NCBI GenBank assembly: GCA_005772855.1
Contig: SXIK01000093.1
Span: 1-34,859 of the forward strand
Direction: 5' to 3'
Source: Planctomycetia bacterium
GTDB taxonomy: Bacteria; Planctomycetota; UBA8108; SXIK01
DNA: 34,859 bases
In this document: positions 1-34,859 of the stretch, one piece after another
Numbering within the stretch: position 1 is the first letter of the stretch
Layout: each line of letters begins with the position of its first letter
Made by a program: the position numbers and the translations under genes
Notes under the pieces: model-generated
Seen by the model: the letters and a program-made list of their open reading frames with translations, nothing else
Databases searched by the model: none
Told to the model about the DNA's origin: nothing

Positions 1-78
1 ACTCGTTCGCAAGCCAGATTCACTGTCTCCCCAGGCCGCCTTTTTCTTGAGGAGTCCCCCTTCCCAGCGAGGAGGAGG

Positions 79-389
79 GGCGCCACCAGGCGCCATGGCA
101 TGGTGGAGGTCTTCTACCCCCCCGCGGAGTATATACCGCACGCGGGCAGTGATGAGACCTTTTGCAGCCTGCGAAAGGTTGCGGCTGCTCGCGCCAGAGG
201 CGTCCGGCGCCCATCAGGCGCCGAGGGGGGGGTTTGCGGCGAGTTGGCGGAGCCGCAAACGGCTCGGAGGGAGCCGGCGCCAGCGAGAGCTGGCGGCTCC
301 CGAGAGCCTGGCCCGGAGTCGCACGCGCAGCGTGCGACCGGAGGGGCCGCGTGTCGCGGCCGTCGTGGGGGAGGGTCCGCCTCCCCCAC
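79..389. repeat. Array of GC-rich hairpins (non-coding)
   Basis: A dense run of inverted repeats. The arms I can read are GGCGCC 79-84/89-94, CCCGCG 121-126/CGCGGG 141-146, GCAGCC 164-169/GGCTGC 183-188, GGCGCC 206-211/217-222, GAGCCG 250-255/CGGCTC 260-265, GCCAGC 279-284/GCTGGC 289-294, GGCTC 295-299/GAGCC 304-308, GTCGCACGC 318-326/GCGTGCGAC 330-338, GGCCGCG 345-351/CGCGGCC 355-361, and GTGGGGGAGG 365-374/CCTCCCCCAC 380-389. Most loops are 3-5 nt. Several reading frames are open across it, but this is expected at such GC content and none has a recognisable domain. The part from 285 on recurs at the other end of the window. It could be a structured RNA or a REP/BIME-like element; the sequence alone does not decide. 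Confidence 0.7.
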
Positions 390-466
390 CCGCCGAAACG
401 AGCAGCAGACTTGAGATGGTCTTCCTCTGCCCATTCGGAATGTCTCACGTGTGGGCGCGCGAGGTA
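285..466 (+). repeat. Dispersed repeat, copy A (inverted relative to copy B)
   Basis: The reverse complement of this stretch matches 34633-34859. By eye, 99 of 107 bases agree between 360-466 and 34633-34739. The block 285-356 differs from 34786-34859 by two substitutions and a one-base insertion. Between the blocks copy A has 3 bases where copy B has 46. Similarity stops sharply at 466/34633, which marks one real end of the element. The other end is not visible because copy B runs off the window. It carries no transposase or obvious target-site duplication. Confidence 0.9.
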
Positions 467-470
467 TAAT
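465..470 (+). promoter_or_regulatory. Candidate -10 element (TATAAT) of the cytochrome operon
   Basis: A perfect TATAAT hexamer lies 19 bases before the first possible ATG of the cytochrome gene at 490. The segment 17 bases upstream (442-447, GTCTCA) is a poor -35 match. The hexamer straddles the repeat border: the first two bases belong to the repeat and the rest is unique sequence. In GC-rich DNA a perfect TATAAT at this distance is suggestive but not proof. Confidence 0.4.
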
Positions 471-489
471 TTGATGGTACGAGTTTTCC

Positions 490-3351
490 ATGTATCAGGA
501 GCGCATGACTCGATCCGATCACCGAGGGAACTCGCCGCCGTCTGACTGCATGAGCCAGAAACCGATTCAGCCGCTCCTCGATGCCAGGGGCAATCCCTAT
601 CTTCCAGCGGTCGCACCCGTGCTCAGGAAGGTGCTCATCGGGATCTTTGTCGCGGTCGCGATCCTGAGCGCGAACGGAGCCTACCTTGCCGCGATCACGC
701 TCCTCGGCCACTGGACGGGCAAGGAATATCAAAACCCATTCTATTTCTGGATGTTCCTGCTTCACATCGTGGTTGGGCTCCTCATGACGGCTCCATTCGT
801 TGCCTTCGGCGTGCTTCACATGCGCACCGCAATCCTTCGACCCAACCGTCGTGCCGTCCACGCCGGAATCGCGCTCTTCTCGGCGGGATGTGTGGTCCTT
901 GTCTCCGGCTGCGCCCTGATGAAACGCGACCTGGGTGAGCCGTGGAATGGCATCGCCTATTGGCTTCACCTTGCCTCACCCATCGTCGCAGTCCTGCTTT
1001 ACGTCTTTCACAGGCTCCAGGGTCCCGCGATCGCGTGGAAGTATGCCTGGGCCTGGGGCGCCAGCGTCGGGGTCTTCGTCGGCGTCATGGTGCTCCTTCA
1101 CTCGCAGGATCCGAGGCAGTGGAACCAGGTGGGGCCCAGGGAGGGCCAGAAGTACTTCCAGCCCTCCCTTGCCCGCACGGCCACGGGCAACTTCATCCCC
1201 GCAAGGACGCTCCAGATGGATGAGTATTGCCTCAAGTGCCATCCCGACACCTACTCGGACTGGTTTCACTCGGCCCATCACTTCTCGAGCTTCAACAATC
1301 CGGTCTACCGCTTCAGCGTGCGCGAAACGCGTCGGGTTGCACTTGAGCGAGACGGAAGCACGCAGGCCTCCCGCTGGTGCGCCGGATGCCATGATCCCGT
1401 CCCCTTCTTTAGCGGCCGATTCGACGACCCCGACTTCGACGACTTGAACGACCCGACCGCCCACGCCGGGATCACCTGTACGATCTGTCACGCCATCACG
1501 AACATCAACTCCACCCTGGGTAACGCCGACTTCACCATCGAGGAGCCGCTCCACTACCCATTCGCCTTCAGTGAGAACCCGTTCCTTCAGTGGATCAACA
1601 ACCGCCTCGTGAAGGCGAAGCCAGGATTCCACAAGCGCACTTTCTTGAAACCAGAAATCCACAAGTCAGCCGAGTTTTGCTCCACGTGCCACAAGGTGCA
1701 CATCCCGAAGGAGGTCAACGCCTACAAGGATTTCCTCCGGGGACAAAACCATTACGACAGTTACCTGCTGAGCGGGGCCTCCGGCCACGGAGCGAAGAGC
1801 TTCTACTATCCACAGAAAGCGTTCGTCAACTGCTCCGAGAGCTGTCACATGCCGCTTCGCGATTCGTTCGACTTCGGGCACAAGGACGGCAAGATTCACA
1901 ACCACCTGTTTCCGGGAGCCAACACGGGCCTGGCAGAGCTTCGCGGCGACGAGAAGACGCGCAAGGCGCACGAGGAGTTTCTCCGCGACGGCCAGTTGCG
2001 GATGGACATCTTCGCGCTGCGAGAAGGCGGCACGATCGATGGCCCCCTCTCGGCGCCGATACGCCCCGAGCTTCCCCTCCTCCAACCCGGGGGCAAGTAC
2101 CTGGTGGAGGTCGTGATCCGCACGCTCAAGATGGGTCATGCGTTTACGCAAGGAACCTCCGACTCGAACGAAGTCTGGGTGGAGTGCGAGGCCAATCTCG
2201 AAACCGCGGGTGGCACAATCGCCATCGGGAAAAGCGGCGGGATGGATGCCAGGGGCTTTGTGGACCCGTGGTCCCATTTTGTCAATACACTCATGCTCGA
2301 TCGAAACGGGAACCGCATCGATCGTCGAAACCCACAGGACATCTTTGTGCCGCTGTACAACCACCAGATCGGGCCAGGCTCGGCGCAAGTGGTTCATTAC
2401 CTTCTGAACGTTCCAGCCGGGGCTACCGGAGCCGTCGAGATCTCCACACGACTCAAGTACCGGAAGTTCGACCGCACGTTCATGGAGCATGTCTTTGGTA
2501 AGGAGGGTGCGCCCAACTTCAAGCCCGTGGTGCTCTGTGAGGACAGTGTGCACCTGCCTGTGGCAGGAGCCGATGGAAGGCCCTCGATCGAGGGGACCTC
2601 ACAGACTTCGCCCATCGAGCCGTGGCAGCGCTGGAACGACTACGGGATCGGCCTCCTTCTCGAGGGATCGGAAGGCTCGGAGAAGGGCGAGCTCAAGCAG
2701 GCCGAGGAGGTCTTCAAGAAAGTCGCGGAGCTCGGGCGGGCGGACGGCCACCTCAACCTCGTCCGCGTCTACTTCAAGGAGGGCCGCCTGGATGACGCCG
2801 TGAACTCCGCGCGCAAGGCCATCGACCACCCACAGCCGCCGCCGCCATGGGTAGTCTCGTGGCTGAGTGGCCAGGTCAACCGGCAGAATGATCACCTGGA
2901 CGCCGCGATCCAGGACTTCAAGGCAGTTCTGGCTACCCGGGCGCCCGAGCGAGGCTTCGACTTTTCGAAGGACTACGACGTCTGGAACGAGCTGGGCCTC
3001 ACGCTCTTTCATCGCTCAAAACAAGGTCCCAGGGAAGAGAGGAAGCGGTTCCTCATCGAGAGCCGTGACGCCTTCCTGGAGACTTTGAAGCTCGACGCGG
3101 AGAACATGACCGCCCACTGGATATTGAACCAGATCTACGCACAGCTCAACCAGTTCGCTCGCGCAGAGCTCGACACAACAGCCGAAATGGCCACGCTGGC
3201 GACCACGAAGCGGCACCTTGAGCTCTTCAATCGCTACAGGCCAGACGACAGCGCACGGAATCGGGCGCACAAGATCTACCGCGAGCGAAACCCCGCTGCC
3301 AACAAGGCGGCACAGTCGATTGTCATCTACGATTTGAAGCCAAAGCCATGA
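490..3351 (+). CDS. Membrane-anchored multihaem c-type cytochrome with TPR tail
   Basis: A 953-residue protein, likely an extracytoplasmic electron carrier or oxidoreductase; its substrate is unknown. About five membrane segments are visible (residues 46-70, 83-110, 121-142, 154-175, 182-204). Four CXXCH haem motifs follow (247-251, 297-301, 330-334, 397-401), then an unusual CX3CH (448-453, CSESCHMP). This layout resembles cytochrome c554-like proteins. A beta-rich stretch follows (about 520-690) and then TPR-like helices (about 720-900). Histidines H92/H110 and H160/H174 sit inside membrane helices and could bind b-type haem. The start is uncertain: ATG 490 has no clear ribosome site, ATG 505 has AGGAG at 497-501 but only 3 bases away, and ATG 550 is also possible. 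The stop overlaps the next start (ATGA), so the two are probably co-translated. Confidence 0.85.
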   Translation: MYQERMTRSDHRGNSPPSDCMSQKPIQPLLDARGNPYLPAVAPVLRKVLIGIFVAVAILSANGAYLAAITLLGHWTGKEYQNPFYFWMFLLHIVVGLLMTAPFVAFGVLHMRTAILRPNRRAVHAGIALFSAGCVVLVSGCALMKRDLGEPWNGIAYWLHLASPIVAVLLYVFHRLQGPAIAWKYAWAWGASVGVFVGVMVLLHSQDPRQWNQVGPREGQKYFQPSLARTATGNFIPARTLQMDEYCLKCHPDTYSDWFHSAHHFSSFNNPVYRFSVRETRRVALERDGSTQASRWCAGCHDPVPFFSGRFDDPDFDDLNDPTAHAGITCTICHAITNINSTLGNADFTIEEPLHYPFAFSENPFLQWINNRLVKAKPGFHKRTFLKPEIHKSAEFCSTCHKVHIPKEVNAYKDFLRGQNHYDSYLLSGASGHGAKSFYYPQKAFVNCSESCHMPLRDSFDFGHKDGKIHNHLFPGANTGLAELRGDEKTRKAHEEFLRDGQLRMDIFALREGGTIDGPLSAPIRPELPLLQPGGKYLVEVVIRTLKMGHAFTQGTSDSNEVWVECEANLETAGGTIAIGKSGGMDARGFVDPWSHFVNTLMLDRNGNRIDRRNPQDIFVPLYNHQIGPGSAQVVHYLLNVPAGATGAVEISTRLKYRKFDRTFMEHVFGKEGAPNFKPVVLCEDSVHLPVAGADGRPSIEGTSQTSPIEPWQRWNDYGIGLLLEGSEGSEKGELKQAEEVFKKVAELGRADGHLNLVRVYFKEGRLDDAVNSARKAIDHPQPPPPWVVSWLSGQVNRQNDHLDAAIQDFKAVLATRAPERGFDFSKDYDVWNELGLTLFHRSKQGPREERKRFLIESRDAFLETLKLDAENMTAHWILNQIYAQLNQFARAELDTTAEMATLATTKRHLELFNRYRPDDSARNRAHKIYRERNPAANKAAQSIVIYDLKPKP

Positions 3352-5198
3352 CCCAAGGATTGGAATCCAACGCGCGGTCGCGAACGCAATCACGGGGATC
3401 CACGGCGCTTGTTCTGTTAGCCTTTCTGCTGGTAGCTGCCATCGCTGGCGCAGCACTCTACCTTCATTTTCGCAGAGCGGCTCCCGTCACGTTCCTGCCA
3501 GAGCCGGCCAGGCCGGCCGAGTTCACGCCGGCGCTGCGCTCCCTGCCCGTCGGCCTCAAGTTCGTGAATGTGACCAGGGAGGCGGGAATTCATTTTCGCC
3601 ATGTGAGCGGCGCCAAGGGAAAAAAGTTACTGCCCGAGACCATGGGCGGCGGATGCGCAATTCTGGATTTCGACCGGGATGGCGATCCGGACCTTCTCTT
3701 CATCAACTCCTGCCACTGGGCTGGCGACCAACCCCCTGGGCCACCGCCCACTCAAGCCCTCTACGCAAACGATGGCAAGGGCCGATTCACCGACGTAACC
3801 CGAGAAGTGGGGCTGGCACTCACGTTCTACGGCATGGGAGCGGCCATTGGCGACTACAACGGCGACGGCTTTGACGACGTATTTTTCACCGGAGTCGGCG
3901 GCGAGCGGTTGTTCAAGAACGTCGACGGCAAGCGCTTCGAGGAGACGACACAAGCCGCTGGCATCGCAGGAGGTGGACAATATACATGGTCGAGCGGTGC
4001 CGCATTCCTCGACTACGACGGAGATGGAATGCTCGATCTTTTTTTCTGCCGCTATGTCGAGTGGACACCCGAGGCGGACCTTGCCCAGGCTTTCCAGATC
4101 ACGGGGCTCGATCGCGCCTACGGGCCCCCCATGAATTTCCCCGGGACCTTCTCGCGACTCCTCAGAAACGTTGGGAGTAAGTTTGAGGACGTCTCTGCGA
4201 AGGCTGGCCTGGAGGTGAGGAATTCACTGACGGGTGAAGCTCTCGGAAAGGGGCTCGGCGCTGCCGTCCACGACCTGAATGAGGATGGCTGGCCCGACAT
4301 CGCGGTCGCCAATGACACCGTACAGAACTTCCTCTTCCTCAACAAGAAGGACGGCACCTTTGAAGAAATCGGCATCCTCTCCGGATTCGCGTTCGACGAG
4401 TCGGGAAAGACGAGAGGCGCAATGGGAATCGACTGCGCGGATCTCGGCTCGAGCCCTGGAAGCTCCGGGAGCACCAAGATGATCGTGGTCGGCAACTTCG
4501 CCAACGAGATCACGGCGCTCTATCGAAGTAGCCTGCCCGGTGAGTTGCCTTTTTCGGACGACGCGACAGCGGAAGGTATCGGCAACCCGAGCCGAAAGTA
4601 CATGAAGTTTGGCGTCTTCTTCTTCGACCTCGACCTTGACGGCAGACCCGACATCTTCGAAGCCAACGGGCACCTCGAGAGCGAGATTGAAAAAGTGCAG
4701 GCAGAACAGAGGTATGCCCAGCCTGTGCAGGTATTCTGGAACGCCGGACCCGGCGCGCCGCGCGGCTACGAGGTACTGGGACCCGAGAGACTTGGGGGCG
4801 ACCTCTTCGAGCCGGTCGTCGGACGCGGTTGCGCATACGCCGACTTTGACGGCGACGGCGACCTGGACGTTGTCCTCTGCTCGAACAATGGAGAAGCAAG
4901 ACTTTTCCGAAACGACGGCAGCAACAAGAATCGGTGGATCCGGCTCAAGCTCGTTGGCAAGAATGGCAACACGAACGCGTTCGGGGCCCGCGTCACGGCC
5001 GAGGTGGCCGGAAAGACGCTCAAGGCGCAGCTCACGAGTGGCCGGAGCTACCTGAGCCAGTGCGAGCAGGTGATCACGCTCGGCCTGGGTCAGGCTGACA
5101 GGGCCGAAAACGTAAAGATCTATTGGCCAGGGCAGATGACTCCGCAGAACCTTGGCACGATCCCCGAGGGCACCTTGAAGGAGATTCGAAACCGTTGA
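3348..5198 (+). CDS. CRTAC1-type FG-GAP/VCBS repeat protein with ASPIC/UnbV domain
   Basis: A 616-residue membrane-anchored extracytoplasmic protein. One N-terminal membrane helix (about 19-40) is followed by at least six FG-GAP/VCBS repeats with calcium-binding-type DxDxDGxxD cores, near residues 107, 169, 222, 309, 427 and 499 (for example DFDRDGDPD and DYNGDGFDD). A C-terminal ASPIC/UnbV domain spans about 529-596 and ends in IYWPG. Such beta-propeller proteins are often encoded beside multihaem cytochrome/TPR genes in Planctomycetota and Acidobacteriota; their biochemical role is not established. The ATG overlaps the cytochrome stop by four bases, and the stop is overlapped by the next gene's TTG. 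This indicates one translationally coupled operon and suggests the three products work together at the cell surface. Confidence 0.9.
   Translation: MTQGLESNARSRTQSRGSTALVLLAFLLVAAIAGAALYLHFRRAAPVTFLPEPARPAEFTPALRSLPVGLKFVNVTREAGIHFRHVSGAKGKKLLPETMGGGCAILDFDRDGDPDLLFINSCHWAGDQPPGPPPTQALYANDGKGRFTDVTREVGLALTFYGMGAAIGDYNGDGFDDVFFTGVGGERLFKNVDGKRFEETTQAAGIAGGGQYTWSSGAAFLDYDGDGMLDLFFCRYVEWTPEADLAQAFQITGLDRAYGPPMNFPGTFSRLLRNVGSKFEDVSAKAGLEVRNSLTGEALGKGLGAAVHDLNEDGWPDIAVANDTVQNFLFLNKKDGTFEEIGILSGFAFDESGKTRGAMGIDCADLGSSPGSSGSTKMIVVGNFANEITALYRSSLPGELPFSDDATAEGIGNPSRKYMKFGVFFFDLDLDGRPDIFEANGHLESEIEKVQAEQRYAQPVQVFWNAGPGAPRGYEVLGPERLGGDLFEPVVGRGCAYADFDGDGDLDVVLCSNNGEARLFRNDGSNKNRWIRLKLVGKNGNTNAFGARVTAEVAGKTLKAQLTSGRSYLSQCEQVITLGLGQADRAENVKIYWPGQMTPQNLGTIPEGTLKEIRNR
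5178..5183 (+). promoter_or_regulatory. Ribosome binding site deciding a TTG start
   Basis: AAGGAG lies 11 bases before TTG 5195, inside the end of the CRTAC1-type gene. It supports a TTG start that overlaps the previous stop (TTGA), rather than the in-frame ATG at 5123. The ATG start would give a long polar leader ahead of the hydrophobic signal segment. Confidence 0.6.
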
Positions 5199-5776
5199 CT
5201 CCCGAGACGACCCGTGGGCTCCTTTGGCTCGTGCTCAGCACCCCAGTTTTCGCAAACGGTTGCTTGCCCGATCCCCGCTCCCGGGGCGGCTACGATTTCT
5301 CGGCAGCGGCCGGCTGGCAACGCCTCGACAACAAGAGATCCGCGAAGCTCGTCCTTCCTGGAGAGGTCCTTGAGGCCTACGACACGAAGCCCGGGATTTT
5401 TGCTCTCCTGAAGACCGGCTTCATTCCAAGGGCCAAGGCGTCCGAGCTTTCCGTCGAACTTTACCATCTCCTGTTGAACCTGCCATTCCTGGAGATCCAG
5501 TCGAAGGGCGAAGTCACGGTCGCCGGGTTGCCCGCCGCCCGTATTGAAGCAACCGGCATGGGCGACGGCCAATCGTTCGCGCCCACAACTCTTGGGTTGC
5601 AATCGAGGCCACCCGGAAACGAGACCTCCGTGCCCACCCGGCGGGTGTGGATCAGGGTGCCTCGTGGGCCGGAAAAAGGAACTCTCGAGATCCTTTTTCA
5701 TTGTCCCGAGGCCGAGTACGAGCGCAAGAGGGCCGAGTTCGAGTCCACGATCAAATCCATCCGCCTGGAGGGCTGA
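5195..5776 (+). CDS. Small secreted protein, DcrB/PsbP-like
   Basis: 193 residues from TTG 5195. A short hydrophobic N-terminal segment (about residues 7-19) precedes a cysteine in the context ANGC. This could be a non-canonical lipobox, since A rather than L stands at -3. The rest has the feel of the DcrB/PsbP-like fold: an early GYDF..AAGW segment, a central hydrophobic helix, and the family's usual end in which a helix (FESTIKSIRLEG) closes the domain. This assignment rests on pattern only. As last gene of the cytochrome/CRTAC1 operon it may be a periplasmic accessory lipoprotein of that complex. No catalytic residues are evident. Confidence 0.65.
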   Translation: MTPETTRGLLWLVLSTPVFANGCLPDPRSRGGYDFSAAAGWQRLDNKRSAKLVLPGEVLEAYDTKPGIFALLKTGFIPRAKASELSVELYHLLLNLPFLEIQSKGEVTVAGLPAARIEATGMGDGQSFAPTTLGLQSRPPGNETSVPTRRVWIRVPRGPEKGTLEILFHCPEAEYERKRAEFESTIKSIRLEG

Positions 5777-6000
5777 TTTGTTTCACGGATCATCCCCACG
5801 ACCAGCCCTTCAGCCAAACCGCCGACCCTCGCCACGCAGTCGCGCGAACCTGTCCCACGGGTTGAAAAGCCCTGCCCCATGCAAGCGAATTTTTCTCGGA
5901 GACGATCCTGGGGTCACGATGTCCAGTCCCGATTCGCAAGCTGTTCCCCCGGCATGGTAGACTTCCTGTCATCTTAAAACCACACGGATAAGGAGTTGAC

Positions 6001-8895
6001 ATGTCCCAACTGGAACGCGGCCAGAGCTCCATGCACCTGGCGCGAGTCGCTCGCGGCTGGATCCTTCTTTTCGCCGCCTGCGCCACCTTGAGCCTCTCTC
6101 TGACCTCGACGCCGTCCAGGGCGCAGAGCCCTGGAGACGCGGCCGACCCTGACTACCCGGATCTTTTTCAAGACCTCGGAATGCACCTCAAGCGATTCTA
6201 TCTGGCCCTCGACCGGATCAATCCGCAACTCCTGCTCAAGAAAGCCTTCGCAGCCTTGGAGAACGCCGTTGACGAGATCTACGTTGAAAACTCGGACTCG
6301 TCGAGCCCCGTAGTCACTCTGCGTGTCGATTCGAAGGCGGAATCCTTCGACCTCGAGAGCGTCGAAACCCTCGAACAGGCGGTCAAGGTTCTGGAACGAG
6401 TCTTCGTTTTCCTCAAACAAAATTACAGAGGTGAGACAAAGCTGAATAACATCCGCTACGCCGCCGCCAACGGCTTTCTGTCCGGCATCGACCCACACAC
6501 GATTGTTTTCAGCCCCGAGGACTTCAAGGATTTCTCGGTCCACATCGAGGGCGAAATCTGCGGGGTCGGCATGTATGTCGGCACTCGAGATGGCAAGCTG
6601 ACAGTGCTCGAGGTCTTGAAGGGCGCTCCCGCAACCCCGGCGCAAAAAGCTGGGTTCAAGAAGGGTGATTTCATCGTCAAGATCGGCGATGAGTCAACGA
6701 TCAACATGACAGTCAGCGAAGCCGTCGAGAAGATCCGGGGCACGTGTGGCACCGCCGTCTCTCTGACCATCAAGCGCCCCACTGCAGAAGATCCCGAGAA
6801 GCTCGATTCGCTCACGGTGCCGGTCGAACGGGGCAAGGTGATCATCAAGAGTGTCGAGTCAAAACTCATCAAGGACTGGAATCAAGACAGTGAGGGGCTG
6901 TGGAAGGGCGGCGTGGGCTACGTGCAAGTCAGAAACTTTGACAAGAACACGACGCCGAGCCTCTCCTTGAGTCTGAATCGGCTCAAGGATGAGAACAAGG
7001 GGCAGCCTCTGGCCGGATTGATCCTCGACCTGCGAAACAACTCGGGTGGTCTCTTGACCCAGGCGATCAACATGTCCGACCTCTTCCTCGAAACGGGTGA
7101 CATCGTGATCACGGCGGGCCGGAACAACCGTATCAGCCCCACGCCAGCTGGCCGTGACGGAATCGAGCCCGACTATCCGATCGTCGTACTTGCCAACGAG
7201 CAGTCGGCCTCGGGAGCGGAGATTGTGATTGGCGCCTTACAAAAGAACAATCGTGCGATCGTCCTCGGATCGAGAACCTTCGGCAAGGGTTCTGTGCAAC
7301 AGCTCCATCAGCTCCAAAATGATGTTCAGCTCAAGATTACCGTCAGCGAATACCTGATCCCGGGCAAGATCTCCATCCAGGAGAATGGCGTTGTGCCCGA
7401 CATCCTTGCCCAACCGACCATCGACGATGACGACATCGACCTCTTCCCCAACGAGCTTTCAGCGGGCGAGCGAAACTACGAAAAGCACATCGTCTCCACG
7501 TACGCCAAAAAGGAGACCCCGCGGTACACCCTCAACTACCTCCTCCTGCCGCAGGAGAGAGATGGGTCTGAAGACCGCTTCATGAGCGGGGAGCTTGAGC
7601 CCGAAAAGGACAAGCTGGTCCAGATGGCCTTGAGCCTCATGAAGCTCGGCGGCAAGCCATGGAATCCTTCCGAAATTTTTGTCGCCAAGAAGGAAGATAT
7701 CCTCAAGCAGAGAGAGGAGCTCTTTCAGGAGGTCGTCAAGCACCTCAAGGAAAAGGGTATTGACTGGAGCGAGGATCCGTCAGGTTCCGTCAATGCTCTC
7801 GACAGCTCCACCATCGAGCTGGAGCTGTCGAGCAAGGTAATTCAAGAGCCCTCCAAGGAGAAGGATGACCCTGTCCCCGTCAACAAGCTGCTCCTCACAG
7901 CCAGGCTGACCAACAAGGGCACGAAGCCCCTTCACCGAATGAAAGGCCTGTCGAAGTCGGAGCATTTCCTTTACAAGGACCTGGAGTTCCTCTTCGGGAA
8001 AGTGGAGGCGGGTCAGTCTGTTGATCGCACTGCGAAGGTGCGGCTACCTTACTTCCCGTACAGCCGCAATGACCTTGTCCACGTGGAGGTAAGCTCCACG
8101 GGTGAGCTGCCCGGGGGTGACACCGGGCCCACGGACAAGGTGGCGCTCTCGAAAACAATCGAAATCGAGCTCAAGGACTCGGGTCGGCCCGCCTTTGCCT
8201 ATTGCGCCTCCTTGCTCGACACGACAAGCGGCTTGCCACTACTCATGCTCAAGGAGGGCAAGCGAGCCACTCTCAGGGCAAGAATACAGAACGTGGGCAC
8301 GGCCACCGCACACAAGGGTATCGCCATCCTGCGCAATGAAACCGGCCGGCAGATCTTCCTCGAGAAGGGCCGCATTGAATTCACGAACCTCGCCCCTCAG
8401 GCGGCAACCGAGGTAGAGTTTCTTTTCGAGGTGCGCTCCGGTGAACCACTCGAGGAGTACAAGTTCGAGCTGGTCGCTGCCGACAGCTACTCCAACGCGG
8501 CGATCTCACGAAAGTTGACGGTTCCCCGCGGCGACAGCAACACCGCGAAGCCGTTCCCGAATGGGATCAACTTCGCCCCGCCGACGATCAGCGCAACGAT
8601 TGTCGACCCGGAGTCGAACCAATCGGTGCTGAGCACGCTAAAGGATCACTTGAAGCTTGCAGCGATCATCAAGTCTGCCGACCCCGACGACTTCAAGGCC
8701 TGGGTGATCTCGAGCATTGCGAGCGAGCGGGAGGTTCTCCCCGACAAGATTTTTTTCACCAGCGCCGCAGGCAAGGATGAGCTCAAAATAGACACCTCCG
8801 TGCCGCTCCGCAAGGGGATCAACCTCTTCACGGTCATCTCGAACACTCGAAACGGTCTCGAGAGCCGCCAGAGCCTTGTCGTCCGACGACAGTAA
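6001..8895 (+). CDS. PDZ/S41 C-terminal processing protease with long C-terminal extension
   Basis: A 964-residue secreted or periplasmic serine protease. AAGGAG at 5990-5995 supports ATG 6001. The signal peptide spans roughly residues 1-41 (core ILLFAACATLSLSL, likely cleavage after SRA). A CtpA-like helical region (about 130-180) leads to a PDZ domain (about 182-260) and an S41 catalytic domain (about 303-470). The catalytic serine is S404 in SASGAE, and the lysine is K429 with Q433 in FGKGSVQ, as in the Tsp/CtpA family. Typical Ctp proteases have 400-680 residues. Here about 490 more follow, including a CARDB/Ig-like beta-sandwich region (about 740-860) and a further C-terminal domain. The layout resembles the MXAN_5808-type serine peptidases of myxobacteria. 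It is probably monocistronic. Confidence 0.93.
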   Translation: MSQLERGQSSMHLARVARGWILLFAACATLSLSLTSTPSRAQSPGDAADPDYPDLFQDLGMHLKRFYLALDRINPQLLLKKAFAALENAVDEIYVENSDSSSPVVTLRVDSKAESFDLESVETLEQAVKVLERVFVFLKQNYRGETKLNNIRYAAANGFLSGIDPHTIVFSPEDFKDFSVHIEGEICGVGMYVGTRDGKLTVLEVLKGAPATPAQKAGFKKGDFIVKIGDESTINMTVSEAVEKIRGTCGTAVSLTIKRPTAEDPEKLDSLTVPVERGKVIIKSVESKLIKDWNQDSEGLWKGGVGYVQVRNFDKNTTPSLSLSLNRLKDENKGQPLAGLILDLRNNSGGLLTQAINMSDLFLETGDIVITAGRNNRISPTPAGRDGIEPDYPIVVLANEQSASGAEIVIGALQKNNRAIVLGSRTFGKGSVQQLHQLQNDVQLKITVSEYLIPGKISIQENGVVPDILAQPTIDDDDIDLFPNELSAGERNYEKHIVSTYAKKETPRYTLNYLLLPQERDGSEDRFMSGELEPEKDKLVQMALSLMKLGGKPWNPSEIFVAKKEDILKQREELFQEVVKHLKEKGIDWSEDPSGSVNALDSSTIELELSSKVIQEPSKEKDDPVPVNKLLLTARLTNKGTKPLHRMKGLSKSEHFLYKDLEFLFGKVEAGQSVDRTAKVRLPYFPYSRNDLVHVEVSSTGELPGGDTGPTDKVALSKTIEIELKDSGRPAFAYCASLLDTTSGLPLLMLKEGKRATLRARIQNVGTATAHKGIAILRNETGRQIFLEKGRIEFTNLAPQAATEVEFLFEVRSGEPLEEYKFELVAADSYSNAAISRKLTVPRGDSNTAKPFPNGINFAPPTISATIVDPESNQSVLSTLKDHLKLAAIIKSADPDDFKAWVISSIASEREVLPDKIFFTSAAGKDELKIDTSVPLRKGINLFTVISNTRNGLESRQSLVVRRQ

Positions 8896-8930
8896 CGGTA
8901 ATCGTCTCGAGATCGCTGGCAGTATCTGCT

Positions 8931-8951
8931 GGAGTCGCCATCTCCGACTCC
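8931..8951. terminator. Hairpin between convergent genes, possible bidirectional terminator
   Basis: GGAGTCG (8931-8937) and CGACTCC (8945-8951) form a perfect 7-bp stem with a 7-base loop. It lies in the 97-bp gap between the convergent S41 protease and YdjY-domain genes. There is no T-run on either side, so it is not a classical intrinsic terminator. Its position is the main argument. Confidence 0.4.
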
Positions 8952-8992
8952 CGGAGGCCCTGGCATTCCCCCGGACCCCTCACGGAAGCTCC

Positions 8993-10663
8993 CTACTTCG
9001 CCTCCAGCTTCGCTCGACGCGCACGGACATCTTCCTCGAGTTTGGTCTTTCTGGCCCCAAGCTCCAGGAGCTTCTTGTCGGCATCAGCCTTGCGCCGGTG
9101 GTCCGGAGACTCGGCGTCCGCCTCGGCGTATCGAAACTCTTCGAGTAGAACTGCCAGCTGCTCGTCGATCTTGCCGCACTCGAGCTCCTCCCGGGCGCGC
9201 TCCCGGACCCTGACGACCTCGGGTCTCATGGCCTCCCATGTGCCGTCGAGAAGACCCCGAAGCTCCCGAATCTCCGTCTGGGCGACCTTCCACCGCGCAG
9301 CGTATTGACTGGCAATCGCCTTCTGGCGCAGCCAGTCCTCCTCGAACAGACGACGCACGTAGGGGTCATTCTTCGACTCCTCGAGGCGTGTCTCGACGTA
9401 GCGCACGTTGGCAAGGGTGAGCAGGTGTCTGCGCTCAAGTTCGAGGGCCTCCACCTCGGCGTTGAGGCAGTTTCGGCGCAAATTGAGCTCCCCTGGAGTC
9501 TCCCCGGGGTGAGGGAGGTCGAGGTCCTCGAGTTCCACGCGCTTCCTCGCCAGTAACGGCTCAAAGCGGAAGCCATCACGTGCCAGGACGAGCGCCTGTT
9601 CCCGAACGTCTCCGGGCATCTCCTTCTGCTTCTCCACCCACGCGGTCTTGTGGGCCTCCTCGAGGCCGTAGAGGCTCAAGTAGCGCTCCTCGATCTTCGC
9701 GCAAAGCCACCGGCCGCGCCTGAGGAGCTCTTCGACTCTTTCACCAGCTGCCAAGTTCGCGGTTTTTTCCCCTCTGGCCGGAACTGTTGCCTCAAGCGCG
9801 CTCCTCAGCTCGCCCAGGAGCGCCTCGTACTGCGACTTCAAGGAATCGATCTCTCGTGCGATGAGGAGAGTCGCATCATGGAGTGCATCCGCCTCCGTCA
9901 GGCCGCGGCCTCTTGCGCTCTCTCTGGCAATTTCCACGAGCTCCGCCTCGCTCTTGATCCGCCGGAGGATCAGGGTGACCGGCACCATCTTGTCGATGAG
10001 CTCTCGGTGGTTCTCCACAACTCGCGTGTCGAGAAACGGCGATAGCATCCAGGGTTGCAGGATCTTCGAGCATGTCGGGTGCGTGAGGATCGCCTGGGGC
10101 GGCGACTGACGCATTGCCGCCCCAAGCGAGATCTCGACGCCCTCCCCCCCTCGATCTCCCCCAGCCTCCTCTCCGCCATCGTTCATCGGCTCCACCCTGG
10201 AGCTACCTCGCGCCCCGAAGGAAAAGGCGCGGACGAACATCGGGAAGCCCGTCTCGCCGTCGGTCAGGATGCCCTCGGCAGTGCGTTCGTGTATCTTGCC
10301 ACCGTGTTCCCACCTCAGCAGAACCAGGATACGGTCTCCCTGGTTCTTCTCGAAATCGGTGGGTGAGGTCCCGTTCCAGTAGCTCGCGCTTCGGCAGCCA
10401 ATCTCAAGGAGCGAGCGCACCAGGTCCGCTCGACTCGCATCAAACTCAAGGACCGTCTCGTGAGTAGGTCCCGACTTGTCGCACGCAAAGACCTCAAGAA
10501 TTCGTGACGGGTTCACGAACCGGGAGGGGAGCCGAACCTCACCGCGGTCCGCGTCGACAACAATTCGAGCAGGAGCTGCCCAGATCTTTGCCCCCACAAG
10601 CCACCAGGCCAGGGCGACACACGCAGTTCGCCGCTCAAGCCGCCTCGCGAATGCCACTGTCAT
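8993..10663 (-). CDS. Secreted YdjY-domain protein with long coiled-coil C-terminus
   Basis: 556 residues from ATG 10663. GGAGG (complement of 10668-10672) lies four bases upstream. A signal peptide (about 1-30, ending KIWAAP) supports this start over an upstream in-frame one. Residues about 33-150 match the YdjY-like domain seen in many Planctomycetota proteins: VVDADRGEVRLP, then the conserved LEVFAC and THETVLEFDA near 57-76, and a LLEIGC motif. The remaining 350 residues are charged, leucine-rich and mostly helical, with many EL/ER/LE heptad-like runs (about 250-556), so probably coiled coil. Function is unknown. It is convergent with the protease and divergent from the sensor kinase gene, with a 149-bp shared upstream region. 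Confidence 0.75.
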   Translation of the reverse strand: MTVAFARRLERRTACVALAWWLVGAKIWAAPARIVVDADRGEVRLPSRFVNPSRILEVFACDKSGPTHETVLEFDASRADLVRSLLEIGCRSASYWNGTSPTDFEKNQGDRILVLLRWEHGGKIHERTAEGILTDGETGFPMFVRAFSFGARGSSRVEPMNDGGEEAGGDRGGEGVEISLGAAMRQSPPQAILTHPTCSKILQPWMLSPFLDTRVVENHRELIDKMVPVTLILRRIKSEAELVEIARESARGRGLTEADALHDATLLIAREIDSLKSQYEALLGELRSALEATVPARGEKTANLAAGERVEELLRRGRWLCAKIEERYLSLYGLEEAHKTAWVEKQKEMPGDVREQALVLARDGFRFEPLLARKRVELEDLDLPHPGETPGELNLRRNCLNAEVEALELERRHLLTLANVRYVETRLEESKNDPYVRRLFEEDWLRQKAIASQYAARWKVAQTEIRELRGLLDGTWEAMRPEVVRVRERAREELECGKIDEQLAVLLEEFRYAEADAESPDHRRKADADKKLLELGARKTKLEEDVRARRAKLEAK

Positions 10664-10812
10664 GAAACCTCCAGGGTTGGGCCGGAATGACCAGAGAGCC
10701 GAGCACGGATTGTAACAGCCCGTTCCGCTGCCATTCGAAGACGCGACCCGAGCGATCCGTTTCCGGGCAGCTCCTGCCAGTGAAGGCCTCAACTGCCCCC
10801 CAACAAAGTGGT

Positions 10813-12597
10813 ATGCTTTTCGGCGTGAAGTCCCTGCGGCATATCGTCCTGACGATTCTTTTCGTCCTACTCATTGCGCTTGAGATCACCCACGGCGCCT
10901 ATCGCATTCGGGTGATTCAGGACGGGGAGAGAGCCGCGCTGATCGAGACGGTGGCGCGAGGCGTCCGGGAGGTCGCGGGAGAGCTCCGACGTCTGCTGGC
11001 CGGGGCCCGTGAGCACGCCACCTATCTCTCCCGCCTCTTGACCGTTCAAGAGGTGCTGGAGTCCAGCCTGGGGGTTGAAGGGCCCCGTCGGGCGCTCGAG
11101 GCCAGCCTCCTGCCCTACGTTGTCAGCTTCCGGGGCATCGACCATGTCCGCCTGCTCGATCCTGGAGGCAAGGAGCGTTTCCGTTGCGAGAAAACGGGCA
11201 ATGGGGTCGGCTCGATTCCCGAACCTCGCCTGGAACGTGATCCGGATTTCGGCGTCCTGGCCTTGCTGCGCAACCTGCTGCCAGGCGTTGTACTCGCCTC
11301 GGGCTTCATCCACGACAGCGACCGCGTGGAGGTGCCAGAGAGCGACCGCAAGGTTCTCTACATCGGAGCGCCCATCGATCGGGGCACAACCCGCCTCGGA
11401 TACCTCTTGCTGACAATCTACGCTTCGCCCATCTTGAATCGGGTTCGGTCGTTCAGGCCCTTTCCCCAGGTGGACACAGGCCTTGTCGACGCGGAGGGGG
11501 CCTATCTGGCGCAGACCGATCCGTCCAGGGAGAGGGGCCAGCCGACGGCCGGCAACCTTCAGTGGGACATCCCCGGTGCGCTCGAGCGAATTCGAAGCGG
11601 TGAATCATCCATGAGTACTGCCAGTGGCATCGTGCTGTCCGAAAACATCGGCGACGTTGATCTGGGGTGGACACTCGTGAGCCTGGTGCCCACGGAGGCG
11701 ATTCGCAGCAATTCGCAAGCCTCAAGCGAGGAGTATGCCTGGGTTGTGGGTACCATGGTGACAGCCACGGCGACCCTTGCCATTGCTGGATTCTTTCTTG
11801 TGCGCATGAGCTTGCGGGAGGTCGCGCTAAGAGAAGCCGCCCGTTACCGGCAACAGGAACTTGAGCTGACACGCCGGAAGCAGCTCTCCGAAAGGCTCGA
11901 ATCTCTGGGGCTCCTCACCGCCGGCGTGGCGCACGAAATCAACAATCCGCTGGAAGGCATCGAGAATTATCTGGCGCTTCTCGAGCGTGAATCAGGCTCG
12001 AAAGAGAAGCAGAAGCGATACGTCGAGCTCCTCCGATACGGATTTCACCGGATCCGGGACATCGTCCGTGACCTTTCCTCCTTCGCGCGGCCCGGAGTGG
12101 AGACGGGCACTGCCGACGTTGCGGCCGCCGTGACCCATGCGCTGAAAATGGTGGCCTACACAAAGGAGTTCAAACAAGTGAAGGTGGAGCTGCAAGGTCT
12201 CGAATCCACGATTCACGTGAACGGTGAGGGACGCCGGCTCGAGCAGGTGTTCCTGAACCTCTTCCTCAACGCTGGTCGGGCAATGGGGGGAGAGGGAACC
12301 ATCTCGATCACCGCGAAGCCCGTGCCCGGAACCGACGGAGCCGACGAGGTTGAGATCGCCATCGAGGACACGGGCCCTGGGATTCCGCCTGAAGTCCTCC
12401 CCAGGATTTTCGACCCATTCTTCACGACGGCGAACAGCACGGGCCTTGGACTTTCGATCTCCTACGGCATCGTGGAGGCCCACGGCGGTAGCTTGCGCGC
12501 CGAGAATAGCCCCGGGGGTGGGGCCCGATTTCTGCTACGTTTGCCCACCGCACGCCCGGTGACGACACTGGCAAGACAAGAAAGGGGCGAGAAGTGA
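10813..12597 (+). CDS. NtrB-like membrane sensor histidine kinase
   Basis: 594 residues from ATG 10813 (GTG 10825 is an alternative; neither has a strong ribosome site). Membrane helix 1 spans about 8-27, followed by a large extracytoplasmic Cache-like sensor region (about 30-305) and helix 2 (about 308-332). The HisKA domain has H-box GVAHEINNPLEG with phospho-accepting H374. The HATPase_c domain shows the N-box (FLNLFLNAGRAM), G1 (EDTGPGIPPE), F-box (FDPFF) and G2 (GLGLSI). This class phosphorylates NtrC-type regulators, and exactly such a gene follows with a 4-bp GTGA overlap, making a clear cognate pair. The ligand sensed cannot be told from the sequence. Confidence 0.92.
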   Translation: MLFGVKSLRHIVLTILFVLLIALEITHGAYRIRVIQDGERAALIETVARGVREVAGELRRLLAGAREHATYLSRLLTVQEVLESSLGVEGPRRALEASLLPYVVSFRGIDHVRLLDPGGKERFRCEKTGNGVGSIPEPRLERDPDFGVLALLRNLLPGVVLASGFIHDSDRVEVPESDRKVLYIGAPIDRGTTRLGYLLLTIYASPILNRVRSFRPFPQVDTGLVDAEGAYLAQTDPSRERGQPTAGNLQWDIPGALERIRSGESSMSTASGIVLSENIGDVDLGWTLVSLVPTEAIRSNSQASSEEYAWVVGTMVTATATLAIAGFFLVRMSLREVALREAARYRQQELELTRRKQLSERLESLGLLTAGVAHEINNPLEGIENYLALLERESGSKEKQKRYVELLRYGFHRIRDIVRDLSSFARPGVETGTADVAAAVTHALKMVAYTKEFKQVKVELQGLESTIHVNGEGRRLEQVFLNLFLNAGRAMGGEGTISITAKPVPGTDGADEVEIAIEDTGPGIPPEVLPRIFDPFFTTANSTGLGLSISYGIVEAHGGSLRAENSPGGGARFLLRLPTARPVTTLARQERGEK

Positions 12598-13982
12598 AGC
12601 AGCGCGTACTGGTCGTGGACGACGAGGACTTCGTGCGCGAGTCCCTCGTGGACCTTCTCGAGAGCGAGGGTTTCGCAACTGTATCAGCGTCGAGCGGCTC
12701 CCAGGCGCTCGAGGCGCTCGAGACGGTGAAGGTGAGCGTGGTCGTTTCCGACCTGCGAATGCCCGGCATGGACGGTTTGGTGCTCCTTCAAGCAGCGAAG
12801 CGTCAAGCTTCAGAGCTACCGGTGATCCTTCTGACTGGTGCTGGCACGATCGCGGACGCGGTGCAGGCAATGAAGGCCGGAGCCTTCGACTTTATCCAGA
12901 AGCCGGTGGACCCCGAGCAATTCGTAGTGCTCGTCCGCAGGGCCGTCGAGCACCGCGACCTCGTCTCGGAAGTGAAATATCTGCGTGGGGCGTTCGAGGA
13001 GCTCCGCGGCCCGACGGACATGATCGGTAACTCCCTGGCTCTCTCTCAGGTGCGGGCCTTGATAGCCCAGGTCGCTCCCACCGACGCAACGGTCCTCGTG
13101 ACAGGAGAGAGCGGGGTGGGGAAGGAGCTCGTGGCGGCGGAGGTGCATCGTGCCAGCGCCCGTGCGAGAGGGGTCCTTGTACGGGTGAACTGTGCCGCCA
13201 TTCCCGAGAACCTCTTCGAGAGCGAGTTCTTCGGCCACCGTCGTGGCGCGTTCACGAGCGCAATCTCCGACCGTGCCGGTCGTTTCGCGGAGGCCGAGGG
13301 AGGCACTCTGGCGCTGGATGAGATCGGAACTCTGAGGCACGATATGCAGGCCAAGCTTCTTCGGGTGCTCGAGACGGGGGAGTACCAGGTCGTGGGAGAG
13401 TCGCGCCTGCGTGTCGCAGACGTTCGAATTTTGTCGAGCACGAACGAGGATCTGCCCGCTCGTGTTCGGGACGGCGCCTTCAGGAAAGACCTCTACTACC
13501 GCCTGAATGTCTTCCCAATCCATGTGCCGCCTCTTCGCCACAGAAGGGAGGACGTGCCCCTCATCGCGGAGCATTTTGTCGCACTGTTCCGGAGACGATC
13601 GGGCAAGGCCTCGCAAACTTCACAGATCCGCCTCACGAAGGACGCCACCGAGCTCCTCTCGGCGCAAGAGTGGCCCGGAAACGTCCGGGAGCTCAAGAAC
13701 GTGATCGAGCGGGCGTGCATCCTTTCATCAGCAGATCCGATCGACGCGTCCATCTTCAGGGGCATTCTCGCGGCGCCGGCCTTTCTCGAGACAGCAGCCG
13801 AGGGGAACCTTCACATCCGCCGACGAGTCGAGACGTTGGAGCGAGAGTTAATCTCCGAGGCGCTGACCCGCTGCGGAGGAAAAAAGCGCGAGGCGGCCCA
13901 GCTCCTTGGCATCGACCCCAAGAACTTTGGCTACTACCTCCGCAAGCAGGGTCTTTCGGAAGCCGGGGAGCCCGAACCTTGA
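12594..13982 (+). CDS. NtrC-family sigma-54-dependent response regulator
   Basis: 462 residues, GTG start overlapping the kinase stop (GTGA). The receiver domain (about 3-120) carries D53 as phosphoacceptor in VVSDLRMPGMDG and the conserved lysine in IQKPVD. The AAA+ domain (about 142-370) has Walker A GESGVGK (171-177), Walker B in GTLALDEIG, and the sigma-54 contact loop as GAFTSA (218-223) in place of GAFTGA. The DNA-binding Fis-type HTH is at about 420-455 (KKREAAQLLGIDPKNFGYYL). It should activate sigma-54 promoters after phosphorylation by the upstream kinase. The glycine-to-serine change lies at the residue that couples ATP hydrolysis to sigma-54, so it may alter activity. Target genes are unknown. 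Confidence 0.93.
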   Translation: MKQRVLVVDDEDFVRESLVDLLESEGFATVSASSGSQALEALETVKVSVVVSDLRMPGMDGLVLLQAAKRQASELPVILLTGAGTIADAVQAMKAGAFDFIQKPVDPEQFVVLVRRAVEHRDLVSEVKYLRGAFEELRGPTDMIGNSLALSQVRALIAQVAPTDATVLVTGESGVGKELVAAEVHRASARARGVLVRVNCAAIPENLFESEFFGHRRGAFTSAISDRAGRFAEAEGGTLALDEIGTLRHDMQAKLLRVLETGEYQVVGESRLRVADVRILSSTNEDLPARVRDGAFRKDLYYRLNVFPIHVPPLRHRREDVPLIAEHFVALFRRRSGKASQTSQIRLTKDATELLSAQEWPGNVRELKNVIERACILSSADPIDASIFRGILAAPAFLETAAEGNLHIRRRVETLERELISEALTRCGGKKREAAQLLGIDPKNFGYYLRKQGLSEAGEPEP

Positions 13983-14002
13983 GCCCTCTGCCTGCTCCCC
14001 GG

Positions 14003-14021
14003 CTTGTTCAACAGGCTGCTA
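14003..14021 (+). repeat. Short intergenic repeat, copy 1
   Basis: CTTGTTCAACAGGCTGCTA, directly downstream of the response regulator. It matches 28404-28422 at 17 of 19 positions in the same orientation. Similar TTCAACAGGCTGCTA strings occur at gene ends in other deltaproteobacterial and planctomycete genomes, to my recollection. Origin unknown. Confidence 0.4.
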
Positions 14022-14125
14022 TGGACCTGGACCTCCTCGCAGGGGTACAAGAGGGTCCAAGTTAGATGCCCCCCGACCTGGCCGCGCGGTCAGCCGGAAA
14101 ATTTCGATGGACTCTGAGCGCTTCC

Positions 14126-14779
14126 ATGAGACTGATCGACCTCTCTCAGCCCGTGTACCACGAGAGCCCCAATTATCCCACCCACCCCGCCGTGCGGTGT
14201 GAGGTTCTGACCGATCACCCGACCGATGGTTGGCGGACGGAAATGCTCGTTTTCCCAAGCCACACGGGCAGCCACCTGGACGCCCCGCTACACAAAATCC
14301 CAACCGGGATCAGTATCGATGCGTTCCCTCTGGAGACATTCGCGGGGCCTGCCTTCATCGCCGACCTGCGCGACAGCGAGCCCGTCAGGAAAATCACGGC
14401 CGAGGTCCTGCTGGCAAAATTGCCGAGAGATCTGGCCGGCGCGGCCGTCATTCTTGGGACCGGCTGGGGCGCCAAACGCTCCAGGAGCGAGGAGTGGCAA
14501 CACCTCTCCCCCCGCCTCACGGTGGAAGGCGCCGAGTGGCTCGTCTCGAGCGGGGTGCGCGGCGTCGGAATCGACCACTTTTCGGTCGGCGGAACGACCG
14601 AGCCCGAGAACAGCGCAACTCACTCAACTCTCCTCGGAGCTCACGTCTGGATCCTCGAAGACCTGCGACTCCCCGAGGATGTCTTCTCGATCCCCCAGCC
14701 CTGCATGCTCTGGTGCTTGCCTGTCCATCTCAAGGGTCATGGCGGAGCTCCCTGCAGACCTGTCATCGCGGTGGGCTAG
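14126..14779 (+). CDS. Cyclase/kynurenine formamidase (KynB)-like metal-dependent hydrolase
   Basis: 217 residues from ATG 14126. The in-frame ATG 14066 would add 20 non-conserved residues, and neither start has a clear ribosome site. The protein starts with the typical RLIDLSQPVY, and the metal-binding signature HTGSHLDAPLH supplies H46, H50, D52 and H56. A conserved VGIDHFSV segment follows. The length agrees with the family (about 205-220). Members hydrolyse N-formylkynurenine or related amide/ester substrates. No tryptophan-catabolism genes adjoin, so the substrate cannot be assigned. It follows the response regulator by 143 bases and is probably transcribed separately. Confidence 0.85.
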   Translation: MRLIDLSQPVYHESPNYPTHPAVRCEVLTDHPTDGWRTEMLVFPSHTGSHLDAPLHKIPTGISIDAFPLETFAGPAFIADLRDSEPVRKITAEVLLAKLPRDLAGAAVILGTGWGAKRSRSEEWQHLSPRLTVEGAEWLVSSGVRGVGIDHFSVGGTTEPENSATHSTLLGAHVWILEDLRLPEDVFSIPQPCMLWCLPVHLKGHGGAPCRPVIAVG

Positions 14780-15047
14780 CCAGGGGCGTGCGCGCAACGC
14801 CCATTGCGGCATTGAGGTCTCCCGTGGTCAGAAGGGTCGACCGGACTGCTGAAACTCACTCCCCCCCGCCGAGACAAGACTCCTTTCCACGCCCCTTTGG
14901 CCCCAAGAACTCTCTGGACTCGGTGGGAGCCTCGGCGAAAATCAAGAGGTTCGGTGAACGATTCCGGCGCGAGCCCCAGAACCGGCGCCCAGTGAAGTTT
15001 GGCAGAAGCTGCGCGGACGGCAATGCTGATGATCAAAGGTTGACTAC

Positions 15048-16007
15048 ATGAATATGGCCACAACCAAGTCCTACCCACAAAAACTTGTCCTCGGGAGCGG
15101 CAACTTCCCCGCGCTCCATCGTTTTTCCTCGGCTTTGCTGCCTTGCGCCGTTGCGTTGAGTTTGCTTTTTCTTGGCCTGCTCCTCTCTGCCAGCCCTTCC
15201 ACCGACAAGGCAGCGGCGGCGGAACCGCTGAAGCCGATTCCAGACAGGTTGGTGGTGCTGACATTCGACGACGGCAACAAGACGGATATCGAAGTGGTCG
15301 CGCCACTGCTGAAGAAGTATGGCTTTGGGGCGACGTTTTTCATCACGGAAGGGTTGGGAGCCGACAAGGACAAGAAGACCTTTCTCACCTGGGAAGAAGT
15401 CCAGCAGCTCGACAAGCTGGGTTTTGAGATCGGCAATCACACGCGACGGCATCTCGACGCCAGCAAGCAGCCGCGCGACGAATTGGACGCCGACCTGGCC
15501 TACATCGAGGAGCAATGCGAAAAGCTGGGCATTGCGCGACCGGTGTCGTTCTGCTACCCCGGCTACCGTCACAGCGCCCAGGCGGTCGAGGTGCTAAAGA
15601 AGCGCACCTACCGGTTCGCCCGCCGTGGCAACGCTCCGGAAATTCCGCAGAACCGCGAAGGGGGCCGTGGGCTGGCCTATGATCCGGCGGTGGACCATCC
15701 GCTGTTGATCCCTTCGACCGGTGCCGCGGGGCCGAAGTTCACCCACGACGACCTCGTGTGGGCGGTGGACCAGGCCCGCGCTGGGAAGATCTGCGTGCTG
15801 ACATTCCACGGTGTCCCCGCCCGACTCCACCCCTGGGTAACCCTCGTGCCTGAGGAGTTCGAGCGGTATCTGATGTATCTCAAACAGCAGAACTGCAAGG
15901 TGATCGCGCTGCGCGATCTTGGCCAGTATGTCGATCCGACGAAAGCCGGTGGTGATCCGTACGATGGAATCAACAGCCGCCTGAAGTCCAAGTCCGCATC
16001 AAAGTAG
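15048..16007 (+). CDS. Secreted NodB-type polysaccharide deacetylase
   Basis: 319 residues; AAAGG (about 15035-15039) precedes ATG 15048. A hydrophobic N-terminal helix (about 28-50) acts as signal peptide or anchor. The NodB domain shows motif 1 TFDDG (D74, D75), motif 2 NHTRRH (H131, H135), motif 3 YPGYRH (about 170-175) and a late LTFHG motif. The family removes N- or O-acetyl groups from glycans such as chitin, peptidoglycan or xylan; which one is not evident. Leucine codons here lean to CTG/TTG, whereas neighbouring genes strongly prefer CTC. This mild compositional difference fits acquisition from another, perhaps also planctomycete, lineage. The 268 bases upstream show no gene. Confidence 0.88.
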   Translation: MNMATTKSYPQKLVLGSGNFPALHRFSSALLPCAVALSLLFLGLLLSASPSTDKAAAAEPLKPIPDRLVVLTFDDGNKTDIEVVAPLLKKYGFGATFFITEGLGADKDKKTFLTWEEVQQLDKLGFEIGNHTRRHLDASKQPRDELDADLAYIEEQCEKLGIARPVSFCYPGYRHSAQAVEVLKKRTYRFARRGNAPEIPQNREGGRGLAYDPAVDHPLLIPSTGAAGPKFTHDDLVWAVDQARAGKICVLTFHGVPARLHPWVTLVPEEFERYLMYLKQQNCKVIALRDLGQYVDPTKAGGDPYDGINSRLKSKSASK

Positions 16008-16284
16008 GGCGGGACTTGCGACGCCCGGCCCAAGGTGAGTCGGACCGGAATTCGCAATCAGCTTCGCTTCACCCGCGCAGTGCGGCGATCTGCAGGATGC
16101 GAAAGGCTGCTGGCTGGACTTGCAGAATCGTATCGGAGATTCAACATTGGACTCCGCCCAGGTATTCACAACAGCCGGCCGGAGCCCCGATCCGGTGGCC
16201 GCGCACGGTCCAGGACGCTCTGTTTCTCTTGAGCTTCCTCTTCGTGCGCGGCCCGGAGCCGGCAGGGGGCTCACGGCAGGGTAC
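16008..16284. other. Intergenic gap between convergent genes
   Basis: The gap between the deacetylase (+) and the dockerin protein (-). I see no gene, T-tract or strong dyad. A weak GGGCG/CGCCC dyad overlaps the deacetylase stop region near 16006-16025. Confidence 0.5.
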
Positions 16285-16935
16285 TCATATTGCTGACCAG
16301 TTGATGCAATCCGCGCCACACTGGACCAGCTCAGTGCTGCAATCGATCATGCATGCGGCGGCGCCGATCGGATCCGTGAGTGTCGAGGGACAGCCGTTAT
16401 TGCAAGCTTCGGCCGCGTCCCGGCATTTTTCTATGCACTCCTCGTCAATGCAGGCTTCTGGAAAGAGCTGGCAAAGGGACGGGTTGACTATGCCGATGAA
16501 GACGGCCACCAATTCGACAGAGACCGCGTAGTGTCGGAGATCCTTCGGGCTCCACTGCAAGGCATCTCGAGCCGCAGCAGTGAACACTTTACGGGCCTTG
16601 AGAAAACCATTGCTGATCCGTGCTGGTAGCTTGGCGATCTGCTCCTCGGTCGGCAGCGTCGCGAGGGTCGCGACAGCACTGGCTTGAATGCGAGCAAGGA
16701 CTTCGGCCGCCGGATCGTCGCCCTCGGGCTTGATGGGCGCCGGGCCGCCAGCGAAGAGCCAATTGAGGAGATAAATGGTGTCGCTGATGTCTCGCTTGCC
16801 GTCGCCATTGACATCACCGCTGTTCAATCGCTGAAGCACGGAGCCTGGTCGCTCCTGCGCGTTGATGGTCGAGGTACCCGTCAGCAAACCGACGACGATT
16901 CCGACTGCCAGGGTGGAGAGGATGGAACGCTTCAT
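16285..16935 (-). CDS. Secreted dockerin-type protein with paired CX3C cysteine hairpins
   Basis: 216 residues from ATG 16935, with AAGGAG (complement of 16942-16947) six bases upstream. A signal peptide (about 1-26, ending INAQ) is followed by one dockerin type I-like calcium-binding repeat at 38-66 (SGDVNGDGKRDISDTIYLLN, then WLFAGGPAP). This form is very common in Planctomycetota. The middle (80-150) is helical without a recognised family. The C-terminus holds ten cysteines, eight of them in two copies of CX3CX6CX3C (167-171-178-182 and 195-199-206-210), consistent with two disulphide-locked helical hairpins. A single dockerin half-repeat without cohesin or enzyme domains suggests an attachment or structural role. 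It is probably monocistronic. Confidence 0.75.
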   Translation of the reverse strand: MKRSILSTLAVGIVVGLLTGTSTINAQERPGSVLQRLNSGDVNGDGKRDISDTIYLLNWLFAGGPAPIKPEGDDPAAEVLARIQASAVATLATLPTEEQIAKLPARISNGFLKARKVFTAAARDALQWSPKDLRHYAVSVELVAVFIGIVNPSLCQLFPEACIDEECIEKCRDAAEACNNGCPSTLTDPIGAAACMIDCSTELVQCGADCINWSAI

Positions 16936-17244
16936 GGAAAACTCCTTGGTAGGTTCTCTACCGTGTTCATGTTCTGACCCAGCTTTTGGCCCGTGTTGGC
17001 CACAGTGGCTTTCCGGGTGGCCCGGAGGGTCATTCCCCGGGCCAACCACGAAGAACACCGTTTGCCAGGAAGCGTGACGGGGTCGGCAAACATTTGGCCG
17101 GCGGGCCAATACCCAACCGCCACTTGCCCTGCCACCACGCACAACTTGCCGGGGCCGTGGAACAAGATGGGCACGGCGATCAAACAGCTCTTGAGGACGG
17201 CTCAGACGACCAAGCGGCTGCTTCGCCTCGGACAGAACGCGCGG
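16936..17244. other. Intergenic region upstream of the dockerin gene
   Basis: About 310 bases with no convincing gene. It contains the dockerin ribosome site and a TTGGCC/GGCCAA dyad (17094-17099/17104-17109). The dyad lies downstream of the carboxypeptidase-regulatory-like gene, but no T-run follows it, so it is a weak terminator candidate at best. Confidence 0.5.
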
Positions 17245-19593
17245 TCAGCGTACACGCAAGACTTCCTCCGTGTCCTCGAAGACCTTGACGCTCCCGTTCC
17301 CCACCACCCCGTCCGCTCCCTTCGGATCGTAGACTTTCCATTGGTAGAGACCCGGGTGCGTATAGGGGGAATGAAGACGGCCCTCCCGATCGGTTGAAAG
17401 TTGAAGCCCCGAGTTGAGGAGAGACCCCTCGAGGGTTCGGGCAGGGCTCTCGCCATCGGGAAGCTTCTCGATCTGAAGCTCGACCCTCATGTACTCACGA
17501 GGCTCATCCTGAGGCCCCAGGACCCGTGCTCGGAACGACACCGTACGCACGTCGAAATCCAATGTCTGAGCGCCTCCAATTTGCTGCAGAAAGCTTTGCT
17601 CATAGTTCCCCAGCTCCCCACGGCCACTGTATCTCACTGTGTATTGCCCCGGCAAACGGAGAAACGCTCTGTAGGCTCCCCTACCGTCGACCTCCGCTTG
17701 GATTCCGTCTTGATCGGCGGAACGAAAGTACAGGTTTCCACCCTTCACGCGTGCCCCATTGTGCAACACGGCCCCAGCCACCTCGAAGGCGGGCAGCATC
17801 CGAAAGACGACCTGCTTCTGCTCGAGGACACCCATGGAAACCCGTAGCTTGCCCCACTCGTCAGAGCTTCGTCCAAAGCTCAGCCTGTACTCACCGGCCG
17901 AAAGCGCCGAGAACCGGACCCGCCCGCCCTTGCCGATACTTTTATAGTAGCAGTCCAAGGACAAACGCGCCGGAGTCCATTCGTAGGGCGTGGGAGAAAT
18001 CTGAGCGTTCCCGTCCTGAATCGGAACGCCGTCCTCGTTCTCCACCCGAACGTCGAGGACCGACTCGGGGGCAAGCTCGAGCCTCAGGCTGCCGGACACT
18101 GCGTCCGAGAGGGGATTCTTGATCGTCAGGAGCGCGAAACCCTCTCGGTAAACTGCGAGCCCGCTTGGCGGGTCGCCGCTCCACTCGAGTTGGACCTTCC
18201 CGTCAGGGCCGGTTTTCACCGCTTCCCGCTCGTCGGTACGGCCTTGGGTAAAGACGGACGCGTCAGGGACAGGCACCCCCCTTGAGTCCACCACAAACAG
18301 TCCGAGGCTCGAGGTGGGCGATGGGTGAAGCTCGTAGGACAGCTCGGAAGTCTCGCCATTTTTCAAGGTAACGTTCTGTCCCGCGACTTGCTGGATACCC
18401 TGCGCGCTCACCTCCACCGCGACCGGCCCCGCGGGCAGATCCGTGAAGTGAAGCTCGCCACCCTTGTGGTAGAGGGTTTCATCGATCTCTGGGCCTTCGC
18501 CTGGCCTGATCTGAACGCGCAACCTCTCAAGTCCTTTGGGGACCCCGCCGAGGCGGATCCTGAGGTCCGCTCCACGGGGGACGCGCAACTCCTTCGGGAA
18601 GAGCGCAGGGGAGAGGCCCTTTGCCACTTGCCGCGGCAGAAGACGGCCGCAAACGATGGTGAGGTCGATGGGAATACGAGGAAGCCCCTCGAAGAGGAAG
18701 CGGCCATCCTGCTCCGTCGAGCCACTGAAGTCAGTGGTGTAGTCCGCCTTGCGAGGGTCGTCGATCCAAATGGTTGCCCTGCGAACAGGCTTTCCGTCTT
18801 CGTAGAGGACCCTGCCCATGTAGGATGCAGCCTCCGTGAGAAGCACCTCCGATTCCAGGGTCTCCGAGCCAGAGATCTCCACGATCATTGGCGCAGCCTG
18901 GACCCAATCAAGAGCGACAGCCCGCACCGAGTAACGCCCCGGAAGAAGGCCAGTCACGTCGAACCGACCGTCGAGGTTGGCCGCGTGCGAGCCCAGGTCC
19001 GAGGCCTCCAACCAGTTGTTGTCGACGGGGAAACCAAGCATGACCGAAGCATGGGCAATCGGCTGGCCGCCCGAAGTCCGAACGCGCCCCTTCAAGCCAC
19101 CTCCCCGCTCAAGCCTGATCGTATCGAACGTCTTCTCCGTCCCTGCGGCGATCGCCTCAACAGCAGTGAGGACAGGGACGAACCCACGAGCACGGAGGGC
19201 CAGCGTCAACGGCTTCGCCGGGGAAACCGTGGTCATGCGAAGCTGACCTCGATCGTAGGTCGCAGTGTGCCCCTGGATTCCACCGGAGAGCCCCCAGAAG
19301 AACCAGGGTCCGGGGTCGCCGCTCGAGGAGTCGAGGAGCCGTGAGCGAGGGCCGGGGATCTGATTCCCCTCAAAATCAATGACTTGCCCCGTGAGTGTCG
19401 CGCCTGTCTCGAGACGCACCTGCGCGATCTGGTTGCCCTCGCTCTCCACCGCGACGGTCTCATCGTGAGCCAGGAACCCATCCTTTTGCACCGTGAGGCG
19501 CCTCTCGGAGCGCTCGAGACCCTGCGCCGTCCATGCTCCCTCGGGAGAAGTGAGGCCCGCAATCTCGCGGTGGACAGTCGTGGGGCCGCGCAT
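17245..19593 (-). CDS. Carboxypeptidase-regulatory-like multi-domain protein, 5'-disrupted
   Basis: 782 residues from ATG 19593 made almost wholly of tandem beta-sandwich units of the carboxypeptidase regulatory-like/CnaB type. Recurrent marks are GxVxxxxGxPIxxAxV and DGRFxxxGLxPGxY, for example GRVRTSGGQPIAHASV and DGRFDVTGLLPGRYSV. Such proteins are exported surface or adhesion-type factors, but no signal peptide is present here. The same frame stays open upstream to a TGA at 19675-19677 and still encodes domain-like sequence (LTVRATDLQGRGIEGARVDL), so ATG 19593 cuts into a domain and is probably not the true start. The upstream part continues in another frame. The gene is probably frameshifted or 5'-truncated, unless this is an assembly error. 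Confidence 0.7.
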   Translation of the reverse strand: MRGPTTVHREIAGLTSPEGAWTAQGLERSERRLTVQKDGFLAHDETVAVESEGNQIAQVRLETGATLTGQVIDFEGNQIPGPRSRLLDSSSGDPGPWFFWGLSGGIQGHTATYDRGQLRMTTVSPAKPLTLALRARGFVPVLTAVEAIAAGTEKTFDTIRLERGGGLKGRVRTSGGQPIAHASVMLGFPVDNNWLEASDLGSHAANLDGRFDVTGLLPGRYSVRAVALDWVQAAPMIVEISGSETLESEVLLTEAASYMGRVLYEDGKPVRRATIWIDDPRKADYTTDFSGSTEQDGRFLFEGLPRIPIDLTIVCGRLLPRQVAKGLSPALFPKELRVPRGADLRIRLGGVPKGLERLRVQIRPGEGPEIDETLYHKGGELHFTDLPAGPVAVEVSAQGIQQVAGQNVTLKNGETSELSYELHPSPTSSLGLFVVDSRGVPVPDASVFTQGRTDEREAVKTGPDGKVQLEWSGDPPSGLAVYREGFALLTIKNPLSDAVSGSLRLELAPESVLDVRVENEDGVPIQDGNAQISPTPYEWTPARLSLDCYYKSIGKGGRVRFSALSAGEYRLSFGRSSDEWGKLRVSMGVLEQKQVVFRMLPAFEVAGAVLHNGARVKGGNLYFRSADQDGIQAEVDGRGAYRAFLRLPGQYTVRYSGRGELGNYEQSFLQQIGGAQTLDFDVRTVSFRARVLGPQDEPREYMRVELQIEKLPDGESPARTLEGSLLNSGLQLSTDREGRLHSPYTHPGLYQWKVYDPKGADGVVGNGSVKVFEDTEEVLRVR

Positions 19594-19873
19594 GACTGGA
19601 GATAGGTCTACCCGAGCGCCCTCGATGCCGCGGCCTTGCAGGTCCGTCGCCCGTACAGTGAGGGAGAGGCGATGTCAAACAGCTCCCACCGACCGCGTCC
19701 CTGTGCCAGGCCGAAACCGCGTGGCAAGCAGCCATTTGCAATAACGGTGAGGTGACCCAGATTGGTTCCCCTGGTAGGCGGCTTCCACTTGCCTTGAGTG
19801 TCAACGACCAAGGTCCTGCGGTGGCATTTCGGATCCCTTCTTGCCAACCAAAGCCTTTACATTTTGGGGCCAT
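19594..19873 (-). pseudogene. Out-of-frame N-terminal remnant of the carboxypeptidase-regulatory-like gene
   Basis: Upstream of the 782-residue frame, a second minus-strand frame (about 19847 to 19660) encodes sequence of the same beta-sandwich style: VVDTQGKW, then LGHLTVIANGCLPRGF and GRWELFDI. It meets the downstream frame at about 19655-19675, where one inserted or deleted base would join DIASPSL to TVRATDLQG. The only start with a good ribosome site (GGGAGG, complement of about 19882-19888) is ATG 19873, which is in a third frame, so a second shift would be needed. No signal peptide is seen in any frame. Confidence 0.5.
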
Positions 19874-20137
19874 TGCACTATCCTCCCCAAACTCTTACCG
19901 GACCCAGAGGAATTTGAGAGCTGGCCCCTGTGCTAACTCTCGGGGGCGCCGGAAGCTAGCCTAGAACCCGGAGTGGAGAGAATCCCGGCGAGGGTATGTC
20001 AGACCCTGTGCAAGGTCCTTGGCAAGGGCGTCTTCGTAGGACGCCGGCGACGTCCCCCTTCCCCCGAGTCACCAGCCGCTGGTTGCGGATGACAGGTTCA
20101 AGGCCCCCGGTTGGAGTGGAAATGCCGGTCCCCCACC
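19874..20137. other. Divergent upstream region of mreB and the 5'-disrupted gene
   Basis: 264 bases without a supported gene. It holds a GGCGTC/GACGCC hairpin (20027-20032/20040-20045, 7-base loop) about 90 bases before mreB. This may be in the mreB leader, but nothing indicates a known riboregulator. No consensus promoter stands out. Confidence 0.4.
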
Positions 20138-21208
20138 ATGTTCTTCTCGAAGCTTCCTGGCTTTTTTACACCCGATATCAGCTTTGATCTCGGGACGACG
20201 AACACGCATGTCTGCGTTCAAGGGCAGGGTCTCGTCGTGAGCGAGCCCTCCGTAATCGCGGTCTTGAAGGGGACCAACGAGGTCCTTTGCGAGGGATCTG
20301 CCGTCGGCCGAGTGGCCAAGGAGATGATCGGACGCACCCCCCTTTCGATCGACGCCATTCGGCCGCTCCGGGACGGCGTCGTTGCCGATTTCGACATGAC
20401 CGAGGCCCTCCTCTCTTACTTCATCCGCCGAGTTCAGGAAGGCCGGCGCTGGTTTGGGCGCTTTAACCCCCGTGTTCTGGTCGCGGTGCCGGCGGGACTG
20501 AACGCCATCGAGAAGAGAGCCATTTTCAACGCAACCGAGCGTGCGGGAGCCCGCAAGGTCTACCTCGTGGAGGAGCCGCGAGCGGCTGGACTCGGCGCCC
20601 AGGTGCCGATCCACGAGGCCAGAGCCCACATGATCGTCGACATCGGTGGCGGCACGACCGACATCTCGATCCTCTCGCTCGCCGACGTGGTCGTGCACCG
20701 CAGCATCCGCGTGGCCGGCGACACCATGGACGAGGCCATCATTCACCACGTCCGGAAGCACTACAACAACCTGATCGGCGCCAATACTGCGGAAGAGATC
20801 AAGATTTCCCTCGGTTCGGCTTGCCGACTTGACGGGAGCGATGACGATCGGTTCCTCACCGTTCACGGCCGCGATCTCATCGCCGGGATACCCCGCGCGG
20901 TCACCGTGACTTCCCAGGACGTCCGGACGGCCCTGGCCGATCCCCTTCAAAGAATTGTTGACGCCATCCGCGAAATTCTTGAGAGAACGGGCCCGGAGCT
21001 GTCGGGCGACTTGGTCGCCAACGGCATGACGCTCTGCGGGGGCGGCGTCCTCTTGCGAGGGCTCCCGGAGCTGATCCAGGAGGAGACGGGGCTCAAGGTC
21101 GAAGTGGCCGATGACCCAGCCACCACTGTGGCGCGCGGCACGGCTGTCTTCCTCGAGAGGCTGGACGACTTCAGGAGCATTCTCGAAAGCGCAGACGATG
21201 ATCTGTAG
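20138..21208 (+). CDS. mreB: Rod shape-determining protein MreB
   Basis: 356 residues from ATG 20138 (MFFSKLPGFF, the usual MreB beginning); the upstream in-frame TTG 20111 adds an atypical leader. It is an actin-like ATPase that forms membrane-bound filaments and directs lateral-wall synthesis. Nucleotide-binding signatures are present: phosphate 1 DLGTTNT, VPAGLNAIEKRA, EEPRAAGLGAQ, phosphate 2 VDIGGGTTDIS, and the adenosine motif CGGGVLLRGLPELI. The length matches the family (340-350). It is first of the mreB-mreC-mreD-mrdA-rodA operon and overlaps mreC by 11 bp. Many well-studied planctomycetes have reduced division and wall genes, so an intact set is a useful lineage marker. Confidence 0.97.
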   Translation: MFFSKLPGFFTPDISFDLGTTNTHVCVQGQGLVVSEPSVIAVLKGTNEVLCEGSAVGRVAKEMIGRTPLSIDAIRPLRDGVVADFDMTEALLSYFIRRVQEGRRWFGRFNPRVLVAVPAGLNAIEKRAIFNATERAGARKVYLVEEPRAAGLGAQVPIHEARAHMIVDIGGGTTDISILSLADVVVHRSIRVAGDTMDEAIIHHVRKHYNNLIGANTAEEIKISLGSACRLDGSDDDRFLTVHGRDLIAGIPRAVTVTSQDVRTALADPLQRIVDAIREILERTGPELSGDLVANGMTLCGGGVLLRGLPELIQEETGLKVEVADDPATTVARGTAVFLERLDDFRSILESADDDL

Positions 21209-22028
21209 CCTCGCCGTGTTCAGGAATGTTCGCCTGCGGCTCTGGCGCCTCACCCTCGCCACCCTCTTGGTCCTTCCACCGTGCCTACGCCTTCTGCTCG
21301 AAAGCCCCGCCCCAGAGGCGCGGGATTCGCCCGACGAGACCAAGGCCTTGAAAATCGAGATTTCGAGCCTTCGCCGCGAGCTAACTCGTGCACGGGCCGA
21401 GCTTGAAGCCCAGGCGGCCTTCAAGGCAACCGACCGCCAGGAAGTCGCGCTGGCCAGGATCCTCCCCTTGAGCGATCCATCCCCATCTCGCGGAGTGATG
21501 TGGGGGCACATTCCCTCGGGACGGGCGATCCCCGTGGACTCAGCGGTTCTCTGGAAAGCTCCGCCGGACACTGACGGTAGCTTGCGGCACGGCCAGGCCC
21601 TGGTGGGTCGTGTTCTGTCGGAAGTCCCCGGCGCAGCCATCGTTCGCATCCAGACCCTCTTCGACCCCGAATTCCGCGTTCGTTTCAAGCACGCCGGCGC
21701 TTCGGGAATCCTCTGGGGAACGGACCGCAGGTCCAATGGCTTGCCGATCCTTGAGATCCGCCACCTGACCCAGCTCGTGGAGCTCAAGGAGGGCGAGGCC
21801 CTGGTTACCGAGGGCCACGATGGCGTCTATCCCGAGGGCCTTCTGATCGGCTTTGTCGAGCGGGAGGGGCCCAACGAACCCTCGCTCGGGGCCGAGAAGG
21901 GCCACTTGCGAGTCCGTGCCGCGGTTTCTCCGACGGGGCTCTCGGAGGTGGCGATCGCCATAGATCAGGCCCGCGAAAGCCTCACCACCATTCTTGAGAG
22001 ATCGGCCAGGGAGGAAGGCTCTCCGTGA
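21198..22028 (+). CDS. mreC: Rod shape-determining protein MreC
   Basis: 276 residues from ATG 21198, overlapping the end of mreB; an upstream in-frame ATG lies deep inside mreB and is unlikely. It is a bitopic protein that links MreB to the periplasmic synthases and activates PBP2-RodA. Visible are a membrane helix (about 13-32), a coiled coil (about 48-75, IEISSLRRELTRARAELEAQ) and the paired beta-barrel region (about 95-245) with GQALVGRVLSEV and LLIGFVERE, which correspond to the conserved GLVGRV-type and G-x-V segments of MreC. It is somewhat divergent in sequence. Position between mreB and mreD supports the call. Confidence 0.88.
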   Translation: MICSLAVFRNVRLRLWRLTLATLLVLPPCLRLLLESPAPEARDSPDETKALKIEISSLRRELTRARAELEAQAAFKATDRQEVALARILPLSDPSPSRGVMWGHIPSGRAIPVDSAVLWKAPPDTDGSLRHGQALVGRVLSEVPGAAIVRIQTLFDPEFRVRFKHAGASGILWGTDRRSNGLPILEIRHLTQLVELKEGEALVTEGHDGVYPEGLLIGFVEREGPNEPSLGAEKGHLRVRAAVSPTGLSEVAIAIDQARESLTTILERSAREEGSP

Positions 22029-22573
22029 CGCGTCTTTCGCTGTTGCTTTTCCCCATGGCGATTCTCTACCAGGTGCTCGCCGGACCTCTCTACTCGGTGA
22101 CCCTGCCCTGGGCGGGAAGGGTTGCCCCTGACCTCCTCCTGGTGGCCACGGCGGCTCACGCAGTGCGTTGCCAATCCACCTTGAGGGCTATCCTCGCTGC
22201 ATTCTTGATGGGGCTCCTGGCAGATGCACTCTCCGTGGATCCATTCCTGACACGAACGCTCAGTTTCAGTCTCCTGGGGTGGGTGGGGAGCGGCTCGGTC
22301 CGAAATGGACTCATGGAAAACCCCATCGGCCGTTTCGCCTACTACCTGGTCGCCACGGCGGTGGGCGCAGGGGCCAGCGCCGGATGGCTTCTCGCCACCG
22401 GCTTCGAGCGCCTCATTCCAACGTGGCAACAAGGCCTGTGCGCCTGGGTTTACCATGCGGCGCTGGGTTGTGCGCTCCTGGGTCTGCTCGCACCCCTCGA
22501 TCCCGCACCCCGGCGGCGGCAAGGGCCCTTGCGCACGTCGCAGGGAGGACTTGAATGGTACGCAGGAGGCTAA
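22025..22573 (+). CDS. mreD: MreD-like membrane protein
   Basis: 182 residues, GTG start overlapping the mreC stop (GTGA), with a GGGAGGAAGG ribosome site just upstream. It is a hydrophobic protein with about five membrane helices and the MreD-like APDLLLVATAAHAVR and FLMGLLADALS segments, the latter matching the conserved G-x-x-x-D of the family. Sequence divergence is typical of MreD, so position in the operon carries much of the weight. Its 3' end overlaps mrdA by 19 bp. It probably stabilises the MreC-PBP2-RodA elongation complex. Confidence 0.82.
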   Translation: MTRLSLLLFPMAILYQVLAGPLYSVTLPWAGRVAPDLLLVATAAHAVRCQSTLRAILAAFLMGLLADALSVDPFLTRTLSFSLLGWVGSGSVRNGLMENPIGRFAYYLVATAVGAGASAGWLLATGFERLIPTWQQGLCAWVYHAALGCALLGLLAPLDPAPRRRQGPLRTSQGGLEWYAGG

Positions 22574-24864
22574 GAATTCTGGCGATTTGCCTCATGATCC
22601 CTTTTGCTGGGATCCTGACAAGGCTCTATTCGCTCCAGCTCGTGCCCGCACGAGTCCTGGAGAACCGAAAGCACGCCGAGCACCGGAGCCTTTCCTTTAA
22701 CGCCCCTCAGCGGGGGCAGATTCTGGCGAGAGATGGCACCGTGCTCGTCCGGAATCAGCCAATCCATCAGCTGTACTTCAAGTACTCGCAACTGAATATT
22801 CGCGACGAGCCACTGAGAGCGCTGGTGGAAGAGCTCCAGAAAAATGGCGCCTTCCCCGGGTACGAGACGGTCGAGCGACAGATCGTCGAGCTGACGGGTC
22901 GAGAGCACTTCCTTGCCCCGAGCAACCTCGAGCGAGACGACCTGGAGGATACAGCCACATGGCTACTCCTCGTCAGCGGCGTGGACGCCGCGACTGCGCG
23001 GAGATTGAACCGTAAATGGCGTGGCATCTCGCAACTCTCTGAGGCACCGCTGGTCTTCGAGGCCCGACTCGATGAGAAGAATCACACTCATGGAATCTGG
23101 TTCCAGCCCTCACGTGCACTCCGGATGGAGACAACGCTCGAGAGACTCTCGAGGATTCTCCGCCTCACCAGGCGCGGCAGTAACGCACCCAACCTCTCGA
23201 GCCAAGTTGCCGGTGTCCTTGAAAAAATCGAGGCGCGCGTCGCGAAGGAGATCCGCAAGGACGATGAGGATGACAAGGTCTCCCCTGACAAGCTGCTCCG
23301 AAAAGCGAGAGATGTCCGGCGGTTCCAGTGTCAACAGAGCTGGCTGCTCATCGCGGACGTACCACTCTCGGTGGTCACAGAGATCGAGTACCACCCGTCG
23401 GGGTATCCAGGCATCGAATGCGTCGATGGCATTCGCCGCGAGTATCCGCTCAAGGAAGCGGCAGGCACGCTCACGGGCTGGTTAAGGAGGGTTGACGCGA
23501 ATCCGGAAGACGAGCGCAAATTTGATGAGGCAGGAAAGCTGCTCGATGGTCCCCGGGGATTCCCGTCCCCGGAGGAGTTCGAGGAGCAGCGCAAGGGCGC
23601 GGTGCGACGTACGGATTGGCTCGGAGACACGGGCCTCGAGGCTGAATACGATGAGGCTCTTCGCGGACTGCACGGAATGGCGATTCTGCGACGGGATCGG
23701 AAAAACCATCCCAGGCAGGTGGTGGCCGAGGTGCTTCCCAGGAACGGCCAGGACATCCAAACCACGCTCGATGCCAGGCTACAGGTCCTCCTCCATGAGG
23801 CGCTAAAAAAGGCTGTGCAGCCGCTCGGGTCAGGAACTGCAGCTAGCGTGGCCGTGATGGAGGTGCCCTCCGGAGCGATCCTTGCTTCGGTGGGCTTCCC
23901 GGGCGTCGATCCCCTTCGCATCCGCGAGGACGGCTACTTGAACAGCCTGGAGGCTCGCTGGAAACCGCAGACCTCGAGCTGGCTGATCGACCGGCCGTCC
24001 GCCTTGCCCATCTACCCGGGAAGCGTATTCAAGATCGTCGTCGCAATGGCGGCGATGGAGTCGGCCCAGCCCTGGCAAGGCGCCTACTGTGAGACCCGAC
24101 GCTACCCCTGTCTCCACAAGTTTGGCCCCATCCAGGACCTCACCTGCGACAGCCTTAACGGACACACGGCGGATAGAAACGTCAACCTTGTCGAGGCACT
24201 CCAGTTCTCTTGCAATGTCTACTTCTACTACCTTGGGCTCAAGCACCTCGGACCGGAGCTGATTCAACCCTGGGCGTACAACCTCGGCTACGGCGAGCCC
24301 ACGGGAATCGACCTCCCGAGCTCGCCATTTGAGAGGGGAACGCTCGGAACTGGCACCGAGGCCGCGCAGAGCTGGCAGAAATGCCACTACGCGATCGGTC
24401 AGGGCCTGGTGAAGGCGACTCCGCTACAGGTGCTGCGATCCTACGCGGCGATCGCAGTGGGCGGCACCTGCGTCCCCCGACCCTACCTCGTGACCCCCTC
24501 CGAGCCGTCGCCTCTTCGACTCGCAAACCCCCACACAATCGCCTCGATCCGTCAGGGGCTCTGGAGAGTCGGCCACGCTCCGCAGGGCACCGCGTGGAAC
24601 AAGCCCTCGCGGCTCGAGAGGTTCAACGCTGCCTACAAGACCGGAACCGCGGAGGTCTGGAAGGACGGCGATGCAGCACTCCACAACGGTTGGCTTGCAG
24701 GATTCGCTCCCTACGACTCCCCGCGTATCGCCTTCGTGGCGGTCGTTGACAGGACACCGCTTCATGGCGCCGAGGCCGCCGGTCCCATCATCGAGATTCT
24801 GCTTTCCTACTTCGCCGATACCGCGCCGGAGGCCTTCTTGATGGGAAATGAGGCTGCGAGGTGA
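22555..24864 (+). CDS. mrdA: Penicillin-binding protein 2 (elongation transpeptidase)
   Basis: 769 residues from ATG 22555, with GGGAGG at good spacing. It cross-links peptidoglycan as the class B PBP partner of RodA. A membrane anchor (about 6-27) is followed by the pedestal beginning (RGQILARDGTVL, near 53-64) and the transpeptidase domain with SVFK (S490, K493), SCN (552-554) and KTGT (695-698). E. coli PBP2 has 633 residues. The extra length lies mainly in the pedestal/linker (about 80-360), which includes a charged helical stretch rich in K, R, D and E near 220-260. The enzyme appears intact. It overlaps both neighbours, consistent with tight co-translation. Confidence 0.95.
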   Translation: MVRRRLRILAICLMIPFAGILTRLYSLQLVPARVLENRKHAEHRSLSFNAPQRGQILARDGTVLVRNQPIHQLYFKYSQLNIRDEPLRALVEELQKNGAFPGYETVERQIVELTGREHFLAPSNLERDDLEDTATWLLLVSGVDAATARRLNRKWRGISQLSEAPLVFEARLDEKNHTHGIWFQPSRALRMETTLERLSRILRLTRRGSNAPNLSSQVAGVLEKIEARVAKEIRKDDEDDKVSPDKLLRKARDVRRFQCQQSWLLIADVPLSVVTEIEYHPSGYPGIECVDGIRREYPLKEAAGTLTGWLRRVDANPEDERKFDEAGKLLDGPRGFPSPEEFEEQRKGAVRRTDWLGDTGLEAEYDEALRGLHGMAILRRDRKNHPRQVVAEVLPRNGQDIQTTLDARLQVLLHEALKKAVQPLGSGTAASVAVMEVPSGAILASVGFPGVDPLRIREDGYLNSLEARWKPQTSSWLIDRPSALPIYPGSVFKIVVAMAAMESAQPWQGAYCETRRYPCLHKFGPIQDLTCDSLNGHTADRNVNLVEALQFSCNVYFYYLGLKHLGPELIQPWAYNLGYGEPTGIDLPSSPFERGTLGTGTEAAQSWQKCHYAIGQGLVKATPLQVLRSYAAIAVGGTCVPRPYLVTPSEPSPLRLANPHTIASIRQGLWRVGHAPQGTAWNKPSRLERFNAAYKTGTAEVWKDGDAALHNGWLAGFAPYDSPRIAFVAVVDRTPLHGAEAAGPIIEILLSYFADTAPEAFLMGNEAAR

Positions 24865-26084
24865 TTTCCAGCTCACGAGTTCCGAGACCGCTTCGACGTG
24901 CAAGAGCCCTGGTGCTGGGTTCGGCGCTAGCCTTGACAGTCGTGGGCGTTCTCTTCGTTCACTCGACGACCGCGGATGGCGAGCCGTTTCCGAGCTTGAG
25001 CGCTCGCGGGCAGATGGTGAAGGCGGCGATTGCGCTCGTCGGCCTCCTGATTGCCTCTCGCATGGAGTACCTCTGGCTCGAGAAACGGGCCTACATGATC
25101 TACTGCCTGGTGGCCGTCGTACTGCTCGGCATGCTCGGCGTCAAGGCCGCCTCGGGAGGCATCAATCGCTTCATTAGCCTCTACGTTTTCCAGGTGCAAC
25201 CGAGCGAGCTCATGAAGATCGGCCTCGTCCTTGCCCTGAGCCGTTACTTGCGGTTCAGGGAGGATCAACGTCAAGTCCAGGGGTTGCTGGGGCCTTTCAC
25301 GCTCACTCTCGTACCAATGGCACTCGTACTCTTCCAGCCCAACCTGGGCCTGAGTCTCATGTTTCCGCCGGTCCTCATCGCCATGCTCTTCGTCGCAGGA
25401 GCGAAACCGCGCCACCTGTTCTTCGCAGTCTTGCTTGGCGTGTTGCTCCTGCCTGCGGCTTATTTCCTCAGCGGGGTAGTGCCGCTGCTCAAGGGGTATC
25501 AAAAGGACCGGCTCGAAAGTTTCGTGAAGCGCGACTCGACCTCGCTCAGGAATCAGGGCTATCAACTCCGACAGTCGATCATTGCCGTGAGCTCGGGCGG
25601 CGTCACCGGCCAGGGCTTTCAAGAAGGCACCCAGAACGTGCTCGGACACTTGCCCGAAAAGCACACGGATTTTATCTTCAGCATCATCGCGGAGGAGCTG
25701 GGGTTCGTGGGCGCCAGCATCCTGGTGGCACTCTATCTGACCCTGATTTGGGGAACCCTGCGCGTCGCAACCTTCACGAGAGAGCCGTTTGGAAGGCTCG
25801 TGGCAACTGGCATCGCCGTGGGCTTTGGGGCGCAGGCCTTCGAGAATATCGGCATGACGCTTGGGCTCACGCCGATCACAGGAATCGCGCTCCCGTTCGT
25901 GAGCCTCGCGGGGAGTAATCTGGTCGCGAGCCATCTGGCGATTGGAATCGTCCTGTCGATCGCCTCTCGCCATGTCCCCGTGGTCGCAACACGAGACTTG
26001 AGCCCCCGGGAGCGCAAGCGCCTCCTTCTACTCCACGACGACAGGGCCGCAGGACTGATCTCTACACGCTGGGCGGTCGATTGA
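24861..26084 (+). CDS. rodA: RodA peptidoglycan glycosyltransferase (SEDS family)
   Basis: 407 residues, GTG start overlapping the mrdA stop (GTGA). It is a polytopic SEDS protein that polymerises glycan strands with PBP2. Family landmarks are QPSELMKI, LPEKHTDFIFSIIAEELG (its aspartate corresponds to the essential D262 of E. coli RodA), and the late GIALPFVSLAGSN, which varies from the usual GxxLPFxSYGGSS. The QPDLGT motif reads QPNLGL, an aspartate-to-asparagine change. About ten membrane helices are visible. The C-terminus is a short charged cytoplasmic tail whose final 23 bp overlap the end of uppP on the other strand. Confidence 0.95.
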   Translation: MISSSRVPRPLRRARALVLGSALALTVVGVLFVHSTTADGEPFPSLSARGQMVKAAIALVGLLIASRMEYLWLEKRAYMIYCLVAVVLLGMLGVKAASGGINRFISLYVFQVQPSELMKIGLVLALSRYLRFREDQRQVQGLLGPFTLTLVPMALVLFQPNLGLSLMFPPVLIAMLFVAGAKPRHLFFAVLLGVLLLPAAYFLSGVVPLLKGYQKDRLESFVKRDSTSLRNQGYQLRQSIIAVSSGGVTGQGFQEGTQNVLGHLPEKHTDFIFSIIAEELGFVGASILVALYLTLIWGTLRVATFTREPFGRLVATGIAVGFGAQAFENIGMTLGLTPITGIALPFVSLAGSNLVASHLAIGIVLSIASRHVPVVATRDLSPRERKRLLLLHDDRAAGLISTRWAVD

Positions 26085-26853
26085 GGACAAGATAGGTGCC
26101 GTAAACGGCCGCCGCGCCCAGGTTGTACCACCCGAAACGGTGGAAATAGTTGGCCCTCACGATCCTCAAGAGCAGGTGGATCGCAAGCATCCCCGTGGTG
26201 AGCGAGACGGGCATGCCCACCAGCGCAGCCGACCAGAGGCTCGAGTGATCACCCCCGGACTTCAATAGGTCCCTGGCAGCATCGGCAGAGGCAAGCGTGA
26301 CCGCGGCTATGGAGAGGAGGAAAGAAAATCGCGCCGCCTCTTCCCGGGCAAGCCCCAGGAGAAGCCCTGCCGTGATCGTCGAGCCCGACCTGGAGACCCC
26401 GGGAAAAATCGCGAGCGCCTGGGCGGCTCCGATCCCGAGCACCACGCCCGGCGAAGCCTCCGCATACGTTCGTTTCCCGCCGCTGCCTTTGCCGAGGAGG
26501 AGAAGATAGAGTCCGCTAAAGGCCCAACCGGCCACGGGAGCCCACAACGGCATGTTCTTTCTCCAGTCCTTCAAGAGGAGCCCGACCCCGATGATTGGAA
26601 GCATGGCCAGGCTGATGCCAAGCAGGATCGCGAGTCGTCGCGGCGACCGGAAGATTCCCACGATGTCTCGTCGGAAGTAAATCAGCACGGCCACGAGAGT
26701 TCCGAGGTGGAGCGAGAGGTCAAATGCAAGCCCCTCGATCTTGAAATCAAGCACGTTCCTGAGGGCCTCGAGATGGGCGCTCGAGGAGATGGGTAGAAAC
26801 TCCGTCAAGCCCTGAACCAGACCGAGGATGGCGGCCTTCAATGCATCAGCCAT
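26062..26853 (-). CDS. uppP: Undecaprenyl-diphosphatase UppP (BacA)
   Basis: 263 residues from ATG 26853, with a purine-rich site upstream. The longer in-frame start would add a polar, non-conserved leader. It dephosphorylates undecaprenyl pyrophosphate and so recycles the lipid carrier needed for peptidoglycan and surface glycans. Both catalytic motifs are intact: QGLTEFLPISSSAHL (14-28, with E18) and PGVSRSGST (151-159, with R155). About eight membrane helices are present. It is last of a minus-strand three-gene operon and overlaps the reductase gene by 8 bp. Its placement against rodA fits a cell-wall neighbourhood. Confidence 0.95.
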   Translation of the reverse strand: MADALKAAILGLVQGLTEFLPISSSAHLEALRNVLDFKIEGLAFDLSLHLGTLVAVLIYFRRDIVGIFRSPRRLAILLGISLAMLPIIGVGLLLKDWRKNMPLWAPVAGWAFSGLYLLLLGKGSGGKRTYAEASPGVVLGIGAAQALAIFPGVSRSGSTITAGLLLGLAREEAARFSFLLSIAAVTLASADAARDLLKSGGDHSSLWSAALVGMPVSLTTGMLAIHLLLRIVRANYFHRFGWYNLGAAAVYGTYLVLNRPPSV

Positions 26854-27826
26854 GAGACTTCTTCTCTTCCTCTCTCCAGTAATCGAGAATCTCGCGGAGC
26901 ATCTCCGCCAGACGAATCTTCGGCGACCACCCGCAGGCGGATTGAATCTTTGCGTAGCTCCCATACACCGTCATCGGCTCACCCGGCCTCAGCTTCTCTG
27001 GCCGCACTTCAACCTCAAACGAAGTCTTCGCCATCGACCGCAAGACTTCCACCACCTCACGCAAGGGCGTCGCCACGCCCGAGGCAAGGTTGTAGGTGCC
27101 CGCCGGCACGCGGCCGACAGCAGCCAGAGTGTAAGCTTCGACAATGTCGTGCACGCTCGAGAAGTCGCGGCTCACATCCAAATTCCCTGTGCCGACGACG
27201 GGAGGAGCTCGCCCCGCCTCCAGCGAGGCGACCTGTCTGGCAAAATTGGAGAGAACGAGGAGAGGATTTTGCCCTGCGCCGGCATGATTGAAACAGCGAA
27301 AGATCACGCCGTGACGATCCTGGGCCTTGAGGAGGACGTTCGCGGCCAACTCGGCCGCGAGCTTCGTCTGCGCATACAGATTCTGTGGCCAGAGGGGTGA
27401 TTCCTCGGTCTGGAGGACGCCATGGGTTCCACCCTCTGGCCGGGCGTCATACACCTGCGCCGTCGAGGCAAACACAAACCGCACCTGGCCTCCCGGGTCA
27501 TGCCGCCCAAGCGCCCGGAGGAGTCCCACCGTGCCCTCAAGATTCGTGGCCAGCGCCCCCGCTGGATCCGCCTCGGCGTCTCGCACGAATGCCACGGCCG
27601 CCAGGTGGACCACTGCGTCCGGGCGGACGGCTTCGAGCACCTCGAACGAACGCTCCTCCGACGGGAGACGCAGCTCAAACGTGTTGGGCCGATGCCGATG
27701 ATCTCTTGCGCTCTCACTCGAGTGGCTCCTGGCGCGGGTGAAGAATGCCTCATGGCGCTGCGATTCGAGGTGTCCGAGCAGGTGGCGTCCGACAAAACCG
27801 GAGCCTCCCGTCACGAGGATCCTCAT
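26846..27826 (-). CDS. NAD(P)-dependent nucleotide-sugar reductase/epimerase, RMD-like
   Basis: 326 residues, extended short-chain dehydrogenase. The Rossmann motif GGSGFVG spans 7-13, with S121-T122 and Y151xxxK155 as catalytic residues. Two segments, RCFNHAGAGQ (177-186) and GNLDVSRDFSSVHD (214-227), closely follow the RxFNHxGPGQ and GNLxxxRDFxDVRD motifs of GDP-6-deoxy-lyxo-4-hexulose reductases (RMD, making GDP-D-rhamnose) and GDP-mannose dehydratases. The exact product is therefore uncertain. The ATG overlaps the stop of the nucleotidyltransferase gene (ATGA) and its own end overlaps uppP, indicating a coupled operon for envelope sugar supply. Confidence 0.85.
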   Translation of the reverse strand: MRILVTGGSGFVGRHLLGHLESQRHEAFFTRARSHSSESARDHRHRPNTFELRLPSEERSFEVLEAVRPDAVVHLAAVAFVRDAEADPAGALATNLEGTVGLLRALGRHDPGGQVRFVFASTAQVYDARPEGGTHGVLQTEESPLWPQNLYAQTKLAAELAANVLLKAQDRHGVIFRCFNHAGAGQNPLLVLSNFARQVASLEAGRAPPVVGTGNLDVSRDFSSVHDIVEAYTLAAVGRVPAGTYNLASGVATPLREVVEVLRSMAKTSFEVEVRPEKLRPGEPMTVYGSYAKIQSACGWSPKIRLAEMLREILDYWREEEKKSHG

Positions 27827-28341
27827 TGAGCGCCCTTGAGCCTTCTCTGGAGGTTGCTCGAAGAATGGTCCTTGGGATCACCCGTGATCGCGATCTCGCC
27901 CCCGTAAGAGAGGACCGTGGCCCGCTCGGGGACTGTCTCGAGCGAGTAATCGGGGCCCTTCGCATGAACCTGCGGCTTGAGCTCGAGGAGCACTCCGTCT
28001 ACAGTCGCCCCGTCGAAGACGAAGACCGTGTCAACACAGGCAAGCCCCGCGATGAGCTCCACGCGCTCACTTTCGGGGAAGAGCGGACGATCAGGCCCCT
28101 TGGCGGCCCGCACGGAGCGGTCGCTGTTGACGGCGACAATCAGGTGGTCACCAAGGGAGCGCGCCTGACGTAGCGACCGCAGGTGCCCCACGTGAAGGAC
28201 GTCGAAGGCTCCATTCGTAAAGATGACTCGCTTCCCCACGCGCTTCAGCGCCTCCACTCGCTCCCGTACAGGCTCCAGGCCCGGAAGAAGCTTCTCCTCG
28301 ATGCCGTCCCTGGGGGGAATCCAACGCTGGGTGGCTTGCAT
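27823..28341 (-). CDS. HldE/RfaE C-domain-type nucleotidyltransferase
   Basis: 172 residues from ATG 28341; TTG 28377 is an alternative start, and neither has a strong ribosome site. It is a cytidylyltransferase-fold enzyme with FTNGAFDVLHVGH (41-53, HVGH active site) and KGPDY (128-132), as in the ADP-transferring domain of HldE that activates D-glycero-D-manno-heptose 1-phosphate. The family's usual late YSTT-type motif is replaced by HSSSN (159-163). It stands alone, without the kinase domain, as in split HldE systems, and no HldA partner is in the window. First gene of the operon; heptose or another sugar-phosphate is the probable substrate. Confidence 0.8.
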   Translation of the reverse strand: MQATQRWIPPRDGIEEKLLPGLEPVRERVEALKRVGKRVIFTNGAFDVLHVGHLRSLRQARSLGDHLIVAVNSDRSVRAAKGPDRPLFPESERVELIAGLACVDTVFVFDGATVDGVLLELKPQVHAKGPDYSLETVPERATVLSYGGEIAITGDPKDHSSSNLQRRLKGAQ

Positions 28342-28403
28342 GCTGGCGCATCTTACTGGGCTCCCCTGGCCCGACAAGGGACTACTTCCGACCTCTCAGC
28401 TGA

Positions 28404-28422
28404 CTTGTTCAACACGCTGGTA
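28404..28422 (+). repeat. Short intergenic repeat, copy 2
   Basis: CTTGTTCAACACGCTGGTA matches the copy at 14003-14021 with two differences, in the same orientation. It lies upstream of the HldE-type gene. Confidence 0.4.
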
Positions 28423-28532
28423 GCCGGCGGGGCTGAAGCCGCGAGCCGTGATGGAGCTCAGCAACTTTGAGGTTATCAAGCGCCACGTCGCGGTTGGGCT
28501 CCGAGTGTCCCTCCTGCCGCAAGCGGCGGTGT

Positions 28533-28546
28533 GTCCCGATCGGGAC
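28533..28546. promoter_or_regulatory. Perfect palindrome, candidate operator
   Basis: GTCCCGATCGGGAC is a perfect 14-base palindrome without spacer, six bases after a second dyad. It lies 157 bases before the chosen start of the kinase/activator gene. The size and symmetry suit a homodimeric DNA-binding protein. A Fis-type activator site for autoregulation is possible but untested. Confidence 0.35.
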
Positions 28547-28702
28547 GGTGTGTTAGCCTTGCCGCTCACTTTAACGCTTTCAGTTTTGATCGGCATCGCC
28601 TGTCCCAAGGACCGCAAACTCGAACCATGCGGCACGGAGCTTCCTCGAGATGGCTCAGGCCCACTTTCGGCCCCTTTGACTTGGAGGCACGAGACCGGGA
28701 GA

Positions 28703-31700
28703 ATGGACCAACTTCCTTTCCACTCTCCCCAGCCGGAACAACTCGCGCCTGGGATCCGCAAGCAAGAGCTCATGAAACCACGTCTCCCCCAGAGGTACTG
28801 CGTCCTGGGACCGCTTGGCCGAGGTGGGCAAGCCAATGTTTGGTTGGCTCTGGATCGGCATCACGGAGACCGACTTGTGGCCGTGAAAGTACTCGCGAAA
28901 TCGGTGGATTCGGGCTCAACCTCGGAGGATCTTTCCAGGGAGTTCCTCATCCAGGCGGGACTCGCCCACCCCAACATCGTGCGCGCCAATGACTTTGGCC
29001 TGCTCGAGGACGAGAGCTCCGCTTACATCGCAAGCGAGCACGTGCGCGGCTCCAATCTTCTCGATTGGTCACTGCACCTTCGGGGGCCGGAGAAGTGGAG
29101 ATCGCTCCTCGATGTAACCGCCCAGGCTCTTTCAGTGATCCACTACCTCTCACTTCGCGGGCTCGAACATGGCGATGTGAAACCAGCGAACATCTTGATC
29201 GAGAATGATGACGATGGGCCTGCCAGCCGGCCCGTCGTGCGTCTGATCGACTTTGGAGTCGCTCGTCTCAAAACCCTGGGCAAGGCGCCTCGAGAGGAGG
29301 GTGGTACTCGAGCCTACTCGCGGGACCGCGATCGGGGCGGCCCGCAGGTCGACCTCCACGGACTCGGGCTCTCCTTGTTTCAAGCCGCCACGGGTCAGCT
29401 TCCCTTTGCGATTGGTGATGAGGATTCCCGGCAAAGATGGCACGCCTCGCAAGAGCCTGCCCGGCCCATGCTTTTGTGTCCCGAGGTACATCCTGCCCTC
29501 GACGAGATCGTCGCCGGGCTCACCGATCCGCGTCCGCTCCATCAATTCTCTTCCGCCCAGGAGGCGCTCGAGCAGCTCAAGAGCCGGGTCTCGCGTCCCC
29601 AGCTTCCGCGCCATCGAAGCGCCGAGCAAACGGCGTTTCCCTGCCGGGAGAAGCTCCTTGAAAGCCTGGCCCGGAGGCTTGAGGAAGGCGGTCTGCATGG
29701 CCTGGTGGGCGCTCGCTGCATGGGAAAGACGAGGGTCCTCGAGAGCCTCGCGGCCCTGCTACAGTCGAGGGGTTGGCGAACCGTGATCTTCAGAAACACC
29801 TCGGACTCTCGGGCGTTTGCCCGGATGCAGGAGCTTGGAAACGAGCCTCCGGCTTCACGCCAGGCCGCGCCGAAGCCCCCGGAGGATCTCTTCGGCCTTG
29901 TGTCCCGCCTCTTCGAGCTCCGAGTTGCTGTATTGCTCGACAACGAGGCCATCCAGGAGGACTCCGATGAAAACAATCCCGAACTTCCTCGAGAGCTCTT
30001 GAACGAGCTTGCGAGGCGGGTCGGGACCTCCCCCAAAAAATCCCGGCGGAAATCCTCGGGAGTCCTTTACCTCTGTGCCGCGGAATCGCCCCGCCTTCTT
30101 TCCGAGGCGCTCAGGATTCCCGAGAGCGCCATCACAGTCCATTGCCTGGAGCCACTCGACAGAGACTCCATGGCTGCGGCTCTCTGTGAATACTTCGCCG
30201 TGGAAGCGGCGCCACGCGACCTGGTCGACCTGCTCGAGCGTGCGAGCCGAGGAATGCCCGCCAGGTTGAACGGAGCCCTCGAGGCCTTTCGGCGCAAGGG
30301 CGTGTCGACCGACTTTCTGGGGCACCTCACCTGGCCGGGCTCGCTTGCCCTCGGAGACCTCGATGAGCTTCAAGGCTCCAGCGGAGCTCTCGAGCTCTCG
30401 AGCGCTCTCCGCGGGACGCTGGGGCTCTTGCTCCTGGCGCGAGAGCCTCTGCGCGCCAGCGACTGCGCAACCATCTCAGGGGTTGAAGACTCCACGTTAT
30501 GGCAGGATCGCCTTGAAGACTTGCGCTGGAGAGGGTTGGCGAGGCATCTGGCCGACGACGACGGGTCCCGCTATCTCCCGACCTCACTCGACCGAAGGAC
30601 TTCCCCGGGTGAACTCCTCGCGGAGAGAGAGCTCCCACTTCGCAGGGCACTGGATGGATTTCACGAGGCGCGAAGATCGTCAGGCCAGGGACTCAGCGGG
30701 GAGTCTCGGCTGGCAGCAGCCTTGAATCAATGGGCTCTGGGTGAGACCCAAAGAGCGGCACGAAGCACCCTGGCGGCCTGGAAACGACTGGGACAGCTCG
30801 CCTCCCCCAGGCCGCTTCTGGATCTTTCGGCTGAGCTCCTGTGCGCCGTTCAAAGAGAAAATAGCTCTCCGGGGATTCCCATTCGGTATCACCGGATGGG
30901 CTGGGTCCTCAAAATGCGTCGTGCGAAGCTGCTCCAACGTCTTGGACGACACCGCGAGGCGCTCTGTGAGCTGGCGCCCAAGCCGGGCACGCACATTCCC
31001 CCGTGGTTCGAGGAAATGCGTCTGTACGTCTCGGGTGAGTCTTTGGAGAGGTTGGGGAACCTTGCCGAAGCGATCTCTGCGAAAGAGAAGCTGAAGGGGC
31101 TCCTCGGGCAGGGCGAACCCGAGGTACGGCACCTTGCTCGGCTTCGTGAGGTAGCCCAGCTCGCCCGCCTCTGTTTTACAGCCGGCCGGAGCGAAGAGGG
31201 TTTGGCTCACCTTCAGAAGGGACGTGAGTTCTTGACCCGGTCAGAGGATCCAGCGCTCGCGAAGGAGGGACCCCTCGTGTGCCAGATCTTGACTCTCTTC
31301 GCCTCGGTGGAAGCAGTGCACGGCGGCGTCGAACAGGCACAGCTTTTCCTCGATCGAGCACTCCAGTGGGCACGATCGTCAAGACGCGAGGACTTGCTCC
31401 TGGGGCCTCTCAACGAACTAGGAATCGCGTTCGGCCAAAAACAGCGCTGGCAGGAAGGTCTCGCCGCCTTTCGGGAAATTCAACGGATTTCCGAGAAGCG
31501 CGGCGAACGCCTGACCACTCTGCGCGCCATCTTCAATCAAGCCATTATCTACTACCGAACGCACCAACTCGATTTGGCCGAGTCGCTTTTCCGCGAAGCT
31601 CGCAGGCTGTCGGACGAGCTGGGGCCTCATGCGCTCGCGGCCACGATCTGGCTCGGATTCGCCAGCATCCTTCGCGAGAGAGGACGGCTGGTTGAAGCTC

Positions 31701-34111
31701 TGCGACTTTACCAGAGGGTCCTGCGGGCTGGCACGCTCGTGCGTCCCAGCGATCAGGCCGTGGCTCACAACAACTTGAGCGAGGCGTATCTCTCCCTGGC
31801 TCGTCTCCCCAAGGCAGCCGCCCATGCGTTTCACGCATACCGGATTTCTCGCAGGATTGGGAACCGGTTTCTGCTGGGATTGTCCCTCAGATCCCGCGGC
31901 CTGGTTCGCCTCTCCCTCGGCCAACCGGACCAGGCACGAGCGGACCTCGGACGCTCCCTCACCCTCGCAAGGAAGGAAGGCGATGCGAGGGCGCAAGCCG
32001 AGGCGCTGCACTACCTGGGCCTGCTGGAGGCTCAGGCGAGAAATGTACGCGAGGCTTTTCGGGCCCTCCGGGCGTCTCGGACTTGCGCTCGTGAGGCACG
32101 TGACACAGCGAGACTCGCAGGGGTTCAAGCGGCGTTGATCGCCCTCCTCGCCTCCTGCGGTCGCCAGGAGACGGCTCGAAGGCTTCTGGAGCGGCGGGCA
32201 CTCCAGCAGCAGGGAACTCGTCGTTGGGAGCTTTCGACGAGTGTCCTCCATCTTGCCTTGCGAAACGAGTCGCCAGATAATCTGAAGCAGGCGGTTCTTC
32301 TATGCCGGAAGGGTCTCCGTTCCGCTCAGGCATGGGAGGCGCTTTGCGCCTTGACCTGGCTTCTGGACCAGCCAAGGATATCGTCCCGTGAGTCGACAAA
32401 TGTCCGACTTGAGCTCGAAGCGCTTTCTTCTCGAATGGCTCGCGGTCTGAGCCCGCGCCACCGAAGACGGCTGGAGAAGTTTTGGCTCAGGGCGCCGGTG
32501 CGCCGGAACAGAGGTCCCGACATGACCGACCTGCCAACTCAACGAACACCCTGGGCCCTTGTGCTCGAATCCGTCGACTCCCCCGAGGTACTCCTCGAGT
32601 CGACGCTGGACGCTGTCATGGCTGCCCTGGGAGCTCGAGCTGCGTGCATTTTTCTTGATCCCGACATTGACGAGACGCTGGCCATCGTCAGGCCCCCAGA
32701 CGACTCTTTCGCCGAGCAGGCTTCTCCGGGCGAGGCAGTCGCTCACGCTCGGGGCTCCGTGGACTTCGTGATTTCTCCCCCCTTTCTCGTTCAACGGATA
32801 CCTCATCCTCGAGCGGTCCGGGTGCTTCGGCTGGAATTCTCATCCTCCAACGCACTCGTTGAGGCTGCGGACTCGCTGCACAGCAAGCTCTCACCCTGGA
32901 TGACTGCCCTGGCGCTGGGCCTCAGATTGGTTGAGAAGGCGCGTGAAACTGAGAGCGCCAAGGGGCGCTATGAGCAGGCAAGAATTGAGGTGCACAAACT
33001 AAGCGCGCTGGTGGCACGAGATCGGCAAGAGCTCGATACTGCGCCCATCACCCGCGCGTCGGAGGTGAAGGACTCGAGCCCGGGCAGTGAAAGGCCGGGC
33101 CCCTTTGGACATGGGAGGCGACGGATCGCGGTGGCTGCTTCACCGGCGATCAAGGCCATCCTGGAACGGCTCCCCAGAATCGCGGGCACAGACATTCCAG
33201 TGTTGCTCCTCGGCGAAAGTGGCGTTGGGAAGGATTGGGTAGCGCGGAAAATCCACGAGCTCAGTCCTCGCAAATCAAGACCCTTCCTTTCGGGGATCTG
33301 CGACATTGCGGAGTCCCTGATGGAGGCCGAGCTCTTTGGATATGTTGAAGGAGCCTTTACGGGCGCCACCTCCTATCGTCAGGGTATCTTCGAGCGAGTC
33401 AGCGGTGGCACAATTCACCTGGATGAGGTGAGCGAGTTGTCCCCCACGCTTCAGGCTCGGCTGCTTCGAGTGCTGGAGCAGAAAGAGGTCAGACCGCTGG
33501 GAGGTTCGACAATGGTACCCGTCGATTTCAGGCTCGTCTCGACCAGCTCAAGGGACCTCGAGGCTCTCCGCAGGGACAGTAACTTCCGGGGCGACTTCCT
33601 CTATCGACTCCAGGGTGAGGTCATCGAGATCCCACCGCTTCGGAAGCGGCCCGAGGACATCCCCCTTTTGGTGAACGAGATTCTAAAAGAGCACTCAAGG
33701 CTGACGGGTGGATCTCCCCCCTATGTGCACCCCGAGGCCATGAAGCGGCTCATCGAGTATCCATGGCCTGGGAATCTACGGGAGCTTGAAAACGAGATCT
33801 TGAGAATCCTGGTGGATCAACCTCTTGAAATCGTTCCCGAGATGCTGCTTCCAGGGCCGCTCTCGAAGAAGGGTGTTCCGGCCGAGGCTCCGAGCACAGG
33901 AACGTTGTCTTCGATGAAAGAAGCACGCGAGCTGTGGGAGCGTGACTTTCTTGCGCGAGCGCTACGGGACTCCGGGGGCAACGTCAGCCAAGCAGCCAGG
34001 ACACTCAAAATCACACGGCGACACCTGGGCACCCTTCTGGAGAAACACCACATTTCCAGGGCAGAGTTTCGCCCGGAAAAACCCCCGGAAAACGCCAATC
34101 CCTCCCTGTAG
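28703..34111 (+). CDS. Ser/Thr kinase-NTPase-TPR-GAF-sigma-54 activator fusion protein
   Basis: 1802 residues from ATG 28703; ATG 28772 is possible, and the frame is open to 28448. The protein kinase domain (about 35-290) has GRGGQANV, K62, HGDVKPAN (156-163, HGD in place of HRD) and DFG (183-185); the APE motif is not recognisable. An NTPase domain follows with Walker A GARCMGKT (336-343) and a Walker B-like VAVLLDNE (D413). Next are many TPR-like helices (about 670-1240), a GAF-like region (about 1283-1410), a short coiled coil, and a full sigma-54 AAA+ domain (about 1470-1710): GESGVGK (1504-1510), GAFTGA (1550-1555) and GGTIHLDEV. A Fis-type HTH ends it (about 1745-1785). It resembles kinase-STAND-TPR regulators joined to an enhancer-binding protein, and is likely cytoplasmic and signal-gated. 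Targets are unknown. Confidence 0.9.
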   Translation: MDQLPFHSPQPEQLAPGIRKQELMKPRLPQRYCVLGPLGRGGQANVWLALDRHHGDRLVAVKVLAKSVDSGSTSEDLSREFLIQAGLAHPNIVRANDFGLLEDESSAYIASEHVRGSNLLDWSLHLRGPEKWRSLLDVTAQALSVIHYLSLRGLEHGDVKPANILIENDDDGPASRPVVRLIDFGVARLKTLGKAPREEGGTRAYSRDRDRGGPQVDLHGLGLSLFQAATGQLPFAIGDEDSRQRWHASQEPARPMLLCPEVHPALDEIVAGLTDPRPLHQFSSAQEALEQLKSRVSRPQLPRHRSAEQTAFPCREKLLESLARRLEEGGLHGLVGARCMGKTRVLESLAALLQSRGWRTVIFRNTSDSRAFARMQELGNEPPASRQAAPKPPEDLFGLVSRLFELRVAVLLDNEAIQEDSDENNPELPRELLNELARRVGTSPKKSRRKSSGVLYLCAAESPRLLSEALRIPESAITVHCLEPLDRDSMAAALCEYFAVEAAPRDLVDLLERASRGMPARLNGALEAFRRKGVSTDFLGHLTWPGSLALGDLDELQGSSGALELSSALRGTLGLLLLAREPLRASDCATISGVEDSTLWQDRLEDLRWRGLARHLADDDGSRYLPTSLDRRTSPGELLAERELPLRRALDGFHEARRSSGQGLSGESRLAAALNQWALGETQRAARSTLAAWKRLGQLASPRPLLDLSAELLCAVQRENSSPGIPIRYHRMGWVLKMRRAKLLQRLGRHREALCELAPKPGTHIPPWFEEMRLYVSGESLERLGNLAEAISAKEKLKGLLGQGEPEVRHLARLREVAQLARLCFTAGRSEEGLAHLQKGREFLTRSEDPALAKEGPLVCQILTLFASVEAVHGGVEQAQLFLDRALQWARSSRREDLLLGPLNELGIAFGQKQRWQEGLAAFREIQRISEKRGERLTTLRAIFNQAIIYYRTHQLDLAESLFREARRLSDELGPHALAATIWLGFASILRERGRLVEALRLYQRVLRAGTLVRPSDQAVAHNNLSEAYLSLARLPKAAAHAFHAYRISRRIGNRFLLGLSLRSRGLVRLSLGQPDQARADLGRSLTLARKEGDARAQAEALHYLGLLEAQARNVREAFRALRASRTCAREARDTARLAGVQAALIALLASCGRQETARRLLERRALQQQGTRRWELSTSVLHLALRNESPDNLKQAVLLCRKGLRSAQAWEALCALTWLLDQPRISSRESTNVRLELEALSSRMARGLSPRHRRRLEKFWLRAPVRRNRGPDMTDLPTQRTPWALVLESVDSPEVLLESTLDAVMAALGARAACIFLDPDIDETLAIVRPPDDSFAEQASPGEAVAHARGSVDFVISPPFLVQRIPHPRAVRVLRLEFSSSNALVEAADSLHSKLSPWMTALALGLRLVEKARETESAKGRYEQARIEVHKLSALVARDRQELDTAPITRASEVKDSSPGSERPGPFGHGRRRIAVAASPAIKAILERLPRIAGTDIPVLLLGESGVGKDWVARKIHELSPRKSRPFLSGICDIAESLMEAELFGYVEGAFTGATSYRQGIFERVSGGTIHLDEVSELSPTLQARLLRVLEQKEVRPLGGSTMVPVDFRLVSTSSRDLEALRRDSNFRGDFLYRLQGEVIEIPPLRKRPEDIPLLVNEILKEHSRLTGGSPPYVHPEAMKRLIEYPWPGNLRELENEILRILVDQPLEIVPEMLLPGPLSKKGVPAEAPSTGTLSSMKEARELWERDFLARALRDSGGNVSQAARTLKITRRHLGTLLEKHHISRAEFRPEKPPENANPSL

Positions 34112-34632
34112 CGACACACGCATGAGGCTAGATTGCGGCAAGCGCGGTGGGGGTTCCATCACGACTCTTGCGTGTGGATGGAGCCAGAATGCAATCCGTC
34201 AAAGGCTCCCGAAAGATTTGCCGAAGGACTTCCTCAAAATCGTCGACCCAACCGGATCCCATGAGTAGCTGCTCGACTGCGGACAGGTATCCAAGACAGT
34301 CAATTCGTTTTTTCTCTCTCGCTTGCACCCCCTCAGAGGGCCAGTACATGGGTCAACGAATTCGAGGACTTCCTTCTTACTTAAAGAGCTTCTTCAAAGA
34401 GCGCGGATTAAACAGAGGTCCCATGGAGCAACCCGCGTACCGTCGACTTCTGAAAAAATCATTAAACATTCAACCATTTACCAAACAATGCGTTACGACT
34501 TGGCCAGGTCAAGCCTGGAAAACGCAAGGAGCATCGGAGCTTTACAAGTCCCCAAGAAAGAGAGAACTTCTGTTCCCACCCATGGCCTTACCTTGGTGGA
34601 GATCAACCCAGGGAACAAGACTTGATTGCCTC
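34112..34632. other. AT-richer non-coding tail after the kinase/activator gene
   Basis: About 520 bases visibly less GC-rich than the rest. A 73-codon frame on the minus strand (34128-34349) lacks a ribosome site and a recognisable domain, so I do not call it. A plus-strand frame from ATG 34348 stays open to the window end, but it runs into the repeat and also lacks known motifs. An ACACGCA/TGCGTGT pair near 34116/34170 has too long a loop for a terminator. Confidence 0.5.
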
Positions 34633-34859
34633 TACCTCGCGCGCCCACATGTGAGACATGCCGAATGGGCAGAGGAGGACCATCTCAAGTCTTCTGCTCG
34701 TTTCTGCTGGTGGCGGAGGCGGCCCCTCCCCCACGACGGCTCGCCTCCGAGCGGAGCGAGGGTGGAGCGAGGGTGGAGGCAACAACGACACGCGGCCCCT
34801 CCGGTCGCGCGCTGCGCGTGCGCCTCCGGGCCAGGCTCTCGGGAGCCGCCAGCTTCTCG
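34633..34859 (-). repeat. Dispersed repeat, copy B, truncated by the window end
   Basis: Inverted counterpart of 285-466. Relative to copy A it has a 46-base segment (34740-34785) in place of 3 bases. That segment contains a tandem 11-base duplication (GAGCGAGGGTG at 34754-34764 and 34765-34775) and a GCCTCC/GGAGGC dyad (34743-34748/34775-34780). The 43-base length difference is not a multiple of three, which argues against a conserved protein spanning the element. The repeat probably continues beyond the window. Confidence 0.9.

Follow-up and report, generated by a model that had tools for sequence, protein, structure and literature searches.

A run of GC-rich hairpins in a Planctomycetia bacterium as the end of an older repeat and a complete MITE with a core shared among Planctomycetota elements

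The beginning of contig SXIK01000093.1 of a Planctomycetia bacterium (34,859 nucleotides analysed in full and referred to here as the window) contains a dense run of GC-rich hairpins upstream of cytochrome genes. The original prediction for positions 79-389 was a series of ten hairpins representing a structured RNA, a REP/BIME-like mobile element, or a folding or termination barrier. What is this run of hairpins, and does its structure serve the host or the DNA that carries it?

Hairpins and repeats at the beginning of the window

Counted without overlap, perfect stems of at least 6 bp with loops of 3-5 nt occur seven times in positions 79-389 (79-94, 205-223, 250-265, 278-295, 318-338, 345-361, 365-389), and the total reaches about ten if shorter or imperfect stems are added. 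Dinucleotide shuffles of 79-389 had on average 0.91 such stems (maximum 4), and other 311-base stretches of the window beyond its first ~600 bases never more than three; dyad symmetry is thus indeed above the expectation from base composition. Folding is also far more stable than in shuffled controls, a comparison suggested along with the original prediction, with z = -7.3 for RNA folding of 79-389. For the element (130-468), z was -6.1 on the plus strand and -7.5 on the minus strand, and folding with DNA parameters gave z = -5.9. Perfect stems of 7, 9 and 10 bp are all present (345-361, 318-338 and 365-389, respectively), but the 9-bp stem owes its outer pairs to T319, which is unique to the window copy among the aligned copies (the family consensus at this position is G). 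Therefore, the breaking of two pairs of 318-338 noted for a second copy (copy B) is partly the family norm. The count of about ten is correct as well, but the interval straddles two repeats and combines an F2 end (~69-133) with the greater part of F1 (134-466). The hairpins are real but do not make up an independent RNA gene.

The genome to which the window belongs (5.03 Mb, 244 contigs) gave 44 matches with window positions 60-480 as query. In this search, copies are 79-97% identical over their matched parts, and many matched parts of the dispersed F1 copies show 95-98% identity. In a multi-copy alignment with flanks, the sequence from TACCGCACGCGG through GCGCGCGAGGTA is common to the copies, and everything outside differs. 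The ends are imperfect 25-nt terminal inverted repeats (TIRs) and are usually flanked by TA (Table 1). Complete copies are 176-409 nt long; no longer copy with both ends was found in the assembled contigs, and no transposase or open reading frame is present inside F1 among the copies and further ends examined. F1 thus combines several features of a MITE: it is short (<~600 bp) and without transposase, has TIRs, and is dispersed in high number as near-identical copies. Positions 134-466 of the window are a complete MITE with ~90 copies in the genome.

Table 1. Features of the window
Feature	Positions	Strand	Basis or remark
Right-hand part of older F2 element, GAGGAGGAGGGGCGCCACCAGGCGCC...GGAGTATA	69..133	+	F2 consensus, ~40 copies; same end at C230 without F1; left half degraded/not recognisable; TATA end abuts F1
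TA flank, left copy of inferred TA target duplication	132..133	.	TA precedes 54/61 left ends
Complete F1 MITE, 333 nt	134..466	+	Sharp boundaries in multi-copy alignment
F1 left TIR, TACCGCACGCGGGCAGTGATGAGAC	134..158	+	Shared TIR pattern: 131 genome matches, 0 with reversed-pattern control
Core hairpin H1, CGGCGCC-CATCA-GGCGCCG	205..223	+	
Polypurine linker, consensus GAGGAGGGGGA	224..232	+	Conserved between families
Optional hairpin block (stems 250-265, 278-295, 318-338)	233..343	+	Comparison of 222, 265, 333 and 367+ nt copies
Core hairpin H2, GGCCGCG-TGT-CGCGGCC	345..361	+	
Core hairpin H3, GTGGGGGAGG-GTCCG-CCTCCCCCAC	365..389	+	
F1 right TIR, GTCTCACGTGTGGGCGCGCGAGGTA	442..466	+	89 right ends in the genome at <=2 mismatches
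TA flank, right copy of inferred target duplication	467..468	.	TA follows 54/62 right ends
F1 copy B, with complete right end, truncated at the contig end	34633..34859	-	Inverted repeats I1 and I2

Many contigs of this genome start or end within F1 copies (e.g., C67, C117, C188, C209), and the repeat is probably behind many of the breaks in this assembly. At positions 462-490 of the window, the right end of F1 and the flanking TA make GGTATAAT shortly 5' of position 490, where the cytochrome c554-like gene may start; a search of this region gave no -35 box to go with it.

Positions 79-131 do not belong to F1 but are the right part of F2. This second TIR family (~152 nt, ends TATACTCC.../...GGAGTATA, ~40 copies, most of them with 80-97% identity to the query) possesses the same hairpin series and core as F1. 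The F2 element in the window is older than the F1 element that abuts its TATA end, and several other F1 copies adjoin F2-like ends. The C230 locus was considered as an empty site for F1 and rejected, as this paralogue diverges exactly at the F2 end. The ends of the two families are similar (TACC[GT]C.CGCG in F1, TACTCC[GT]CGCGG in F2), and F1 and F2 may therefore share one transposase class. A third type, F3 (L270), is rare and has CTGAG at both ends.

F1 copies differ in their modules. In the 222-nt form, H1, H2 and H3 are adjacent and the optional block is absent, whereas in the 333-nt copy of the window this extra hairpin block separates H1 from H2; in longer copies, a segment made up in part of tandem CCCTCGCTCCA units takes the place of the second arm of H2. 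Size variants thus correspond to hairpin modules gained or lost between GGAGG linkers. Since the module junctions fall in recurring GGAGGGG linkers, the pattern suggests linker-to-linker recombination as the source of the variants, and modules would be exchanged or lost at the repeated GGAGGGGG linkers. A block related to the optional block of F1 is present in G001, which matches the NC_groundwater_1473 MAG by sequence identity and belongs to the same family as the genome studied here: G001 loci L036 and L039 carry a hairpin block CCGGAG-stem-ACCGGAGG resembling it, and in L039 this block forms a near-tandem repeat of ~140 nt.

A three-hairpin core in other Planctomycetota

H1, H2 and H3, split in the window by the optional block, form a core of ~85 nt that is common to many-copy elements with different ends and targets in other Planctomycetota. 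An exact pattern across H2-H3 was found at 27 loci, nearly all in Planctomycetota MAGs. Two of them, L122 (JAHFDS010000095) and L144 (JAFGBI010000107), are labelled as Myxococcales or Polyangiaceae and reflect either horizontal transfer or wrong binning of planctomycete contigs. With a covariance model of the core, matches were obtained in at least 6 of 392 genomes of the phylum, including the window's genome; with partial cores taken into these counts, there are at least 37 copies in G332, at least 34 in G146 and at least 11 in G392, and at least 113 matches of all kinds in the window's genome. The viral contigs and plasmids searched gave no match. The outer ends around the core vary from genome to genome and the bases preceding H3 from family to family. 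The unpaired linker GAGGAGGGGGA and the loop CATCA are conserved between families and genomes.

Covariation among copies had been named as a check of the original prediction. It was found between element families but not above chance among the copies of the window's genome. Five of the seven H1 pairs occur as two pair types, both Watson-Crick, and compensatory pairs were also found in H2 (two) and H3 (one, plus G.U variants). These differences mostly distinguish families of different genomes and can be seen on ten sequences as well. Note that the pair counts come from a structure-based alignment made by hand, as MAFFT misaligned H1 of G160 and, in one family, H3, and that the covariance model's own rows under-report variation in H2 and part of H3, which were fixed by the pattern scan. 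Within the window's genome, F2 has 3 double compensating changes, where 3.1 are expected, and F1 has none; A.C and G.U mismatches number 47 vs 30 in F2 and 9 vs 8 in F1 (an A.C mismatch is G.U on the opposite strand). Because compensation is not in excess and A.C is at least as frequent as G.U, selection on landed copies for an RNA of this strand is not apparent. Substitutions in F1 are less frequent in stems (1.8%) than at unpaired sites (4.7%), which could reflect some constraint on each copy.

The joint conservation of stems, unpaired linker and loop points to selection on the core in active source elements, in which it may have a function. The best-surviving alternative is that compensation in the core is mutational, i.e. 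produced by arm-to-arm template correction of quasi-palindromes, the core being simply an old shared interior. Near-perfect palindromes with tiny loops are the known substrate of such correction, and landed copies appear unconstrained apart from the modest difference in rate between stems and loops. Arm correction leaves the conserved unpaired linker and the CATCA loop unexplained, and we regard this origin as possible but the less convincing reading.

Orientation and possible host functions

The elements of the window's genome show no preferred orientation relative to genes (23:32 at left flanks, 30:28 at right flanks), and the same holds for G146 (14:14, left). For G332, 22 of 26 upstream genes face the element. 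At the G332 loci L205-L264, the element begins inside CTGAG, and the TGA within it serves the upstream gene as stop codon: in 18 of 20 copies, a frame open for 100 codons or more runs up to this TGA. Most right ends carry CTGAG as well. If insertion into this asymmetric target is tolerated where the stop codon is kept, the G332 bias would be explained by the insertion site, with no need for a strand-specific function. A bias of 7:1 was seen in G392. In G007 (JAFGKN contigs L123-L146), the core and the downstream gene point the same way in 11 of 12 cases, and no known target asymmetry accounts for this.

These data bear on two further explanations, both improbable. According to one, the hairpins are a terminator or replication barrier selected site by site, for which very stable GC stems on both strands and the frequent position of G332 elements 3' of a stop codon could be adduced. 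The termination barrier of the original prediction is unlikely, as positions 1-700 contain no terminator-like site with a U-run; moreover, elements of the window's genome show no facing preference, and copies decay.

Slightly less probable still is a host-serving structured RNA gene or cis-regulatory RNA dispersed in many copies. The strong fold, the compensatory changes between families, the location 5' of the cytochrome gene, and the biased orientation in G332 (22:4), G392 (7:1) and G007 (11:1) are in its favour, but the window's genome and G146 are without bias, the bias of G332 is accounted for by the asymmetric CTGAG target holding the stop codon, and within one genome compensation is at chance level and G.U is not in excess. 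No Rfam family corresponds to the hairpins: no match at the gathering threshold was found in the window, and matches at 1-700 were at chance level. The structured-RNA interpretation is therefore weak, and a host RNA function of individual copies is unlikely, because the decay of copies within the window's genome shows neither compensation nor any bias of strand or orientation.

Least probable is a REP/BIME mobilised by a tyrosine (RAYT) transposase: REPs were reported in Planctomycetes (PMC3733652) and are likewise intergenic palindromes in high copy number, but Y1_Tnp (PF01797) has no match in the window's genome (5 of 14 control genomes were positive), F1 possesses genuine TIRs with TA flanks and lacks a GTAG tag, and instead of a single palindrome of 20-40 bp with a GTAG or CGTC tag there is a chain of different hairpins. 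What remains of the REP/BIME-like suggestion is mobility, in the form of a TIR-flanked MITE, TA...TA, with ~90 copies.

Mobilisation and relation to known elements

Our preferred reading, which we consider quite probable, is that the cluster is a complete non-autonomous F1 transposon lying beside the TATA end of F2 and moved in trans by a TA-type DDE transposase, with the core kept in source elements. A TA-inserting DDE-type transposase (IS630 or IS427 type) would bind the F1 ends and move the element in trans; the TA flanks are the sign of a possible mobilisation of the IS630/Tc1 or IS427 type. F1 and F2 would thus depend on TA-targeting machinery, and their relatives in other genomes on other machinery. 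The core palindromes, as cruciform, single-stranded hairpins or RNA, may aid replication, transposition or persistence of the element, and landed copies would afterwards decay with no host function.

No autonomous partner with F1 ends was found in the assembled contigs, an assembly that breaks in repeats. F1 ends without a nearby mate, read outwards for ~3 kb in search of transposase genes, revealed only short copies or lone ends. The sole DDE_3 match in the genome belongs to an IS630-like element (L098, contig C126, ~1885-3211) with inverted ends AGTGCCGTCTTTCATAAGTTCCTGTGCAT, and it was rejected as the partner of F1 because these ends differ. An IS66-like transposase (identified by eye) is located in contig C63 (L150) beside an F1 left end lacking a right end, possibly owing to an IS insertion into F1. 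This candidate was rejected as well, since the IS66 family makes 8-bp duplications.

A further-reaching proposal, which we put forward tentatively and do not favour, regards the core itself as a mobile structural cassette. This small hyperparasite would have taken on the ends of unrelated transposons again and again, to be spread in each planctomycete by the transposition machinery resident there. Its ends would then target TA in F1 and F2 and CTGAG with the stop codon in F3 and G332, and would be of other kinds in G007 and G146/G160.

The nearest MITE to F1 is RUP of Streptococcus pneumoniae (~107 bp, TIRs like those of IS630-Spn1), which is also short, gene-free, present in high copy number, equipped with TIRs, inserted at TA and often located near other mobile repeats (PMC3049150, PMC2229807). 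RUP is AT-rich and has a named partner, whereas F1 is 176-409 nt long, very GC-rich and modular, and its partner was not found. The BOX repeats of S. pneumoniae and S. suis are modular too; in S. suis, the same boxB modules can be enclosed by either of two pairs of end modules (PMC3049150), which makes BOX the closest precedent for a shared interior under different ends. No sequence similarity to BOX is claimed, and here a fixed three-hairpin core is found across several genera and families and with two or more types of target. Correia/NEMIS and similar bacterial MITEs are non-autonomous, fold strongly and have TA ends (PMC2229807), but mostly form one long end-to-end stem, whereas F1 is a chain of short separate hairpins.

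F1 and F2 are therefore MITEs with a shared interior, a variant of familiar parasitic DNA. Neither the core sequence nor a description of this defined repeat system of Planctomycetota was found in the open-licence literature searched. In this system, ends and target sites change around a conserved interior structure, and if the core is a selected cis-structure, the interior of a MITE would not always be filler.
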